From NCBI RefSeq assembly GCF_016862515.1, contig NZ_BONC01000049.1:1-58633 (forward strand): 58,633 bases of DNA, read 5' to 3'. The position numbers and the translations under genes are program-made. This document shows, in pieces, positions 1 to 58,633 of the stretch. The notes below the pieces were generated by a model, which saw only the letters and a program-made list of their open reading frames with translations, had not been told where the DNA came from and made no database searches. This stretch comes from Asanoa iriomotensis. Lineage in GTDB: Bacteria; Actinomycetota; Actinomycetes; Mycobacteriales; Micromonosporaceae. Numbering within the stretch: the stretch's first letter is position 1; each line of letters starts with the position of its first letter.

Positions 1-2
1 TG

Positions 3-2366
3 GCCCGGCACGTCGGCGACCTGGACGCCGCCGAGCGGTGGTTCGACCGCTGGAACACCGCGCCGCGCGACGACCTCTCCGACTGCGTCGGTTGCGACCC
101 CACCGGCAAGGCGCTCTGGCTGGCGGCCAGCGGTCGCGACGAGGAGGCGATCGCGCTCGCCGAGCCGGTGCTCGCGGGCCGGCTCTCCTGCACGGAGCAG
201 CCGCAGGCGATCTACACGACACTGCTGCTGCCGTACCTGCGCACCGGCCGGGCGGATGCGGCCCGCGACGCGCACCGCCGGTCGTACCGGCTGCACCGCA
301 CCCACCTGGCCGACCTCGGCGACATCGCGCAGCACGTCACGTTCTGCGCGCTGACCGGCAACGACGTGCTGGGCCTGGAGATCGTCGAGCGGCATCTCGA
401 CTGGCTCGACCGCTCGCCGACCCCGTTCGCGACGATGACCTTCGCCGCCTCGGCCGCCCTGGTGCTGGGCCGGCTCGCCGGCCGGCCGGGGTTGACCGTG
501 GCCGGCCGCCCGGTCGGCGCGGTGGCGGAGGAGCTGACGGCCCGGGCGCTCGACCTGGCGGCCCGGTTCGACGCCCGCAACGGCACCGACCACCAGTCGC
601 GGCTGGTCCGGGAAACGCTCACCGCGGCACCCATCGGCGACGGCGTCCGGCTGGCCGCCGCCGGATCCCGGTTCGCGCCGGCCCGCCCGGTCACCGAGCC
701 GGTGGCCGGCCGTCCGGTGCCGGCGGACCCGGTGCCGGCCACCGACGGCCCCGACGAGCTGCTCGACCTCGCCGACGCCGCGTTCCGGGAGCGCCGCGAG
801 GAGGCGGCGTTCGCGGCGTGGGCCGCGTTCGACGACCGCTACGGCGCCGCGGAGCTGACCGACCTGCAACGCGCCCGCCGGGCCGACGGCGCCGGCAGCC
901 GGGCGGCGGACGACGAGGACCACGCCGGGGCCGAGGCGGCCTGGCAGCTCGCCGACCGGCTCTACGCGGCCGCGGGCGACGAGGTGCGCCGGCAGGTGGT
1001 GCGTGGCCGGCTCGGGATGGGCCTGCTCCGGCAGGGCCGGGTCGACGCGGGCCGCGCGCTGATCGAGGAGTCCACCGCACACCTGGTCGCGCACGCCGGC
1101 CCCGACCGGCTGGCCCGGGCCTACCTGCGGCTGGCGTACGCGGAGGCGGCCGGGGGCCTGCTGCCCGAGTCCGTGGCCACCGGCCGGACCGCGGAGCAGC
1201 ATGCCGACGCGGCCGGCGACCCGTCGGTGCGCGGCCAGATCCTCGCGCTGCGGGCACAGACGCTCGGCCGGCTCGGCGAGGTCGCCGAGGCCGAAGCGGC
1301 GGCCGCCGCCAGCCGAGAGCAGTTCCGTCCCGCCGGCCCACCCGACGAGCTGGCACACGCCTGCCTGCTGCACGGCGTCACGCTCCGCCAGCTCGGGCGC
1401 TTCGACGAGGCGCTGGCCGCGTTCGACGAGGGCGTCGAGGTGCCCTGCGGCGCCGCCATGCGCCGGCTGGTCGGGCGGCAGCGGGCCGGCCTGCTGGCCA
1501 ACTCGGCGCGCGCCGCGGAGGCCATCGCCCCGCTGGTCGAGGAGATCGCCGCGCTGACCGCCGGCGGCGACCGGGACGCCGTGCCGCAGACGCGGTACGA
1601 GCTCGCCATCGCCTACCTGAACGCCGGCCGCGCGCTGGACGCGGCCGAGGTGGCCGAGGAGGCGCTGGCGGCGTTCGAGGCGGCGGCCGACGAGCAGGCG
1701 CTGGCCGTCCGTGACCTGCTGGTGGCGGTCTACGAGGAGCTGGCCGAGCACGAGTCGGTGATCGCACAGCTGTCGGCGATGATCGACGCGATCGCCGGCC
1801 GCGACGAACCCGAGGCGCTGGCCCGGGCCACCGAGCGGCTGGCCGAGACGCTCGACCGGCTCGACCGGGACGCGACCGCGGCCACCCGGTTCGCCGAGGC
1901 GGCGGCCGCGTGGTCCGCCGCCGGCCGGCCCATCGACGGGCTGCGGGCCGCGCGCCGGCACGCCACCTCGTTGCTCTGGGCCGGGCAGCCGGAGGCGGCG
2001 CTGGCGGCGTTGGCCGAGGCCGACGCGGCCGCGGTGCTGCTGCCCGACGAGCCGCACGCGGTCTGGGAACGGTCGATGCTCGACTACGACGCGGCTCGGC
2101 TGCTCGACCGCACGCAGCGGTCCGACCGCGCCGACGAGGCGATCGCCCGGGCCGCCCGGGCCGGCGACGGCTTCCGGTCGCTCGGCGCCGGCGCCCAGGT
2201 CGGGTTCGCCGGCCTGCTGCACGGCGACCTGCTGCGCCGGGCGGGCCGGTCCGGCGAGGCCGCACAGGTGCTCGCCGCGGCGCTGGCGTCGGTGCCCGAC
2301 GACGAGCCGGCGCTGCGCGGGCAGTTGGAGAGCGCGCTGGCCTCCGTACACGATGACCGGTTTTGA
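3..2366 (+). CDS. Tetratricopeptide-repeat protein, 5'-truncated by the window edge
   Basis: The reading frame is open from base 3 to the TGA at 2364-2366, about 787 codons, so the N-terminus lies outside the window. The product is very rich in Ala, Glu, Leu and Arg. It is built of degenerate helical pairs with the usual TPR spacing (repeated A-x-x-G / A-x-x-A-F-x-A patterns along the whole length), and is probably a soluble protein-protein interaction scaffold. The first visible stretch has a CVGCDP motif that could bind metal or simply be structural. No enzymatic domain is visible in the part present; an ATPase or regulatory domain could lie upstream. A long opposite-strand frame over this gene is a GC-driven shadow. 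Confidence 0.75.
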   Translation, partial: ARHVGDLDAAERWFDRWNTAPRDDLSDCVGCDPTGKALWLAASGRDEEAIALAEPVLAGRLSCTEQPQAIYTTLLLPYLRTGRADAARDAHRRSYRLHRTHLADLGDIAQHVTFCALTGNDVLGLEIVERHLDWLDRSPTPFATMTFAASAALVLGRLAGRPGLTVAGRPVGAVAEELTARALDLAARFDARNGTDHQSRLVRETLTAAPIGDGVRLAAAGSRFAPARPVTEPVAGRPVPADPVPATDGPDELLDLADAAFRERREEAAFAAWAAFDDRYGAAELTDLQRARRADGAGSRAADDEDHAGAEAAWQLADRLYAAAGDEVRRQVVRGRLGMGLLRQGRVDAGRALIEESTAHLVAHAGPDRLARAYLRLAYAEAAGGLLPESVATGRTAEQHADAAGDPSVRGQILALRAQTLGRLGEVAEAEAAAAASREQFRPAGPPDELAHACLLHGVTLRQLGRFDEALAAFDEGVEVPCGAAMRRLVGRQRAGLLANSARAAEAIAPLVEEIAALTAGGDRDAVPQTRYELAIAYLNAGRALDAAEVAEEALAAFEAAADEQALAVRDLLVAVYEELAEHESVIAQLSAMIDAIAGRDEPEALARATERLAETLDRLDRDATAATRFAEAAAAWSAAGRPIDGLRAARRHATSLLWAGQPEAALAALAEADAAAVLLPDEPHAVWERSMLDYDAARLLDRTQRSDRADEAIARAARAGDGFRSLGAGAQVGFAGLLHGDLLRRAGRSGEAAQVLAAALASVPDDEPALRGQLESALASVHDDRF

Positions 2367-2394
2367 TCTGCCTTGTTCGGGGAATCCCGATCGC

Positions 2395-2706
2395 ATGCGA
2401 ACCGCTGACGACACGCCCGCCATCGCCGAGGTCTCCCCGGGCATGGAAGTACGCGACGCGACCGGCGTGCCCATCGGGGCCGTCGGCGCCGTGCAACAGC
2501 CGGACACCGAGGTGCGGCCCGAGCTGCCCGCGGGGCCGGCCGAGCTCTACATGGCCACCGGCTACCTGCTCGTCGACGGCGGTGAGCAGTTCGAGAACGA
2601 CGTGTACGTCAGCGGCGAGCAGATCGACCACGTCACCGGCACCGGCGACGGCGCCCTCGTGGTCCTCAATGTGAGCTGGACCGAGTTGGACCGCGCCGTC
2701 GACTGA
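2395..2706 (+). CDS. Small PRC-barrel/DUF2171-like protein
   Basis: A 103-residue soluble protein. I chose the ATG at 2395 because the earlier in-frame ATG at 2353 overlaps the end of the TPR gene and would add an unrelated tail. The N-terminal half has the beta pattern G-M-E-V-R-D-x-x-G-x-P-I-G-A-V, typical of the first strands of PRC-barrel-like domains. The C-terminal half (YLLVDGG, VYVSGEQID) continues the beta fold. Family members are usually small stress- or RNA-associated proteins of unknown role. It sits 28 bases after the TPR gene and 30 bases before the peroxidase gene on the same strand, so it may be co-transcribed. The function is not known. Confidence 0.6.
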   Translation: MRTADDTPAIAEVSPGMEVRDATGVPIGAVGAVQQPDTEVRPELPAGPAELYMATGYLLVDGGEQFENDVYVSGEQIDHVTGTGDGALVVLNVSWTELDRAVD

Positions 2707-2736
2707 TTCCTTCCTCAGGAGCGGTACCGTGGCGCC

Positions 2737-3666
2737 ATGATCGAGCCGCAGGCGGTGCTCGCGCCGCTCAGCCGGGCCGCGCTCGTCCTCGTGGTGACCA
2801 TCCACGACGGCGACGACGCCGCCTCCCGCACCCGCGACCTGTGCGGCGACCTGTCGGGTCTCGTCCGCTCCGTCGGCTTCCGCGACCTCGACGCGCAGCT
2901 GTCCTGTGTGGTCGGTTTCGGCGCGGACGCCTGGGGCCGCATCTTCGACACGCCGCGACCGGCCCGGCTGCACCGCCTGCCGGCCATCAAGGGCGAGCGG
3001 CACGAGGCGCCGTCGACGCCGGGCGACGTGGTGTTCCACATCCGGGCCGGCCGGCCGGACCTGTGCTTCGAGCTGGCCACCCAGATCCTGACCCGGCTCG
3101 ACGGAGCGGCCGTCGCCGTCGACGAGACCCAGGGCTTCCGGTTCTTCGACTTCCGCGACCTGCTCGGCTTCGTCGACGGCACCGAGAACCCGACCGGCGA
3201 CGCGTCGGCCGAGGCGGCGCTGATCGGCGCCGACGACCCCGACTTCGCCGGCGGCAGCTATCTCGTGGTCCAGAAATATCTGCACGACCTCGACGCCTGG
3301 AACAAGCTGCCGGTCGAGGCGCAGAACCGGGTGATCGGCCGCGACAAGCTGTCCAACGTGGAGCTGCCCGACGAGGTCACGCCGTCGTCGGCGCACCGGA
3401 TCCTCACCACGATCAAGGACGACGAGGGCAACGAAATCAAGATCATGCGGGACAACATGCCGTTCGGGAGCCCGGCGGCGGGGGAGTTCGGCACCTATTT
3501 CATCGGGTACGCGGCCAGCCCTACCGTGATCGAGCAGATGCTGCGCAACATGTTCATCGGCAACCCGACGGGCAACTACGACCGCATCCTCGACTTCTCC
3601 CGCGCCGTGACCGGCAGCCTCTTCTTCGTGCCGTCGCTGACGATGCTGGACACGCTGGGTGACTGA
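2737..3666 (+). CDS. DyP-type heme peroxidase, YfeX/DypB-like
   Basis: A 309-residue dye-decolorising peroxidase. It carries the family signature GFVDGTEN with distal Asp147, the proximal heme ligand His220 in SSAHRIL, and distal Arg238 in IMRDNMPFG. The Asp-Arg spacing (91) and His position match class B DyP enzymes such as DypB. There is no Tat or Sec signal, so a cytoplasmic enzyme using H2O2 on aromatic or porphyrin-like substrates is expected. The C-terminus stops right after the last conserved strand (TMLDTLGD) with no encapsulin-targeting tail, and no encapsulin gene is nearby. The length agrees with YfeX (about 300 residues). Confidence 0.9.
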   Translation: MIEPQAVLAPLSRAALVLVVTIHDGDDAASRTRDLCGDLSGLVRSVGFRDLDAQLSCVVGFGADAWGRIFDTPRPARLHRLPAIKGERHEAPSTPGDVVFHIRAGRPDLCFELATQILTRLDGAAVAVDETQGFRFFDFRDLLGFVDGTENPTGDASAEAALIGADDPDFAGGSYLVVQKYLHDLDAWNKLPVEAQNRVIGRDKLSNVELPDEVTPSSAHRILTTIKDDEGNEIKIMRDNMPFGSPAAGEFGTYFIGYAASPTVIEQMLRNMFIGNPTGNYDRILDFSRAVTGSLFFVPSLTMLDTLGD

Positions 3667-3706
3667 GCTGGCCGAGGCGCCTGGACCGACGGTCGGCGCA
3701 GAACCA

Positions 3707-3726
3707 GTGAGGCTTTGAGGCCTCAC
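3707..3726. promoter_or_regulatory. GTGAGGC/GCCTCAC inverted repeat
   Basis: Perfect 7-bp arms around a 6-base TTTGAG loop lie 41 bases after the peroxidase gene and 76 bases before the hydrolase ATG. There is no T tract, so it is either a weak terminator for the peroxidase gene or an operator for the hydrolase. The sequence alone does not decide between them. Confidence 0.4.
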
Positions 3727-3801
3727 GTATTCGGGTGATGCGGGCTCAGGTCCCTCCTCGGCAGCGTTGATCCGTCGCTTCCGAGAGGACGGGGGTCCGC
3801 G

Positions 3802-4632
3802 ATGCCGTACGTGACCGTGGGTCAGGAGAACACCGAGCCGATCCAGCTCTACTACGAGGACCATGGCGAGGGCACGCCGGTCGTGCTCATCCACGGCTAC
3901 CCGCTGAGCGGGCAGTCCTGGGAGAAGATCTACTGGCCGCTGCGGGGCCGGCACCGCATCATCACCTACGACCGCCGCGGGTTCGGCAAGTCGTCGCAGC
4001 CGGGCGGCGGCTACGACTACGACACGTTCACCTCGGACTTCAACATTCTGATGGAGACGCTGGACCTGAAGGACGCGGTGCTGATCGGCCACTCCATGGG
4101 CACCGGCGAGATCACCCGCTACCTGGGCCAGTACGGCTCGGACCGGGTCCAGAAGGGTGTGCTGCTCAGCCCGCTGGCGCCGATGCTGCTCAAGACCGAC
4201 GACAACCCCGAGGGTGTCGACGGGTCGGTCTTCGACGGCATCAAGGAGTTGTGCGCCAAGGACCGGCTGGTCTGGATCAAACAGTTCTTCGACCTGTTCT
4301 TCAACGTCAAGGACACCATGGGCAACCGGCTGTCCCAGGAGGCCTGGAACGCGCACTGGAACGTCGGGATCACCGCGTCGCCGATCGGCACGTACGAGTG
4401 CGTCGACTCGTGGTTGACCGACTTCCGCGAGGACGTCGGCAAGATCGACGTGCCGATGCTGGTCGTGCAGGGCACGGCCGACCAGGTGCTGCCCTTCGCG
4501 TCCACCGGCAAGCGGCTGCCGCCGCTGGTCAAGGACCTCAAGCTGGTGCCGATCGAGGGCGCCCCGCACAGCATCCCGTGGACACACGCGCAGGAGTGCA
4601 ACGCGGCGATCAAGGAATTCATGAACGAATAG
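3802..4632 (+). CDS. Alpha/beta hydrolase, non-heme chloroperoxidase/esterase type
   Basis: A 276-residue soluble alpha/beta hydrolase. It has the oxyanion-hole motif VVLIHGYPLSG near residue 30, the nucleophile elbow GHSMG with Ser98, an acid in GTADQVLP, and the catalytic His in GAPHSIPW near the C-terminus. The YDRRGFGKSSQP strand and the Trp after the elbow region are typical of cofactor-free haloperoxidases/perhydrolases and arylesterases. The start is supported by a GAGAGGA purine tract about 12 bases upstream. Its natural substrate cannot be read from sequence. It follows the DyP peroxidase on the same strand and precedes the small hydrophobic peptide gene. Confidence 0.85.
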   Translation: MPYVTVGQENTEPIQLYYEDHGEGTPVVLIHGYPLSGQSWEKIYWPLRGRHRIITYDRRGFGKSSQPGGGYDYDTFTSDFNILMETLDLKDAVLIGHSMGTGEITRYLGQYGSDRVQKGVLLSPLAPMLLKTDDNPEGVDGSVFDGIKELCAKDRLVWIKQFFDLFFNVKDTMGNRLSQEAWNAHWNVGITASPIGTYECVDSWLTDFREDVGKIDVPMLVVQGTADQVLPFASTGKRLPPLVKDLKLVPIEGAPHSIPWTHAQECNAAIKEFMNE

Positions 4633-4777
4633 ACACAAAAGAAACCTGTGCGTCGGATGTGAAGATCGGGCATACGGCGGTTGCGCACTGTTACGGTACG
4701 AATGCAGTCAGTCACCGGACGAAGGGCTGCGGCGCGCGCGCTACCCGGTAACACCATCGAACGAACGGGGTTTCGCA

Positions 4778-4870
4778 ATGTCTCTGCTTGGCCTGATTGG
4801 TGGCGCACTCGGTGGCGTGGTCAACATCGTCGGCGGTCTCCTGACCGGCATCGGCGGCATCCTCTTCTGA
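4778..4870 (+). CDS. Very short hydrophobic glycine-rich peptide (30 residues)
   Basis: An ATG-to-TGA frame of 31 codons, too short for standard gene callers. The product starts MSLLGLIGG and ends GIGGILF. It contains no charged residue; all but Ser, Asn and Thr are Gly, Ala, Leu, Ile, Val, Phe or Met, with several GxxxG-like spacings. Such a peptide would insert into or lie on a membrane. A near-perfect hairpin starts 8 bases after the stop, so the peptide has its own transcription unit boundary. The ribosome site is weak (GGGG about 9 bases upstream). It could be a membrane-active toxin or bacteriocin-like peptide, a surfactant peptide or a membrane-protein modulator. I recognise no specific family. 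Confidence 0.6.
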   Translation: MSLLGLIGGALGGVVNIVGGLLTGIGGILF

Positions 4871-4878
4871 CGCGACAG

Positions 4879-4911
4879 GGGGTGCCTGGACCGCACGGGT
4901 CCAGGCACCCC
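4879..4911. terminator. 14-bp GC-rich hairpin terminator, probably bidirectional
   Basis: The arms GGGGTGCCTGGACC and GGTCCAGGCACCCC pair perfectly over 14 bp around a 5-base loop. It lies between the small peptide gene (plus strand) and the 3' end of the convergent secreted-protein gene (minus strand). There is no long T tract, which is common for actinobacterial terminators. Confidence 0.8.
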
Positions 4912-4930
4912 TGCCGCGTGGTGCGTCACC

Positions 4931-6142
4931 TCACCAGGTCGAGTTGCTCCCGCCTAACGCGAGCAGCACCTGGTCGTACTGGTTCCCGTCGTTGTCGTCC
5001 GTGTAGCAGACCGCGATCTCGCCCCACGCTGAGACCGCGAGGCCGAGTTGGTCCTGCCGCCCGGTCGTGGTGCCGCTGTAGGTCTGCGCCGGCAGCCGGC
5101 CCGCGGTCGTCCCGTCCCGGTTGAAGCCGCGGGCCCAGACGTCGACACCCGCGGCGGTCCACCCGACCACCGCGTTCGCCTGGTCGTCGATGCCCACCGC
5201 CGGTGCCGCCGCGCCGGCGGCGTTGGTCACCTCGACGTCGCCGTGCCGCGGGTCGCCGGCCGCGGTGAACGACCGCTCCCAGATGCCGGGCGTAGCCGTG
5301 TGGTCGGACTGCCATGCCACCACGAAGTCGCCGGTGAAGTTGGCCGCGACCGCCGGCCGCACCTGCTGGCCGCCGCCGTTGAGGTTGGCCGCCCGCCGGG
5401 ACAGCGTGACCGCGCCGTTCGCCTTGGCCAGCCGGACCAGGCCGATCTGGTAAAAGCCGTTGCCGTCGCTGTCCTCGTCCCACACGATCGTCGCGTCGCC
5501 GGACGCCGACACCGCGATGTCGGGCCGGTGGTGCGCCCCGGTCGACTGGCTGGCCACGACCTCGTACGCCTTGGTCGCGACGTTGGTGTAGCCGGCCGCC
5601 CTGATCGTCGTGAGGCTGCCCTGGACGTCCTCCCAGACCACCGAGAACGCGACCGCCGACGGGCTGCTCGGCGTGCCGTCCGGGTCGACCGCCACCTTCG
5701 GGGTGAGCTGCTGGCCGGCCGTGTCCGCGTTCACCCGACCCTGGCCGAGGATCGTGCCGGCCGGTGAGATCACCCGGTAGACGACGTTGAACACGCCGTT
5801 GCCGTCGGGCTCGTCGTTCCAGACGACCACCGCGTTGCCCTTGTCGTCGAGGCCGACGTCCGGGTTGACGTGCTTCCACGGCACGCCCGCGGTGCCACCG
5901 GCGGAAAGCTTCTTCTCGTACGCGGACGTGCCGTTGCGGAACAGCCGCACGTAGATCTCGGAGTTGGTGTTGTCACCGGGGTTCGACTCGGCGCGGTCGT
6001 CCTCCCAGACCACGGCGACGTCGCCGTTCCGGTTGGTGGCGACCGCGGCGGTGTCCTGGTCGCCGGTGGCGACGCTGTTGGCGGTGGAGACGGTGACGCC
6101 GGCGGGCACGGCGAGCAGCGCCGCCAGGATGGGCAGAAGCAA
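4931..6142 (-). CDS. Secreted beta-propeller-like repeat protein
   Basis: A 403-residue protein with a TTG start at 6142, chosen because an AGGAG ribosome site that overlaps the upstream phoD stop codon lies 6 bases before it. Residues 1-20 (LLPILAALLAVPAGVTV) form a signal peptide. The rest is made of about six repeats with the pattern V-A-V-x-x-x-G-x-x-x-V-V-W-x-D-x-x-D-x-N-x-x-x-x-I-x-x-R, seen as VAVVWEDD, NAVVVWND, ATIVWDED, FVVAWQSD and AVVGWTAA. This suggests a propeller with Asp-rich loops that may bind calcium. No catalytic motif is visible. It is encoded 9 bases after phoD and is almost certainly co-transcribed with it, so it may act on or hold extracellular phosphate esters or biopolymers. 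Confidence 0.75.
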   Translation of the reverse strand: MLLPILAALLAVPAGVTVSTANSVATGDQDTAAVATNRNGDVAVVWEDDRAESNPGDNTNSEIYVRLFRNGTSAYEKKLSAGGTAGVPWKHVNPDVGLDDKGNAVVVWNDEPDGNGVFNVVYRVISPAGTILGQGRVNADTAGQQLTPKVAVDPDGTPSSPSAVAFSVVWEDVQGSLTTIRAAGYTNVATKAYEVVASQSTGAHHRPDIAVSASGDATIVWDEDSDGNGFYQIGLVRLAKANGAVTLSRRAANLNGGGQQVRPAVAANFTGDFVVAWQSDHTATPGIWERSFTAAGDPRHGDVEVTNAAGAAAPAVGIDDQANAVVGWTAAGVDVWARGFNRDGTTAGRLPAQTYSGTTTGRQDQLGLAVSAWGEIAVCYTDDNDGNQYDQVLLALGGSNSTW

Positions 6143-6151
6143 CGTCAGCTC

Positions 6152-7675
6152 CTAGAGGGCCTGGAGGCCTGGGCGGCCGTCGAGGATGGCGAACGAGCGG
6201 GTGGTGGTGACGGGGGCGCCGTGCTCGGTGACGGTGGCGACGGCACGGAAGTCGGCCCGGATCTGCGTACGCGAGATCGTGGTCCGGGTGTAGCCCCGGC
6301 GGTCCTGGTGGAAGCGCAGGTGCGGGTTCGTGCCCACGTTCGGGACCGTGGTCGTGCCGCTGCCGTTGCCGCCCGAGGTGATCGACGTGCAGACCAGCTC
6401 GGTGCCGATCGTCGCCGAGTTGGGGTTGGCGTAGTCCGCCTTGAGGTCGTTGGCCCACGCGCGGTGCACGTCACCGGTGAGCACGACGGGGTTGCGGACG
6501 CCGCGCTGCTGCCAGCCGGCCTGGATCCGCGACCGGGACGCCCGGTAGCCGTCCCAGGCGTCCATGCTGGCCGCGCCGGTCGAGGTGAACTGGCGGGCGA
6601 AGAACACCTGCTGGCCGATCACGTCCCAGGTGCCCAGCTTCTGGCCGAGGCCGTCGAGCAGCCACGCCTCCTGCGCGGCGCCGGTGATGCTGCGGCTGGC
6701 CAGGTCGGCGTCGGCGCAGACCTTGCTGCCGTCGCCGCACGCCTGGTCGTCGCGGAACTGCCGGGTGTCGAGCATGTGGAACGTGGCGAGCTGACCCCAG
6801 CGGACGCGGCGGTAGAGCTGGATGCTGTTGCCGTTGTTCGCCGAGCTCGGGCGCAGCGGCATGTTCTCGTAGTAGGCCTTGTAGGCGGCGCTGCGCCGGG
6901 CGGTCCACTGTGCGGCGGTCAGCGCCGGCGTGTTGTTCTCCCGGACGGTGCCGGCGTAGTTGTTCTCCACCTCGTGGTCGTCGGGCACGACCAGCCACGG
7001 CGCGGCCTGGTGGGCGGCCTGCAGGTCCGGGTCCGACTTGTAGAGCGCGTAGCGGCGCCGGTAGTCGGCGAGGCTGACGATCTCGGCGCCGACGTGCTGG
7101 CGGACACCGCTGCCCGCGCCGCCCTCGTAGATGTAGTCGCCGAGGTGCAGCACGAGGTCGGGCCGGTCCTCGGCCATCCGCCGGTACGCGGTGTAGTAGC
7201 CGCTCTCGTAGTGCGCGCAGGACGCGAACGCCATCGTGAAGTCGCGGCCGAACGTGCTGGTCGCGGGCGCGGTGCGGGTGCGGCCGACCGGGGAGAGGTG
7301 GCCCTGCGCGCGGAACCGGTAGTAGTAGTCGGCGTCCGGCGCGAGGCCGCCGGCGACCACGTGCACGGAGTGGGCGTCGGCGTAACGGGCGGTGACCGTA
7401 CCCTGTGCGACCAGCGTGGCGAAGGTGTCCGTCGTGGACACTTGCCAGTCGACGGTCACGTCGGCGTTGGCCATGCCGCCCTGGCCGTCGGCGTTGAGCG
7501 GGGTGGGCGCCAGGCGGGTCCACAGGACCACGCTGTCGGCGGCGGGTTCGCCGCTGGCGACGCCGAGCTTGAAGGGGTACGGGAGCGCCGCGAGGGCGCC
7601 GGACAGGGGGACGATCGTCGTGCCCACAGTGGCCAGTCCACCGAGGACGAAGATGCGTCGGCTGAGCCTCGTCAT
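6152..7675 (-). CDS. phoD: Tat-exported PhoD-family alkaline phosphatase/phosphodiesterase
   Basis: A 507-residue secreted metallophosphoesterase. The start at 7675 gives a twin-arginine signal (TRLSRRIFVLGGLATVG), as known for PhoD. After the Fn3-like N-terminal domain (about residues 35-140) come the metal-site motifs FASCAHY, LHLGDYIYEGG, VPDDHEVENNY and VVLTGDVHRAW, which carry the Cys, Asp, Asn and His ligands of the PhoD Fe/Ca centre. PhoD enzymes release phosphate from mono- and diesters, including teichoic acids, outside the cell. A much longer frame upstream of 7675 has no support and would lose the signal peptide. It heads a two-gene unit with the repeat protein. No Pho box was identified with confidence. 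Confidence 0.92.
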   Translation of the reverse strand: MTRLSRRIFVLGGLATVGTTIVPLSGALAALPYPFKLGVASGEPAADSVVLWTRLAPTPLNADGQGGMANADVTVDWQVSTTDTFATLVAQGTVTARYADAHSVHVVAGGLAPDADYYYRFRAQGHLSPVGRTRTAPATSTFGRDFTMAFASCAHYESGYYTAYRRMAEDRPDLVLHLGDYIYEGGAGSGVRQHVGAEIVSLADYRRRYALYKSDPDLQAAHQAAPWLVVPDDHEVENNYAGTVRENNTPALTAAQWTARRSAAYKAYYENMPLRPSSANNGNSIQLYRRVRWGQLATFHMLDTRQFRDDQACGDGSKVCADADLASRSITGAAQEAWLLDGLGQKLGTWDVIGQQVFFARQFTSTGAASMDAWDGYRASRSRIQAGWQQRGVRNPVVLTGDVHRAWANDLKADYANPNSATIGTELVCTSITSGGNGSGTTTVPNVGTNPHLRFHQDRRGYTRTTISRTQIRADFRAVATVTEHGAPVTTTRSFAILDGRPGLQAL

Positions 7676-7798
7676 GGCCAGCACATTGACGGCGTTAGAT
7701 GAATGGAAGATGATCTCCGAGGGTCCTGCCGGCTGGCCATGAGGTGACCGCCACCTGTGCAATCGGTGCCGCGCGGGCGCACGGCGTACGCTGTCGGG

Positions 7799-8578
7799 AT
7801 GCGCACGGCCGACGCACCGGCCGCCCGGCCTACCGCGACCGGGCGCCACCTGTGCTGGGCCTACGCCGATCGGGACGAGTTCCTCGGGCAGGCCCGCGAC
7901 TTCCTCGCCGAGGGTCGCGCCTCCGGGGCGGCGGTCCGGTTGGTCGGCGACGGCCTGCCCGACGTCGAAGGGGTGCCGGCCGAGCCGGTGTCCGACGTCT
8001 ACGGGGTGGTCGACCCGGCCGCGACCGTTTCCTACTGGGCCGCGGCGCTCGCGGACGCGCTGGCAGCCGGTCACACCGGGCTGCGGGTGGTGGGCGAGGT
8101 GACCCCGTTGGTCCGGTCCGCGGCGCAGATCGCGGCCTTCGCGGCTTACGAGCACCAGGTCGACCGGTTGATGGCCCGGCATCCGCTGTCGGGGATGTGC
8201 GCCTACGACCGGCGCCGGGTCGACCCGGCCGCGCTGAGCGACCTGGCCAGCCTGCACGCCGTGCACAACCTGCCGGGGGTGTCGTTCCGGCTGCATGCCG
8301 TGGCCGGCTCGGGTGACCTGGCGATCTCCGGAGAGCTCGACGTCACCGGCATGGCGGCGCTGGCCCGGTTGCTCGACCGGGTGGCGCCGACGGTGGTCGA
8401 CGGCGAGCTGGTCGTCGACGCCCGCGGCCTCGACTTCGTCGACCATCGGTCGCTGATGCAGCTCGCCTCGTACGCGCGGGGGCGGGGCGCCACGGCGGTC
8501 CTGCGCACGCCCTTGCCGGCGGCCGCGCGACTGGTCGAGCTGTTGCGCGTGCCCGGGCTGCGGGTGGAGGCGCGATGA
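7799..8578 (+). CDS. MEDS-STAS protein: putative sensory anti-sigma factor antagonist
   Basis: A 259-residue protein. The N-terminal domain (about residues 5-160) has the MEDS/DcmR-like pattern HLCWAYADRDEF...FLAEGRASGAAVRLVGD, ending with CAYDRRRVDPAAL. The C-terminal domain (about 165-255) is a STAS domain with FRLHAVAGSGDLAISGELDVTG and VDARGLDFVDHRSLMQLA. In canonical STAS antagonists the phosphorylatable Ser sits at about the HRS position, so Ser in DHRSL is the candidate. The ATG at 7799 is preferred over 7757, which adds an unrelated leader. Its stop overlaps the ATG of the next gene (ATGA), indicating translational coupling to the MEDS-HATPase partner. It probably acts in a cytoplasmic partner switch. 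Confidence 0.8.
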   Translation: MRTADAPAARPTATGRHLCWAYADRDEFLGQARDFLAEGRASGAAVRLVGDGLPDVEGVPAEPVSDVYGVVDPAATVSYWAAALADALAAGHTGLRVVGEVTPLVRSAAQIAAFAAYEHQVDRLMARHPLSGMCAYDRRRVDPAALSDLASLHAVHNLPGVSFRLHAVAGSGDLAISGELDVTGMAALARLLDRVAPTVVDGELVVDARGLDFVDHRSLMQLASYARGRGATAVLRTPLPAAARLVELLRVPGLRVEAR

Positions 8579-9534
8579 CCCGCACCGGCGCCGCGGCCGG
8601 CCACGTCGGCTACTTCCACGAGGCGGTCTGCTACGACAGCGACGACGAGTTGCTCGCCGTCGCGCTGCCGTTCCTGGTCGGCGGGGTCGACTCCAAGGAG
8701 CCGACGGTCGTCGCCCTGGGGCCGGAGAAGGCGGATCTGGTGCGGCGCGCCCTGCCTTTCGCGGCCGCGGCCGCGGTGACCTTCCTGACCGGTGGCAGCG
8801 TGTACGCCCGGCCGGCGGGGGCCATCCGGGCCTATCGCGAGCTGCTCGCGGGGCATGTCGCCGACGGTGCCGGGCAGATCCGCATCGTGGGTGAGATACC
8901 ACGGCCGTCGCTGGGGGCCACGTGGCACTGGTGGGCCCGCTACGAGTCGGCGATCAACCACGCGTTCGACGAGTTTCCCCTGTGGAGTCTGTGCGCCTAC
9001 GACACCCGGGTCGCGCCGTCGGCGGTGATTTCCGACGTCCTGCGTACGCACCCGCGGTCGCTGCATGCGGACGGGCGGCACGAGCCGAGTGCGACGTTCG
9101 CCCAACCGTCGTCGTTCCTGACCGCGTGGCCGCCGGTCGCCGTCGACCCGTTGGAGGCCGGGCCGCCGCTGATCACGCTGGTCGACCCGACGGCGGCCGG
9201 GGCGCGGCACGCGGTGCGGCTCGTCGATCCCGGGTTGCCCGGCGACGACACCGAGGAGCTGGTGATCGCGGTCAGCGAGGTGGTGACCAACGCGCTGCGG
9301 CACGGTCGTCCGCCGGTGCGGGTGCGCTACTGGGCCGGGTCCGACCGGATCGTGGTGTCGGTGACCGACGGCGGGCCGGGGCCGAGCGATCCCTACGCGG
9401 GGCTGCTGCCGTCGCGGGACTCGACGACCGGTGGGCTGGGGCTGTGGATCACCCATCAGTCGTGCAACTACGTGACGTTCTCGCGCGACGAGTCGGGCTT
9501 CACGCTGCGGTTGACGGCGGGCAACCCGAACTGA
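8575..9534 (+). CDS. MEDS-HATPase protein: putative sensory anti-sigma factor kinase
   Basis: A 319-residue protein. The N-terminal MEDS domain (about 8-165: GYFHEAVCYDSDDELLAVALPFL, then WARYESAINHAF and LCAYDTR) is followed by an RsbW/SpoIIAB-type HATPase domain (about 205-315). The ATPase motifs are EVVTNALRHG (N box), VTDGGPGPSDP (G1) and TGGLGLWITHQ (G2), all intact. Such kinases phosphorylate a STAS antagonist and bind a sigma factor or other output. It overlaps the MEDS-STAS gene by 4 bases. No sigma factor gene is adjacent, so the output is unlinked or not a sigma factor. Confidence 0.82.
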   Translation: MTRTGAAAGHVGYFHEAVCYDSDDELLAVALPFLVGGVDSKEPTVVALGPEKADLVRRALPFAAAAAVTFLTGGSVYARPAGAIRAYRELLAGHVADGAGQIRIVGEIPRPSLGATWHWWARYESAINHAFDEFPLWSLCAYDTRVAPSAVISDVLRTHPRSLHADGRHEPSATFAQPSSFLTAWPPVAVDPLEAGPPLITLVDPTAAGARHAVRLVDPGLPGDDTEELVIAVSEVVTNALRHGRPPVRVRYWAGSDRIVVSVTDGGPGPSDPYAGLLPSRDSTTGGLGLWITHQSCNYVTFSRDESGFTLRLTAGNPN

Positions 9535-9545
9535 GCCACTGTACT

Positions 9546-9590
9546 GTCAACTTGGGTTGACGGTTCTGGCCGGTGTCAACTACGGTTGAC
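9546..9590. promoter_or_regulatory. Two GTCAAC-N4-GTTGAC palindromes (tandem operators)
   Basis: Two copies of the same perfect 6-bp-arm palindrome occur at 9546-9561 (spacer TTGG) and 9575-9590 (spacer TACG), with centres 29 bp apart. The second ends 3 bases before the monooxygenase ATG. Tandem identical palindromes over the start of a transcript are the normal picture for a dimeric repressor such as a TetR, MarR or PadR protein. No such regulator gene is adjacent. Confidence 0.75.
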
Positions 9591-9593
9591 GCC

Positions 9594-10757
9594 ATGGTTG
9601 ACGTCGTTGTCGTCGGTGCCGGGCCGGTCGGGTTGATGGTCGCGTTCGAGCTGGCCCGGCTCGGCGTCCAGCCCGTGGTGTTGGAGGCGTTGCCGGCGCC
9701 GAGCCTGGAGCCCAAGGCCAACGGGATCGTCGGGTGTGCGGTGCCGCTGCTGCATTCGCGGGGGTCGTACGCCCCGTTGGGCGGGCGGGGTCGTGTTCCG
9801 CGGCCGGCGCCGCGGTTCATGTACGGGGGATTCCCGCTCGACCTGCGGCGGTTGCCGGACAACCCGGTGTACGTGTTGCCGGTGCCGCAGCGGCGGCTCG
9901 AAGCGGTGCTGGCGGCGTCGGCGGGGGTGCCCGTGCGGCGGGGGCACACGGTTTCCGGGATCGCACCGGACGCTTCCGGTGTGACGGTTTCGGTCGAGGG
10001 GCCGTCGGGTGCGTACTCGCTGCGGTGCGCGTATCTCGTCGGTTGCGACGGCGCGCATTCGCTCGTCCGGAAGGCGGCCGGGATCGGGTTTCCCGGTGTG
10101 TCGGACGACGGCGTGGTCAGCCGGAGCGCGCATGTCGTGCTGCCGCGGCGTGCGCTGACGCGGTTCACCGGCCGGCTGCGGGGGCCCGGCGGCCCGTACC
10201 GGCCGTATCTGTTCCACCGGACCCCGCACGGGGTGTTCTCGTTCGCGCGGTTCGGCAGCGGGCCGCACCTGTTGACCACCCTGGAGTGGGGCGGCTCGGT
10301 GGACGAGACGGTGCCGATGCGGGTGGGTGAGCTGCGGTCGAGCCTGCGGCGGGTGCTGGGGGTCGAGGTCGCGTTCGGCGCGCCGCCGGCGGCCGGCGGT
10401 CCGTACGTGCTGCGGCGGTCGACCGCCCGGCAGAACCGGGTGGCGTCGTCCTACGCGGCCGGTCGGGTGCTGCTCGCCGGGGACGCGGCGCATGTGGTCG
10501 CCGGGTTCGGTGGGCCGCTGCTCAACCTGGGTCTGCTGGACGCGGTCGACCTCGCCGCCCGGCTTCGGCGCGGTGACGTGTCGGGTTACGACGCGGCACG
10601 GCGGCCGTTCGCGGAGCGGGTGCTCGCGTCGTCGGCGGAGCAGTCGGCCCTGCTCGCGCCGGGTCCGGAGGTGGACGCGGCCCGGTCGCTGTTCGCGGCG
10701 TCCCTGCGCACCGAGGCCGGCCTGCGCCGGGTGGCCGACACGATCGCGGGCGGCTGA
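9594..10757 (+). CDS. FAD-dependent monooxygenase, aromatic hydroxylase type
   Basis: A 387-residue flavoprotein. Residues 2-30 form the FAD-binding beta-alpha-beta fold (VDVVVVGAGPVGLMVAFELARLG, then VVLEA). YLVGCDGAHSLVRKAAG near 150 is the DG motif, and GRVLLAGDAAHVVAGFGGPLLNLGLLDAVDLA near 295 is the GD motif. This order is that of class A flavin monooxygenases that hydroxylate aromatic or polyketide substrates with NAD(P)H and O2. I chose the ATG at 9594 because the alternative GTG at 9573 would place the second operator palindrome inside the coding region, and the fold starts at once after the ATG. The substrate is unknown. Confidence 0.85.
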   Translation: MVDVVVVGAGPVGLMVAFELARLGVQPVVLEALPAPSLEPKANGIVGCAVPLLHSRGSYAPLGGRGRVPRPAPRFMYGGFPLDLRRLPDNPVYVLPVPQRRLEAVLAASAGVPVRRGHTVSGIAPDASGVTVSVEGPSGAYSLRCAYLVGCDGAHSLVRKAAGIGFPGVSDDGVVSRSAHVVLPRRALTRFTGRLRGPGGPYRPYLFHRTPHGVFSFARFGSGPHLLTTLEWGGSVDETVPMRVGELRSSLRRVLGVEVAFGAPPAAGGPYVLRRSTARQNRVASSYAAGRVLLAGDAAHVVAGFGGPLLNLGLLDAVDLAARLRRGDVSGYDAARRPFAERVLASSAEQSALLAPGPEVDAARSLFAASLRTEAGLRRVADTIAGG

Positions 10758-10813
10758 GGTTTTCTGTCGTACCCCTCGGGCACGATTCGTGGGCAGCCAT
10801 GAAGAGGGAGACG

Positions 10814-11530
10814 ATGATGATCGGAAAGCTCAAGACGGTGGTCCTGGACGCGGCCGACATCGCCGGCCTGTCGCGGTTCTACCAGGCGCTGGCGGGTTGG
10901 AAAGAGGTGTGGGCCGACGAGGAGTGGGTCACGCTGGAGACCCCCGACGGCTGGCGGATCGCCCTGCAGTCGGCGCCGGACCACCAGCCGCCAGAGTGGC
11001 CGGGCCAGTCGCGCCCGCAGCAAGCCCACCTCGACCTGCGGGTTCCCGACCTTGAGGCGGCCCTGACCCACGCCACGTCGCTGGGCGGCACACTGCTGCG
11101 CCGCAACGAGACGTGGCTGACGGTCGCCGACCTGGCCGGCCACCCCTTCGACCTGTGCCTGAAGGCGGACGACCCCAACACCACGGTGATGGGCGTGATG
11201 CTCGACTGCCCGGACGTCAAGACCCTGAGCCGCTTCTACGCGGAGCTGCTCGGCAAGCCGATCACCTACGAGGCCGACGGCATGGCCATGCTCGGCGACT
11301 ACGGCGCCCAGCCGGTGACGTTCCAGCAGGTGGCCGACTATGTGGCCCCGCAGTGGCCGGATCCGGCCTTCCCGCAGCAGATCCACCTCGACCTCATGGT
11401 CGACGACCTCGACGCCGGCGAGCGGGCGGCGGTCGCCGCGGGCGCCACCCGCCTGCCCGCGGGGTCAGACACCTTCCGCGTCTTCACCGACCCGGCGGGC
11501 AAGCCCTTCTGTCTGACGATCTCTTCATAG
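10814..11530 (+). CDS. VOC (glyoxalase/bleomycin-resistance fold) protein, two-domain
   Basis: A 238-residue protein formed by two tandem VOC modules. The first is about residues 1-120, opening KLKTVVLDAADIAGLSRFYQ and closing with DLAGHPFDLCLK. The second is about 123-238, opening GVMLDCPDVKTLSRFYAELLG and closing with DPAGKPFCLTIS. Both have the paired FY-x-x-LAG/LLG helix and a late Gly-x-Pro-F strand. The usual metal-site Glu in the last strand is absent from both modules, so it may bind a ligand without metal catalysis. The start at 10814 has a GAAGAGGGAGA ribosome site directly upstream; the ATG at 10799 is inside that purine region. Confidence 0.78.
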   Translation: MMIGKLKTVVLDAADIAGLSRFYQALAGWKEVWADEEWVTLETPDGWRIALQSAPDHQPPEWPGQSRPQQAHLDLRVPDLEAALTHATSLGGTLLRRNETWLTVADLAGHPFDLCLKADDPNTTVMGVMLDCPDVKTLSRFYAELLGKPITYEADGMAMLGDYGAQPVTFQQVADYVAPQWPDPAFPQQIHLDLMVDDLDAGERAAVAAGATRLPAGSDTFRVFTDPAGKPFCLTISS

Positions 11531-11635
11531 AGAAATCCGGTGCGGGTTGTCGGATCGGGCCGCGCGCGTTCGTGGGAGGGGTGAAGGGTCGCCCATTCGG
11601 GCGCCAGCCGGACGAGCCAGCGAAGGACCACGATC

Positions 11636-12262
11636 ATGAAGCTCAGGACCGTCACCATGGTCACCGTCGACGGAGTGATGCAGGGCCTCGGCGGGGCCGA
11701 CGAGGACCGCCGGGGCGGGTTCGAGCGCGGCGGATGGGTCGCGCCGATGTTCGACGCCGAGGGAGGGAGCTACCTCAACGAGGTCTACCGGAGCGCCGAG
11801 GCGTTCCTGTTCGGCCGGCACACGTATGACATCTTCGCCGCGTCCTGGGGGACCTGGGCCGACCCGGGCGACAACCCGATCTGGACGGCGTTGAACACGC
11901 GGCCGAAATACGTCGCGTCGACCACGCTCACCGCGCCGCGGTGGTCCGACACGACGGTCCTCTCCGGTGACCTCGCGGCCGCGATCGGCGACCTGAAGGC
12001 CGAGGGCACGGGTGAGCTGCAGGTGCACGGCAGCGGCAACCTGGTCCGTTGGCTGCTCGACCACGGGCTGGTCGACGAGATCACCCTGCTCGTCTGCCCC
12101 GTGGTGCTCGGCCAGGGCACGCGGTTGTTCGCCGACGCCGGGCCGGACGTGGCGCTCGACCTGATCGAGTCGCGGACCACACCCAAGGGGGTCACGATCC
12201 AGAGCTTCCGGCCCACGGGCCGCCCACGCTACGAGACGGCCTCGGCCGACCCGACCGCGTGA
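11636..12262 (+). CDS. RibD C-terminal/dihydrofolate-reductase-family protein
   Basis: A 208-residue protein of the RibD_C/DHFR-like reductase family. It begins MKLRTVTMVTVDGVMQG, the usual first strand with the V-S/V-x-D-G-x-x-x motif. FLFGRHTYDIFAASW follows near residue 60, and LQVHGSGNLVRWLLDHGLVDEITLLVCPVVLGQGTRLF near 125-165 is the NADPH-binding and core strand region. Proteins of this type are widespread in actinobacteria next to VOC and regulator genes; most have no assigned substrate. A second member lies at 53983-54564. It is unlikely to be the true riboflavin reductase because no rib genes are near. Confidence 0.82.
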   Translation: MKLRTVTMVTVDGVMQGLGGADEDRRGGFERGGWVAPMFDAEGGSYLNEVYRSAEAFLFGRHTYDIFAASWGTWADPGDNPIWTALNTRPKYVASTTLTAPRWSDTTVLSGDLAAAIGDLKAEGTGELQVHGSGNLVRWLLDHGLVDEITLLVCPVVLGQGTRLFADAGPDVALDLIESRTTPKGVTIQSFRPTGRPRYETASADPTA

Positions 12263-12288
12263 GCCGGCCGACGATGGGAGCTGGAGGG

Positions 12289-13491
12289 ATGACCAGCGCG
12301 CTGCGTGACCTGCTGGAGCGGCACGTCGCGGGTGGCGCGGTCCCGGGCGTCGTCGCGAGCCTCGGCGCGAGCCTTGGTACCGGCCTAGGCGCGGGCCCCG
12401 GCGCTCTCCCGGGCAACGGCGTCGGCACGGCCCTCGGCGCGGCGGAGCCCGAGATCGTCGCCGTCGGGCGCGTGTCGGTCGGCGGCGCGCCAATGCGCGC
12501 CGACGCGATCATGCGGGTGCGGTCGATGACCAAGGCGGTCACCGCGGTCGCGGCCCTGCGCCTGGTGGCGGCCGGCAGCCTGGGGCTCGACGAGCCGGTG
12601 GAGCGGTGGTTGCCCGAGTTGGCGGACCGGCGGGTGCTGAAGAGCCCGACCGCCGACCTGGGCGACACGTCACCCGCCGTTCGGGCGATCACGCCGCGGC
12701 ACCTGCTGAGCTGCACGTCCGGCTACGGCATGATCGTGGCCGAGTCCCCGCTGCAGCGGGCGATGGCCGACGCCGAGATCGCCGTCGACGTCGAGCCCCG
12801 GACGCTCGCTTCCGACGATTGGCTCGCCCGGCTGGCGGCGCTGCCGTTGGCTTTCGAGCCGGGCGAAGAGTGGCGCTACCACCACTCCTTCGGCATCCTG
12901 GGCATCCTGATCGCCCGGGTGGTCGGCCGGCCGCTGCACGATCACCTGACCGACGACCTGCTCGTTCCTTTGGGTCTGCACGACACCGGGCTGTGGGTCC
13001 CGCCGGGCAGCGTCGACCGGCTGGTGGCCGCCTACCGACAAACCGACGCGGGTCTGGTCGAGATCGAGCCGGCCGCGGGCGGCTCCTTCGCCGGGCGACC
13101 ACCGTTCGACGTGAGCCACGCGGAGCTCGTCTCGACGGCCGGCGACTACACCCGCTTCGCCCGGATGCTGGCCGACGGCGGCCGCTTCGAGGGGCGCCGG
13201 ATCCTGTCGGAGGAGCACCTCCGCCTGATGACGACCGACCAGGTGCCGGCCGCGGCCAAGACACCCGACAGCTTCTTCCCGGGCTTCTGGGACAGCACGG
13301 GCTGGGGCTTCGGCCTCGGCGTCGACACGGCGGGCGAGCACGTGGGCCGCTGCGGCTGGTCGGGCGGCCTGGGCACCAACTTCTTCGTCGACCCGGACGG
13401 CACCGTCGGCGTCCTACTGACCCAGGTGGAGATCGGCGCCTGGACCCAGCCCCTGCTCGCGGAGTTCCACGCCCTGCCCGCAGCGGCGTGA
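12289..13491 (+). CDS. Beta-lactamase-family serine hydrolase with a low-complexity insert
   Basis: A 400-residue class C-like serine hydrolase (esterase or D-aminopeptidase type). Ser79 and Lys82 form the SxxK motif in RSMTK, Tyr197 in WRYHHSFGILG is the general base, and RCGWSGGLGTNFFVDP near the end supplies the third motif region. The start at 12289 follows a CTGGAGGG ribosome site. No signal peptide is present, so a cytoplasmic enzyme is expected. Residues about 23-55 are an odd Gly/Ala/Leu-rich stretch (repeats of ASLGAxLGxGLGAGPGALPG type) where relatives normally have a short beta strand; it looks like a local repeat expansion. Confidence 0.82.
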   Translation: MTSALRDLLERHVAGGAVPGVVASLGASLGTGLGAGPGALPGNGVGTALGAAEPEIVAVGRVSVGGAPMRADAIMRVRSMTKAVTAVAALRLVAAGSLGLDEPVERWLPELADRRVLKSPTADLGDTSPAVRAITPRHLLSCTSGYGMIVAESPLQRAMADAEIAVDVEPRTLASDDWLARLAALPLAFEPGEEWRYHHSFGILGILIARVVGRPLHDHLTDDLLVPLGLHDTGLWVPPGSVDRLVAAYRQTDAGLVEIEPAAGGSFAGRPPFDVSHAELVSTAGDYTRFARMLADGGRFEGRRILSEEHLRLMTTDQVPAAAKTPDSFFPGFWDSTGWGFGLGVDTAGEHVGRCGWSGGLGTNFFVDPDGTVGVLLTQVEIGAWTQPLLAEFHALPAAA

Positions 13492-13795
13492 GCCTCGCAG
13501 GAGACTGCCGCCGACGCCCTCGATCGGCGACGGCCGGCCCACCGGTCGCCGAGCTCCAGCCCGTTCTGACCGTGGCGGGTTGATGTCGGTCACCGGTGGC
13601 GGCCGGGCGTTCGTGGGACGGGGCGGCATGGCGGATGTGCTCGGCGTCGAGGCCGGGTGCCGATGTCGGCTGCCGAGGTCCGGCCTTCAGCAAAGCCAAC
13701 CCTGGCCGACCGGGCCCGACAGCCTGCGGCGGGCGGACGTGGCGCGTCTGGTTACCGTGATCCGGCCCGTTCTGGCCGTGCGGGGCTGATGTCGG
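13492..13795. other. Gene-free spacer made mostly of a decayed copy of the EAL gene tail
   Basis: This stretch lies between the convergent serine hydrolase and GGDEF/EAL genes. From about 13560 it repeats the DNA that encodes the last residues of the EAL protein plus what follows (see the repeat entry). The frames inside it are broken. Apart from the repeat I see no promoter, hairpin with T tract or small gene. Confidence 0.6.
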
Positions 13796-13925
13796 TCAGT
13801 GGTGGTGGCCGGGCGTTCGGGGGATGGGGGCGGCGTGTCGGATGTGCTCGGCGTCCAGGCGGGCGCTGATGTCGGCTGCCGAGCCCGGCCGTCCGTAGTA
13901 CCAGCCTTGGCCGACCGGGCAGCCC
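13560..13925. repeat. Imperfect direct duplication, about 156 bp, period about 206 bp
   Basis: Copy 1 spans about 13560-13715 and copy 2 about 13766-13925. Shared blocks in the same order include CCCGTTCTGrCCGTG, TGATGTCGGTCA, GGCCGGGCGTTCG, CGGATGTGCTCGGCGTC, GATGTCGGCTGCCGAG and TGGCCGACCGGGC, with scattered substitutions and small gaps. Copy 2 includes the 3' end of the GGDEF/EAL gene (Leu-Asp-Ala-Glu-His-Ile-Arg-His-Ala-Ala-Pro). Copy 1 still spells the same residues in one frame but is no longer part of an intact gene. Confidence 0.85.
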
Positions 13926-15736
13926 AGGTCGGCGAGCACCTGGTGGACCCGCGCGTCCTCGACCCCCTCGGCGACCACGCGCATCTCCAGCGTCTCCGCC
14001 ATCTCGATCACGGACCGGAGCAGCGCGCGGTCGACGCGTCGGTCGGCGACCTGGCTGACCAGGCTCTTGTCGACCTTCAGCTCGGTGAGTGGCAGGCGGC
14101 GCAGGTGCTGCAGGGACGAGAAGCCCGAGCCGAAGTCGTCCACGGCGAGGCCTATGCCGGCGTCGGTGATGCGGGCGACCGCACGGTCGACCTGCTCGCC
14201 CTCGGAGATCAGCTCACCTTCGGTGACCTCCACCGTGAGCTGGCCGCGGGCGAGCCCAGCGGCGCCGACCGTCCGCAGGAGATGTTCGACGAAGGCGTCT
14301 CCGGACAGGTCGCGCACGCTGATGTTGACCGCTGCCGCGATGGGCCGGCCTTCCTCGTTCCATCGCCGGAGCTGTGCGGTGACCTCCTCGACCGCGCGTT
14401 GGGTGATGCGGCCCATCAGCGCCGTCGGTTCGGCGACCTCCACGATCGTGCCGGTGTCGACCGCGCCTCGCTGTGGATGCCGCCAGCGCAGCAGGGCCTC
14501 GACGCTCGCCAGGTCGCCGGTGGCCACGTCGACCTGGGGTTGGTAGGCGAAGGTGATCGTGCCGCCCTCGGGGCGGTTGTCCAGCGCCGCGTTCAGGTCG
14601 CGCAGGATTGCCAGCCGGCTCGCCCGGTCGCTGACCGGCATCGGAGCGAAGACCTCGGCCGGGCGGCCGGCGCCGGCCGCCGTGCTGGCCGCGGCGTCCG
14701 CGTGCCGCAGCAGGGTGGTGAGGTCGTCGCCGTGCTCGGGCGCGAGGGCGACGCCGACGGTGCCCCGGATGTCGAACGGCACGCCCGCCACGACCGCCGG
14801 GCGGCCCAACGACGCGACCGTCTCCCGGGCGACCCGGACCGCGGTGTCCGCGTCGTGCCGGCCCGGGAGGACGATGCCGAACTCGTTGCCCTCGACGCGG
14901 CCGACCGCGTCGTCGGTGCCCACCGCGGCTTGCAACCGTCTGGCGACCTCGATGACGAGCTGGTCGCCGACCCGCCGGCCGTACGACTCCCGGACGTCCC
15001 GCAGGCGGCTGCCCTGGAACAGCAGAAAGGCGAACTCGGTCGGATCGGACTTGGCCTCGTCGCGACCCAACAGGCGGGTGACCACGTCCTCCAGGCCGCG
15101 TCGGCTCAGCACGCGGGTCAACGTGTCCCGGCGCAGCGCGCGGGTCTGGCGCTCGAGGAGGTACGCCAGTTCGACCATCCCCACGACCGGCAGCAGGAGG
15201 ACGGCGAACGCCCAGCCGCGCGGTTCGGCGACCACCACGGTGCTGACCAGGAACAGTGAAGCGCTGGCCAGTATGTTGAGGCCGAGACCCCTGGTGAAGG
15301 TGGTGCGCCACGGTCGACCCGTGGCGAGCCGGTCCGCCAGCAGCAGGATGCCGTAGCTGACCAACAGCGCGGCGCCGATCGCGAGCACCACCGCCCCAGC
15401 GGTCGAGCCGTCGAAGCCCTCAGGGCGCCGCAGGGTCCCGACGCCGGTGGCCCACAGCACGGCATCGGCCGCGGCCAGCCCGCCGGTGTTGCGCACCAAA
15501 ACGAGCGCCGTTTCGCGGCGCGACAGGCGGGCCCGCAGGCAGCCGAGCAGGTTGGCGATCGCCTGCACGACCAGGGCGGGACCAAGCCCCCAAACGAGCA
15601 GGATCCCGAAACAGAAGCAAATCGAGAGGAAGACGGTGCTGCCCTTGTGCCGCCGATCCCAGCCCGCGATGGGCCGCACGTCGGCCAGGACCGCGACGGC
15701 GGCGAGGATCCAGAACCCGTCCTGCAGCACGTCCAC
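13796..15736 (-). CDS. Membrane protein with degenerate GGDEF and intact EAL domain (c-di-GMP phosphodiesterase)
   Basis: A 646-residue protein from a GTG start. Residues about 5-215 contain six or seven hydrophobic helices forming a membrane sensor. A GGDEF domain follows (about 215-375) in which the signature reads EGNEF (GRVEGNEFGIVLPG), so cyclase activity is unlikely. The EAL domain (about 395-640) keeps VEALLRWRHP, NISVRDLS, VEVTEGEL, VDDFGSGFSSL and VVAEGVED, which carry the metal and general-base residues, so c-di-GMP hydrolysis is expected. The N-terminus shows no classic MASE signature. The last 30 residues are low-complexity (IPRTPGHHH) and belong to the duplicated DNA. It is divergent from the HEAT-like gene at 15843. 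Confidence 0.88.
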   Translation of the reverse strand: MDVLQDGFWILAAVAVLADVRPIAGWDRRHKGSTVFLSICFCFGILLVWGLGPALVVQAIANLLGCLRARLSRRETALVLVRNTGGLAAADAVLWATGVGTLRRPEGFDGSTAGAVVLAIGAALLVSYGILLLADRLATGRPWRTTFTRGLGLNILASASLFLVSTVVVAEPRGWAFAVLLLPVVGMVELAYLLERQTRALRRDTLTRVLSRRGLEDVVTRLLGRDEAKSDPTEFAFLLFQGSRLRDVRESYGRRVGDQLVIEVARRLQAAVGTDDAVGRVEGNEFGIVLPGRHDADTAVRVARETVASLGRPAVVAGVPFDIRGTVGVALAPEHGDDLTTLLRHADAAASTAAGAGRPAEVFAPMPVSDRASRLAILRDLNAALDNRPEGGTITFAYQPQVDVATGDLASVEALLRWRHPQRGAVDTGTIVEVAEPTALMGRITQRAVEEVTAQLRRWNEEGRPIAAAVNISVRDLSGDAFVEHLLRTVGAAGLARGQLTVEVTEGELISEGEQVDRAVARITDAGIGLAVDDFGSGFSSLQHLRRLPLTELKVDKSLVSQVADRRVDRALLRSVIEMAETLEMRVVAEGVEDARVHQVLADLGCPVGQGWYYGRPGSAADISARLDAEHIRHAAPIPRTPGHHH

Positions 15737-15842
15737 CGCCTCCCAACGTCGTCGGGTAGCTGCTCAACGGTACGTCTCCGACCCCGCGTGATCACCAAAA
15801 TCCGGCCGGGGACGGGATACCCATCCATGGCAGACTCTGGCC

Positions 15843-18221
15843 GTGACGCCCGTCGATCGCCTGCTGACCGAGCTGCGCGCCCTGCCCGCCGAGGACCGTC
15901 ATCCGGTCTCGCTGCTGCGCAGCTTCTACGAGTTGGGCGAGGTCAGCGAGCCGCCCGCGGTCGAGCCGCCGGAATGGCTGGGGCGGGCGGTCGCCGAGGG
16001 GGTGACGCGCGTCGCGGCAGGCTGGCCGATGAACGCATTGTTCGGTGCCGTGCGGATGCTGGAAAGGCTGGGCCTGGCCAAGCTCGACCACGACGACACG
16101 TACGTCCTCGCGATGGTGTCGTGCCTGGGTGACCGGTGGGACGGTGCGGTGCGCACCGAGGCGCTGCGACGCGACCCCGAGCTGCGCGAGCTGGTGTGGC
16201 GGGTGTTCGAGGTCGAGGGCGGCGGCGAGGTCAGTCTGGCCAATGTGGACAAGTTCAGCGAGCACGACGCCACGTGGGCACAGACCTTCCAGGTGCTCGT
16301 CGCCGACGGCACCCTGGCTCGCGACCGGGTGCTCCGGAGTTGTCTCCAGGCTCTGGGCCGGGACTTCAGCGCCTACCGGGCGGGCTGGTTCGCGCAGTTG
16401 TACCGGAGCCTCGACCCGTCGACGGCCGAGCGCGTCGCGCATCAGCCGTTGTTGCTCCACCTGCTGCGGTCGGCGGTGCCCACGACGGTGTCGTTCGCCG
16501 TCGCACAACTCGCGTTCGTCGCGAAGGCGGGTGCGCTCGACGACGACGGATACACGGCGGAGGCCGCCGCGGCGGTCGTCGCCCCGGCGAAGTCGACCGC
16601 CGTCAGCGCGATAAGCCTTGCCGCGGCAGTGGCGACCCGCCGGCCCGACCTCGCACCGGCGGTCGCGGAGGCGGTGGGTGCCGGGCTCGGACACGCGCAC
16701 CGGGACGTCCAGTCCCGAGCGCTGGCGGTCTTGCGGTCGTCGGGCGCGCGAGACATCGTCGCGGCGCGGCTCGACGAGTTGGAGCCCAGCGTGCACCGCA
16801 CCGCGTCGGACTGGCTCGGTGTGCCCATGGCACGCCCGCTGGCCGAAGACCCCGAAGAGCCGACGCCGACAGTGGCGGCGGACGCGACGGTGGCCGAGTT
16901 GGGCGCGCGGCTGCTCGCCGGTCACCTCGACGCCCTGGACGTGGAGCGCTTCCTCGCGGCCCTCGCGGTCGGCGACCACGCCGGGCTCGACGCCCTGCGG
17001 AAACAGGCGGCCCGGGTGCTCGCCGACACGCGCTGGGACCGATCGTTGCGGCGGCACATCGCCGCCCTCATCGTGGGTGGACCGAAACGGGCGAGCACGG
17101 GACCGGGCACGTTCCTCGCCCGCCGGCTCGGCGAGGTGGCCGCCCGGCGGCCCGCCGCACCGTTGCTGGCCACACCGACCGACTCCCGCGGTTGGCTGGA
17201 CCCGTCGGTCTTCGCCGACCGGCTCGCCGCCAACCCGGAGCCGCGGATGTTCGACCTGGTGGCCGCGCTGTTGCGGCTCGCACCCGACGGTCACGCCGAA
17301 GCGCTGCGGTCGGCCGGCACGTTGCCGGGCGAGCCGGGCGCGGTCGCCCGTTACGCCCTCGGGGGCGCGCCCGCCGAGACAACGACCGCGGCGTGGTGGG
17401 TCGCGGCCGCGCGGTCCCGCAAGCCGTTGACCGACGACCCGCATCTGGTCGCCGCCGGTTTGGACCGGGCAGGCCAGGGCCGAGCAGCCGAGTACCGGCT
17501 GCGCCTGGGAAAAACCGCGTACGACTCCGTCCTGGAGGTGGATCCGGCCGGCGCTCGTGAACGGGCCGACCAGCCGACGGTCGTCGGCCCGTCGAGCGTC
17601 TGGCCTGGCCTGGACGCCGACTGGATCCCGTGGCATGCCGCGATCTGGCCACACGACGCGGAACCATTCTTCGCGGTACGCGCCGCGGAGGTCCTGACGG
17701 CATCGTCGCCGCACCCGGACGTCACGTACGGAACGTCGGCGATCCTCGACACGCTCGTGACGCATCCGGGCCGGCTGGGCCCGATGGCGGCGACGACCCT
17801 GGCGGCCGGGCTGTCGGCTGCCGAGGTGCGCCACCGGGTGCTGGCCGCGGAGGCGTGTGCCCGCCTCGTGCCCGCGGGGCGCATCACGGCGGAGGACCTC
17901 GCGGGCGCGATGGCGCACCTGGCCGGGCACTGCACCGCCACCCGCTGGGCCGCGACCCTGCGCGACGCGGCGCGGACCGGCCCGGCGGCCTCCGCGGCGG
18001 TCGTCGAGGTGTTGGACCACCTGCTGCCCCGGCTCGCCGCGAACCATCCCGGGCTGCACGCCCTCCTCGAGACCCGGCACGAGGAGGCCGTCCGGCTGGG
18101 GCGAGGCGCCGTCGGCGACCCAATGCTGACCTGGCTGCGCACCGTCACCGGCGGCTCCAAGGCGGCTCGTCTCGCCCGGCTCGTCCTGGCCGAGGCGGCG
18201 CACGGAAGCGGGCAGCCGTGA
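15843..18221 (+). CDS. Large HEAT-like helical-repeat protein, DUF6493-like
   Basis: A 792-residue soluble protein from a GTG start. It consists almost wholly of Ala/Leu/Arg-rich helical pairs such as VSFAVAQLAFVAKAG and AAAVATRRPDLAPAVAEAVGAGLGHAHRDVQSRALAVLRSSG, which looks like HEAT/ARM-type repeats. No enzymatic motif is visible. The arrangement and C-terminal pattern (LVTHPGRLGPMAATTLAAGLSAAEVRHRVLAAEA, a final block ending in a Leu/Ala-rich helix) resemble DUF6493-type proteins, an assignment made from memory rather than a search. Its stop overlaps the GTG of the SWIM gene, so the two products are probably made in equal amounts and interact. In other bacteria such proteins occur with MoxR ATPase/VWA genes; none is present here. 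Confidence 0.7.
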   Translation: MTPVDRLLTELRALPAEDRHPVSLLRSFYELGEVSEPPAVEPPEWLGRAVAEGVTRVAAGWPMNALFGAVRMLERLGLAKLDHDDTYVLAMVSCLGDRWDGAVRTEALRRDPELRELVWRVFEVEGGGEVSLANVDKFSEHDATWAQTFQVLVADGTLARDRVLRSCLQALGRDFSAYRAGWFAQLYRSLDPSTAERVAHQPLLLHLLRSAVPTTVSFAVAQLAFVAKAGALDDDGYTAEAAAAVVAPAKSTAVSAISLAAAVATRRPDLAPAVAEAVGAGLGHAHRDVQSRALAVLRSSGARDIVAARLDELEPSVHRTASDWLGVPMARPLAEDPEEPTPTVAADATVAELGARLLAGHLDALDVERFLAALAVGDHAGLDALRKQAARVLADTRWDRSLRRHIAALIVGGPKRASTGPGTFLARRLGEVAARRPAAPLLATPTDSRGWLDPSVFADRLAANPEPRMFDLVAALLRLAPDGHAEALRSAGTLPGEPGAVARYALGGAPAETTTAAWWVAAARSRKPLTDDPHLVAAGLDRAGQGRAAEYRLRLGKTAYDSVLEVDPAGARERADQPTVVGPSSVWPGLDADWIPWHAAIWPHDAEPFFAVRAAEVLTASSPHPDVTYGTSAILDTLVTHPGRLGPMAATTLAAGLSAAEVRHRVLAAEACARLVPAGRITAEDLAGAMAHLAGHCTATRWAATLRDAARTGPAASAAVVEVLDHLLPRLAANHPGLHALLETRHEEAVRLGRGAVGDPMLTWLRTVTGGSKAARLARLVLAEAAHGSGQP

Positions 18222-19564
18222 ACGACGGCGACTATGCGTACAGCTATCTTCGGGAATCGACCATCACGGCCGAATCCGGGCGCTCGTCGGTTCGGCTCGC
18301 GACCTCTGGCGGCCCCGCGTCGCATCCGTACTTCTTCGACGGCTTCGTCGAACGCGCCGACGTGGTCGCGACCGCCCTTCTCGCCGTCGCCCGGGTCGCC
18401 CGCACCCGCTTCTACACGCCACCCGGGATGCTGGCAGCGGTGTTGCGCGCCGCCGACCCGGTCGTCACCAGCGACGGGCACCTGTTGCGGTTCGAGGGCT
18501 TCTCGGCCTGCTGCGGCGTCCACTGCCGGCTCGACCTGCTGCCCGACGGCCTCGACCGGCCGCCGGCGGACACCGGCACCACCAATGTGGACTTCAACCC
18601 GCCGATGCGTGACGCGCTCGCGAGGGTGGGCGGTGCTGACCCGGTGCACCTCGCGGTCGGCACCGACGAGGTCCGGGTCACGACGCTGGACACGTCGGTG
18701 GTCGAGCGTCGTGTTCCGCTGCCGGAGCGGTGGGTCAAAGGCTTCGGCGACGTGCAGGCGGCAACAGCCGCCATGAGCGTCCGGTTCGAAACGTCCGCGG
18801 TCGCACTGCGCCGTTTCCTCCAGGCGCTGCCGCCCACCCCGCAACGCGGTGTGCTCTACGCCGTCCCGGCCGCCGGTGGGCTGCGGCTCGCCTCCCGACC
18901 GTCCACCGGCGCCGTGCCGATCTCGGCCGTGGAACGGCTGCGGGTCCTCGACCCGTTGCTGCGCCATGCGCAAGCCGTGCACGTGTACGCGAAGGACTCC
19001 GGGGGAGAAGCAGCCAGCGCCTGGCAGATCGACCTAGCGCAGGCCCGGATCACCGTGACAGTGAGCCCCGCCGCCAGTCGCGGCTTCTCCGGCGAGGGCG
19101 GGCTGCTGGAGGATCTCGCCGACGGCGATGCCACCACGGACGCCGACCTCGTCTCGGCAAGAATGGCGTACGACCCGGCCATCGACGTCCCGGCGCTGGC
19201 GCGGGACACCGGCCTGGCGGAGCACCGCGTGCGAAGAGCGCTGACCCACCTCGCGGCCGCCGGCCGGGTCGGCTTCGACTTCGAAACGGGCTCGTACTTC
19301 CACCGCGAACTGCCGTACCGCCCCGAGACGACGAACGCCCGACATCCCCGCCTCCGCGACGCCGGGGCTCTGGTGGCGGGCGGCCACGTGGTCCTCGCCC
19401 CAGGGGAGGCCGTCGTCCGAAGCGGACCCACGACCTACGTCGTCCGCTCGACGCCGGACGGCGACCGATGCACCTGCGCGTGGTTCGGCGCACACGGCAC
19501 GAGCCGCGGACCCTGCAAACACGCCCTCGCCGTCCGGATAGCCCGGCAGAAAGCTAGGCCGTGA
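18218..19564 (+). CDS. SWIM zinc-finger protein
   Basis: A 448-residue protein beginning at a GTG that overlaps the previous stop codon. The C-terminal 35 residues hold a complete SWIM finger: CTCAWFGAHGTSRGPCKHALAVRIA, i.e. C-x-C-x(n)-C-x-H, a zinc site used for DNA or protein binding. The N-terminal 300 residues are unassigned but contain an ordered alpha/beta region (RADVVATALLAVARVARTRFYTPPGMLAAVLRAADPVV). Residues about 325-360 (ALARDTGLAEHRVRRALTHLAAAGRVGFD) look like a winged-helix segment. It is coupled to the HEAT-like gene. It overlaps the end of the convergent TetR gene by 11 bases. Confidence 0.82.
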   Translation: MNDGDYAYSYLRESTITAESGRSSVRLATSGGPASHPYFFDGFVERADVVATALLAVARVARTRFYTPPGMLAAVLRAADPVVTSDGHLLRFEGFSACCGVHCRLDLLPDGLDRPPADTGTTNVDFNPPMRDALARVGGADPVHLAVGTDEVRVTTLDTSVVERRVPLPERWVKGFGDVQAATAAMSVRFETSAVALRRFLQALPPTPQRGVLYAVPAAGGLRLASRPSTGAVPISAVERLRVLDPLLRHAQAVHVYAKDSGGEAASAWQIDLAQARITVTVSPAASRGFSGEGGLLEDLADGDATTDADLVSARMAYDPAIDVPALARDTGLAEHRVRRALTHLAAAGRVGFDFETGSYFHRELPYRPETTNARHPRLRDAGALVAGGHVVLAPGEAVVRSGPTTYVVRSTPDGDRCTCAWFGAHGTSRGPCKHALAVRIARQKARP

Positions 19565-20273
19565 GCGCGACGGCGATCAGCCGCACGGCCGCGGTCAGGG
19601 CCGCGCGGGGGTTGTCGCGCCAGTCCGGTGTCGGTGGCGTCAGGGCCGTCGAGCGGGGGTAGCGGTCGGCCAGGTCCGGGATGTGGGTCCGGATCGCGGT
19701 GGCGCGGGCCAGCCATTCGTCGACACCCCGTTGCGACATCCGCTGGTACGCCGCCGTGGTGGCCGCGGTCGCGCGGACCGTCGCGTACAGCATGGTGATG
19801 GTCGTCGTCCGGCGGTCGTCCGGCACCTGCCACGTCGCCAGGATCGCGGCCAGGCGCTCGAGCCAGTCCTGCTCGTTGGGCCCCTGGCTGGCCTCCGACC
19901 ACGGCCGTTCCGTCAGCCACGGGTGGGCCACGTAGACGTCGAACAGCGCGCCCGACCAGGCCAACAGGGACTCGGCCAGGGAACCTGCCGGGTCCGTCCA
20001 GGACGGCATCGCGCTGGCCTGGTCCTGCATCAGGGCCAGGAGGTGCTCCTTGGTGCCCACGTACGGGTAGAGGGCCATCGCGGTTTTGCCCAGCCGCGCC
20101 GCGATCGCGCGGGTGGAGACCGCGGGCAGGCCGTCGGCGTCGGCCAGCGCGATGCCGACCCGGAGGATCTCGTCGAGGTCTAGCTGCTGGGCCGGGCCTC
20201 GGCGCGGGGTGGGCAGCGCGGTGCCCCGATGGCGCCAGAGCCGGCGCACGTGTGCATCGATGTCGTCGGTCAT
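19554..20273 (-). CDS. TetR-family regulator
   Basis: A 239-residue repressor with the start at 20273. The N-terminal HTH is LDEILRVGIALADADGLPAVSTRAIAARLGKTAMALYPYVGTKEHLLAL (residues about 30-80), the standard TetR layout. The C-terminal ligand domain is of the TetR_C type common in actinobacteria (AWSGALFDVYVAHPWLTERP). It is transcribed divergently from the alpha/beta hydrolase gene with only 25 bases between the two starts, so it very likely controls both genes. Confidence 0.88.
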   Translation of the reverse strand: MTDDIDAHVRRLWRHRGTALPTPRRGPAQQLDLDEILRVGIALADADGLPAVSTRAIAARLGKTAMALYPYVGTKEHLLALMQDQASAMPSWTDPAGSLAESLLAWSGALFDVYVAHPWLTERPWSEASQGPNEQDWLERLAAILATWQVPDDRRTTTITMLYATVRATAATTAAYQRMSQRGVDEWLARATAIRTHIPDLADRYPRSTALTPPTPDWRDNPRAALTAAVRLIAVALTA

Positions 20274-20298
20274 AGTCCTTACAGTGTATAGTGTTTTT
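20274..20298. promoter_or_regulatory. Compact divergent promoter between TetR and hydrolase genes
   Basis: The 25-base gap contains TATAGT at 20287-20292, placed 6 bases before the hydrolase ATG, so that transcript is probably leaderless. On the other strand TACACT and an AAGGA ribosome site precede the TetR ATG. AGTGT occurs twice with a 2-base spacer (AGTGTATAGTGT), the likely core of the repressor site. Confidence 0.55.
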
Positions 20299-21162
20299 AT
20301 GACTGCCGCACGCATGCACGACGACACGACGATCGAGGTGGCCGTCCGCGGTGCCGGACCGGCCGTTCTGCTGTCCGTCGACACGACGCCGATCGAGGGT
20401 GAGGCCGCCGACCAGCTGCGGGCCTGGGGCGCCGACCCGGCGCTGGGCCACAACCTCGCCACCGGTCTCGCCGAGGCGGGCTTCCGGGTCGTCACCGCCG
20501 ACTACGAGGGCCACCTGGCCGACCACCCCAAGCCCGACACCCTGACCCCGGACGCCGTCGCGGCCGACCTGCTCGCGATCGCCGCCGCGGGCGGTGCGGA
20601 CCGCTTCGCCTACTACGGCTACTCCTGGCTCGCCCTCGCGGGCCTGCAGCTCGCGCTGCGCACCGACCGGCTCACCGCCCTCGCGATGGGCGGCTACCCG
20701 CCGCTCGGCGGCCCTTACGACGCGATGCTCTCGGTCACCCGCACCGCGCACGAGATGGCGGTGGCCAACCAGGGCAAGGTCTTCGCACCCGCGGAGCCCG
20801 GCGACTGGGACTCGGCCGAGGTCACCAGGACACCGGACCAGACGCGGCAGTACGTGACCCTCTACGAGTCCCTGCGCGGCTTCGACGAACGCGCGGCGCT
20901 GCCCCGGCTGACGATCCCACGCCTCGCCTTCGCCGGCGCCGACGACAACATCACTTATGGTCCGAAGTGGAACGACGCACACGTCGCGATCGGTGAGCCG
21001 CTCGCCCGCCACCGCGCCGAGCTGGAAGCCGCGGGCTGGGCGGTCACGGTCCTCCCGAGCGCCGACCACATGAGCGCCATGCGCGCGGAGGTCGTCTTGC
21101 CGCTGCTGACCCCGTGGCTGACCGAAGCCGTCAGGTCAAGCGCAGGCCGGCTTTCCGGCTGA
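20299..21162 (+). CDS. Alpha/beta hydrolase controlled by the adjacent TetR regulator
   Basis: A 287-residue protein whose start is fixed by the TATAGT element 6 bases upstream. It has the alpha/beta hydrolase order of a first strand AVLLSVDTTPIEG, a nucleophile elbow YYGYSWLALAG (Ser in GYSW), an acid strand FAGADDNITYG and a C-terminal His in PSADHMSAM. The oxyanion segment lacks the usual HG pair (VDTTPIEG instead), a departure seen in some actinobacterial members. Its substrate probably is, or resembles, the TetR ligand. The 3' end overlaps the convergent MerR gene by 32 bases. Confidence 0.8.
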   Translation: MTAARMHDDTTIEVAVRGAGPAVLLSVDTTPIEGEAADQLRAWGADPALGHNLATGLAEAGFRVVTADYEGHLADHPKPDTLTPDAVAADLLAIAAAGGADRFAYYGYSWLALAGLQLALRTDRLTALAMGGYPPLGGPYDAMLSVTRTAHEMAVANQGKVFAPAEPGDWDSAEVTRTPDQTRQYVTLYESLRGFDERAALPRLTIPRLAFAGADDNITYGPKWNDAHVAIGEPLARHRAELEAAGWAVTVLPSADHMSAMRAEVVLPLLTPWLTEAVRSSAGRLSG

Positions 21163-21547
21163 CGGCCGCGCGGAAGTGGGGGCACGTCGTCCAGTCGTCG
21201 GCCGGGCAGCGGGCCGCGTGGTCGAGCATCTCCCGCGCCGCCGCCAAGGTGCGGATCTGGGCGTCGACCGCCTCCCGGTGCGCCCAGAACGCCGCCCGGC
21301 GTTCCGGGCCGGCCGCGACCAGCAGATCGCGGATGTCCGCCAGCGCGAGGCCCGCGTCCTTGGCCAGCAGGACAGCGGCCACGCGTTCCACATCGGCCGG
21401 CCCGTAGGACCGCCGCCCAGCAGAGTTCCTTGCCGGCGTTAGCAGGCCCATCTCCTCCCAGTGCCGCAGCACGTGCGTGGCCAGCCCGAACCGGGCGGCC
21501 AGGTCGCCGATCGCGATGGTTGACTTCAGGTCGACCTGAACTCGCAT
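21131..21547 (-). CDS. MerR-family regulator
   Basis: A 138-residue protein. The N-terminal winged HTH reads IAIGDLAARFGLATHVLRHWEEMGLLTPARNSAGRRSYGPADVERV, the normal MerR pattern, followed by the dimerisation coiled coil (AHREAVDAQIRTLAAAREMLDHAARC). A Cys pair in ARCPADDWTTCPHF near the C-terminus could sense metal or redox state. The gene is divergent from the methyltransferase, with 9 bases between the two start codons, and it overlaps the end of the hydrolase gene. Confidence 0.87.
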   Translation of the reverse strand: MRVQVDLKSTIAIGDLAARFGLATHVLRHWEEMGLLTPARNSAGRRSYGPADVERVAAVLLAKDAGLALADIRDLLVAAGPERRAAFWAHREAVDAQIRTLAAAREMLDHAARCPADDWTTCPHFRAAVSRKAGLRLT

Positions 21548-21556
21548 GCTCCCATC

Positions 21557-22273
21557 ATGACGATCGCACCCGGCTTCCTCGCCGCCCTCGACCGGTTCGA
21601 GACGCTGCCCGACGCGCGGCGGCTCCGCGAACACAGCTACGACCTGCTGGAGCTGAAGCCCGGCGACGAGGTGGTCGACGTCGGCTGCGGCACCGGCCGC
21701 GCGGTGGCCGAACTGGCCGAGCGTGGCGCGGTCGCGACGGGGGTCGACAACAACCCGGCGATGGTCGAGGTCGCCCGGCAGCGGCACACCCGCTGCCGCT
21801 TCCAGGTCGGCGACGCGCTGGAGCTGCCGTTCGCGGACGGCCAGCTCGCCGGCTACCGCTCCGACAAGGTCCTGCACGACCTCACCGACCCGGCCGCAGC
21901 CCTGGCCGAGGCCGGCCGCGTCCTCAAGAGCCGCGCGCGCGCAGTCGTGATCGACATCGACTGGGACGCGATCATCATCGCCGGCGACGACCCCGCGACG
22001 ACGAGGAATGTCGTTCACGCCCGCACCGACAAGCTGAACGCCGGCTTCGCCGCCCGCCAGGCGCCAGAGCTGCTCCGCGCACAAGGCTTCACCGACGTCG
22101 GTACGACCGCACACCACGAGGTGATCACCACCCCGAACCTCGGCGAGCTGTTCCTAGGCCGGATCGCGGGCGACGCCACCGCGTGGCTCGACGACCAACG
22201 GACCCGGGCGCGCACCGGCGACCTCCTGCTCGTGGTGCCGATCCTGGTCACGACGGCGCGCGCCCCGGGTTGA
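21557..22273 (+). CDS. SAM-dependent methyltransferase, class I
   Basis: A 238-residue protein with the Rossmann-type SAM site VVDVGCGTGRAVAELAERG (motif I, about 40-58), TGVDNNPAMVEVARQR (motif II) and QVGDALELPFADGQL (motif III). RVLKSRARAVVIDIDW is the post-motif strand. It belongs to the UbiE/Methyltransf_11-like group, and no substrate can be assigned. It starts 10 bases from the divergent MerR start, so the promoter of each gene must reach into the other; MerR control is likely. Confidence 0.85.
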   Translation: MTIAPGFLAALDRFETLPDARRLREHSYDLLELKPGDEVVDVGCGTGRAVAELAERGAVATGVDNNPAMVEVARQRHTRCRFQVGDALELPFADGQLAGYRSDKVLHDLTDPAAALAEAGRVLKSRARAVVIDIDWDAIIIAGDDPATTRNVVHARTDKLNAGFAARQAPELLRAQGFTDVGTTAHHEVITTPNLGELFLGRIAGDATAWLDDQRTRARTGDLLLVVPILVTTARAPG

Positions 22274-22281
22274 ACAAAACG

Positions 22282-23340
22282 TCAGCGCCGCGCGCGGACC
22301 GCCGCGGCCAACTCCTCCAGCAGCGTCGCGGTCGTCGACCAGTCGATGCACGCGTCGGTCACCGACTGGCCGCGCACCATCGACGACCCACCCAGGTCCT
22401 GCCGCCCCGCGACCAGGAAGCTCTCCATCATCACGCCGGCGATGCCGCGCTCACCGGCGGCCAGGCGCGCGGCGATGTCGCGTACGACACCGGGCTGTCG
22501 ATTGTGGTCCTTGGCGCTGTTGCCGTGACTGGCGTCGATCATCAGCCGCTGCGGCAGCCCGGCCGCACCGAGCTTGCCCAGCGCGTCCGAGACATGCGCC
22601 GCGGAGTAGTTCGGCCCGCTCGCACCGCCGCGCAGCATCAGGTGGCAGTCCGGGTTGCCGGTCGTGGTGACCAGGGCGGCGATCCCGTCCAGGTTGATGC
22701 CCATGAAAACGTGGCTGGCCGCCGCGGCCCGGATCCCGTCGACCGCGTCGCCGATGTCGCCCGAGGTCGAGTTCTTGATCCCGATCGGCATCGACAGGCC
22801 GCTGCAGAGCTGCCGGTGGGTCTGGCTGGCCGCGGTCCGCGCGCCGATCGAACCCCAGCTCACGATGTCGGCGATGAACTGCGGCGTGATCGGGTCGAGG
22901 AACTCGCAGCCGACCGGCAGGCCCAGCGCGGAGACGTCGAGCAGGAGTTGGCGGGCGAGCCGCAGGCCGCGGTTGACGTCGAAGCCGCCGGACAGCTCCG
23001 GGTCGTTGATCAGGCCCTTCCAGCCGACGGTCGTGCGGGGCTTCTCGAAGTACGTGCGCATCACCACCCGCAGCTCGCCCGAGACCTGTTCGGCGACGGC
23101 CGCCAACCGCTGCGCGTACTCCATGGCCGCGTCCGTGTCGTGGATCGAGCAGGGCCCGACGATCACCAGCAGGCGGTCGTCGCGCCCGTCCAGGATGTCG
23201 ACGACCTCGGCCCGCCCGCGGCTGACCACGTCGGCGACCCCGGGGTTGACCGGGAACTCGTGGCGGAGCAGCGCGGGAGAGATCAACGGACTCATCCGGG
23301 CGATGCGGGCGTCGTCGAGCGCCGCGGCGGTGATAGACAT
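22282..23340 (-). CDS. 3-deoxy-7-phosphoheptulonate (DAHP) synthase, class I AroF/G/H type
   Basis: A 352-residue cytoplasmic enzyme condensing phosphoenolpyruvate and erythrose 4-phosphate, the first step of the shikimate pathway. It contains VIVGPCSIHD, MRTYFEKPRTTVGWKGL, IGARTAASQTHRQL, PIGIKNSTSG and MIDASHGNSAKDH, covering the PEP/E4P site and the metal ligands (Cys in GPCS, His in SHGN, with Glu and Asp later). The length matches E. coli AroG/F/H. The start has a GAGAGGA ribosome site. Upstream lie a Tyr-Trp-Phe leader peptide and hairpins, so expression is probably attenuated by aromatic amino acid supply. Confidence 0.95.
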   Translation of the reverse strand: MSITAAALDDARIARMSPLISPALLRHEFPVNPGVADVVSRGRAEVVDILDGRDDRLLVIVGPCSIHDTDAAMEYAQRLAAVAEQVSGELRVVMRTYFEKPRTTVGWKGLINDPELSGGFDVNRGLRLARQLLLDVSALGLPVGCEFLDPITPQFIADIVSWGSIGARTAASQTHRQLCSGLSMPIGIKNSTSGDIGDAVDGIRAAAASHVFMGINLDGIAALVTTTGNPDCHLMLRGGASGPNYSAAHVSDALGKLGAAGLPQRLMIDASHGNSAKDHNRQPGVVRDIAARLAAGERGIAGVMMESFLVAGRQDLGGSSMVRGQSVTDACIDWSTTATLLEELAAAVRARR

Positions 23341-23377
23341 GGCGTCCTCTCATGGGCGAGCCGCCCTCGGACGCGTG

Positions 23378-23404
23378 CCGAGCCGGCTCAGTGATCCGGC
23401 TCGG
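23378..23404 (-). promoter_or_regulatory. Attenuator hairpin between leader peptide and DAHP synthase
   Basis: On the minus strand the arms CCGAGCCGG and CCGGCTCGG pair perfectly over 9 bp with a 9-base loop. The hairpin starts 9 bases after the leader stop codon. A second small hairpin (GGGCG-GCT-CGCCC) follows before the ribosome site. No U tract is present, so the switch may act on translation or use a non-canonical terminator. Confidence 0.7.
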
Positions 23405-23413
23405 GGGTGAAGG

Positions 23414-23479
23414 TCAGCGCAGCGGTACGCCCGCCGACCCCATCCGGGCCGGAGGTGTAAACCAATACTGGCGCTGCAC
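23414..23479 (-). CDS. Aromatic leader peptide (21 residues, Tyr-Trp-Phe)
   Basis: A GTG-to-TGA frame of 22 codons starting MQRQYWFTPP, with consecutive Tyr, Trp and Phe codons (TAT TGG TTT) at positions 5-7. TAGTGT at 23492-23487 is a good -10 element 7 bases upstream of the GTG, so the peptide is probably translated from a leaderless mRNA. Its place before a DAHP synthase and a hairpin is the standard layout for ribosome-mediated attenuation. Stalling at any of the three aromatic codons would report shortage of any end product. Confidence 0.85.
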   Translation of the reverse strand: MQRQYWFTPPARMGSAGVPLR

Positions 23480-23537
23480 GGAAGCGACACTAGCAGACGG
23501 CGCGCCCCGGCCCACCGCCCGGAGCACGCCGCCCACG

Positions 23538-24056
23538 TCACACCTGGAAGGGGTTGCCGAAGTAGCCGACCAGGGTCAGGTCCTTCGGCGGGGAGGTCGA
23601 TGCGCTCTTGGCCCGCCCCACCTCGATCCGCAGGTATCTGGGCTCCAGGTCGTAGCAGCCGTGCGGATCGTCGAAGCAGAAGTTCTCCAGCCCCACGTTG
23701 ATCGCCAACGCTTCGTCCTGGCCGTTGCAGCTCGTCCGCGAATGCATCTTGTACGACCAGGCGCCGGTCCAGTACGACGTGTCGTAGGCGCCCATGATCC
23801 AGACGCGGGCGCAGTAGCCGTCGGTGGACATGTCCTTGAGCAGGAACGGCACCTGCGCGTAACCGTTCAGGTGCCAGGTGATCTCCGAGCCCGAGATCCG
23901 TGCCCTGGACACACCGCCGACCACGTGCACGACGTCCGGGACATCCGCCCGCTCGGTCTCGTCGGCGTGCGCCGGGCTGGGCATCGCCACCGTCACCAGC
24001 CCTGACATCAGCGCGGCCAGGACGAGCAGCGCTCGCCAGCGTCTTGCCTGTCGCAT
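23538..24056 (-). CDS. Secreted protein of unknown function
   Basis: A 172-residue product starting MRQARRWRALLVLAALMSGLV, a clear Sec signal peptide cleaved after AHA near residue 30. The mature part (about 140 residues) has five Cys (in DGYCARV, SRTSCNGQ, ENFCFDD and HGCYDLE), enough for two disulfides, and several aromatic-rich strands (YDTSYWTGAWSYKMHSRT). I recognise no family. The mid-region resembles small extracellular beta proteins of actinomycetes, but no function can be stated. The start at 24056 is set by the signal peptide; an upstream ATG would add an unrelated leader. Confidence 0.7.
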   Translation of the reverse strand: MRQARRWRALLVLAALMSGLVTVAMPSPAHADETERADVPDVVHVVGGVSRARISGSEITWHLNGYAQVPFLLKDMSTDGYCARVWIMGAYDTSYWTGAWSYKMHSRTSCNGQDEALAINVGLENFCFDDPHGCYDLEPRYLRIEVGRAKSASTSPPKDLTLVGYFGNPFQV

Positions 24057-24218
24057 TTCGTACCCCCGTGCGTAGCGGTCATGTGCCGGCCAGGCTGGCA
24101 CCCCGCGACGCTCGCGATCCAGGTGTTTCGGCTCTGGCCGAAGGTTGCGTGATCCCGCAACAGCGGTTCGCACCACGGCGGCACGCACTTACCGTCGTCG
24201 CTGCGACGGGGGGGACGG

Positions 24219-25226
24219 ATGCTGAGGATCCACTTCACAGGCGACGACATCGCGCGGACGCGCATCGCGTCGGCGGCCGACCCGCTCTGGGAGCTCGTGC
24301 TCGCCATGCACATGCTCCGCGGCCAGCGCGGAGACCTGCTGTTCGCCGGCTGGCGGCGCGGAGCCCTGGCCGCCCTCGACCGCGCCGGCCTGTCCGGGCG
24401 GCTCGGGCTGCTATCGGCGCTGACACCGACGCTCGGCTACTTCCCCGACTTCCTCACTCCGGCCGCCGCCACCCGGGGGCTGGACCACGGGCTGGAAGCG
24501 ATCCGTGCGACGCCGGTCCCGGTGCTGGCCCGCGACCTGCGCCGGCTGCCGACCACGGCGGCCGTCGCGCCGGTCGTCCGCGGCTTGGCCCGCGGTGACG
24601 TGGACCTGCTGGTCGGGCTCACGGCGACCATGCACGCGGTGCACCGCGCGGCGATCGCGCCGCACCAGCCGGTGGTGGAGGCGGCGGTGCGCCGGGACCG
24701 GGCCATCCGCGTGACGGCGCTGGCCGACGGCGGGGTCGAGGGCATGCTGTCGAGCCTGCGCCCGCGCATGGCCTGGTCGGCCGGTGAGCTGCGGGTTCCG
24801 GGGCACCGGGATCAGGAGATCGCGCTCGGCGGGCGCGGACTGCTGCTCGTACCCTCCTATTTCTGTCTCCACCATCCGATGACGCTCTTCGATCCGGCGT
24901 TGCCGCCGGTGCTGGTCTATCCGGTCGACCGCACGGCGGCCGTCGCACCGGCGGCGGGACGGCGCCTGGCCCCGCTGCTCGGCCAGACCCGGGCCGCGAT
25001 CCTCGAGGCGATGGACGCCGGCCGCAGCACCACCGACCTGGCCCGCCTCGTCGGCGTCTCGCCGGCCTCCGCGAGCGAGCACAACACGGTCCTGCGCGAC
25101 GCCGGCCTGATCACCAGCCACCGCGACCGCAACCGGGTCGTCCACCAGCTGACTCCGCTGGGGCGCGCGGTGCTCGCCGGCAACACGGCGCGTCCGGACT
25201 CGCCCTCCTTGGGGGCTTACATCTGA
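24219..25226 (+). CDS. ArsR-like winged-helix regulator with long N-terminal domain
   Basis: A 335-residue protein with a strong GGGGGGACGG ribosome site. Residues 1-240 form the helical/beta domain typical of a large actinobacterial group (MLRIHFTGDDIARTRIASAADPLWELVLAMHMLRG, later GGRGLLLVPSYFCLHHPMTLFDP). Residues about 245-325 are an ArsR-type wHTH (GQTRAAILEAMDAGRSTTDLARLVGVSPASASEHNTVLRDAGLI). These regulators lack the metal-site Cys of classic ArsR. It reads into the ketosynthase and PKS genes after a 60-base gap that holds a small inverted repeat, so it is the likely pathway regulator. Confidence 0.85.
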   Translation: MLRIHFTGDDIARTRIASAADPLWELVLAMHMLRGQRGDLLFAGWRRGALAALDRAGLSGRLGLLSALTPTLGYFPDFLTPAAATRGLDHGLEAIRATPVPVLARDLRRLPTTAAVAPVVRGLARGDVDLLVGLTATMHAVHRAAIAPHQPVVEAAVRRDRAIRVTALADGGVEGMLSSLRPRMAWSAGELRVPGHRDQEIALGGRGLLLVPSYFCLHHPMTLFDPALPPVLVYPVDRTAAVAPAAGRRLAPLLGQTRAAILEAMDAGRSTTDLARLVGVSPASASEHNTVLRDAGLITSHRDRNRVVHQLTPLGRAVLAGNTARPDSPSLGAYI

Positions 25227-25229
25227 TTT

Positions 25230-25242
25230 GTCCGTTTAGGAC
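25230..25242. promoter_or_regulatory. GTCC-N5-GGAC inverted repeat upstream of the ketosynthase gene
   Basis: A short dyad (GTCCGTTTAGGAC) sits just after the regulator stop codon, with TACTCT at 25244-25249 as a possible -10 for the PKS genes. It is a candidate binding site for the adjacent ArsR-like regulator. The arms are only 4 bp, so support is weak. Confidence 0.35.
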
Positions 25243-25286
25243 GTACTCTCTTCCCCGAACGAGCGACCTTCGGGGAAGGAATGAGC

Positions 25287-26600
25287 ATGGTGAGGTCGGC
25301 TACCGACGCGCGTGACACCGTCGTCACGGGCATGGGCTTCTGTCTGCCGGGTCTGGGCCGGGCGGCGATCACGACCGAGGACGTCTGGGAGATCGCCTCC
25401 AACGGGATGACGGCGATCACGTCCCGGGACGACGGGGTCTTCTACGGTTCGGTCGAATTGGCACCGGAGAAGTTCTCCGAGTACTTCCCCGAGATCCCCG
25501 GGATCTTCGCGGCGCACTTCACCGACACGCACCGGTTCGGGCTGATGTCGTTCCTCGAGGCGTGCACCGACGCGAAGCTCGACGTGCGGGCCGGCGCGCT
25601 GACCGAGGCCGGCATCCTGGTCGGCCGCGGCGGCGTCGACACCAACATCGCGGGCTACCTCAAGGTGCTCGACACCGAGATCAGCGACCTCAACATCATC
25701 GAGGCGACCTCGCTGTTCATCGAGAGCTCGATCGCGGTCACCTCCTCGGACGTGGCGCTGGCCCAGTCGGCCTTCGCGCGCACCACCGGCCCCTGCTACA
25801 CCGCCAACGCCGGCTGCTCCTCGTCGTCCGTGCAGATCAACAACGCCCGGATGCTGATCAACAGCGGCGCGTCCGACGTGGTCGCGGTGACCGGCGTCGA
25901 CAACTTCTACTACCCGCTGCTCAGGAAGGTCTTCGACCTGGTCCGCATGGTTCAGGACGCCGACGAGCGGCCGACCAACGCGCTGCCCGACGAGCCGATC
26001 GAGTTCGACCGGCTGATGCGGCCGTACGACCGGCGCCAGGGTTGCGTCAACTACGGCGAGGGCTCGGTGAGCCTGATCCTGGAGAGCCGTGAGCACGCCG
26101 AGCGGCGCGGTGCGGCGATCTACGGCCAGGTGCTCGGCCAGGCGGTCACCCGCGACGGCCTGCCGCACCCGCTGGCCAGCGACCAGACCGGCGGCGGCCT
26201 CGTCGCGGCGGTCCGGCAGGCGCTCGGCGGCCGGCCGATCGAGCAGGTCCGGTACGTGCACGGCGGCAGCGACGGCGGCATGGCGATGCAGGAGGCCGAG
26301 GCGATCCGCGCGCTCTTCGGCGACCGGGCCGGCGACCTGCTGATGACCTCGCAGGAGGGCTGCTTCGGCCACAACGGCGCGCCGACCGGCGCCCTGGGCG
26401 TCGCGCTGACCCTGCTGATGATGCGCAACCGCACGGTCTGCCCGACCGCCAACTGCGAGGAGCCGCTCGACTTCCTGCCGTTCAACCCGCTGCCCGGCTA
26501 CGAAAGCGTGCCGCTGGCCTTCGACCACGCCCTGAGCTTCACCTACCAGCTGGGCGGCGTGCAGAGCGCGATCCTGCTCGGCAGCCCCGACGCCCTCTGA
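25287..26600 (+). CDS. Free-standing beta-ketoacyl synthase associated with the PKS
   Basis: A 437-residue thiolase-fold ketosynthase. The ATG at 25287 is preferred over 25281 because the GGGGAAGG ribosome site then has a 7-base spacing. The Cys-His-His triad is intact: Cys177 (TANAGCSSSS), His325 (YVHGGSDGG) and His362 (CFGHNGAPTGAL). The context of all three differs from ordinary KAS or PKS KS: HGTGT is replaced by HGGSD, and the conserved Lys five residues before the last His is Glu. It has no AT, ACP or linker. Encoded 26 bases before the PKS, it may start, extend, couple or release chains made by the megasynthase. It is not a CLF, since the Cys is kept. Confidence 0.85.
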   Translation: MVRSATDARDTVVTGMGFCLPGLGRAAITTEDVWEIASNGMTAITSRDDGVFYGSVELAPEKFSEYFPEIPGIFAAHFTDTHRFGLMSFLEACTDAKLDVRAGALTEAGILVGRGGVDTNIAGYLKVLDTEISDLNIIEATSLFIESSIAVTSSDVALAQSAFARTTGPCYTANAGCSSSSVQINNARMLINSGASDVVAVTGVDNFYYPLLRKVFDLVRMVQDADERPTNALPDEPIEFDRLMRPYDRRQGCVNYGEGSVSLILESREHAERRGAAIYGQVLGQAVTRDGLPHPLASDQTGGGLVAAVRQALGGRPIEQVRYVHGGSDGGMAMQEAEAIRALFGDRAGDLLMTSQEGCFGHNGAPTGALGVALTLLMMRNRTVCPTANCEEPLDFLPFNPLPGYESVPLAFDHALSFTYQLGGVQSAILLGSPDAL

Positions 26601-26626
26601 TTCTGCACAGCCCCGAGAGGACAGCA

Positions 26627-29600
26627 GTGGAACACGAGCACATCGCGATCGTCGGGATCGGCTGCCGGTTGCCCGGCGACGTCGACTCGCCGGCCGCCCT
26701 GTGGCGGCTCCTCGCCGACGGTCGCGATGCCGTCGGACCCTTCCCGGCCGACCGGCCTTCACCGGGTGCGGGTGCACCCGGCGACGGCGGCTGGCTGGCC
26801 GACGTGACCGGCTTCGACGCCGACTTCTTCGGCGTCTCCCGCCGTGAGGCCGATGTGCTCGACCCGCAGCACAGGCTCATGCTCGAGGTGGTCTGGGAGG
26901 CGTTCGAACACGCCGGCCTGCCGCCGGACCGGTTGGCCGGCGAGCCGACCGGCGTGTTCCTCGGCCTCAGCTACGACGAGTACATGCAGCGCCTCGCCGG
27001 CCAACCCGAGGAGCTGGCCGGCGGCATCCTGACCAACGGGCACTGTGTGGCCGCCGGGCGGATCTCGTACCTCCTCGGTCTGCACGGCCCGGCGGTCAGT
27101 GTCGACACCGCCTGCTCGTCCGGGCTCGTCGCCGTGCACCAGGCCGCGCAGGCGCTGCGCGAGCGGGAGTGCGACGTCGCTGTCGCGGGTGCGGTCAACC
27201 TGATCGTCGACGAGCGCACGACCCGCGAGTTCACCCGGTTCGGCATGCTCTCGCCGACCGGGCGGTGCCGCGCCTTCGACACGCACGCGGACGGCTTCGT
27301 CCGCTCCGAGGGCGCCGGCGCCGTCGTGCTCAAGCGGCTTGGCGACGCGCTCCGCGACGGGGACCGGATTCTTGCCGTGGTACGCGGCTCGGCCGTCAAC
27401 CAGGACGGCCGCTCCGACGGCCTGTCGGCGCCCTCCGCCGAAGCGCAGGAGGCGGTCTACCGGGCGGCGCTGGTCCGGGCCGGCCTCGACGCGAGCCAGG
27501 TCGGCTATGTCGAGGCGCACGGCACCGGCACGCGGCTCGGCGACCCGACCGAGCTGGCCAGCCTGACCCGGGTGTACGGCGGACAGGGCCGGGCGGTCGC
27601 GATCGGCTCGATCAAGAGCAACATCGGGCACCTCGAGCCGGCTGCCGGCATCGCGGGCCTGATCAAGACCGTGCTGGCCCTGGACTACGGCGTGATCCCG
27701 GGCAACCTGCACTTCACCGGCTGGACGCCGGGCACCGACCCGTCGGCTGCGGGGCTGTTCGTGCCGACCGGCACCACCCGCTGGCCCGACGGCGCCGCGG
27801 TGCGGCGGGCGGCGGTCTCGTCGTTCGGCTTCTCCGGCACCAACGCGCACGTCGTGCTGGAGGAGGCGCCGAACCTGCCGTCGCCGTCCGCCACGCCGCG
27901 GTCCACCGGCGAGCCCGAGGTCGTGGTGATCCCCGCCGGCTCGCGCGATGCGCTGCCGGCCGCCGCCGCCCGGGTGGCGGACTGGCTCGACGGCGACGGG
28001 CGGGACGTGCCGCTGCGCGACGTCGCGCACACGTTCGCGCTGCGCCGGGGTGCCGGCCGCGGGCGGCTCGGCGTCGTCGCGACCGACACGGAGGACCTCT
28101 CCGACCGGCTCCGGGCGTACGCGGCCGGCCGGGTCGACCCGCTCGTGGTCGACGGCGAGGTGCCGGGCGTGGCCCGCGGCGCGGTCTGGGTGTTCTCCGG
28201 CCAGGGTTCGCAGTGGGCCGGCATGGGCCAGGAACTGCTCGCCACCGAGCCGGCCTTCGCGGCCAGCCTGACCCGCACCGACGCGCTGGTCTCCTCCGAG
28301 GCCGGCTTCTCCGTGCTCGACGTGGTGCGCTCCGGCCAGCCGGTGTCGGGCTGCGGCTTCGTGCAGCCGGTGCTGTTCGCTGTCCAGGTCGCGCTCGCCG
28401 ACCTCTGGCGCTCGTACGGCGTGGCCCCGGCGGGCGTGCTCGGCCACTCGATGGGCGAGGTGGCCGCCGCGGTCGTGGCCGGCGCGCTGTCGCTGGCCGA
28501 CGGCGCCGCCGTGATCTGCCGCCGCTCGGCGCTGCTCGAACGGATCGCCGGCGCGGGCGCCATGGCCAGCGTCGCGCTCGGCCGCGCCCAGGTCGAGGCC
28601 GACATCGCCGCGGCCGGCGCGGGTGCCGAGGTCTCCGTCGCGGTGGTCGCGGCGCCGTCCAGCACCGTGATCGCCGGCGACGACGAGTGGGTCCGGCTGC
28701 TGGTCGACGCCTGGGACGCCGAGGGCGTCTCGGCCCGGCTGGTCGCGGTCGACGTCGCGTCGCACTCGCCGCAGGTCGACCCGCTGTTGGAGGACCTGGA
28801 CGCGGCGCTGAAGGACCTGCGCCCGCGCGACCCGGCGGTGCGCTTCTACTCGACGGTGCTGGACCCGCGTTCGGAGCAGCCGGCGTTCGACGCCGACTAC
28901 TGGTGCCGCAACCTGCGGCAGCCGGTGCGCTTCGCGGCCGCGGTCGAGGCGGCGGCGGCCGACCGGCACGGCGTGTTCCTCGAGGTGTCGCCGCATCCGG
29001 TGGTGACCGCGGCGGTCCGGGAGAGCCTGCACCCGGACGCGGTGGTGGTCGGCACGCTGCGGCGCGAGGAGCCGGAGCTGGCCACGTTCCGCACGTCGAT
29101 GGCCGCCCTGCACTGCGCGGGCGTGCCGGTCGCCTGGTCGGTCCTCTACGGCGACGCCGAGCTGGCCGACCCGCCGACGATCGCGTACGACCGGCGCCGG
29201 CACTGGGTCGACCTTGCCCCGGTCTCGCCCGCGCCGCTCGTGGTCGGGCTGCCGGGCGTGCACACCGAGGTCGCCGGCGATCCCGTGCGGCACACCTGGG
29301 TCGGCGACGCCGGCACGGACGCGCTGCCGTTCCTGGCCGACCACCGGGTGCACGACGAGCCGGTGCTGCCCGGCGCGGCGTTCCACGCGCTGGCCCTCAG
29401 CGCGGCGTGCGCGGTGTTCGGTGCGCCGGCGGACCAGGTGGTGGTCGAGGACCTGGCGTTCCGGGAGCTGCTCCGGCTCTCGGCGCGCACCGAGGTCAGC
29501 ACGACGGTGACGATGATCGGGCCCGACCGGGCCGAGTGCGAGGTGTACGCCCGCGACGACGCGGGTGCCTGGGTGCGGCACGCGACCGCGTTGCTCCGCG

Positions 29601-32600
29601 CTGGTTCGGGGGACTCCACTGTGGAGGATGTCGCGTGTGATGTTCCGGGCGACGCCGCCGAGCTCTACGCGGCGATGCGGTCCCGGGGGATCGCGCACGG
29701 TCCGGCGTTCGCGGGGCTGAGCGGGCTGACCCGCTCGGCCGACGGGACCGCGGCCCGGGCCCGGGTCACGCCGCCCGGTGCCGCGAGCGCCCTGGCGGCC
29801 CACCCGGTCCTGCTGGACATGTGCGCCCAGCTGCTGGTGGCCACCGTGCTCGACGCGCCCGGACACGGCCTCGTGCTGCCGGTCGGGATCGCCCGGGTGG
29901 CGGTGACCGGCGACCTGTCACTGGCCGCCTTCGCCTCGGCCCGACTGACCGCGGCGTCCGTGGACGGGTTCGAAGGCGACGTGGTGCTCCGGGACGGCGC
30001 GGGCGCGGCGGTGCTGACCGTGCGTGGCTTGCGCTGCGTCCGCCAGCAGGTGCCCGCCTCCGAAGCCGAGCTGCCCCAGTCGTGGCTGCTCGAGCCGCAC
30101 TGGGTGCCGGCGACGCTGCCCGCCGCCGGGACGGTCGGGCGGGTGCTGCTGGTCGGCGAGGGCGGCGGTGCCGTCGAGCCGGTCGTGACGGCGCTGCGGG
30201 CCCGGGGGAGCGCGGTCGACGTGCTCGACGTGCCGCTCTCCGAGGCGGTGCCGGAGCTGCTCGGCGGCGTGCTGCCGGGCGTGGTGGCGCTGGTCTGCGG
30301 CGGCGCCGCCGCGGTCGGCGACACGGCGCTGGACCGGACCCGGCGGGCGGTCGCGGTCGCCCAGGCGCTCTGCGCCGAGCCCGTGCCGCCGCGGCTGGTG
30401 CTCGTCACCGGCGGGGCGTTGGACGAGGCGGCGTTGCGCGGTGTGGTCCGGGTGCTGGCCATCGAGCACCCCGAGCTGCGCACCACGGTGGTCGAGACCA
30501 CCGACGCCGACCTGCTCGCCGCGGAGCTGCTCGCCGACGGCATGGACGACGAGGTCCGGCACGCCGGCGGGGAGCGCATGGTCGCCCGGCTGGCGCACGC
30601 GCCGGTCCCGGAATCGTCCACGGTGGACGTGCGGTGCGGCGTCGACGGTTTCGCGTTGCGGGCGGGCCGGCTCGGTGACCTCTCCGGGCTGGAGCTGGTC
30701 GCCGGCTACCGGCGCCGGCCCGGGCCGGGCGAGGTCGAGATCCAGGTGACCGCGGCCGGGGTCAACTTCCGCGACGTGCTCACCGTGCTCGGCCTGTTGC
30801 CCGGCGACGGGCACGACGTGCGCTACCGGATCGGCTTCGAGTGCGCGGGCGTGGTCAGCGCGGTCGGCTCCGGAGTGTCGCTGGCCGTCGGTGAGTCGGT
30901 GCTCGCCGTCGACCTGCGTGGCGGTGCGTTCGGCTCGTTCCTGACCGTGCCGGCCACCGCCGTGGCCCGGATGCCCGGCGGGCTCGACCCGGTGGTCGCC
31001 GCCGGCCAGCTCACCTGCTACCTGACCGCCTGGTACGCACTGCGGCACGTGGCCGGGCTGCGTTCCGGCGAACGGGTGCTGGTGCACAGCGGCACGGGCG
31101 GCACCGGGCTCGCGGCGATCGCCGTGGCCCGCCGGCTCGGCGCGACCGTGCTGGCCACGGCCGGCACCGAGGAGAAGCGCGCCCGGCTGCGCGAGTTGGG
31201 CATCGCCACCGTGATGGACTCGCGGTCGCTGGACTTCGCCGCCGAGACCCGCGCCGCCACCGGCGGCGAGGGCGTGGACGTCGTGCTCAACTCGCTGGCC
31301 GGGCCGGCGATCAGGGCCGGGCTGTCGACGCTGCGGCCGTTCGGTCGGTTCGTCGAGCTCGGCGTGCGGGACATCATCGCGGACCGGGCTCTCGGGCTCG
31401 CCCCGCTGCGGCACAACATCACGTTCGTCACGGTGGACCTGATCGAGCTGCAGAACCGGCGGCCGGACGTGTTCGCGACCGTGCTGCGGGAGGTGCTCTC
31501 CGGGCTCGCCGACGGGTCGCTGCCGCCGCTGCCGGTCCGCGCGTACCCGCTGACCTCGGCGACCGATGCGTTCCGCACGATGGCCGCGGCCGCGCACCAC
31601 GGCAAGCTGGTGTTGACTGTGCCCGGGTCCGGGACGCTGCCGGCCGCGCGCCCCGACGGGCCGCCGGTGCGCTCCGACGGCTCGTACATCATCACCGGCG
31701 GCCTGACCGGCGTCGGCCTCGCGGCGGCGTCCTGGCTGGCCGCGCGCGGTGCCGGCCATCTCGTGCTCAACGGGCGCCGGGCGCCGTCGCCGGAAGCGGC
31801 GGAGGCCATCGCGGAGCTGCGGGCCGGCGGCACGCGGGTCACGGTGATCCGGGGCGACATCGCTTCGCCCGGGACCGCGGAGGCGTTGGTGGAGGCGGCG
31901 ACCGCGTACCGGCGGCCGCTCTGTGGTGTCCTGCACGCGGCGATGGTGCTCGCCGACGCGGCGCTGTTGACGGTCGCGGACGAGCAGTTCGACACGGTCT
32001 GGCGGCCGAAGGTGGGTGGCGCCCGCGCGCTGCACGCCGCGGTCGCGGGGCACCGGCTGGACTGGTTCGTGGTGTTCTCGTCGATGGCGTCGCTGATCGG
32101 CAATGCCGGGCAGACGGTGTACGCGTCGGCGAACGCGTGGCTCGACGGGTTCGCGTCGTGGCGTTCCGGTCAAGGGCTGCCGACGCTCGCGGTCAACTGG
32201 GGGCCGTGGGGTGAGACCGGTGCGGCGACGGACTTCGCGGCGCGGGGTTACACGACGATCGGCACCGCGGACGGGTTCTCCGCACTGTCCACTTTGCTGG
32301 CTCACGACCGGGTGCGTACCGGCGTGATTCCCGGACCGCCCGCGACGTGGGTGCCCGCGCCTGGGTCGCCGTTCTTCGCGTCGCTGGCCACGGGTCCGGC
32401 TTCGCCTGCGGTGGTTGACGCGTCGGCTTCCGACATCCGCGCCGACCTGGCGGCGACCCCGGCGGGCCTGGCCCGGCGGACGGCGCTGGAGGCGTGGGTG
32501 GGTGGTCACGTCCAGGCGGTGATGCGGCTCGGTGACCGGGCCCTGGACCCGCACACGCCGTTGCGGGCGCTGGGCTTCGACTCGCTGCTGGCGATGGAGT

Positions 32601-32722
32601 TGCGGGCGCGGCTGGAGACCGGTCTGGGCGTCAAGCTGGCGGGCAACTTCGTATGGCAGCACCCGACCCTGGCCGCGCTGGCCGAGGGCCTGGCCGGGCA
32701 CATGGACCTGGCGCTGGAGTAG
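26627..32722 (+). CDS. Single-module fully reducing type I PKS: KS-AT-DH-ER-KR-ACP
   Basis: A 2,031-residue synthase from a GTG start with a GAGAGG site. KS 1-425: Cys163 (DTACSSG), His298 (EAHGTGT), Lys330 and His335. AT about 510-830: Ser608 in GHSMGE and a VASH motif (710-713), which favours methylmalonyl over malonyl extender. DH about 880-1130: His906 in HRVHDEPVLPG (the usual Gly is Asp) and Asp1064 in LLDMCAQ. ER about 1360-1670: HSGTGGTGLAA NADPH site; the stereo-diagnostic Tyr is Leu. KR about 1680-1860: GGLTGVG, then catalytic Ser, Tyr and Asn in FSSMASLIGN and VYASANAW. ACP: Ser1986 in GFDSLLAM. There is no docking helix and no thioesterase. The domain order and size resemble iterative mycocerosate-synthase-type enzymes. 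Confidence 0.95.
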   Translation: MEHEHIAIVGIGCRLPGDVDSPAALWRLLADGRDAVGPFPADRPSPGAGAPGDGGWLADVTGFDADFFGVSRREADVLDPQHRLMLEVVWEAFEHAGLPPDRLAGEPTGVFLGLSYDEYMQRLAGQPEELAGGILTNGHCVAAGRISYLLGLHGPAVSVDTACSSGLVAVHQAAQALRERECDVAVAGAVNLIVDERTTREFTRFGMLSPTGRCRAFDTHADGFVRSEGAGAVVLKRLGDALRDGDRILAVVRGSAVNQDGRSDGLSAPSAEAQEAVYRAALVRAGLDASQVGYVEAHGTGTRLGDPTELASLTRVYGGQGRAVAIGSIKSNIGHLEPAAGIAGLIKTVLALDYGVIPGNLHFTGWTPGTDPSAAGLFVPTGTTRWPDGAAVRRAAVSSFGFSGTNAHVVLEEAPNLPSPSATPRSTGEPEVVVIPAGSRDALPAAAARVADWLDGDGRDVPLRDVAHTFALRRGAGRGRLGVVATDTEDLSDRLRAYAAGRVDPLVVDGEVPGVARGAVWVFSGQGSQWAGMGQELLATEPAFAASLTRTDALVSSEAGFSVLDVVRSGQPVSGCGFVQPVLFAVQVALADLWRSYGVAPAGVLGHSMGEVAAAVVAGALSLADGAAVICRRSALLERIAGAGAMASVALGRAQVEADIAAAGAGAEVSVAVVAAPSSTVIAGDDEWVRLLVDAWDAEGVSARLVAVDVASHSPQVDPLLEDLDAALKDLRPRDPAVRFYSTVLDPRSEQPAFDADYWCRNLRQPVRFAAAVEAAAADRHGVFLEVSPHPVVTAAVRESLHPDAVVVGTLRREEPELATFRTSMAALHCAGVPVAWSVLYGDAELADPPTIAYDRRRHWVDLAPVSPAPLVVGLPGVHTEVAGDPVRHTWVGDAGTDALPFLADHRVHDEPVLPGAAFHALALSAACAVFGAPADQVVVEDLAFRELLRLSARTEVSTTVTMIGPDRAECEVYARDDAGAWVRHATALLRAGSGDSTVEDVACDVPGDAAELYAAMRSRGIAHGPAFAGLSGLTRSADGTAARARVTPPGAASALAAHPVLLDMCAQLLVATVLDAPGHGLVLPVGIARVAVTGDLSLAAFASARLTAASVDGFEGDVVLRDGAGAAVLTVRGLRCVRQQVPASEAELPQSWLLEPHWVPATLPAAGTVGRVLLVGEGGGAVEPVVTALRARGSAVDVLDVPLSEAVPELLGGVLPGVVALVCGGAAAVGDTALDRTRRAVAVAQALCAEPVPPRLVLVTGGALDEAALRGVVRVLAIEHPELRTTVVETTDADLLAAELLADGMDDEVRHAGGERMVARLAHAPVPESSTVDVRCGVDGFALRAGRLGDLSGLELVAGYRRRPGPGEVEIQVTAAGVNFRDVLTVLGLLPGDGHDVRYRIGFECAGVVSAVGSGVSLAVGESVLAVDLRGGAFGSFLTVPATAVARMPGGLDPVVAAGQLTCYLTAWYALRHVAGLRSGERVLVHSGTGGTGLAAIAVARRLGATVLATAGTEEKRARLRELGIATVMDSRSLDFAAETRAATGGEGVDVVLNSLAGPAIRAGLSTLRPFGRFVELGVRDIIADRALGLAPLRHNITFVTVDLIELQNRRPDVFATVLREVLSGLADGSLPPLPVRAYPLTSATDAFRTMAAAAHHGKLVLTVPGSGTLPAARPDGPPVRSDGSYIITGGLTGVGLAAASWLAARGAGHLVLNGRRAPSPEAAEAIAELRAGGTRVTVIRGDIASPGTAEALVEAATAYRRPLCGVLHAAMVLADAALLTVADEQFDTVWRPKVGGARALHAAVAGHRLDWFVVFSSMASLIGNAGQTVYASANAWLDGFASWRSGQGLPTLAVNWGPWGETGAATDFAARGYTTIGTADGFSALSTLLAHDRVRTGVIPGPPATWVPAPGSPFFASLATGPASPAVVDASASDIRADLAATPAGLARRTALEAWVGGHVQAVMRLGDRALDPHTPLRALGFDSLLAMELRARLETGLGVKLAGNFVWQHPTLAALAEGLAGHMDLALE

Positions 32723-32743
32723 TTCTTTTGTACCGCTGGACTG

Positions 32744-32784
32744 CCGCGGCCGGGGCAACGATGCCCCGGCCGCGGTCTTTTGTT
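32744..32784 (+). terminator. Intrinsic terminator of the PKS operon
   Basis: The arms CCGCGGCCGGGGCA and TGCCCCGGCCGCGG form a perfect 14-bp stem with an ACGA loop, followed by TCTTTTGTT. It begins 22 bases after the PKS stop. This is a classic rho-independent terminator and marks the end of the polyketide transcription unit. Confidence 0.93.
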
Positions 32785-32852
32785 AATGGCGTTGCCGGGC
32801 CGGGGTTCCGCGCAATATCGTCGAGTCATCAGCGAGTGAGGAGGGTTCCGAG

Positions 32853-32906
32853 ATGCGCAGCCGGCAAACACCCTTCCTATGCCCCGCGGGCCCGCGGCTT
32901 CGCTGA
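32853..32906 (+). CDS. Possible 17-residue leader peptide upstream of rtcB
   Basis: An ATG-to-TGA frame of 18 codons (product starts MRSRQTPFLC) with a GAGGAGG ribosome site 8 bases upstream, better than that of many genes here. Its 3' half overlaps the palindrome CCGCGGGCCCGCGG. It is followed, 20 bases after its stop, by the intrinsic terminator in front of rtcB. This layout suggests a regulatory leader, but translation is unproven. Confidence 0.5.
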   Translation: MRSRQTPFLCPAGPRLR

Positions 32907-32926
32907 CACGTTTAGCGCGATCGCCG

Positions 32927-32963
32927 CCGCCCACCCGCAACCGGGTCGGGCGGTTTCTTTTTT
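32927..32963 (+). terminator. Intrinsic terminator in the rtcB leader
   Basis: CCGCCCACCCG pairs with CGGGT(C)GGGCGG, an 11-bp stem with one bulged C and a CAAC loop, followed by TTTCTTTTTT. It ends 20 bases before the rtcB ATG and directly before the rtcB ribosome site. It therefore either ends a short leader transcript or acts as an attenuator for rtcB. Confidence 0.88.
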
Positions 32964-32983
32964 GCTTCTACAATGGAGAGACG

Positions 32984-34183
32984 ATGAGCTTCACCCTGCT
33001 GCCGGGCACCCGCGCGCCGGTCCGGGTCTGGACCGACCCGGCGACGATCGAGGACCAGGCGGCCCAGCAGCTCCGCAACATCGGCACCCTGCCGTGGGTC
33101 GACGGCGTGGCCGTGATGCCGGACGTGCACTACGGCAAGGGCGCGACGGTCGGCTCGGTGATCGCGATGCGGCAGGCGCTCGCACCGGCGGCGGTCGGCG
33201 TCGACATCGGCTGCGGCATGTCCGCGGTGCGCACCAACCTCGTCGACGCGGACCTCCCGGACGACCTCGGCAAGCTGCGCCGGGCCATCGAGTCGACGAT
33301 CCCGGTCGGCTTCAACGCACACGACGACCCGGTCAACCCGCACCGCGTCCACGGCCTGCCGACGGCGGGCTGGGACGCGTTCTGGGCCGGCTTCCGCACG
33401 CTGACGGCCGACGTCGGCGGGCTGGAGACGCGGGCGACGCGGCAGATGGGCTCGCTCGGCGGCGGCAACCACTTCATCGAGGTGTGCGTCGAGCAGGGCG
33501 GCCCGGAGGCCGGACGGGTCTGGCTGATGCTGCACTCGGGGTCGCGCAACATCGGCAAGGAGCTGGCGGAGCGGCACATCGCGGTCGCCCGCACGCTGCC
33601 GCACAACGCGAGCCTGCCCGACCGCGACCTGGCGGTGTTCGTCGCGGACACGCCGGAGATGGACGCCTACCGGCGTGACCTGACCTGGGCGCAGCAGTAC
33701 GCGGCCCGCAACCGGGCGGTCATGCTCGCGCTGCTGTGCCGGGTGCTGCGGGAGGCGGTGCCGCAGGTCCGTTACGACGAGCCGATCTCGTGCCACCACA
33801 ACTACGTGGCTGCCGAGACCTACGGGGGCGTGGAGCTGCTGGTGACCCGCAAGGGCGCGATCCGCGCGGGCCGCGGCGAGCTGGGCATCATCCCGGGTTC
33901 GATGGGCACGGGCTCCTACATCGTCCGCGGCCTGGGCAACGACGACGCCTACAACTCGGCGTCGCACGGCGCGGGCCGCCGGATGTCACGGGCGAAGGCG
34001 AAGAAGACGTTCACGGTGAAGGACCTGAAGGAGCAGACGACGGGCGTCGAGTGCCGCAAGGACGCGGGCGTGGTCGACGAGATCCCGGGCGCCTACAAGG
34101 ACCTGGGCACGGTCATCGCCGAACAGGCGGACCTGGTCGAGGTCGTCGCCCACCTGAAGCAGGTGGTCTGCGTGAAGGGCTGA
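32984..34183 (+). CDS. rtcB: RtcB-type RNA ligase
   Basis: A 399-residue 3'-phosphate/5'-OH RNA ligase using Mn2+ and GTP. It keeps the metal ligands in MPDVHYGKGATVGS, VDIGCGMSAV (Cys) and GGGNHFIEV. HSGSRNIG and SCHHNYV, the GTP-binding IIPGSMGTGSYIV, and the guanylated His328 in NSASHGAGR are also present. The length and His position match bacterial RtcB (E. coli His337 of 408 residues). It has a GGAGAG ribosome site. No archease or rtcA/rtcR is adjacent. The upstream leader with a small ORF and a terminator suggests regulated read-through. The likely role is tRNA or rRNA repair after cleavage by endoribonucleases. Confidence 0.95.
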   Translation: MSFTLLPGTRAPVRVWTDPATIEDQAAQQLRNIGTLPWVDGVAVMPDVHYGKGATVGSVIAMRQALAPAAVGVDIGCGMSAVRTNLVDADLPDDLGKLRRAIESTIPVGFNAHDDPVNPHRVHGLPTAGWDAFWAGFRTLTADVGGLETRATRQMGSLGGGNHFIEVCVEQGGPEAGRVWLMLHSGSRNIGKELAERHIAVARTLPHNASLPDRDLAVFVADTPEMDAYRRDLTWAQQYAARNRAVMLALLCRVLREAVPQVRYDEPISCHHNYVAAETYGGVELLVTRKGAIRAGRGELGIIPGSMGTGSYIVRGLGNDDAYNSASHGAGRRMSRAKAKKTFTVKDLKEQTTGVECRKDAGVVDEIPGAYKDLGTVIAEQADLVEVVAHLKQVVCVKG

Positions 34184-34189
34184 GCCGCC

Positions 34190-34852
34190 TCACACCGCCA
34201 CGACAACGGCAGCGGACCCGGCTACGGCGGCAACCGCCGCGCCGGGTTCGCGCCAGCCGCCGCTCGCGAGCCCGGCTCCCCACGGCAGCGAGTAGGTCAG
34301 GGCGTACTGGCCGAGGCTGGTGATGTCGGCGTCGCTGCTCACGACGCCGAGAGTCAGCGGCAACGCGACCGCGAGGAGGGCGCCGCCGACCACGTAGCCG
34401 GGCCTGGCCGGTCGCCACGCTGTCGGCGTGCTCGAGGTGACGCAGGTCGCGATCGTTCCGAAGACGGCGACCCCGGCGGCGAACGTGACCACGGTGGCGA
34501 GGTTGTGCGAGGCCATGCCGAAGGCGCCGCTGGCGTTGAACCAGTCCCGCACCGCGACGAGACCATGCCCGGCCACCTGCGCGCCGAGGATCGCCGCCAC
34601 GACGGCGGCCGGGCGCGTCTCCCGCGGCCGCATGATCATGATCAGGCCGGCGGCGGCGAGGCAGAGCACCAGCGGCCAGAAGGCCGCCTGGTAGTTCCAG
34701 GCGAGCCGGATCGAGCCGTCGGCCAACTGCTGCCGGCCCGGCACCGCCGCGCAGCCGGCGGCGCCGAGCGCGCACAGCGCGACCAGCGCGCCCGCCGCCT
34801 GCTGTCGTTGGTGTTGTTCGTGTCGCTCCGTCAGGACCGGCTGGGCGTGCAT
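34190..34852 (-). CDS. Multi-spanning membrane protein of unknown function
   Basis: A 220-residue protein with six or seven hydrophobic segments (ALVALCALGAAGC, WPLVLCLAAAGLIMIM, AAVVAAILGAQVAG, ATVVTFAAGVAVFGTIA, VVGGALLAVALPLTLGVV, GAAVAAVAGSAAVVVAV). The hydrophilic start contains His/Gln-rich residues (ERHEQHQRQQ). It lacks recognisable catalytic or transport motifs. The start at 34852 is 7 bases after the stop of the XRE regulator gene on the same strand, suggesting an operon. It converges on rtcB with 6 bases between the stops. Confidence 0.65.
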   Translation of the reverse strand: MHAQPVLTERHEQHQRQQAAGALVALCALGAAGCAAVPGRQQLADGSIRLAWNYQAAFWPLVLCLAAAGLIMIMRPRETRPAAVVAAILGAQVAGHGLVAVRDWFNASGAFGMASHNLATVVTFAAGVAVFGTIATCVTSSTPTAWRPARPGYVVGGALLAVALPLTLGVVSSDADITSLGQYALTYSLPWGAGLASGGWREPGAAVAAVAGSAAVVVAV

Positions 34853-34859
34853 GCCGGGA

Positions 34860-35714
34860 TCAACGAGTGACCTCGGAAGGGGTGCCGGCGGTCCACGAGG
34901 TGAGGATGCGTAGGGCCTCGTCCGAGGGGCTGCCCGGTTCGGCGGTGAGCACCACGAGGCGTTGGTCGGGGTCGTCCGGGCTGGTCCAGGTGTCGCAGTC
35001 CAGGGTGAGCGGGCCGACCACCGGGTGGCGGTAGCGCTTGGTGCCGTGGCTGGCGGTCGAGACGATGCGGCCGGACCACCAGCGGCGGAACTCCGGGCTG
35101 CTCGCCGAGAGTTCGTCCACCAGTTCCCGCAGGCGCGGGTCGTCGGGGTCGCCGGCCGTCGCCATCCGCAGGGTCGCCGCGCCCACGCGGGCCGCCTCCT
35201 CCCAGTCGACGTGCAGGTCGCGCATCGCGGGGCTGTGGAAGACCAGGCGGATGTAGTTGCGCTCCTGCGGCGGCAGCTCCGCGAAATCCAGGTAGAGGGC
35301 GGCCGCGGCGGCGTTCCAGGCCAGGATGTCGTTGTGGCGGCCGAGCACCAGGGCGGGGCAGTGGCCGAGCTGGTCCAGCAGGCGCCGCACCGGTGGGCGT
35401 ACCCGCTCCTGGGCCTGCTGGCGGCGCGGCGGTGGCGGCTTGCCGGCAAGCTCGTACAGGTAGCTGCGTTGGCCCTCGTCCAGACGCAGCGCGCGGGCCA
35501 GCGACTCGAGCACCGTCACCGACGCCGGGAGCCGGCCCTGCTCGATCCGCGTGTAGTAGTCGACGCTCATCGTGGCCAACCGGGCCACCTCGTCCCGGCG
35601 CAGCCCGGGCACCCGCCGCGGCGTCCCGTCGTCGGGGAGGCCCAGCATTCCGGGGGTCAGCTCGGCGCGGCGTGCCCGCAGGAACGCCCCAAGCTCCGTT
35701 CGGGTCGTGACCAT
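34860..35714 (-). CDS. XRE-family regulator with MmyB-like ligand domain
   Basis: A 284-residue protein starting at 35714. Residues about 5-85 hold an XRE helix-turn-helix (LGAFLRARRAELTP, RRVPGLRRDEVARLATMSVDYYTRIEQG). Residues about 110-280 form the MmyB-type PAS-like domain (LVLGRHNDILAWNAAAAALYLDFAELPP, RNYIRLVFHSPAMRDLHVDWEEAAR), typical of actinobacterial fatty-acid-binding regulators. It is divergent from the alpha/beta hydrolase at 35803. A palindrome in the gap is the likely operator. Confidence 0.9.
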   Translation of the reverse strand: MVTTRTELGAFLRARRAELTPGMLGLPDDGTPRRVPGLRRDEVARLATMSVDYYTRIEQGRLPASVTVLESLARALRLDEGQRSYLYELAGKPPPPRRQQAQERVRPPVRRLLDQLGHCPALVLGRHNDILAWNAAAAALYLDFAELPPQERNYIRLVFHSPAMRDLHVDWEEAARVGAATLRMATAGDPDDPRLRELVDELSASSPEFRRWWSGRIVSTASHGTKRYRHPVVGPLTLDCDTWTSPDDPDQRLVVLTAEPGSPSDEALRILTSWTAGTPSEVTR

Positions 35715-35751
35715 CAACCCATTGTTGCTCGGCAGGCCGCCTGACCTGGGT

Positions 35752-35767
35752 GGGAAGGATTCTTCCC
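35752..35767. promoter_or_regulatory. GGGAAG-N4-CTTCCC palindrome, likely XRE operator
   Basis: A perfect 6-bp-arm dyad in the 88-base gap between the divergent XRE regulator and hydrolase starts. A further GGAAG/CTTCC-like half-site (CTTCC at 35766) follows. Position and symmetry fit autoregulation and control of the hydrolase. Confidence 0.6.
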
Positions 35768-35802
35768 TTCCTGCGCCGTCCGGCGCGACGGACGCTCGGG
35801 GC

Positions 35803-36714
35803 ATGCGAACCGATGTTTCCTTCCCGAGCAACGGCATCACGCTCGCCGGCCACCTCTACCCGGCCACCGGCGCGGGCCCGCGCCCCGCCATCGTGGTCGG
35901 CCACCCGGCGAGCGGCGTCAAGGAGCAGGCGGCCGCGGCCTACGCCGTGCGGCTCTCGGCGGCCGGTTTCGTCGTGCTCACGTTCGACGCCGCCTACCAG
36001 GGCGCGAGCGGCGGCGAGCCGCGCGGCCTGGAGGACCCCGCGCAGCGGACCGAGGACCTCAAGGCCGCCGTCTCGTTCCTGACCACCCGACCAGAGGTCG
36101 ATCCCGACCGGATCGGCGCGCTCGGGATCTGCGCCTCCGGCGGCTATGTCATCCCGGCCGCGGCCGGCGACCACCGCGTCCGGGCCGTGGCCACGGTCAG
36201 CGCCGCGGACATCGGCCGGCAGTTCCGGGTCGGTGCGGACGGCGCGGCCGATCCCGCGATCATCGACGGTCTGCTCGACGCCGCTGCCGCCGCGCGCACC
36301 GCGGGCGACGACGCGCGGGCCTTCGACATCTTCCCGGCGGACGAGCAGCAGGCCCGGGCCGGGGGAGAGCACGTCTTCGAAGGGTGGGAGTACTACCGCA
36401 CCGACCGGGCGCGGCATCCCCGGTCGGCGAAACAGTTCACGCTGTCGAGCATCGACCGGATCGTCACGTTCGACCCGTTCGGCTTTATCGGCCTCGTCGC
36501 TCCGCGCCCCCTCCTCATGATCGTCGGGACGCGCGCGGTCACGGCCTGGATGAGCCAGCTCGCGTACGAACGCGCCCGCGGCCCCAAGCGCCTGCACTGG
36601 GTCGAGGACGCGACGCACGTGAGCCTCTACGACCGCGACGTGCCCCAGGCGGCCGCCGAGTTGACCACCTTCTTCACGTCGACGTTGGCCGATCGCACAG
36701 ACTCCAGGGCATGA
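35803..36714 (+). CDS. Alpha/beta hydrolase, dienelactone-hydrolase-like (YcjY/DLH group)
   Basis: A 303-residue protein starting at 35803. It has PAIVVGHPASGVKEQAAAAYAVRLSAAGFVVLTFDAAYQGAS (strand, oxyanion and helix A). The nucleophile-elbow region is LGICASGGYVIPAAA; whether Cys or Ser in CASGG is the nucleophile cannot be settled by eye. An acid lies in LMIVGTRAVT and a His in VEDATHVSLYD. Such proteins act on small esters or lactones. It is controlled by the divergent XRE protein and coupled to the TPR gene by a 4-base ATGA overlap. Confidence 0.82.
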   Translation: MRTDVSFPSNGITLAGHLYPATGAGPRPAIVVGHPASGVKEQAAAAYAVRLSAAGFVVLTFDAAYQGASGGEPRGLEDPAQRTEDLKAAVSFLTTRPEVDPDRIGALGICASGGYVIPAAAGDHRVRAVATVSAADIGRQFRVGADGAADPAIIDGLLDAAAAARTAGDDARAFDIFPADEQQARAGGEHVFEGWEYYRTDRARHPRSAKQFTLSSIDRIVTFDPFGFIGLVAPRPLLMIVGTRAVTAWMSQLAYERARGPKRLHWVEDATHVSLYDRDVPQAAAELTTFFTSTLADRTDSRA

Positions 36715-37427
36715 GTTTCAGTACGGACGTGCGCGGCGCCTTCCGCCGGGGCGAGACCGACGCGGTGGTGGCGATGAGCGAGGCGGAGATCGCGCGGGCC
36801 CGCGCGGCCGGCGACCTCGCGGGTGAGGTGGAGGCCCGCTACAGCCTCGCCCGGGTCGCCATCCGCCACGGCGACCTGGCCGGCGGCGAGGCCCGCGCCC
36901 GGGAGGCGCTCGAGGTCGCGCTGCGCTCCGGCGACCGCGCGCTGGAGGAACGCCCCCGGCACGTGCTGGCCGGCGTGGCGCGGATGTCGGGCGACTACGT
37001 GCGGGCCCGCGAGCTCTATCGGGAGAGCATCGCCCTCAACGAGGCCCTCGGCCGCACCGAGGCCGTCGACTGGGAGCGGCACAACCTCGCGTTCTGCGAG
37101 CTGAAGCTCGGCAACCTGGCCGCCGCGCGGTACCTGTTCGCCGGCATCCGCGAGCGGATCTTCGCGGCGGGCTGGTCCGACTTCGTGCCGTACGCGTGTG
37201 TGGCCGGCGCCGCGCTCGCCTCCGCCGAGGGCGACCACGCGCGGGCGGCCCTGCTGGTCGGCGTCACGGACGCCGCGTTCGCCGCGATCGGCCAGGTGCC
37301 GGACCCCGACGACGCCGCCGACCTGGCCGACATCCGCTCGGCCGCGATCGGCGCGCTCGGACAGACGACCTTCGACGAGGCGTACGCCCAAGGCAGGCTC
37401 CTCGACCCCCGCACCGCCTTAGCCTGA
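36711..37427 (+). CDS. TPR-containing protein
   Basis: A 238-residue Ala/Arg-rich soluble protein with at least three TPR-like units (ARYSLARVAIRHGDLAGGEARAREALEVALRSGD, GDYVRARELYRESIALNEALG, HNLAFCELKLGNLAAARYLFAGI). The end resembles the C-terminal helices of LuxR/AfsR-type TPR regions (TFDEAYAQGRLLDPRTALA). It has no DNA-binding or enzymatic domain. The start overlaps the hydrolase stop, so the two are translated together. Its 3' end overlaps the convergent membrane-protein gene by 9 bases. Confidence 0.75.
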   Translation: MSFSTDVRGAFRRGETDAVVAMSEAEIARARAAGDLAGEVEARYSLARVAIRHGDLAGGEARAREALEVALRSGDRALEERPRHVLAGVARMSGDYVRARELYRESIALNEALGRTEAVDWERHNLAFCELKLGNLAAARYLFAGIRERIFAAGWSDFVPYACVAGAALASAEGDHARAALLVGVTDAAFAAIGQVPDPDDAADLADIRSAAIGALGQTTFDEAYAQGRLLDPRTALA

Positions 37428-38027
37428 CGCCTCGCCGGGCGGCCGTGCACAGGCGAACATGACCAGCGCGGCGCCAAGGAGCATCGCGGCGACGGTGACG
37501 CCGGCCCCGACGTCCGGGCCGGCGGGTGCCGGCGTGACCATGACGGCGAGCTGCACGAATCCGTCATCGGCTGACACCGGGTCGGGGCGGCTGCGCCAGG
37601 CCAGGTCGGCTTGGGGCAGGGCGACGGCGAGCAACGCCGCCACGCCGGCCACTCCGGCGGGTCGGCGCAGTCCGGATCTCGGCGACCGTCCGATCGCGAC
37701 ACCGGCGGCCGCGCAGGCGGCGAACAGGCATCCGGCCACGGCTAGCTGACGCAGGAACTGGGACTGCCGCCATGCGGTGCTGGTGAGCAGGGCCACCAGG
37801 TCGGTGGGGTTCGGCGGCAGGTCGGCCGTGGGCCAGTGCTCGATGACGACCGCCGCGCTGAGCGCGAGCAGGCATCCGCCCAGCAGTAGGCGGGTTCTTG
37901 CGGCCGGGTGCACCGCCAACACCGCCAGCGTTCCCAGGCTGCCGGCCGCCGCGGCCTCGGAGGAACCGGCGAGCGCACCGGCCACCGCGATCGAAGCCGC
38001 ACCGAGCAGTGCCGCCAACCAAGGCAT
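37419..38027 (-). CDS. Membrane protein of unknown function (202 residues)
   Basis: Contains about six hydrophobic segments (ALLGAASIAVAGALAG, LGTLAVLAV, LLLGGCLLALSAAVVI, LAVAGCLFAACAAAGVAIG, GVAGVAALLAVALPQ, AGVTVAAMLLGAALVMFAC) with a short basic loop RSPRSGLRR. No family motif is visible. It lies 26 bases downstream of qcrB on the same strand and may be co-transcribed, but there is no functional link in the sequence. Confidence 0.6.
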   Translation of the reverse strand: MPWLAALLGAASIAVAGALAGSSEAAAAGSLGTLAVLAVHPAARTRLLLGGCLLALSAAVVIEHWPTADLPPNPTDLVALLTSTAWRQSQFLRQLAVAGCLFAACAAAGVAIGRSPRSGLRRPAGVAGVAALLAVALPQADLAWRSRPDPVSADDGFVQLAVMVTPAPAGPDVGAGVTVAAMLLGAALVMFACARPPGEASG

Positions 38028-38053
38028 CGGGACAGGCTAGTGGTTGCCGCCGG

Positions 38054-39664
38054 TCAGCCGTTGGTGGGTGCGGAAATCTTCTGGCGCTCCTCGGGTGACT
38101 CGACCGGTGGGTGGCCGGGTGAGACCGGGGCCGCGGCCGGCCGTTCGACAGGACCGAAGAAGCCCTTGACGGCCGGCCCGAGGGCGCCGAGACGGTTCAT
38201 CTTCTTCGGGACGACCCACCCGGCGTACGCGTGATGGCCGTCGGGTTGGAACAGCGGCTGGTGCACCTCGACGAACCCGCCATCCGGTAGGCGGCGGATG
38301 ATGCCGGTCTCGACGCCGTGAGCCAGCACCTCGCGGTCGTGCTGCTGCAGGCCCAGGCAGATCCGGTAGGTCACGTAGTAGGCGATCGGTGGTCCGATCA
38401 GCATGCCGATCCGGCCGGCCCAGGTGAGCGCGTTGAGGCTGACGTGGAACTTGTCGGCGATCACGTCGTTGCCACCGGAGAGAGTCAGCACGAGGAAGAA
38501 GGTGATGGCCATGGCGCCGAGTGCCGTCCGGGCCGGGACGTCACGCGGGCGCTGGAGCAGGTTGTGCGACAGGTTGTCGCCGCGCAGCCGGGCCTCCAGG
38601 AACGGATAGGCCATCGGCACCGTCGTGAGCAGCCCGGGCAGGACGACCGCGGGCCAGAACATGGGCGGGATGACGTAACCGTCGCCGAACGGGAGCGTGA
38701 TCTCCCACGCCGGCATCAGGCGGATCGCGCCGTCGAGCATCATCACGTACCAGTCGGGCTGTGTCGCCGCGGACACGACCGCCGACTCGTACGGGCCGAA
38801 CAGCCAGATGGGGTTGATCTGAAACAGCCCCGCCAGCAGCGCGATCACGCCCGCGACGATGACGAAGAACCCGGCTTGCTTGATCGCGTACCGGGGGAAC
38901 ATCCGCTCACCGACCACATTGGAGTTCGTGCGCCCGGGGCCCGGCCATTGGGTGTGCTTCTGCTTGAACACCAGGCCGACGTGGACCGCGATCAACGCCA
39001 CCAGCAGGGCGGGGATCAACAGCACGTGCAGGATGAAGAATCGGCCGATGATCAGGTCGCCGGGGAACTCGCCGCCGAACAGCGACGACACCACCCACGT
39101 GCCGATCACCGGGATCGACAGCAGGATGCCCGAGGCGATCCGCAGGCCGGTGCCGGACAGCGCGTCGTCCGGGAGCGAGTAGCCCGTGAAGCCAGCCAGG
39201 AAGCCGATCCAGAACAGCAGCGAGCCGATGACCCAGTTGACCTCGCGGGGTTTGCGGAACGCGCCGGTGAAGAAGACCCGCAGCATGTGCACGACGATCG
39301 CGGCCATGAACAGCAGCGCCGCCCAGTGGTGCAACTGCCGCATGATCAGGCCGCCACGCACGTCGAACGAGAGGTCCAGCGACGACGCGTACGCCGCGGA
39401 CATGTGCACGCCGCGCAGCGGTGCGTAGCTGCCGTCGTAGGCGACCTCCCGCATCGAGGGGTCGAAGAACAGCGTCAGGAACGTACCCGTCAGCAGCAGG
39501 ACGATGAACGAGAACAAGGCGATCTCGCCCAGCAGAAACGACCAATGGTCAGGGAAGACCTTGTTGAGCACCGCGCGCAGCGGCGTCGCCACGCCAAGCC
39601 GGTCCTCGACCTCCCGGCCCGCCTTGGCCGGCAACGACGCTAGAGAGTTCGACCGACGCCGCAT
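38054..39664 (-). CDS. qcrB: Cytochrome b subunit of the actinobacterial bc1 complex, orphan copy
   Basis: A 536-residue integral membrane protein of the actinobacterial QcrB type. It has eight or so helices with heme-ligand His pairs in RQLHHWAALLFMAAIVVHMLRVF and ILHVLLIPALLVALIAVHVGLVFKQ, the quinol-site region GYSLPDDALSGTGL, and the typical long C-terminal tail (HHAYAGWVVPKKMNRLGALGPAV). Together with QcrA (Rieske) and QcrC (diheme cytochrome c) it passes electrons from menaquinol to cytochrome aa3. Here neither qcrA nor qcrC nor ctaE is present, so this is a stand-alone, probably second, copy. Direct repeats precede it. Confidence 0.93.
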   Translation of the reverse strand: MRRRSNSLASLPAKAGREVEDRLGVATPLRAVLNKVFPDHWSFLLGEIALFSFIVLLLTGTFLTLFFDPSMREVAYDGSYAPLRGVHMSAAYASSLDLSFDVRGGLIMRQLHHWAALLFMAAIVVHMLRVFFTGAFRKPREVNWVIGSLLFWIGFLAGFTGYSLPDDALSGTGLRIASGILLSIPVIGTWVVSSLFGGEFPGDLIIGRFFILHVLLIPALLVALIAVHVGLVFKQKHTQWPGPGRTNSNVVGERMFPRYAIKQAGFFVIVAGVIALLAGLFQINPIWLFGPYESAVVSAATQPDWYVMMLDGAIRLMPAWEITLPFGDGYVIPPMFWPAVVLPGLLTTVPMAYPFLEARLRGDNLSHNLLQRPRDVPARTALGAMAITFFLVLTLSGGNDVIADKFHVSLNALTWAGRIGMLIGPPIAYYVTYRICLGLQQHDREVLAHGVETGIIRRLPDGGFVEVHQPLFQPDGHHAYAGWVVPKKMNRLGALGPAVKGFFGPVERPAAAPVSPGHPPVESPEERQKISAPTNG

Positions 39665-39681
39665 CGCTGACTCCGTCCCGA

Positions 39682-39739
39682 CTACTACGCGCTGTCGTTG
39701 ATGGAGCCGACTCTACTACAGGTTGTCGTTGATGGAACC
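39682..39739. repeat. Two 27-bp imperfect direct repeats between qcrB and the winged-helix gene
   Basis: Copy 1 at 39682-39708 and copy 2 at 39713-39739 share 23 of 27 bases; both contain CTACTAC and TGTCGTTGATGGA. Copy starts are 31 bp apart, close to three helical turns. They lie in the 80-base gap between divergent genes (qcrB ATG at 39664, next start at 39745), so they are probably tandem regulator sites with an AACGACA/TGTCGTT core. Confidence 0.8.
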
Positions 39740-39744
39740 TCCCT

Positions 39745-40956
39745 GTGGACGGTCAGAATGGTCTCGTGCGCGTGGTGACGGACGACGAGCGCCGAGCCCG
39801 GTTGGGTGTGCGGCACGCTCTCGCGGAATCGGCCAGGGTGAGCTCTCCGGAGGAAGCCGCCCGTGCGGTGGTGTGCCTACATGCGACGGAACCGCCGAGC
39901 GTGCACCTGTCCTGCTGGGCGCGGGTCGACGAGGTCGCCGTCGACGACGTCGAGCGGGCGCTCTACGACACGCGCTCGCTCGTCAGGCAGCTGTCGATGC
40001 GCGAGACGCTGTTCGTCTTTCCCCGCGAACTGGTGCCGGCGGTGTGGGGGAGCGCGGCCGCTCGAGTGGCGGCGGTCCACCGGAAACGACTCCTCAAAGA
40101 TCTCGACCGATGGGGTACGGACGACGACAGGCACGGAGCCGACTGGCTCGAGGCCGTGGAAAAGGCGGTGCTGACCCGCCTCGCCGACGGCGTGCCGCGG
40201 TCGTCGAAGCAGATTCGCGAGGAGGTGCCCGAGGCCGGCGGCGTCATCGTCCAGGCTCCGGGGAAGTCCTGGGGAGGCCGGGTGGCGATCGCGCCGAAAG
40301 TCCTCACCCAGCTGAGCCTCGACGGCGCGGTGGCCCGCGCCGGCAACGCGGGTGCCTGGCACACGAGCCGTCCGACGTGGACGACGACCCAGGCGTGGTG
40401 GGGGGAGGTCGTGCCCGGCGCGCTCACGTCCCGGGAGGGCTACGCCGAGTTGGTGGGCCGGTGGCTGTGGTCCTACGGACCGGGCACCGTCGAGGACATC
40501 GCCTGGTGGCTCGGCGCCACCAAGTCGGTGGTCCGGGCGGCCCTCGACGACCTCGGCGCGCGGCAGGTGTCCCTTGAGGACGGGTCGGTCGGTTGGCTGC
40601 GCGCGGACGATCTCGACGAGGTGGCCGCTCCCGAGCCCTGGGTCGCGCTCCTGCCGCTGCTCGACCCGTCGGTGATGGGATGGCAGGCGCGAGCCTTCTA
40701 CCTGGGCCCGCACGCACCCCAACTGTTCGACACCGCCGGCAACGCCGGGACCACCGTCTGGGTGGACGGGCGCGTGGTCGGTGCGTGGGTGCAGGACGCC
40801 GACGATGTGGTCCAGCTGCGCCTGCTCGACGAGGTCTCCCCGACGGTCCACGAGGCCTTGGCAGCCGAAGCGCTGCGACTCACCGAGTGGCTGGACGGCC
40901 AGCGGGTCTTCACCGTCTACCCGTCCCCGGCCATGGAGCCCGGCGCCCTTCGGTGA
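39745..40956 (+). CDS. Winged-helix DNA-binding protein, AlkZ-like (HTH_42)
   Basis: A 403-residue protein. The body follows the HTH_42/AlkZ plan: an N-terminal helical region with ARAVVCLHATEPPSVHLSCWARV, a mid motif SLVRQLSMRETLFVFPRELVPAVW, tandem winged helices (KSWGGRVAIAPKVLTQLSLDGAVARAG, YGPGTVEDIAWWLGATKSVVRAALDDLG), and a C-terminal beta domain with LLPLLDPSVMGW. AlkZ-type proteins unhook or excise alkylated bases; many relatives are uncharacterised. Several in-frame GTG codons (39745, 39766, 39772) make the exact start uncertain. The second 27-bp repeat ends 5 bases before 39745. Confidence 0.78.
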   Translation: MDGQNGLVRVVTDDERRARLGVRHALAESARVSSPEEAARAVVCLHATEPPSVHLSCWARVDEVAVDDVERALYDTRSLVRQLSMRETLFVFPRELVPAVWGSAAARVAAVHRKRLLKDLDRWGTDDDRHGADWLEAVEKAVLTRLADGVPRSSKQIREEVPEAGGVIVQAPGKSWGGRVAIAPKVLTQLSLDGAVARAGNAGAWHTSRPTWTTTQAWWGEVVPGALTSREGYAELVGRWLWSYGPGTVEDIAWWLGATKSVVRAALDDLGARQVSLEDGSVGWLRADDLDEVAAPEPWVALLPLLDPSVMGWQARAFYLGPHAPQLFDTAGNAGTTVWVDGRVVGAWVQDADDVVQLRLLDEVSPTVHEALAAEALRLTEWLDGQRVFTVYPSPAMEPGALR

Positions 40957-40964
40957 AGCGCCGG

Positions 40965-42167
40965 TCAGGTGTTCGTCGCCACCATGCGGTCGAGGACGAG
41001 GTCGCGGGCGGCGGTGACACCGACGGCGACCGCGCCGGTGAGGACGGCGTCGGAAGCCAGGGTGGAGACCTCGATCCGTGGGGGTTGCAGCGCCACGAGG
41101 TGGCGTAGGCGGTCCTGGACCGGGCCGATCAGCAGGTCGCCGCCCTGCACGCCGACGCCGCCGCCGAGGACGATGAGCTCCAGGTCGAGCACCGCGGTCA
41201 CCGCGGCCAGGGCGTGCGCGACATGGTTGACCTCGACCTCCACCGCGCGCTCGGCGATCGGATCGCCGGACCTGGCGGCGTCGAAGACCTCCTTGGCGCT
41301 GGTCGCACCCGCCCAGCCCAGCCGCTGGGCTGCCGCGACGATGCCGTCGGCCGACGCCACCGTCTCGAACATTCCGCGGCGTGCGGCGGTCGGGTCCGCC
41401 TGCAGCGGGTCGCCCTCGCCGATCGGGAGGTAGGAGATCTCGCCGGCGCAGCCCCGCGCGCCGCGGTAGAGCTTGCCGTCGATCACGATGCCCATGCCGG
41501 TGCCGGTGCCGATCGACACGTAGGCGAAGTGCGCGACCCCGCGGCCCAGACCGTAGGTCGCCTCGCCGACCGCGGCCAGGTCGACGTCGTTCTCCACGAG
41601 GTACGGCGACGAGGACACCGTCGAGAACCGGTCGACGGCGCCGGGCTGCTCCCAGCCGGGCAGGTTGGGCGCGAGGTGCAGCGCACCGGTCTCCTTGTCG
41701 TGGATGCCGGGGGTACCGAAGACGGCGAGGGTGACGTCGGCGCGGCCGATCCCGACCTCGGCGGTCAGGCGGTCGGCCAGCCTGGTCAACTGGGCGAGCA
41801 GGTCCGTCGGGTTCCGGCTGCCGGACGGGTCGTCGACGCGGGTGACGATCGTTCCCGCCAGGTTGGCCAGGACCACCCGGACGAAGGCGCGTCCTATGTC
41901 GACGGCCAGCACCCAGCCCGCCTCCGGGCGCGCCTCGTAGAGCAGCGCGGAACGGCCCGCGGGTCCCGCGCGCAGGCCGACCTCCCGCACGAGCCCGGCG
42001 CGGCCGAGGTTGGCGAGGGCGACCGAGATCGTCGGCTTGGACAGGCCGGTGGCCTGGGCGAGCTCGGGCCGCGAGACCGGGCCGAGCCGGAAGATCTCTC
42101 CGAACACCGCCCGCTCGTTCATGACCCGCAACACGCTCGTCGTGCTCGCGGTCTGGTGAGTCGCCAT
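40965..42167 (-). CDS. ROK-family transcriptional repressor of the sugar locus
   Basis: A 400-residue protein. Residues about 10-75 form a winged HTH (RVMNERAVFGEIFRLGPVSRPELAQATGLSKPTISVALANLGRAGLVREVG). A ROK sugar-kinase-like domain follows, with VLAVDIGRAFVRVVLANLAG, VENDVDLAAVGEATYG, GTGTGMGIVIDGKLYRGARGCAGEISYLPIG and VLDLELIVLGGGVG. The zinc-binding Cys cluster of NagC/Mlc is not evident. It is divergent from the binding-protein gene, and a 31-bp dyad lies in the 117-base gap. The likely inducer is the transported sugar or its phosphate. Confidence 0.92.
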   Translation of the reverse strand: MATHQTASTTSVLRVMNERAVFGEIFRLGPVSRPELAQATGLSKPTISVALANLGRAGLVREVGLRAGPAGRSALLYEARPEAGWVLAVDIGRAFVRVVLANLAGTIVTRVDDPSGSRNPTDLLAQLTRLADRLTAEVGIGRADVTLAVFGTPGIHDKETGALHLAPNLPGWEQPGAVDRFSTVSSSPYLVENDVDLAAVGEATYGLGRGVAHFAYVSIGTGTGMGIVIDGKLYRGARGCAGEISYLPIGEGDPLQADPTAARRGMFETVASADGIVAAAQRLGWAGATSAKEVFDAARSGDPIAERAVEVEVNHVAHALAAVTAVLDLELIVLGGGVGVQGGDLLIGPVQDRLRHLVALQPPRIEVSTLASDAVLTGAVAVGVTAARDLVLDRMVATNT

Positions 42168-42194
42168 CGGCTCACGGTCTCACAGGCGTTCGTA

Positions 42195-42225
42195 AAGGTC
42201 CAATACGAATTTCGTTAGAGACCTT
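42195..42225. promoter_or_regulatory. 31-bp double dyad, probable ROK operator
   Basis: AAGGTC (42195-42200) and GACCTT (42220-42225), and ACGAA (42205-42209) and TTCGT (42211-42215), are all symmetric about base 42210. The outer right arm meets a TTGCCA (42224-42229) that could be the -35 of the transporter operon, so binding would block transcription. The site lies between the divergent ROK repressor and sugar-binding genes. Confidence 0.8.
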
Positions 42226-42284
42226 GCCAAATGGCTGAGGCGAGGTGCATTCTGCTGGCCTGAACCTCCGACGAGAGGTACGTC

Positions 42285-43373
42285 ATGAGACCTAAGTGGT
42301 TCCCTGTTGTCCTACTGGCGACGACGTTGCTGGCCGCGGGCTGCGGCAGCGGGTCGGACTCCGGCTCCGGCTCCGGCACGCAGGCCGGGGATGCGCCGAC
42401 GATCGCGCTGTTCCTCCCCGAGTCCAAGACCACCCGTTACGAGGCGTTCGACCGGCCACTGTTCGAGGCCAAGGTCAGGGCGCTCTGCCCGACCTGCAAG
42501 CTGCTCTACAACAACGCCGACCAGGACGCCACCAAACAGCAGCAGCAGGTCGAGGCGGCCCTCGCGCAGGGCGTCGACGTGCTGGTGCTCGACGCCGTGG
42601 ACGCCAAGGCGGCCGCCTCCCTCGTCAACCAGGCCAAGCAGAAGAAGGTCCCGGTCATCGCGTACGACCGGCTGATCTCCGACATCCCGTACGAGTACTA
42701 CGTGTCCTTCAACAACGTCCGCGTCGGCGAGGCCCAGGGCCAGGCCCTGCTGGACGCCCTCAACGCCAAGGGGACCGCCGACAAGGGCAAGATCGTGATG
42801 ATCAACGGAGCGCCGACGGACCCCAGCTCCGCGGACTACAAGACCGGCGCGCACAACATCCTCGACGGCAAGGTCCAGATCGGACGCGAGTTCGACACTC
42901 CGGACTGGAGCCCCGACAAAGCACAGCAGCAGATGGAGCAGGCCATCACGGCGCTCGGCCGGGACAACATCGTCGGCGTGCTCTCGGCCAACGACGGCAT
43001 GGCCGGGGGCGCGATCGCCGCCATGAAGCGGGCCGGCTACACCACGCTGCCGCCGATCACCGGGCAGGACGCCGAGTTGGCCGCCGTGCAGCGGATCCTG
43101 ACCGGCGAGCAGTACATGACCATCTATCTGGACATTCGCAGCGAGGCCGAGAAGTCCGCCGAGCTGGCGGTCGCGCTGAGCAAGGGCGAGCAAATGGCGG
43201 CGACCACCAAGGTCAACAACGGGGCCGCCGACATCCCGTCGTTCCTGCTGGACCCGATCGCGGTGACCGCTGACAAGGTCAAGGACACCATCGTGAAGGA
43301 CGGCTTCTACAAGGCGAGCGAGATCTGCACGGGCGCCGTGGCCGCCGCCTGCGCCAAGGCGGGAATCCAGTAG
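42285..43373 (+). CDS. Sugar ABC transporter substrate-binding lipoprotein (XylF/RbsB type)
   Basis: A 362-residue lipoprotein with the signal MRPKWFPVVLLATTLLAAGC; Cys20 is the lipidation site. A Ser/Gly linker leads to a type I periplasmic-binding fold (APTIALFLPESKTTRYEAFDRPLFEAKVRALCPTC, NADQDATKQQQQVEAALAQGVDVLVLDAVDA, VPVIAYDRLI, VGVLSANDGMAGGAIAAMKRAG, PPITGQDAEL). The motifs resemble xylose/ribose-type binders. The context (ROK kinase and GH2 exo-glycosidase) makes a hexose or hexosamine plausible. The stop directly abuts the ATG of the ATPase. Confidence 0.92.
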   Translation: MRPKWFPVVLLATTLLAAGCGSGSDSGSGSGTQAGDAPTIALFLPESKTTRYEAFDRPLFEAKVRALCPTCKLLYNNADQDATKQQQQVEAALAQGVDVLVLDAVDAKAAASLVNQAKQKKVPVIAYDRLISDIPYEYYVSFNNVRVGEAQGQALLDALNAKGTADKGKIVMINGAPTDPSSADYKTGAHNILDGKVQIGREFDTPDWSPDKAQQQMEQAITALGRDNIVGVLSANDGMAGGAIAAMKRAGYTTLPPITGQDAELAAVQRILTGEQYMTIYLDIRSEAEKSAELAVALSKGEQMAATTKVNNGAADIPSFLLDPIAVTADKVKDTIVKDGFYKASEICTGAVAAACAKAGIQ

Positions 43374-44093
43374 ATGTTCGCGGCGCGAGGTGTGTCAAAA
43401 CGGTACGGTGCGGTGCGCGCGCTCGACGCGGTCGACCTGGACCTGAGCGCGGGCGAGGTCGTCGCCCTGGTCGGCGACAACGGTGCCGGCAAGTCCACCC
43501 TGATCAAGGTGATCTCCGGTGCGGTGACCGCCGACGAGGGACGGCTCGAGCGCGACGGGGTGGCCGTCCAGATCAACAACCCGCACCAGGCGAGAAGCCT
43601 CGGCATCTCCACCGTCTACCAGGACCTCGCGCTCTGCGAGAACCTCAACGTCATCGGCAACCTGTTCCTCGGCTCCGAACGGCGACGCTGGTCGCTGCTT
43701 TGCAAGATCGATATGGAACGGTCGGCGCGCGCACTGCTGTCCTCACTCGACGTCCGGATCCAGGACATCCAGGTGCCGGTGGCGATGCTCTCCGGCGGCC
43801 AGCGTCAGTCCGTCGCCATCGCCCGGGCGCTGGTGGGTGAGCCGTGGCTGGTCATCCTCGACGAGCCCACCGCCGCGCTCGGTGTCGAGCAGACCGCGCA
43901 GGTGCTGGACCTGATCCGGCGCCTGCGCGACCGCGGCCTGGCCGTACTCGTCATATCGCACAACCTCGCCGACGTCCGCGCCGTGAGCGACCGCACGGTC
44001 GTGCTGCGGTTGGGCCGCAACGCCGGCGAGTTCCGCACCGCCGACACCAGCCCGGAGGCGATCGTGGCCGCTATCACCGGAGCCGCAGCGTGA
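43374..44093 (+). CDS. Sugar ABC transporter ATPase, single-domain
   Basis: A 239-residue ABC ATPase. It has Walker A GDNGAGKST (about 35-43), the signature LSGGQRQSVAIARAL, Walker B WLVILDEPTAAL and the switch His in VLVISHNLADV. Enteric carbohydrate-uptake ATPases of this class (RbsA, XylG) carry two such domains in about 500 residues. This one has a single domain and would act as a homodimer, as usual in many actinobacterial systems. Its start touches the stop of the binding-protein gene, and its stop overlaps the permease GTG. Confidence 0.92.
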   Translation: MFAARGVSKRYGAVRALDAVDLDLSAGEVVALVGDNGAGKSTLIKVISGAVTADEGRLERDGVAVQINNPHQARSLGISTVYQDLALCENLNVIGNLFLGSERRRWSLLCKIDMERSARALLSSLDVRIQDIQVPVAMLSGGQRQSVAIARALVGEPWLVILDEPTAALGVEQTAQVLDLIRRLRDRGLAVLVISHNLADVRAVSDRTVVLRLGRNAGEFRTADTSPEAIVAAITGAAA

Positions 44094-45274
44094 CCACTTC
44101 AGCCAAGGCGATCCGCTGGCCAGCACGCCTCACGGACCGCGCGAGCAGGCCCGGCGGCGTCGGCAGCTGGCCGGTCGTGGGTGGACTGATCGCCATCGCG
44201 ATCGTGTTCGGCTCGCTCAACGAGCAGTTCCTGTCCGCCGAGAACCTCACCAACCTCGCGCTGCAGCTCGCGGCGACCGGCACGATCTCGCTGGGCATCA
44301 TCATGGTGCTCCTGCTCGGCGAGATCGACCTGTCCGCCGGGTCGGTCAGCGGCCTGTGCGCGGCGGTCCTCGCCATCGTGCACGTCCGACACGGCCAGTC
44401 CGCCCTGCTCGCGGTCGTCATCGCCCTCGCTCTTGGTGCGGTCATCGGCCTCGTGCACGGACTGATGTTCACGCAGCTGCGCATGCCGTCGTTCGTGGTG
44501 ACGCTCGCCGGCCTGATCGGCTGGCAGGGCCTGCTGCTCTACGTGCTGGGCCGGGGCGGCACCATCAACCTCCCGTTCGACGGCGTGATCGCCCGCCTCA
44601 GCGACACCTGGCTCCCGCCGTGGGCGAGCTGGCTGATCGTCGTGCTCATCGTCGGCGTCACGGCGACCAGTGGCGTGCTCAACCGGCGGCTGCGCCGGCG
44701 CGCCGCCCTGCCGTTGCCGTCGCCGCACCGCCTGGTCCTGCGCATCGCCGGGCTCGCGGTGCTGCTCGGCGCCGTCGTGCTCGTGCTGAGCGCGGACCGC
44801 GGCGTACCCCTGCTGCTGGTGATCTTCGGGGCCCTGGTCGTCTCCCTCGACCTGGTGCTGCGCAACACCGTGTTCGGGCAGTGGATCTACGCGATCGGTG
44901 GCAACGCGGAGGCGGCCCGGCGGGCCGGCATCCCGGTCACCCGGCTGCGGATCGTCGCGTTCGTCCTCGCGTCGACGTTGGCGGCGTTCGGCGGCCTGCT
45001 CGCGGCCAGCCGGCTGGCCGCGGTCAACCAGAGCTCGGGGGGCAGCGACACCCTGCTGATGGCGATCGCCGCCGCGGTCATCGGCGGTGTCTCGCTGTTC
45101 GGCGGCCGTGGCCGCCCGTACGCCGCCCTGCTCGGCATCCTCGTGATCCAGTCGATCACCAACGGCATGCTGCTGCTCAATGTGGACTCCTCGATCCGCT
45201 TCATGGTGACCGCCGTCGTGCTCGCGGCTGCCGTGGCCATCGACTCGCTGTCCCGTCGGGGCAGTGAGCAGTGA
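44090..45274 (+). CDS. Sugar ABC transporter permease (BPD_transp_2/RbsC-XylH type)
   Basis: A 394-residue membrane protein from a GTG overlapping the ATPase stop (GTGA). About ten hydrophobic segments are visible, starting WPVVGGLIAIAIVFGSL, with GTISLGIIMVLLLGEIDLSAGSVSGLCAAV, the family hallmark. QWIYAIGGNAEAARRAGIPVTRLRIVAFVLAS is the conserved loop contacting the ATPase. The permease is the channel part of the importer with the two genes before it. Its stop overlaps the GTG of the ROK kinase. Confidence 0.92.
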   Translation: MTTSAKAIRWPARLTDRASRPGGVGSWPVVGGLIAIAIVFGSLNEQFLSAENLTNLALQLAATGTISLGIIMVLLLGEIDLSAGSVSGLCAAVLAIVHVRHGQSALLAVVIALALGAVIGLVHGLMFTQLRMPSFVVTLAGLIGWQGLLLYVLGRGGTINLPFDGVIARLSDTWLPPWASWLIVVLIVGVTATSGVLNRRLRRRAALPLPSPHRLVLRIAGLAVLLGAVVLVLSADRGVPLLLVIFGALVVSLDLVLRNTVFGQWIYAIGGNAEAARRAGIPVTRLRIVAFVLASTLAAFGGLLAASRLAAVNQSSGGSDTLLMAIAAAVIGGVSLFGGRGRPYAALLGILVIQSITNGMLLLNVDSSIRFMVTAVVLAAAVAIDSLSRRGSEQ

Positions 45275-46158
45275 CGACCGCTCATGTGCTCGGCATCGAC
45301 TTCGGCGGCACGAAGGTCGCGCTGGCCACCGCCGACAGGGAATGGTCGCCCACGGTCTCCTCGACCCGGATGAGGATCCCGACGACCGGCAGTGCTGAAG
45401 AGGTGGTGCGGCAGTCCCTGGCGGCCGCCCGCGGCCTGGTCGCCGCGCCGGCCGCCGTCGGAGTGTCCACATTCGGCATCGTCCGCGACGAGCGGATCCG
45501 GCTCGCGCCCAACGTGCCCGGCTGGGAAGGCATGGAGCTGCCGCGGCTGCTCCGGGACGAGTACGGCGACACCCCGGTCGTCATCGACAACGACGTCAAC
45601 GCCGCCGCCGCGGCCGAGCTGCGCTGGGGTGCGCTGCGCGGCGTCGACGTCGGCATCTACCTCAACCTCGGCACGGGCCTCGCCGCGGCGCTGGTGGTCG
45701 ACGGTCGGGTGGTACGCGGCGCGCACGGCGCCGCCGGCGAGATCGGCTACCTGCTCGACCCCGCCAGCGACAACTGCTACGCGGACGGTCAAGCGCCGCT
45801 GGAGGAACTGGTGTCCGGCAGTGCGTTGGCCAGCCAGGGATCGGCTCTGGCCGGCCGCCCGGTGGCCGCCGCCGAACTGTTCACGATGGTCGGCGACGCG
45901 CGGGTGGACGCGCTCATCGACGACGCGCTGCGGAGCCTGGCCCAGGCCGTGGCCAACCTGTGCATCACACTCGACCCGGCGCGAGTGGTCGTCGGCGGCG
46001 GGATGATGGGCGCCGCCCCGCGCATCCTGCCCCGCATCGCCGCCCTGTTGCCCCGCGCGGTCCCGTTCCCGCCACAACTGGTGCCGGCGACGTTCATCGA
46101 CGACGCGCCCCTGCTGGGGGCACTCGCCCTGGCCGTCGAGGCGGTCGGCGTCAAGTAG
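45271..46158 (+). CDS. ROK-family sugar kinase lacking the zinc-binding Cys motif
   Basis: A 295-residue kinase from a GTG overlapping the permease stop. It has GIDFGGTKVALATAD (phosphate loop), NDVNAAAAAELRWGA (catalytic Asp in IDNDVNAA), NLGTGLAAALVVDGRVVRGAHGAAGEIGYLL and PARVVVGGGMMGA. The usual ROK kinase CxCGxxGCxE zinc site after HGAAGEIG is missing: the segment reads DPASDNCYADGQAPLEEL with one Cys. Family members phosphorylate glucose, GlcNAc, mannose or similar at O6 or O1. Its gene order implies it phosphorylates the sugar brought in by the transporter. Confidence 0.88.
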   Translation: MTTAHVLGIDFGGTKVALATADREWSPTVSSTRMRIPTTGSAEEVVRQSLAAARGLVAAPAAVGVSTFGIVRDERIRLAPNVPGWEGMELPRLLRDEYGDTPVVIDNDVNAAAAAELRWGALRGVDVGIYLNLGTGLAAALVVDGRVVRGAHGAAGEIGYLLDPASDNCYADGQAPLEELVSGSALASQGSALAGRPVAAAELFTMVGDARVDALIDDALRSLAQAVANLCITLDPARVVVGGGMMGAAPRILPRIAALLPRAVPFPPQLVPATFIDDAPLLGALALAVEAVGVK

Positions 46159-46182
46159 ATCTCCGCCCGATGAAGGAGGAAC

Positions 46183-46257
46183 ATGATCCAACTACATCGA
46201 AAGGTATCTATCTCAACTCCAGATCGGGTCACCCTCGAGGAGGTAGTCCCCCGATGA
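46183..46257 (+). CDS. 24-residue ORF translationally coupled to the GH2 gene
   Basis: An ATG with a near-perfect AAGGAGGA ribosome site (46172-46179) opens a frame of 25 codons (product starts MIQLHRKVSIST). Its TGA overlaps the ATG of the glycoside hydrolase (ATGA). It is the best ribosome site in the 95-base gap. The peptide may simply deliver ribosomes to the GH2 start; no family is recognised. Confidence 0.5.
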   Translation: MIQLHRKVSISTPDRVTLEEVVPR

Positions 46258-49200
46258 ACCGCAGACTCGCCGTTGCGGCGGCCCTGCCCGTGCTCCTTGT
46301 CAGCTCCCTGCTCACCTCTGTCCCGGCGACACCCAGCAGCGCGGCGACGGCGTCCGCCAGCGTCGAGTCCACGATCGACCTCGCCGGGAACTGGCAGGTG
46401 CAGAGCAGCACGGCCACCCCCGACACCGGCGACCTCATCTCCCGGCGCGGCTACTCGCCGACCGGTTGGCTGCCGGTGCACACCAACGACGCCAACGCGG
46501 TCGGCAGCGTGGTCGCCGCGCAGCTGCAGAACATCCCGCCGGACGACCGTTGCGGCACCGACAACATCTTCTACTCCCAGAACCTGACCGCGTGCCAGGG
46601 ACCGCAGCCCGACGCGCACGGCGTGCCGAACGACCAGTACAACGTGCCGTGGTGGTTCCGGACCGAGTTCAGGGCGCACCCGCTGCCCGGCGGCTCCGAC
46701 CGCAACGTGCTGCTCGAGGTCCGCGGGATCATGGGCCAGGCCGACCTGTGGGTCAACGGCGTCCAGCTCGCCACCAAGGACGTCATCCAGGGCTCCGAGC
46801 CCGAGTACACCTTCGACATCACCGACCTGGTCAACGGCAACAGCCCGAACGCGCTCGCGTTCAAGATCTACCCCAACAACCCGGGTGAGATGCTGACCCA
46901 GGACTTCAACGACTGGACGCAGGCCGCACGCGACCAGAACACCGGCATCAAGTACCCGATCAGGCTGCACCAGTCCAACACGTTCCGGCTCGACGACGTG
47001 CACGTCAACCAGGCCAACGCGGCCGACCTGAGCAGCTCCGACCTGACGGTCGAGGGCACCGTGACGAACACGTCCGACCGGTCCCGGACCGCCGACGTCA
47101 ACGCGACCATCACCGATCCGCAGGGCAAGCACCCGATCGAGCTGCACAAGAAGATCACTCTGAACCCCGGTGAGACGGTCGACGTCGCGTTCGACAAGAG
47201 CACCGACTCCGCGCTGCACCTGCGGCACCCGCAGCTGTGGTGGCCGTACCAGATGGGCGATCAGCCGCTCTACAACCTGTCGATGAACGTGGCGCAGAAC
47301 AAGAAGGTGTCGGACGCGGCCACGAAGACGTTCGGGATCCGCACGATCGACTCGTGGCTCTCGTCGCCCGGCAGTCAGGCGTACGCCGGCTCGCGCTGGT
47401 TCTCCGTCAACGGCAAGCCGTTCGTCTTCCGCGGCGGCGGGATGATGGACCAGGACATGTTCCTGCGCTACTCCAAGGAGAACGTGGCGCACCAGATCCA
47501 GCTCATCAAGTCGATGGGCCTCAACGGGTTGCGGCTCGAGGGAGACGACCAGCCCGACGACTTCTACGAGCAGATGGACCGGGCGGGGCTGCTCATCTAC
47601 GGCGGCTTCCTGTGCTGCAACTACTGGGAAGACGCCGCGCGGTGGACCGAGAAGGACCAGGAGACGAACTACCGCACCGCGGTCGCCCTCGGCCGCCAGC
47701 AACGCAACCACCCCAGCGTCGTCTTCTTCAGCTGGAGCGACAACGTCCCCTCCGCCAGCCAGGAGGCGGGCGTGCTGCGGGGCTTCGCCGAGACCGACTT
47801 CGACGTCCCGGTCATGGCCTCGGCCGAGTACAAGTCCACCCCGACCCTCGGACCCTCGGGGATGAAGGAAGGGCCGTACAACTGGTTCCCGCCGAGCTAC
47901 GCGTACAGCTCGAACTGCCGCACCAGCTCGGGGAACGCTCCGTGCACCAGCGGCGCGTTCGTCAACCGCGGCGGTGCGTGGGCGTTCCAGACCGAGTCCA
48001 GCCCCGGATCGACCATCCCGACGCAGGACTCGCTCGACCGGTTCATGACGCCGGCCGACCAGACCGCGCTGGTCACGTCGCCGAACCTCGCGCAGTTCAA
48101 CTCCGGGCGGGGCGAGCAGTCCAGCGGCACCAGCTACTCGAGCTTCCAGCACGTGGGCGTGCTCGCGACCGCGATCTGCCACCGGTACGGCACCTGGACG
48201 GCCGATCCCGTCACGTGCCCGACCAACCCGCCCGGTGCCACGAACCTTTACGGCGACAACCCGAGCGTCAGTGACTTCGTGCGCAAGGCGCAGGCCATCA
48301 ACTACGAGACGGTGCGTGCGCAGTTCGAGGCGTACCTCGACCACTCGACCAGAGCGGACTCGCCCTCGACCGGGCTCGTCTACTGGATGATGAACAAGCC
48401 GATGCCGAGTCTACTGTGGAACCTCTACGGCTACGACTTCGACCAGGCCGGCACGTACTTCGGCGCCAAGAAGGCCAACGAGTCCCTGCACGTCTACTAC
48501 GCCCACCCGGCGCCGGAAGCCGACCCGGGCAACCGCACGGTGGGTGTGTCCAACCTGACCGGTCAGACGCAGAGCGGGCTGTCGGTGCGGGCGCGGACCT
48601 ACGACATGCGCGGCAACGTACTGACCACACAGAACGCGTCCGGCATCACCATGCCCAGCCAGGGCGTGATGAACCAGCTCCTGACCATCCCGAACCCGAC
48701 GCTGCCGGACGTCGACGGCAAGCCGCAGCGGACCTACTTCCTGGAGCTGACCCTCAACCGGGGCTCGCAGGTGGTCGACCGCAACGTCTACTGGCTGTCG
48801 ACGATCAACGACATTCCCACCTACACCGGCAACGCGTACCCGAACCTTTCGACGTACGGCGACCTTCGCAACCTGCAGAGCCCGGCCGACGACCCGGCCA
48901 ACGGCCTGCTGCCCGCGACGACGATCCAGGCGAGCGCGGCCACGCACCGGCAGTCCGGTCTCTCCGACGGGCAGGACACCGCTACGGACGTCACGCTGAC
49001 CAACACGTCCGACACCGTGGCGTTCATGGTGCGGGTCGACGTGCACCGGGGGAGCGGCTCGCAGGTCGGCGGCGGTGACAGCCAGGTCAGGCCGGCCAGC
49101 TACAGCGACAACTACGTGACGTTGTGGCCTGGGCAATCACAGACGATCACCCAGACGTACGCCGCGTCACAGCTGGGCCGGCAGGATCCGGTCGTGACCA

Positions 49201-49379
49201 TCAGTGGTTTCAACGTCGAGACCACGACCATCGCCGGCAACTGCCGTTGCGTCGCCCAGATCGGTGCGGAGAACTTCGGAACCGCCAACGGGTACGCGGC
49301 CGCGGGTAACGCGACCCCCGGCCCGGCCAACAGCCCGGAGACCATGGCCGAGCTCAAGCAGCGTGTGACGGTCCAGTAA
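46254..49379 (+). CDS. Secreted GH2 glycoside hydrolase, exo-beta-glucosaminidase-like
   Basis: A 1,041-residue exported enzyme with the signal peptide MNRRLAVAAALPVLLVSSLL, cleaved near SSAATA. It shows the GH2 order: a jelly-roll sugar-binding domain (WWFRTEFRAHPLPGG, GIMGQADLWVNG), an Ig-like domain, a TIM barrel (FVFRGGGMMDQDMFLRYSKENVAHQIQLIKSMGLNGLRLEGD) and C-terminal beta domains. Glu581 in WAFQTESSPGSTIPT corresponds to the nucleophile and Asp496 in FFSWSDN to the acid/base of exo-beta-D-glucosaminidases (CsxA type). It probably releases a hexosamine or related sugar from chitosan-like or glycan chains for the upstream transporter. AGGAGGT precedes the start. Mannosidase-type activity is the main alternative. 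Confidence 0.9.
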   Translation: MNRRLAVAAALPVLLVSSLLTSVPATPSSAATASASVESTIDLAGNWQVQSSTATPDTGDLISRRGYSPTGWLPVHTNDANAVGSVVAAQLQNIPPDDRCGTDNIFYSQNLTACQGPQPDAHGVPNDQYNVPWWFRTEFRAHPLPGGSDRNVLLEVRGIMGQADLWVNGVQLATKDVIQGSEPEYTFDITDLVNGNSPNALAFKIYPNNPGEMLTQDFNDWTQAARDQNTGIKYPIRLHQSNTFRLDDVHVNQANAADLSSSDLTVEGTVTNTSDRSRTADVNATITDPQGKHPIELHKKITLNPGETVDVAFDKSTDSALHLRHPQLWWPYQMGDQPLYNLSMNVAQNKKVSDAATKTFGIRTIDSWLSSPGSQAYAGSRWFSVNGKPFVFRGGGMMDQDMFLRYSKENVAHQIQLIKSMGLNGLRLEGDDQPDDFYEQMDRAGLLIYGGFLCCNYWEDAARWTEKDQETNYRTAVALGRQQRNHPSVVFFSWSDNVPSASQEAGVLRGFAETDFDVPVMASAEYKSTPTLGPSGMKEGPYNWFPPSYAYSSNCRTSSGNAPCTSGAFVNRGGAWAFQTESSPGSTIPTQDSLDRFMTPADQTALVTSPNLAQFNSGRGEQSSGTSYSSFQHVGVLATAICHRYGTWTADPVTCPTNPPGATNLYGDNPSVSDFVRKAQAINYETVRAQFEAYLDHSTRADSPSTGLVYWMMNKPMPSLLWNLYGYDFDQAGTYFGAKKANESLHVYYAHPAPEADPGNRTVGVSNLTGQTQSGLSVRARTYDMRGNVLTTQNASGITMPSQGVMNQLLTIPNPTLPDVDGKPQRTYFLELTLNRGSQVVDRNVYWLSTINDIPTYTGNAYPNLSTYGDLRNLQSPADDPANGLLPATTIQASAATHRQSGLSDGQDTATDVTLTNTSDTVAFMVRVDVHRGSGSQVGGGDSQVRPASYSDNYVTLWPGQSQTITQTYAASQLGRQDPVVTISGFNVETTTIAGNCRCVAQIGAENFGTANGYAAAGNATPGPANSPETMAELKQRVTVQ

Positions 49380-49386
49380 TAGCCTG

Positions 49387-49420
49387 ACGCGGGCGCCCCG
49401 CGGTCGCGGGGCGCCCGCGT
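49387..49420. terminator. 15-bp hairpin terminator shared by convergent genes
   Basis: ACGCGGGCGCCCCGC pairs with GCGGGGCGCCCGCGT in a perfect 15-bp stem with a 4-base loop. It lies between the GH2 stop (49379) and the stop of the convergent LPXTG gene (49423). There is no T tract. Confidence 0.88.
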
Positions 49421-49422
49421 CA

Positions 49423-50132
49423 TCAGGCCGCGAAGCGGGAACGGCGCCGGCGTCCGATCAGGTAGGCCGCGCCACCGAGGAGCAGGAGCGCACCCCCGAT
49501 GCCGGCGACGATCGCGGTGTCGGCACCGGTCACGGGCAGCCCGCCGCCTTCGCCGCCTTCGCCCGGAGCGCCCAGGCTGCCGGAGGAAGAAGGGGTCGGC
49601 GCGACGGTCGTGGGGGCGCTGGGCGTGGCGCTCGGTGTCGGTGTGGGCGCAGCCGCGCAGTCAAGCGCACGCGCGTCGTACAGGCCGTTGTTCAGGTAAG
49701 CCAGGTAGGCGTCGATGGCCTCGTCGTCGAGTGCCTCCTGCGCGGCGGCCGCCACGTTGGGACCGGCGCCCGTCAGCGTCCGGTTCACCGTGAGCCGCAG
49801 ATCCACCGACCAGGCGTTCTGCAGGCCCGTCTTGAGGAATGCGCGCAGATCACCCGCGGCGCCCTTCAACCGCTCCTCGATGTTGTCAGGCAGAACGGGC
49901 AAGGAGTCCGCGTTTGCCGCTTCCAGGATCCGGTAGGCCAACAGGCGTATCTCCGCATCGGTAGCGGTATCCAAGTCGAGGGTGACAAGCTCGCGGATGT
50001 CCTGGTAGACCTTGCGCTCGACCGTCTGGCAGGCCTCGTTGAGGCCGGGCTCTGCGGTTTGAGCCGCCGCCGGTGCCGCCGGAATCAAAGGGCCAGCGTC
50101 ATGACGACGCCGGCCGCTATCTTCCATCGCAT
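49423..50132 (-). pseudogene. LPXTG wall-anchored ALF-repeat protein, frameshift inside the signal peptide
   Basis: The C-terminus has a complete sortase signal: LPVTG, a hydrophobic helix (IVAGIGGALLLLGGAAYLIG) and a basic tail RRRRSRFAA. It is preceded by a Pro/Thr/Ser stalk and two or three ALF-type repeats (DLRAFLKTGLQNAWSVDLRLTVNRTL, AAAAQEALDDEAIDAYLAYLNNG). The start at 50132 has a GGAGGA site 8 bases upstream and reads MRWKIAAGVVMTLAL, then hits TGA at 50087-50085. In the next frame LIPAAPAAAQTAEP continues without interruption into the mature protein. One extra T in the TTT run at 50089-50087 would give a perfect signal peptide. The alternative start at 50229 has no signal peptide and no ribosome site. 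Confidence 0.8.
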
Positions 50133-50225
50133 ATCGGTATTCCTCCCCGTTGTAGAAAAACACGGAGATACTACCGTCAGCGGGCGGTGAAGCAAGGTGG
50201 GCTCCATCCACAAAGGACGAAGCGG

Positions 50226-51320
50226 TCAACGGACGCGGAGATCCGCTGTGGCGGCGGACCCGGAGGCACTGTCCAGCAGGGTCTCCAGTGCCTGTGAATA
50301 CGGCAGGTCCGCCGCCACCTGTCCGCGCATCGTCTCGACCGCGGCCGCGGCGTCCGGCGCGAGTTCCGGCTGGCCATCGGGCGACGGGCCGGACGGCGTC
50401 CAGCCGGTGCCGGGCTTCACAAGGCTCGTGGCACCGACGGCGACCCGCTCGGTCAGCTTCGCGTAGGCAAGGCCACGGCGGTCCAGGACCTCGTGGGCGC
50501 CGGCCATCTGCTCCGGCACCGGGATGCCGCGCAGCGCGATCTGATGGTCGAGCGACGCCGCGGCGAGCACCACGTGCGCGACCGACACCCGGTTCTGGCC
50601 CGTGCGTACGGCCTGCCGGCGGGCCTCCTCCTCCAGTGCCACGAGCACGCCCGCGGCCCAGCCATCGCTGCGGCGCATCAGCTTGTTGATCGGCGCCATG
50701 ATCAAGCGCACTATGGCTGGTGTCGGCGCGAGCCCGACCATCTCCAGCGAGTCGCCGCCCGGCGTCCAGCTGTTCGTGGCGTAGTGCGGGTAGCCGGACT
50801 GGATGTCGGCCAGCACCAGGGCGCGGTCGAGCCCGGCATCCTCCAGCAGTTCGGCCGCCCGGGTGTGCGCGCCGGAAAGCAGGGCCACCACCAGCTCGCG
50901 GTCCCCGGTCCGGTCGAGGCCCGCCGCGGTGGAGCGGACCGCCGCGTCGGCGAGCGCCAGGGCGACGCCGTCGGTCCAGACCGGCCAGTTGGTGACCTGG
51001 CGGCGGATGAGCGAGTAGGACCGCTCGCGAACGGTGAGCTCGCGCAGCAGGGCCTCGGCGACGAAGACCGGCTGCGCGAGCCGGCGTTCCCCCTCGATCG
51101 GCGATCCGTCCCGCTGCCCGGCGCGCCGAGGCGCGCCGGGCTTCTCCAGGGTCCGCAGCACCGGACGCTTACCACCCAGCCGGCGAGAGACCTCGAGGAG
51201 CAAGTCGTCGGTGCCGACGTCGCCGGCCTCGTCAAGCACCGCCCGCTTGTACGCCGGCGCGAGGACCGCGAGCACCGTCCAGGACGAGTAGTCGACCGTC
51301 CCGCTTAGCTGGCCGCTCAT
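50226..51320 (-). CDS. Clp N-terminal-domain-like protein
   Basis: A 364-residue soluble helical protein. Residues about 240-290 (RTGQNRVSVAHVVLAAASLDHQIALRGIPVPEQMAGAHEVLDRRGLAYAKL) have the pattern of a Clp-N (Clp repeat) motif. The N-terminal part (LAPAYKRAVLDEAGDVGTDDLLLEVSRRLGG) is similar but more divergent. There is no AAA ATPase domain, so it would be a stand-alone adaptor or substrate-binding protein. It starts 5 bases after the stop of the BASS transporter gene and is probably co-transcribed. The Clp-N assignment is tentative. Confidence 0.55.
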   Translation of the reverse strand: MSGQLSGTVDYSSWTVLAVLAPAYKRAVLDEAGDVGTDDLLLEVSRRLGGKRPVLRTLEKPGAPRRAGQRDGSPIEGERRLAQPVFVAEALLRELTVRERSYSLIRRQVTNWPVWTDGVALALADAAVRSTAAGLDRTGDRELVVALLSGAHTRAAELLEDAGLDRALVLADIQSGYPHYATNSWTPGGDSLEMVGLAPTPAIVRLIMAPINKLMRRSDGWAAGVLVALEEEARRQAVRTGQNRVSVAHVVLAAASLDHQIALRGIPVPEQMAGAHEVLDRRGLAYAKLTERVAVGATSLVKPGTGWTPSGPSPDGQPELAPDAAAAVETMRGQVAADLPYSQALETLLDSASGSAATADLRVR

Positions 51321-51324
51321 CGAG

Positions 51325-52233
51325 TCAGGATAATGCCGCCGATGAGTCGTCTGCCCGGGTGCTGCCGACGGCTGGTTCCTTCCGGCGGGTCACCAGGTAG
51401 CCGAACGCCGCCGCGGTGAAGAACATGACGATGCCGTACACGGCGGCCGGGATCGCGATTCGGGTGTTGTCTAGCAGCGCCGGGCTGACCGCGATGGCGA
51501 TGGCGAGTGTGCTGTTGTGAATGCCGATTTCCATCCCCGCGGCGATGGACTCCGGCTTGCCCATCCCGGCCAGGCGCGGTGCGCCGTACCCGATGGCCAG
51601 GCTGATCAGGTTGAAGATCAGGACGATGGCGCCGACGGCGAGGAAGTAGTCCGCGAGATTGGCGCGCTCGTTGAGGATGGCACCGGTGATGACCGCGACC
51701 AGCAGGACCACCGAGAGGATTTTGACCGGCTTCGCGAGGCGGTCGGCGAAGCCGGGGAACCGCGACCGGATCTGCATGCCGAGCGCGACCGGGACGAGCA
51801 CGATGGCGAAGACCTGGAGCACCTTGTCGACCTGGAGGCCGACGGCCTGGCTGTCGGGCCGGAAGTAGCCGGTCGACAGGTTGACGACCACCGGCAGGGT
51901 CACGACCGCCAGGACCGAGTTGACGGCGGTCAGCGTCACGTTCACCGCGACGTGGCCGCCGAAGAGGTGACTGTAGAGGTTCGCGGTGGTGCCGCCGGGT
52001 GAGGCGGCGAGCAGCATCATGCCGACGGCCAACTCCGGCTCGAGGCCGAAGACGAGGACGAGCCCGAAGCAGAACGCGGGCAGGACGACGATCTGGCAGC
52101 CGAGGGCGATGAGCATGAGCACTGGGTACGTCGCGATGCGCCGGAAGTCCGCGATCGACAGCCCGAGCCCGAGGCCGAGCATGACGATCGCCAGCGCGAC
52201 CGGAAGTCCCACGGTGGTCAGCCAGGAATCCAT
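51325..52233 (-). CDS. Bile acid:Na+ symporter (BASS) family transporter
   Basis: A 302-residue membrane protein with nine to ten helices. The start at 52233 puts the first helix (TTVGLPVALAIVMLGLGLGLS) directly after a short leader; the longer frame from 52269 adds nothing hydrophobic. Family motifs are VGMMLLAASPGGTTANLYSHLFGG (Na+/substrate crossover region) and ESIAAGMEIGIHNSTLAIAIA (second crossover). BASS proteins import organic anions with sodium; the substrate is not predictable. The tail is charged and cytoplasmic. Confidence 0.9.
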   Translation of the reverse strand: MDSWLTTVGLPVALAIVMLGLGLGLSIADFRRIATYPVLMLIALGCQIVVLPAFCFGLVLVFGLEPELAVGMMLLAASPGGTTANLYSHLFGGHVAVNVTLTAVNSVLAVVTLPVVVNLSTGYFRPDSQAVGLQVDKVLQVFAIVLVPVALGMQIRSRFPGFADRLAKPVKILSVVLLVAVITGAILNERANLADYFLAVGAIVLIFNLISLAIGYGAPRLAGMGKPESIAAGMEIGIHNSTLAIAIAVSPALLDNTRIAIPAAVYGIVMFFTAAAFGYLVTRRKEPAVGSTRADDSSAALS

Positions 52234-52313
52234 GCGGGGATTCTGGTCGGGATGTGAGCCACGCAACATCCACTGCGCGGTTGTTGTCGGTACCCCCGTG
52301 GATACTGCCCGGC

Positions 52314-53036
52314 ATGGCGAGCTTCAAGGACCAGGACCTGACTGATGCCGAGTTCCGCGAGTGTGACCTGACCCGCGCTCGTCTGATCGGGGTGGTGATG
52401 CAGGACGCGGTGATCGACGGGCTGGTCACCAACCTGGTGGTCAACGGGGTCGAGGTGATGTCCTACGTCGAAGCCGAGCTTGACCGCCGGCATCCGGTGC
52501 GGCTGCTGCTGCGCTCAGCCGATCCGGCGGACCTGCTGGAGGCTGTCCGCCAGCTACGGGCCGGCTGGGCCGAGACGATCGAGCGGCTGCGAGCGATGCC
52601 CGGGGGTTCGGAGCACCAGCGCGTCGGCGGCGAATGGTCGGCGGTGGAGACCCAGCGCCATCTGGTGTTCGTCCACGACTCGTGGTTCCGCCGCTGCTGT
52701 CTGGGGTCGACCGAGCCGTTCACCGCGATCGGGCTGGCGACCGAGTTCGTCCCCGACCAGGAGGAGCAGGGCCTGGACCGAGCGGCGGCCCCCGGTCTCG
52801 ACGAGGTGCTGTCCGTGCGCGACGTGCAGGGGGCAGAGCTGGAGCGTTGGCTGTCGACGGTGACGGCCGATCAACTCTCGGCGCCCGCGCCGGTGCCGGC
52901 GGGCCCGGGTTGGCCGCCTTACGCCAGGGGAAGGTCGGTGCTGGAGTGCGTCCAGGTGCTGCTCAACGAGGAGTGGGCACACCACGGTTTCTGCGTTCGT
53001 GACCTCGATCTACTGCCTGGTCCGCGCCAGACTTGA
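52314..53036 (+). CDS. DinB-like protein with N-terminal pentapeptide-like segment
   Basis: A 240-residue protein. Residues 5-35 (FKDQDLTDAEFRECDLTRARLIGVVMQD) resemble a few pentapeptide-repeat turns. The rest is a DinB/YfiT-type four-helix bundle (LLEAVRQLRAGWAETIERL, WSAVETQRHLVFVHDSWFRRC, LNEEWAHHGFCVRDL). The His residues in RHLVFVHDSW and EEWAHHGF sit where DinB proteins bind metal. Members act in bacillithiol or mycothiol-dependent transfers or are uncharacterised. The start at 52314 is chosen because the earlier ATG adds an unrelated leader. It is divergent from the BASS gene. Confidence 0.78.
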   Translation: MASFKDQDLTDAEFRECDLTRARLIGVVMQDAVIDGLVTNLVVNGVEVMSYVEAELDRRHPVRLLLRSADPADLLEAVRQLRAGWAETIERLRAMPGGSEHQRVGGEWSAVETQRHLVFVHDSWFRRCCLGSTEPFTAIGLATEFVPDQEEQGLDRAAAPGLDEVLSVRDVQGAELERWLSTVTADQLSAPAPVPAGPGWPPYARGRSVLECVQVLLNEEWAHHGFCVRDLDLLPGPRQT

Positions 53037-53039
53037 GGG

Positions 53040-53423
53040 ATGGTTGTCCAGCTGAATCACACCATCGTGCGGGTCCGCGACAAGCAAGAGTCGGCCTCGT
53101 TCGTCGCCGAGATCCTGGGGTTGGCCGAGCCCAAGCCGTTCGGGCCGTTCCTGGTCGTCGAGGTCGACAACGAGGTTTCACTGGACTTCGCCGACGACCA
53201 CGGGCCGGCAAACCCGCAGCATTACGCGTTCCTGGTGAGCGAGGCGGAGTTCGACCAGATCTTCGGCCGGATCCGCGCCCGGGGTCTGTCCTACTGGGCC
53301 GACCCGGGGCGGCGTCGCCCCAGCGAGATCAACACCAATGACGGCGGGCGCGGCGTCTACTGGGAAGAGCCCAGCGGGCACTTCCTCGAGATCATTACCC
53401 GCCCGTACGGCAGTGGGGGTTAG
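53040..53423 (+). CDS. VOC-family (glyoxalase-like) protein
   Basis: A 127-residue single VOC domain: VVQLNHTIVRVRDKQESASFVAEILGL, QHYAFLVSEAEFDQIF and WEEPSGHFLEIITRPYG. The candidate metal ligands His7 (LNHTIV), His in QHYAF and Glu in FLEIITRPYG are in the usual places, so metal-dependent activity (glyoxalase or dioxygenase-like) is possible. It follows the DinB-like gene by 3 bases, suggesting an operon. The 3' end overlaps the convergent HxlR gene. Confidence 0.85.
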   Translation: MVVQLNHTIVRVRDKQESASFVAEILGLAEPKPFGPFLVVEVDNEVSLDFADDHGPANPQHYAFLVSEAEFDQIFGRIRARGLSYWADPGRRRPSEINTNDGGRGVYWEEPSGHFLEIITRPYGSGG

Positions 53424-53910
53424 GGCGGCGTTCCTGCTCGGCGGCGTAAGCGGCGTTCAGGCGTTCGAATGGACCCGAGCCGTCGGGGTGCTTGGGCGGG
53501 GCGTCCAGGTGGCGCACCCGGAGGTCGTCCATGAGCTCCTCGACGAAGGCCGGCCCGGCGTCACGCATGATCCGCTGCCGGATCTGCAGCTCCTCGGTGC
53601 CCGGCCGCCAGTCGAGGCCCCAGTTGCCGAGCGCGTACAGGACCGGAAGGGTCTGGATGCCCGCCTCGGTGAGGCTGTAGCGGGCGCGCTGCCCGCGCGC
53701 CGCGGTGCCGCGGGTGAGGATCCCCGCCTCGACGAGCCGCACGAGGCGGTCGGCGAGGATGTTCGAGGCGATGCCCTCGATCGACCCGGTGAGCAGCGCC
53801 CGGAAGTAGCGGCGGTCGCCGAAGATGACGTCGCGGAGCACGAGCAGCGCCCATCGGTCTCCGAGCACCTCGACGGCCGCGTTGACCGGACACCCGGACC
53901 GTGGTTCCAC
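53395..53910 (-). CDS. HxlR-family transcriptional regulator
   Basis: A 171-residue regulator from a GTG with an AAGGAGG site. Cys7 in RSGCPVNAAVEVLGDRWALLVLRDV is at the conserved HxlR position, which often senses electrophiles or oxidants. The winged helix follows (RRYFRALLTGSIEGIASNILADRLVRLVEAGILTR, RYSLTEAG). The C-terminal 60 residues are longer than in minimal HxlR proteins. It is divergent from the RibD-like reductase gene, with a palindromic operator between them. Confidence 0.92.
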   Translation of the reverse strand: MEPRSGCPVNAAVEVLGDRWALLVLRDVIFGDRRYFRALLTGSIEGIASNILADRLVRLVEAGILTRGTAARGQRARYSLTEAGIQTLPVLYALGNWGLDWRPGTEELQIRQRIMRDAGPAFVEELMDDLRVRHLDAPPKHPDGSGPFERLNAAYAAEQERRPNPHCRTGG

Positions 53911-53943
53911 GACTCCTCCTTGACAGGCTTCTGGCCCTCAATA

Positions 53944-53968
53944 TAGTGGTTGCAGATCGCAACCACTA
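53944..53968. promoter_or_regulatory. Perfect 10-bp-arm palindrome, HxlR operator
   Basis: TAGTGGTTGC and GCAACCACTA are perfectly complementary around a 5-base spacer. The site lies 14 bases before the reductase ATG and 33 bases before the HxlR GTG, overlapping where both promoters must be. Its length and symmetry fit an HxlR dimer. Confidence 0.88.
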
Positions 53969-53982
53969 GTGAGGAGGGACCG

Positions 53983-54564
53983 ATGGGCCGCTTCCTGTAC
54001 TGGATGAACGTGTCCCTCGATTTGCGGATCGAGCAAGTTCCCGGTGACGACGGCGCCGGCGAGTGGCTGCGCATCGACGAGGAGCTGCACCGTGAGTTCA
54101 ACGCGCGGGCGCGGGCGCTCGCGGGCATGGTCCAGGGCCGGGTCATCTACGAGACGATGGAGGAGTACTGGCCGCGGGCGCGCGAGGACGCGTCGCTGCC
54201 GGACGTCATGCGGGAGTACGGCGAGATCTGGACGTCCGCGCCCAAGGTGCTCGTCTCCCGCACCCGCCACAGCGCCGATCACGGCACCCGGATCATCGGC
54301 GGGGACGACGCGATCGAGCAGTTGGCCGCCCTCAAATCCGAGACCGACGGCACCCTCGGCGTAGGCGGCGCGGCGCTCGCCACACAGATCCTCCGGGCTG
54401 GCCTTCTGGACGAACTGCTGCTCTTCACCCACCCGGCGATCCTCGGCTTCGGCCGGCCGCTGTTCGACGACTGGGACATGCCGATCGAGCTGGACCTGCT
54501 GGAGCAGAAATCGTTCAAGCAGGGCGTCACGATGCACCACTACGCGATTCGAGAGGTGAACTGA
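53983..54564 (+). CDS. RibD C-terminal/dihydrofolate-reductase-family protein
   Basis: A 193-residue reductase-fold protein. It begins MGRFLYWMNVSLDLRIEQ and contains GRVIYETMEEYWP, the NADPH-region LGVGGAALATQILRAGLLDELLLFTHPAILGFGRPLFD, and a C-terminal strand QGVTMHHYAI. GAGGAGGG lies 5 bases upstream. It is controlled by the adjacent HxlR operator and its stop overlaps the ATG of the metallo-beta-lactamase-fold gene by one base. HxlR regulators commonly control such oxidoreductases in response to quinones, aldehydes or other electrophiles. Confidence 0.85.
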   Translation: MGRFLYWMNVSLDLRIEQVPGDDGAGEWLRIDEELHREFNARARALAGMVQGRVIYETMEEYWPRAREDASLPDVMREYGEIWTSAPKVLVSRTRHSADHGTRIIGGDDAIEQLAALKSETDGTLGVGGAALATQILRAGLLDELLLFTHPAILGFGRPLFDDWDMPIELDLLEQKSFKQGVTMHHYAIREVN

Positions 54565-55379
54565 TGCTGCAGCAGGTCGCGGACGGCGTGCTGGTTCACG
54601 AGAGCGAGTTCCTCAAGACCAACACCACCGTCGTGCAAGGCCGCGCCGGTGTGTTGCTCGTCGACCCCGGGTTGCAGAAGCACGAACTGGCGTGCCTCGC
54701 GAACGACCTGTCCACATCGGACCGTGGTGATGTCGTGGCGGGCTTCTCGACCCATCCGCATTGGGATCACGTGCTCTGGCACGCGCAGCTCGGCGAAGCG
54801 CCCCGCTACGGCACGGCCCGCTGCGCGGCCGCTGTCCGGGAAGAGCTGTCCGACCCGAACGCGAAGGCCCATATCGTCGAACACCTGGCCGAGACGGAAA
54901 TCGCCGGGCAGGTCCCGCTGGACCTCTACGGCCTCATCACCGCCCTGCCGGCCGAGACGGCACGGATTCCCTGGGACGGCCCCGGAGTCCAGATCATCGA
55001 GCATCAAGCCCACGCACCGGGCCACGCGGCGTTGCTCGTGGAGGAGCACGGGGTCCTCGTCGCCGGCGACATGCTCTCGGACGTCCTGATCCCGATGCTC
55101 GACCTGCACGGCGCCGCCGCCGACCCGATCGAGGACTACCTCGCGGCGCTGCACGGATTGGAGAGCGTGTCGGCCGACGTCGTGGTCCCGGGCCACGGGT
55201 CGGTCGGCGGGCCCGGTCAGTTGCAGGAACGGATCGAACGAGACCGCGCGTACGTGCTCGCCTTGCGCGACGGCCGCGACCCCGACGACCCACGCATCGG
55301 CCCCTCGGCCCAGCCCGGCTGGGAGTGGGTGACGGATCTGCACCACGGGCAGACCAAGCGCCTGGCCGCTGGACGTTAG
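54564..55379 (+). CDS. Metallo-beta-lactamase-fold hydrolase
   Basis: A 271-residue MBL-fold enzyme. The metal motif HxHxDH appears as H64-P-H66-W-D68-H69 (THPHWDH), with further ligands His in HAPGH, Asp in VAGDMLSD and His in VPGHGS, so the dinuclear site is complete. There is no signal peptide. The order of motifs is that of lactonase, glyoxalase II-like or quorum-quenching groups, and the substrate is open. It is translationally coupled to the reductase gene, so both answer to the HxlR repressor. Confidence 0.88.
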   Translation: MLQQVADGVLVHESEFLKTNTTVVQGRAGVLLVDPGLQKHELACLANDLSTSDRGDVVAGFSTHPHWDHVLWHAQLGEAPRYGTARCAAAVREELSDPNAKAHIVEHLAETEIAGQVPLDLYGLITALPAETARIPWDGPGVQIIEHQAHAPGHAALLVEEHGVLVAGDMLSDVLIPMLDLHGAAADPIEDYLAALHGLESVSADVVVPGHGSVGGPGQLQERIERDRAYVLALRDGRDPDDPRIGPSAQPGWEWVTDLHHGQTKRLAAGR

Positions 55380-55757
55380 GGCTTGTATCAAAGCCGGCCC
55401 GGCTCCGAGCTGGCTGGCTCCCGCGGCCGCCGTGCCGGGCTCCGGTGCGCTGCCCTCGCAGACCACGAGCTCGGGGCTGTTCCACCAGCGTCGATGAGCT
55501 GCCGAACGTCCGGTGCGGCGTGGTCGTGACCGCCGGCATCCGGCTCGACACTCCGGCGAGCTGGATCGCTTGGAGGTCAGTGAGGCGGCGATGGCCGTTT
55601 GGGTGGCATCGACGGTACTTCCAGGGTCGGGCCATCAGCTCCTCTAGTTGCTCCTGCCGAGCGTCGCGTCGACGTCCAGCAGCGGCACCGTGACGGGCGT
55701 CGAGATGCTGCGGGAGAGCATCTCCTTAGCCGCCCGCACGCGTGGCCCTCGGTCGAG
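55380..55757. other. Gene-free, apparently decayed stretch
   Basis: No frame longer than about 60 codons has normal codon use here. Short pieces on the minus strand look once coding: a piece beginning MARPWKYRR near 55635, and a 25-residue piece starting MLSRSISTPV near 55720. Both end or change frame quickly. I see no inverted repeats that would mark an insertion sequence. Confidence 0.45.
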
Positions 55758-56297
55758 AGTTCGTCACAGACCGGGGTCGTCCGGTCACTGAGATCGACGC
55801 CCGGCATCTACACGGTGGACAGTACGGTGGCGTACTCGAAGGACGGCCGATGGGTCGCGGCGACCTACGAGAAGCCCGTCGACAATGACGCGTCCGACGC
55901 GTACCCCCAAACAGTGGTCATCGATCTTCAGCACGGGTCGGTTGTCCGCCATCCGCACACGGTGCTTTCACCGCGCGGAGACGAGTCGTGGATCCCGTCG
56001 ACTGCGGTGAGCTGCGCGCTGCGCAGCGATGCGTACGGCACGCGCATGCAGAGCATCGATCTGGAGATCGGCGAGCGGACTCCGCTGCTCGATGCGAGCA
56101 TGCAGCCCGTCGCGCGACTCGGGCACCGGTTCGTCATCCAGCACCTACCAGCTCACATGACCGGAGATCAGCTTCACCTTGAGACGGTGACCAACCAGGG
56201 CACCGATCGACAGCCACTATGGGCCGTCACAGATCCAGCTACGCTTTTGAGCGTTGATCGTGCTGTGCCCGGTGTCCGCCGACGTATCACGGGGTGA
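55758..56297 (+). pseudogene. C-terminal remnant of a beta-propeller-like protein
   Basis: About 180 codons in one frame read as ordinary protein (GIYTVDSTVAYSKDGRWVA, TVVIDLQHGSVVRHPHTVLS, MQSIDLEIGERTPLLD, QPLWAVTDPATLL). The S-K-D-G-R-W strand and D-L-x-x-G turns are typical of propeller-type actinobacterial proteins. There is no start codon with a ribosome site and no signal peptide or membrane helix in front, and the upstream DNA is broken. The N-terminus has probably been deleted. Confidence 0.55.
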
Positions 56298-57032
56298 GAG
56301 TCGCGGGATCGGAAGATCGGTTTACCTCCACGACATCATGGTGGCGATAGCCTGCGGGTAAGCGGCCAGCATGAAGCAAAGGTCGTAGCGGCCGTGCATC
56401 CTCGGATATCCCGTCAACACGCCGGTACGGCGATCCGCCGCCAACCGCAGCCGGTCACCTGCGGCTAGCCGGAACCACCGACGCACCGCCAGCGTAAGGA
56501 TGAGATACACGCGGCCAGGATCAGCACGACCACGAACCGGACGGTCATCGAGATCGTCGTCGCGCCAAGCGAATACACAATGCCCGCTGCAAGGCCCGAA
56601 GCGGAAGCGCCGCCCGGTAGTCCTGCGCCACCTCGCGTTGGCGTGCCGGCGAGCTCCACGCAGGCTGGTCATCTACGAGTTGCGGCTTGATTCAGCGTCC
56701 TGCACATCCAAGGCTCGGCGCCGGCTCCAAGCCGGGGCGTGGGGTACAGCCCTGCACGGTCGGAGCCCGTGACGCGGCCCAACCTACGCCGGTTAGCCGG
56801 GCCCGTCTCATGCGCTCGGGTGCGCATTTCGAGGCGCCAAGGTGGGGCTCGGACCTGTGCTCGATTCCCGCCCATCCTGGTCCAAGCGAGCGGAGGGCCG
56901 GCTAGACAGGCGTAACGTGTCGCCGGGCACCTCATGGCGGCGCGGCAGCGCCGAGTCGAAGCGATGGATGGGATGGGATGGGATGTGGCTAGCCGCCGGC
57001 AGGATGTCGCGGCTGCTGGATCTTGGTTCCGG
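56298..57032. other. Gene-free decayed region with membrane-protein fragments
   Basis: On the minus strand, 56659-56465 contains a hydrophobic stretch (GLAAGIVYSLGATTISMTVRFVVVLILAA). The continuation VYLILTLAVRRWFRLAAGDRLRL is in another frame around 56500-56440, which suggests a frameshifted membrane-protein remnant. 56660-57032 shows no convincing coding frame. Base composition is slightly less GC-rich than the neighbours. No tRNA or hairpin terminator was found. Confidence 0.45.
56963..56987. repeat. Short GGGAT tandem repeat
   Basis: Four to five ATGGG/GGGAT units in a row (ATGGATGGGATGGGATGGGAT). It lies in the decayed intergenic region and is most simply replication slippage. Confidence 0.6.
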
Positions 57033-58307
57033 TCACAGGCCGACCGCGCGGCGGGTGTAGGCGAGGCAGGTTGACTCGACGGTCTTCCACGTGACGCCGA
57101 GTGCCGTAGGTGCGGCATCGGCACCACTGGTGTCGTGGCGGACCATGGCGTCGACGAGGGCCATCAGTTTCTTGCGGCCGTAGGTGTCGTCGATGCAGCG
57201 GGCACCGTAGTACGCCAGGCCGTAGCTGGTGCTGATCTCTTCGTCGTTGGCGTTCTCGCGTGGGTACACGGTCGACAGATCGCCGTCGTATCTCGATCTG
57301 CCCAGGTAGCGACGGACCTCGTCGCGCCAGCCGTAGTCACGCACCGCCGCACCGTTTTCGCCGGCGAGCTCGGCCAGGCCTTCGTCGAGCCACCACGCTG
57401 AGCCGTCGATGTCAGTGAGCGCGGCGTTGGCTCCGGAGGCCACGTGGGTCATCTCGTGCCGTAGCAGCATGGCGCTCTCGCCGATGGGTGAGGCGTCCAT
57501 CCGCAGGACAAGGTCGCTGCCCTCGATGAGGCCGGGGACGGCGTATCCGTCGTACGAGTCGTCTAAGTCGGTTTGGTACCATGTCTTCCATTCGTTCTTG
57601 CCGGCGAGGTAGACGACGTAGCGGTGCGGCTTGGTCTCACCGAGCGAGAACCGGTCGGCGACCTTGGCCGCGTCCTCGGCCAGCCGTAAGGCGGTCGGCA
57701 GGTCCTTGGCATGCGGCTTCGTGGTCGCGACGACGACCCGCTTCCCGAACCGCACGACGAGCTGGCTGACCTCCCACGGCCGCGGCCCGTCGCTGGTCTG
57801 CTCGATGTCGACGATCCGGAATCCGCCGGGCGTGTGCAGGAAAGTGGTCGCGGTCAGCGGGCCGGGCGTTCCACAACCGGGGGCGCCGAGGCAGTACGCC
57901 ATCGCGATGTCAGCGGTCCACCAATCCGGCGGACCGCCGGACAACGGCCCGATAGCGATGCTCTGTTTGACGTCGGCGACCCGCAGGGCGCGCAGCGCCG
58001 TGAATCGCTGTTTGAGTACCTTCTCGACTTCCGGATAGCCGGCCGCCGGTGCCAGGAACGCGGCCAGGTCACCTTTGACAAGTGCGGCGCTCTGGGCTTG
58101 CAGCAGCGCGTCGATTCCGGCTTTGGCGGCGGCGTCCGGCGCGGTCGGACTGGGCGAGCCATTGGCGCTGGGGTCCGCGGCCGCCGTTGGGCTGCCGGCC
58201 GACGGGGTCGTCGTGCACGCAGCCAACCCGAGCAGCGCGGCGGCGACAACCGCCAGGACAACCCGGCGACCCCGTATTTCGCTCACAGCTGCCGAAGATA
58301 CGGCCAC
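57033..58307 (-). CDS. Lipoprotein zinc metallopeptidase-like (gluzincin)
   Basis: A 424-residue lipoprotein. The signal GRRVVLAVVAAALLGLAAC ends in a lipobox Cys at about residue 31, then a Ser/Pro/Thr/Ala-rich linker to about 58. The C-terminal third holds HEMTHVASG (HExxH zinc site), with a downstream WWLDEGLAELAGENG whose Glu is the usual third ligand, as in M1-like gluzincins. Residues about 60-230 form an NTF2/periplasmic-like domain (AAKAGIDALLQAQSAALVKGDLAAFL, with FLHTPGGFRIVDIEQTS). It is probably anchored outside the membrane. The substrate is unknown. The start is open to one or two nearby GTG/ATG codons. Confidence 0.87.
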   Translation of the reverse strand: MAVSSAAVSEIRGRRVVLAVVAAALLGLAACTTTPSAGSPTAAADPSANGSPSPTAPDAAAKAGIDALLQAQSAALVKGDLAAFLAPAAGYPEVEKVLKQRFTALRALRVADVKQSIAIGPLSGGPPDWWTADIAMAYCLGAPGCGTPGPLTATTFLHTPGGFRIVDIEQTSDGPRPWEVSQLVVRFGKRVVVATTKPHAKDLPTALRLAEDAAKVADRFSLGETKPHRYVVYLAGKNEWKTWYQTDLDDSYDGYAVPGLIEGSDLVLRMDASPIGESAMLLRHEMTHVASGANAALTDIDGSAWWLDEGLAELAGENGAAVRDYGWRDEVRRYLGRSRYDGDLSTVYPRENANDEEISTSYGLAYYGARCIDDTYGRKKLMALVDAMVRHDTSGADAAPTALGVTWKTVESTCLAYTRRAVGL

Positions 58308-58633
58308 TCGAGATCGATGTGATCATCCGTTCGGGCTGCCAGCAGCACGGACGTCGCGGCGAAATCGCTGGCCGGTAACGGTTCGACCGGGGATGGCGGT
58401 GCCGCCCTCGATTCCCTCAGCTACCGCAAGCGCCGTCATCCCCGCAGCCGGTTCTCGTTGTTCCCGGTGGGAAACTTCGATACGCGGTGCCAGGTCGAAC
58501 TGGCTGAATGTCTGTTTTGGGTGGACACTCGGCAATGCCGTCGGCGACGACGGCCGCCGACCCGCTGCCGCCGGACTGCCGATTACGCGCCCGCCGGCCA
58601 CCCCGGACGGGCGACCGGCCCGGGAGGTTGCGG
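58308..58633. other. Intergenic end of window, nothing clearly identifiable
   Basis: The only sizeable frame (minus strand, 58601-58323) has atypical composition and no ribosome site, and I do not support it. The promoter of the metallopeptidase gene must lie here. No dyad or repeat stands out. Confidence 0.4.

Follow-up and report, generated by a model that had tools for sequence, protein, structure and literature searches.

A conserved actinobacterial pair of a discrete ketosynthase-fold protein and a MAS-like polyketide synthase, with a possible role in acyl transfer

Organisation of the locus

The window, meaning the whole stretch of 58,633 nucleotides of Asanoa iriomotensis DNA analysed here, carries a two-gene unit in which a discrete ketosynthase (KS)-fold protein, designated dKS, is followed after a gap of 26 bases by a type I polyketide synthase (PKS). 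The features of the unit and its upstream neighbour are as follows.

24219..25226, + strand, ArsR-like/DUF5937 regulator gene (Pfam), a neighbour only
25281..26600, + strand, dKS, discrete KS-fold protein of 439 aa (translation; Pfam ketoacyl-synt N and C)
26627..32722, + strand, iterative-type, fully reducing type I PKS of 2,031 aa (translation; Pfam domains)
26636..27715, + strand, PKS KS domain, with C163, H298, K330 and H335 present (Pfam, motifs)
28184..29125, + strand, PKS AT domain, with GHSMG, VASH and VQP (Pfam, motifs)
29282..30043, + strand, PKS DH domain, HxxxGxxxxP with His and Pro kept and Asp for Gly (Pfam PS-DH and PKS_DH_N; motif)
30722..31615, + strand, PKS ER domain (Pfam ADH_N, ADH_zinc_N_2)
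31679..32212, + strand, PKS KR domain (Pfam KR)
32501..32686, + strand, PKS ACP domain with GFDSL, the C-terminal-most domain (Pfam PP-binding, motif)
32743..32776, + strand, intrinsic-terminator-like hairpin 3' of the PKS, 15 pairs of which 13 are GC, with a T-rich tail

The original prediction had described a discrete KS 26 bases ahead of a 2,031-residue synthase with the order KS-AT-DH-ER-KR-ACP, closed by a strong terminator and accompanied by no TE, PPTase, tailoring or export gene, and the coordinates, the Pfam matches and the hairpin all bear this description out. None of these gene types was found within the unit. At 3-5 kb upstream, with other genes between, are a methyltransferase gene (21557-22273) and a reading frame that weakly matches an alpha/beta-hydrolase (20086-21162). 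Neither a PapA/FAAL gene nor a ligase was found among the 14 window proteins scanned. Two terminator-like sites were found against 1.4 expected from shuffles, the second having five pairs. The regulator, which had been counted as part of the locus, was not found by tblastn beside the pair in any of the four other Asanoa loci (L061-L064) and was rejected as a member of the unit.

Conservation and genomic context of the pair

The dKS was present in all six Asanoa genomes searched, split across two contigs in one of them, and dKS-PKS pairs were also found in Streptomyces, Kitasatospora, Catellatospora and Frankiaceae and on Streptomyces plasmids. Fourteen of the 46 loci of a first set carried the dKS followed by all six PKS domains on the same strand, and in a second set, which repeats at least two genomes of the first, a PKS KS adjoined the dKS in nine of ten. 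All PKS domains were found in 5/5 Frankia-family regions and in 13/13 plasmid loci (13 of 22 records, the remaining nine being mostly species already covered), with the PKS of locus L086 interrupted by an IS. The gene order was dKS then PKS in every pair locus read. For the dKSs of such pairs, hereafter clade A, distances correlated with those of the partner PKSs (Mantel r 0.89, 0 of 9,999 permutations, 13 of 16 clade A loci; r 0.92 without Asanoa); loci L008, L013 and L053, in which the PKS is cut or split, were left out of this test and of the PKS motif check below. Against four Asanoa relatives, dN/dS was 0.17-0.26 for the dKS and 0.18-0.21 for the PKS. The low dN/dS, together with an adjacency kept across actinobacterial families, puts the pair beyond chance, in line with the conserved KS-PKS pair first proposed.

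Several further observations concern the surroundings of the pair. A DUF5988 mini-protein adjoins it in Streptomycetaceae, in 22 of 22 loci tested; searches of the Asanoa loci did not find it. The plasmid-borne modules have replication genes and genes with TIG repeats in their vicinity. In the A. iriomotensis genome itself, TIG was matched twice, both times on contigs other than that of the window. Synonymous divergence was lower in the dKS gene (pS 0.20-0.24) than in the PKS, DAHP synthase and RtcB genes (0.27-0.33), a signal that was followed in windows along the sequence and judged weak. In a phage collection, 14 of 50,697 records had weak KS matches, with 25.8-29.5% identity among the matches listed (10), and none of 13 pattern matches in viral contigs encodes a relative. 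A literature search, mostly outside subscription papers and so weak evidence of absence, returned no paper on the pair.

Relationships of the dKS

The dKS reached the cut-off of none of the NCBIfam models that it matched, and its Pfam matches were to ketoacyl-synt N and C only, with none to ACP_syn_III, which places it outside the KAS III type. An ordinary FabF was ruled out, as the original prediction had anticipated, by a fabF score of 128.7 bits, where the cut-off is 493.75, and by a tree in which three KASs of the same genome fell outside the 49-row dKS branch (support 100/99). Classical chain-length factors have lost the active-site Cys, and such a factor was ruled out by the retention of Cys179 in 45 of 45 rows. 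Clade A was nested among clade B, the KSs of separate multi-KS clusters (clade A plus 12 clade B rows, 100/99). Left out of the trees were L011, which breaks off within the dKS; L020, which breaks off within the PKS and is apparently the same record as L008; and L054, an unrelated 26% match.

The multi-KS clusters occur in Streptomyces and other actinomycetes, and their KSs have Cys, Gly or Ala, Glu and His at the active-site positions, like the dKS. Encoded around them are further KSs, KAS III-like proteins, SDRs, a CoA transferase, a ligase and an amidohydrolase (for example at L036 and L042), and at L048 the KS is fused to SDRs. None of the 29 clade B loci carried a PKS-type AT, DH, ER, KR or ACP in the DNA examined, and no known product was found for these clusters.

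Relationships of the PKS

The KS, AT and ACP motifs were intact in all 13 PKSs compared, that of the window included, and because the PKS has an intact KS of its own, no second KS is required for elongation. The Gly of the DH motif was retained in seven of the 13, so that full reduction of the chain is only a prediction, and the presence of a single module without partner modules suggests that it is used iteratively. A wide PKS search with a KS-AT query covered 61 genomes. In the tree, 25 pair PKSs formed one clade that was sister, among those sampled, to four Pks2/MAS-type PKSs (100/98), and the proposed MAS-like character of the synthase thus holds. The two groups have in common their domain order, their size (~2,100 aa) and the AT motifs GHS[ML]G, VASH and VQP, which we take to indicate methylmalonyl specificity. 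However, the window PKS reached only 1,644.9 bits with NF041183, the model of Pks2/MAS-type iterative PKSs, below its cut-off of 2,400, while the four sisters scored 3,568-3,959.

A further difference lies in the neighbouring genes. The sister PKSs have Condensation/PapA-type genes next to them or close by: three of the four loci carry Condensation-type genes immediately downstream, and in the fourth PapA_C, AMP-binding and MMPL genes occur nearby. The pair PKSs stand instead behind a dKS. No PapA/FAAL-named gene was seen in 12 annotated plasmid stretches, whose gene tables are incomplete; the L084 plasmid has one 'acyltransferase' ~13 kb from the dKS. Searches of the A. iriomotensis genome with PF19450 and PF16911 (PapA_C) gave no matches, but the controls gave none either, so these zeros do not show absence, and a chain-unloading enzyme could lie elsewhere in the Asanoa genome.

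Active site of the dKS

The residues on which the function of the dKS turns are encoded at the following positions.

25815..25817, + strand, Cys179 codon, the nucleophile (invariant in 45/45 rows and 13/13 plasmid rows)
26259..26261, + strand, His327 codon, at the Asn of NAHGT (family alignment)
26265..26267, + strand, Gly329 codon, aligned with the catalytic His of HGTGT (family alignment, hhalign)
26355..26357, + strand, Glu359 codon, replacing the catalytic Lys (Glu in 16/16 clade A, 29/29 clade B and 13/13 plasmid rows)
26370..26372, + strand, His364 codon, the second catalytic His, retained (45/45 rows and 13/13 plasmid rows)

The residues originally named as C177, H325 and H362 are present, but were counted from the second Met; numbered from the first they are C179, H327 and H364. 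The Glu noted in place of the conserved Lys is likewise there, as E359. What was not confirmed is the reading of these residues as a Cys/His/His triad with HGGSD for HGTGT: in both the family and the profile alignments the catalytic His falls on Gly329, and H327 lies two residues earlier. Position 329 was Gly in 23 of 23 clade A rows (22 proteins, L067 being identical to L018) and in 13/13 plasmid rows, and Gly (18/24) or Ala (6/24) in clade B; it was His in all three KASs of the same genome and in all four fam7 KSs. Position 327 was His in 17 and Asn in six of the 23 clade A rows, and Asn in 23 and Ser in one of the 24 clade B rows. This alignment was made without L071, L073 and the clade B rows L028, L029, L031, L035, L040 and L050. 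The profile-profile alignment (hhalign), ungapped at the site, gave the same register and set Cys179 on the canonical Cys. The GFGG loop had become Q-[LIV]-GG in 24 of 25 pair rows and QTGG in the remaining one.

Taken singly, the window protein is ambiguous in register. With this protein alone, phmmer and three of four pairwise alignments set H327 on the catalytic His, as did pairwise alignments of L008, L009 and L010 to three of four references; for the window protein this register arises from a two-residue deletion just downstream, and the H327-H364 spacing is 37, equal to that of two KASs of the same genome. A re-registered triad in the Asanoa dKS is possible. The reading of a 're-gained catalytic His' was rejected after comparison of the family, profile and pairwise registers.

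The dKS thus departs from the KAS I/II residue set, keeping the Cys and the second His with Gly for the first His (23/23) and Glu for Lys (45/45), and it carries the signature of a non-elongating KS, Cys retained and HGTGT His gone, with the register of the window protein itself ambiguous. Non-elongating KSs are described in an excerpt of PMC6855096 as being without the histidine, and an excerpt of PMC7619045 describes the mupirocin KS0 as taking over the chain, with its Cys required. By its residues, the dKS resembles such KS0-type acyl transferases of trans-AT PKSs (e.g. MmpE KS0) in its loss of the His and in a likely take-over of the chain by the Cys, the trees having been built without KS0. 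It differs in having Glu for Lys and in being free-standing, next to a PKS that has an AT of its own, whereas KS0 is a domain inside a trans-AT megasynthase.

Proposed role of the dKS and alternatives

The reading that we prefer, and hold with middling confidence, is that the two genes encode a synthase of a probably methyl-branched chain in which a non-condensing dKS passes an acyl group on, most likely at the exit. The PKS would build a fully reduced chain by reusing its one KS-AT-DH-ER-KR-ACP set, and the finished chain would stay on its own C-terminal ACP. The retention of Cys179 and one His, together with the loss of the HGTGT His and the Lys, suggests that an acyl chain is taken up on Cys179 and, with no condensation, passed on. 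Most likely, the dKS would receive the completed chain from the PKS and transfer it to an acceptor, and by analogy it would fill the slot held beside the sister PKSs by PapA/FAAL-type enzymes. The original prediction had the KS priming, handing over or releasing the chain, for example by condensation. Non-condensing hand-over or release fits better, and a condensing role is made less likely by the Cys/Gly/His set with Glu for Lys, which is of the non-elongating type.

The alternative that the dKS does condense, its active site having been rearranged, and that it ends synthesis by joining the PKS chain to a second acyl unit through a C-C bond to give a beta-keto or pyrone product, is in our judgement unlikely. 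KAS III enzymes condense using one His and one Asn, so losing one His is no proof of non-elongation. MxnB and CorB of alpha-pyrone pathways, like the dKS, are discrete KSs that accompany a type I PKS, but they are condensing KSs of the KAS III type, whereas Pfam assigns the dKS to the KAS I/II kind. An excerpt of PMC5724707 reports stand-alone KSs in alpha-pyrone (myxopyronin) biosynthesis, and the invariant Cys179 and His364, the frequent His at 327 and its canonical spacing in Asanoa would all suit condensation. Against this stand the uniform Gly at the His position, the Glu for Lys, the Pfam match to ketoacyl-synt rather than ACP_syn_III, and the Frankia-family pairs, which are kept with Asn at 327 (6/6 rows), so that H327 is dispensable for retention of the pair.

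Our second choice, to which we attach a similarly low probability, is that the dKS acts at the entry, as a priming transacylase moving a starter acyl chain from fatty acid synthesis onto the PKS. The position of its gene ahead of the PKS gene, a residue set that would permit transacylation and the lack of a ligase among the 14 proteins scanned are consistent with this role. However, MAS, a PKS of the sister type, is not known to need a KS-like partner, and the Condensation/PapA-type enzymes of Pks2/MAS-type loci act at chain exit. Finally, that the dKS is a scaffold without catalytic activity, or a partner akin to a chain-length factor, as the loss of two of four catalytic positions might suggest, is very improbable given that the nucleophile and one His are invariant, unlike in classical chain-length factors.

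If the dKS does unload the PKS, a broader and more doubtful proposal can be made: that a KS-fold protein without the condensing residues was recruited from the multi-KS cluster family as a dedicated acyltransferase unloading a MAS-like iterative PKS in place of PapA/FAAL, a new release class, and that in Streptomycetaceae this protein has become, together with the DUF5988 mini-protein, part of a plasmid-borne module, the branched lipid then benefiting the plasmid or helping it to spread, for example by altering the host surface.

Conclusions

The pair is a type I PKS unit that is conserved and mobile and comprises no more than two or three genes, small enough to be rebuilt in a laboratory Streptomyces or in vitro, and since no thioesterase, ligase or PapA was seen beside it, it poses cleanly the question of how a MAS-like synthase sheds its chain when it lacks the partners that the sister group has. 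Its conservation hints at an unusual route by which a branched fatty chain enters or leaves the synthase. If the dKS unloads the PKS, KS-fold proteins would count among the release enzymes of iterative PKSs, and one would expect to meet such methyl-branched lipids far outside the mycobacteria, the linear plasmids of Streptomyces included.

Organisation of the locus

The discrete ketosynthase (dKS) and the polyketide synthase encoded directly behind it (PKS) lie on a contig that the window covers entirely, from a genome of 8.57 Mb, and the best named matches of the dKS were from Asanoa at 90% identity. The features are:

24219-25226: regulator, upstream of the dKS
25281-26600, + strand: dKS, 26 bases before the PKS
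26627-32722, + strand: PKS, with the Pfam domains KS-AT-DH-ER-KR-ACP
Close of the dKS-PKS unit: hairpin of 15 pairs with a T-rich tail

The Pfam scan of the PKS found no domain past the ACP. The regulator had been proposed as a third gene of the unit, but searches did not find it next to the dKS-PKS pair in any of the four other Asanoa regions, and the unit in Asanoa is therefore one of two genes; in three of these four regions the gene upstream of the dKS encodes a DAHP synthase. A methyltransferase gene and a frame weakly matching a hydrolase, located 3-5 kb upstream, were not counted in the unit. Two ACPS-family genes elsewhere in the genome make activation of the ACP possible in principle. 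Adjoining the regulator is a 216-aa frame (window 23538-24188, - strand) that carries a stretch resembling a signal peptide and matched no Pfam family.

Conservation and distribution of the pair

The expectation that the pair is conserved was confirmed. Among 46 loci retrieved with the dKS alignment, 14 had the dKS ahead of a PKS with the full set of six domains, one further locus ran into the contig end within the PKS, another was truncated within the dKS, 29 contained a dKS relative with the other PKS domains absent from the DNA covered, and one was a weak, unrelated match. The dKS was present in all six Asanoa genomes, split across two contigs in one, and all four fetched Asanoa regions contained the PKS with an RtcB gene on its far side (on the opposite strand in one). 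In a class-wide sample of 394 genomes, nine had a dKS match at a strict cut-off, with a PKS KS adjoining in eight, window included; in the order sample, where four candidates were scored per genome, only 2 of 397 genomes had a match, and the Frankia family held seven copies in 5 of 35 genomes. The unit is thus scattered, yet found in every Asanoa genome searched. For both genes dN/dS was far under 1, and their distance matrices were concordant over 13 loci (Mantel r 0.89). Among Asanoa species, the dKS gene (window 25281-26600) showed somewhat lower synonymous divergence than the genes for the PKS, the DAHP synthase and RtcB. One Frankia-family genome (G437) carries two separate pairs, at loci L096 and L097, and a second genome with two dKS copies (G680) has a PKS KS behind each.

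A DUF5988 protein of 69 aa is encoded beside the pair in all nine Streptomycetaceae contig loci (seven upstream of the dKS, two downstream of the PKS) and in all 13 plasmid loci, with a partial match only in L089. Searches of the Asanoa, Catellatospora, Jatrophihabitans (a short contig) and Frankia-family loci did not detect this gene, and a match occurred in L051, one of the loci with a dKS relative and no further PKS domains in the DNA covered. There were 22 plasmid records with a dKS 52-58% identical to that of the window, the range of the pair members; the PKS was present at all 13 loci fetched from these records (L078-L090, Streptomyces and Kitasatospora). The plasmids span 70.5 kb (linear) to 1.07 Mb. 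Gene content was counted in the 12 annotated stretches, the 13th having no annotation: 11 contained IPT/TIG or Ig-like repeat genes and 10 a primase or replicative helicase gene. As descriptive counts of annotated genes, the smallest plasmid had 4 of the Ig/TIG kind among 19 near the pair and none among 39 in its initial 35 kb, and another plasmid had 1 of 20 near the pair versus 3 of 38 further off. In the window's own genome, TIG matches fell solely on other contigs. One plasmid PKS copy (L086:15535-23361) is broken by an IS4-family transposase gene.

Active site of the discrete KS

Single-sequence alignment had placed the HGGSD of the window dKS on HGTGT, and the original prediction took its His as catalytic. 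This correspondence did not hold in the L-INS-i family alignment, where the canonical His column was Gly in 23/23 pair rows (22 distinct proteins), Gly or Ala in all 24 rows of the dKS relatives from multi-KS clusters (clade B), and His in the genome's own three KAS proteins and in all four KSs of a comparison group (fam7). Profile-profile alignment gave the same register, free of gaps, and the 13 plasmid dKSs, aligned among pair members without the KASs, all had Gly at this position. The proposed His falls two residues upstream of the canonical one, at the Asn of NAHGT, a position that is Asn in 6/6 Frankia-family rows. This Gly lies 37 residues from the last His in 14 of 23 pair rows and 35-38 in the remainder; the His-His spacing was 37, 37 and 34 in the own-genome KASs and 39 in the single fam7 KS measured.

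For the window dKS the pairwise register is still ambiguous. In this protein, as in three others, two residues are deleted behind the motif, giving an H327-H364 spacing of 37 (numbered from the first Met), and pairwise alignments of the four put H327 on the catalytic His for three of four references; alignments to the fourth reference gave scattered positions across the clade. Loss of the catalytic HGTGT His in the Asanoa dKS is likely but not certain. The Lys position was Glu in all 45 dKS-family sequences, and the GFGG loop was Q-[LIV]-GG in 24/25 pair rows.

Relationships of the discrete KS

In a tree of 79 KSs, whose root is a drawing root and in which the tool flagged long branches meeting outside the dKS family, the 16 pair dKSs formed one clade (A; 100/100) embedded within the KSs of other clusters (A plus 12 of clade B, 100/99). 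Clade A lay apart from the group of the PKS's own KS and from the own-genome KASs. In two example loci, Pfam and NCBIfam identified further KSs, KAS III-like proteins, SDRs, a CoA transferase, a CoA ligase and an amidohydrolase in the clade B clusters. At L048 the clade B KS is fused to SDR domains (Pfam) in a 963-aa frame (L048:5100-7988). A clade B KS likewise lies in a 963-aa frame at L050:9953-12841. The multi-KS clusters (L024-L052) encode several KSs, including two kinds without the HGTGT His, and one of these clusters is in Propionibacterium acidifaciens.

The synthase and its relatives

Motifs were compared in 13 PKSs including that of the window, three clade A loci with a cut or split PKS being excluded. 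In all 13, the KS motifs (DTACSS, HGTGT, and Lys and His within SxKxNxGH), the AT motifs GHSMGE, VDVASH and VQP, and the ACP motif GFDSL were intact; ER and KR motifs varied little. The His and Pro of the DH motif HxxxGxxxxP were likewise invariant, and its Gly was kept in 7/13; L021 and the three Asanoa rows have Asp instead, L015 has Ala and L022 has Asn. Read from motifs, the combination of GHSxG, VASH and VQP in the AT is putatively methylmalonyl-type. The PKS can elongate unaided, and the unit lacks an entry or exit route for the chain.

The predicted likeness to mycocerosic acid synthase (MAS) was upheld: the 25 pair PKSs grouped as a single clade (100/99), and their sister group (100/98) consisted of four PKSs from one family of the order. 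The outside set was 19 PKSs, the best matches in a 61-genome sample of the order, so that nearer relatives are possible. All four sisters pass a Pks2/MAS-type model, from whose name we take their family to be mycobacterial, and share the AT motif set of the pair PKSs; the window PKS scored under the cut-off (1,644.9 vs 2,400 bits). Condensation-type genes lie directly downstream of three of the four sisters, and PapA_C, AMP-binding and MMPL genes near the fourth; beside the pair PKSs, the place of these transferases is taken by the dKS.

Proposed role of the discrete KS

The dKS may still form an acyl-Cys, and residues for decarboxylation and condensation seem to be missing. In mupirocin biosynthesis, a non-elongating KS (KS0) accepts the chain from an ACP and requires its own Cys (PMC7619045), and another study describes a non-elongating KS that is devoid of the histidine (PMC6855096). 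Given the seemingly missing condensing residues, the KS0 precedent and its location in the transferase slot of the sisters, the dKS would by analogy be an acyl-transfer partner of the PKS, more likely at exit than at entry. The original prediction was of something real, partly misread, and the kinship of the dKS is more interesting than its motif. The unit is a variant of the MAS-like iterative PKS with an unusual, probably non-condensing KS partner.
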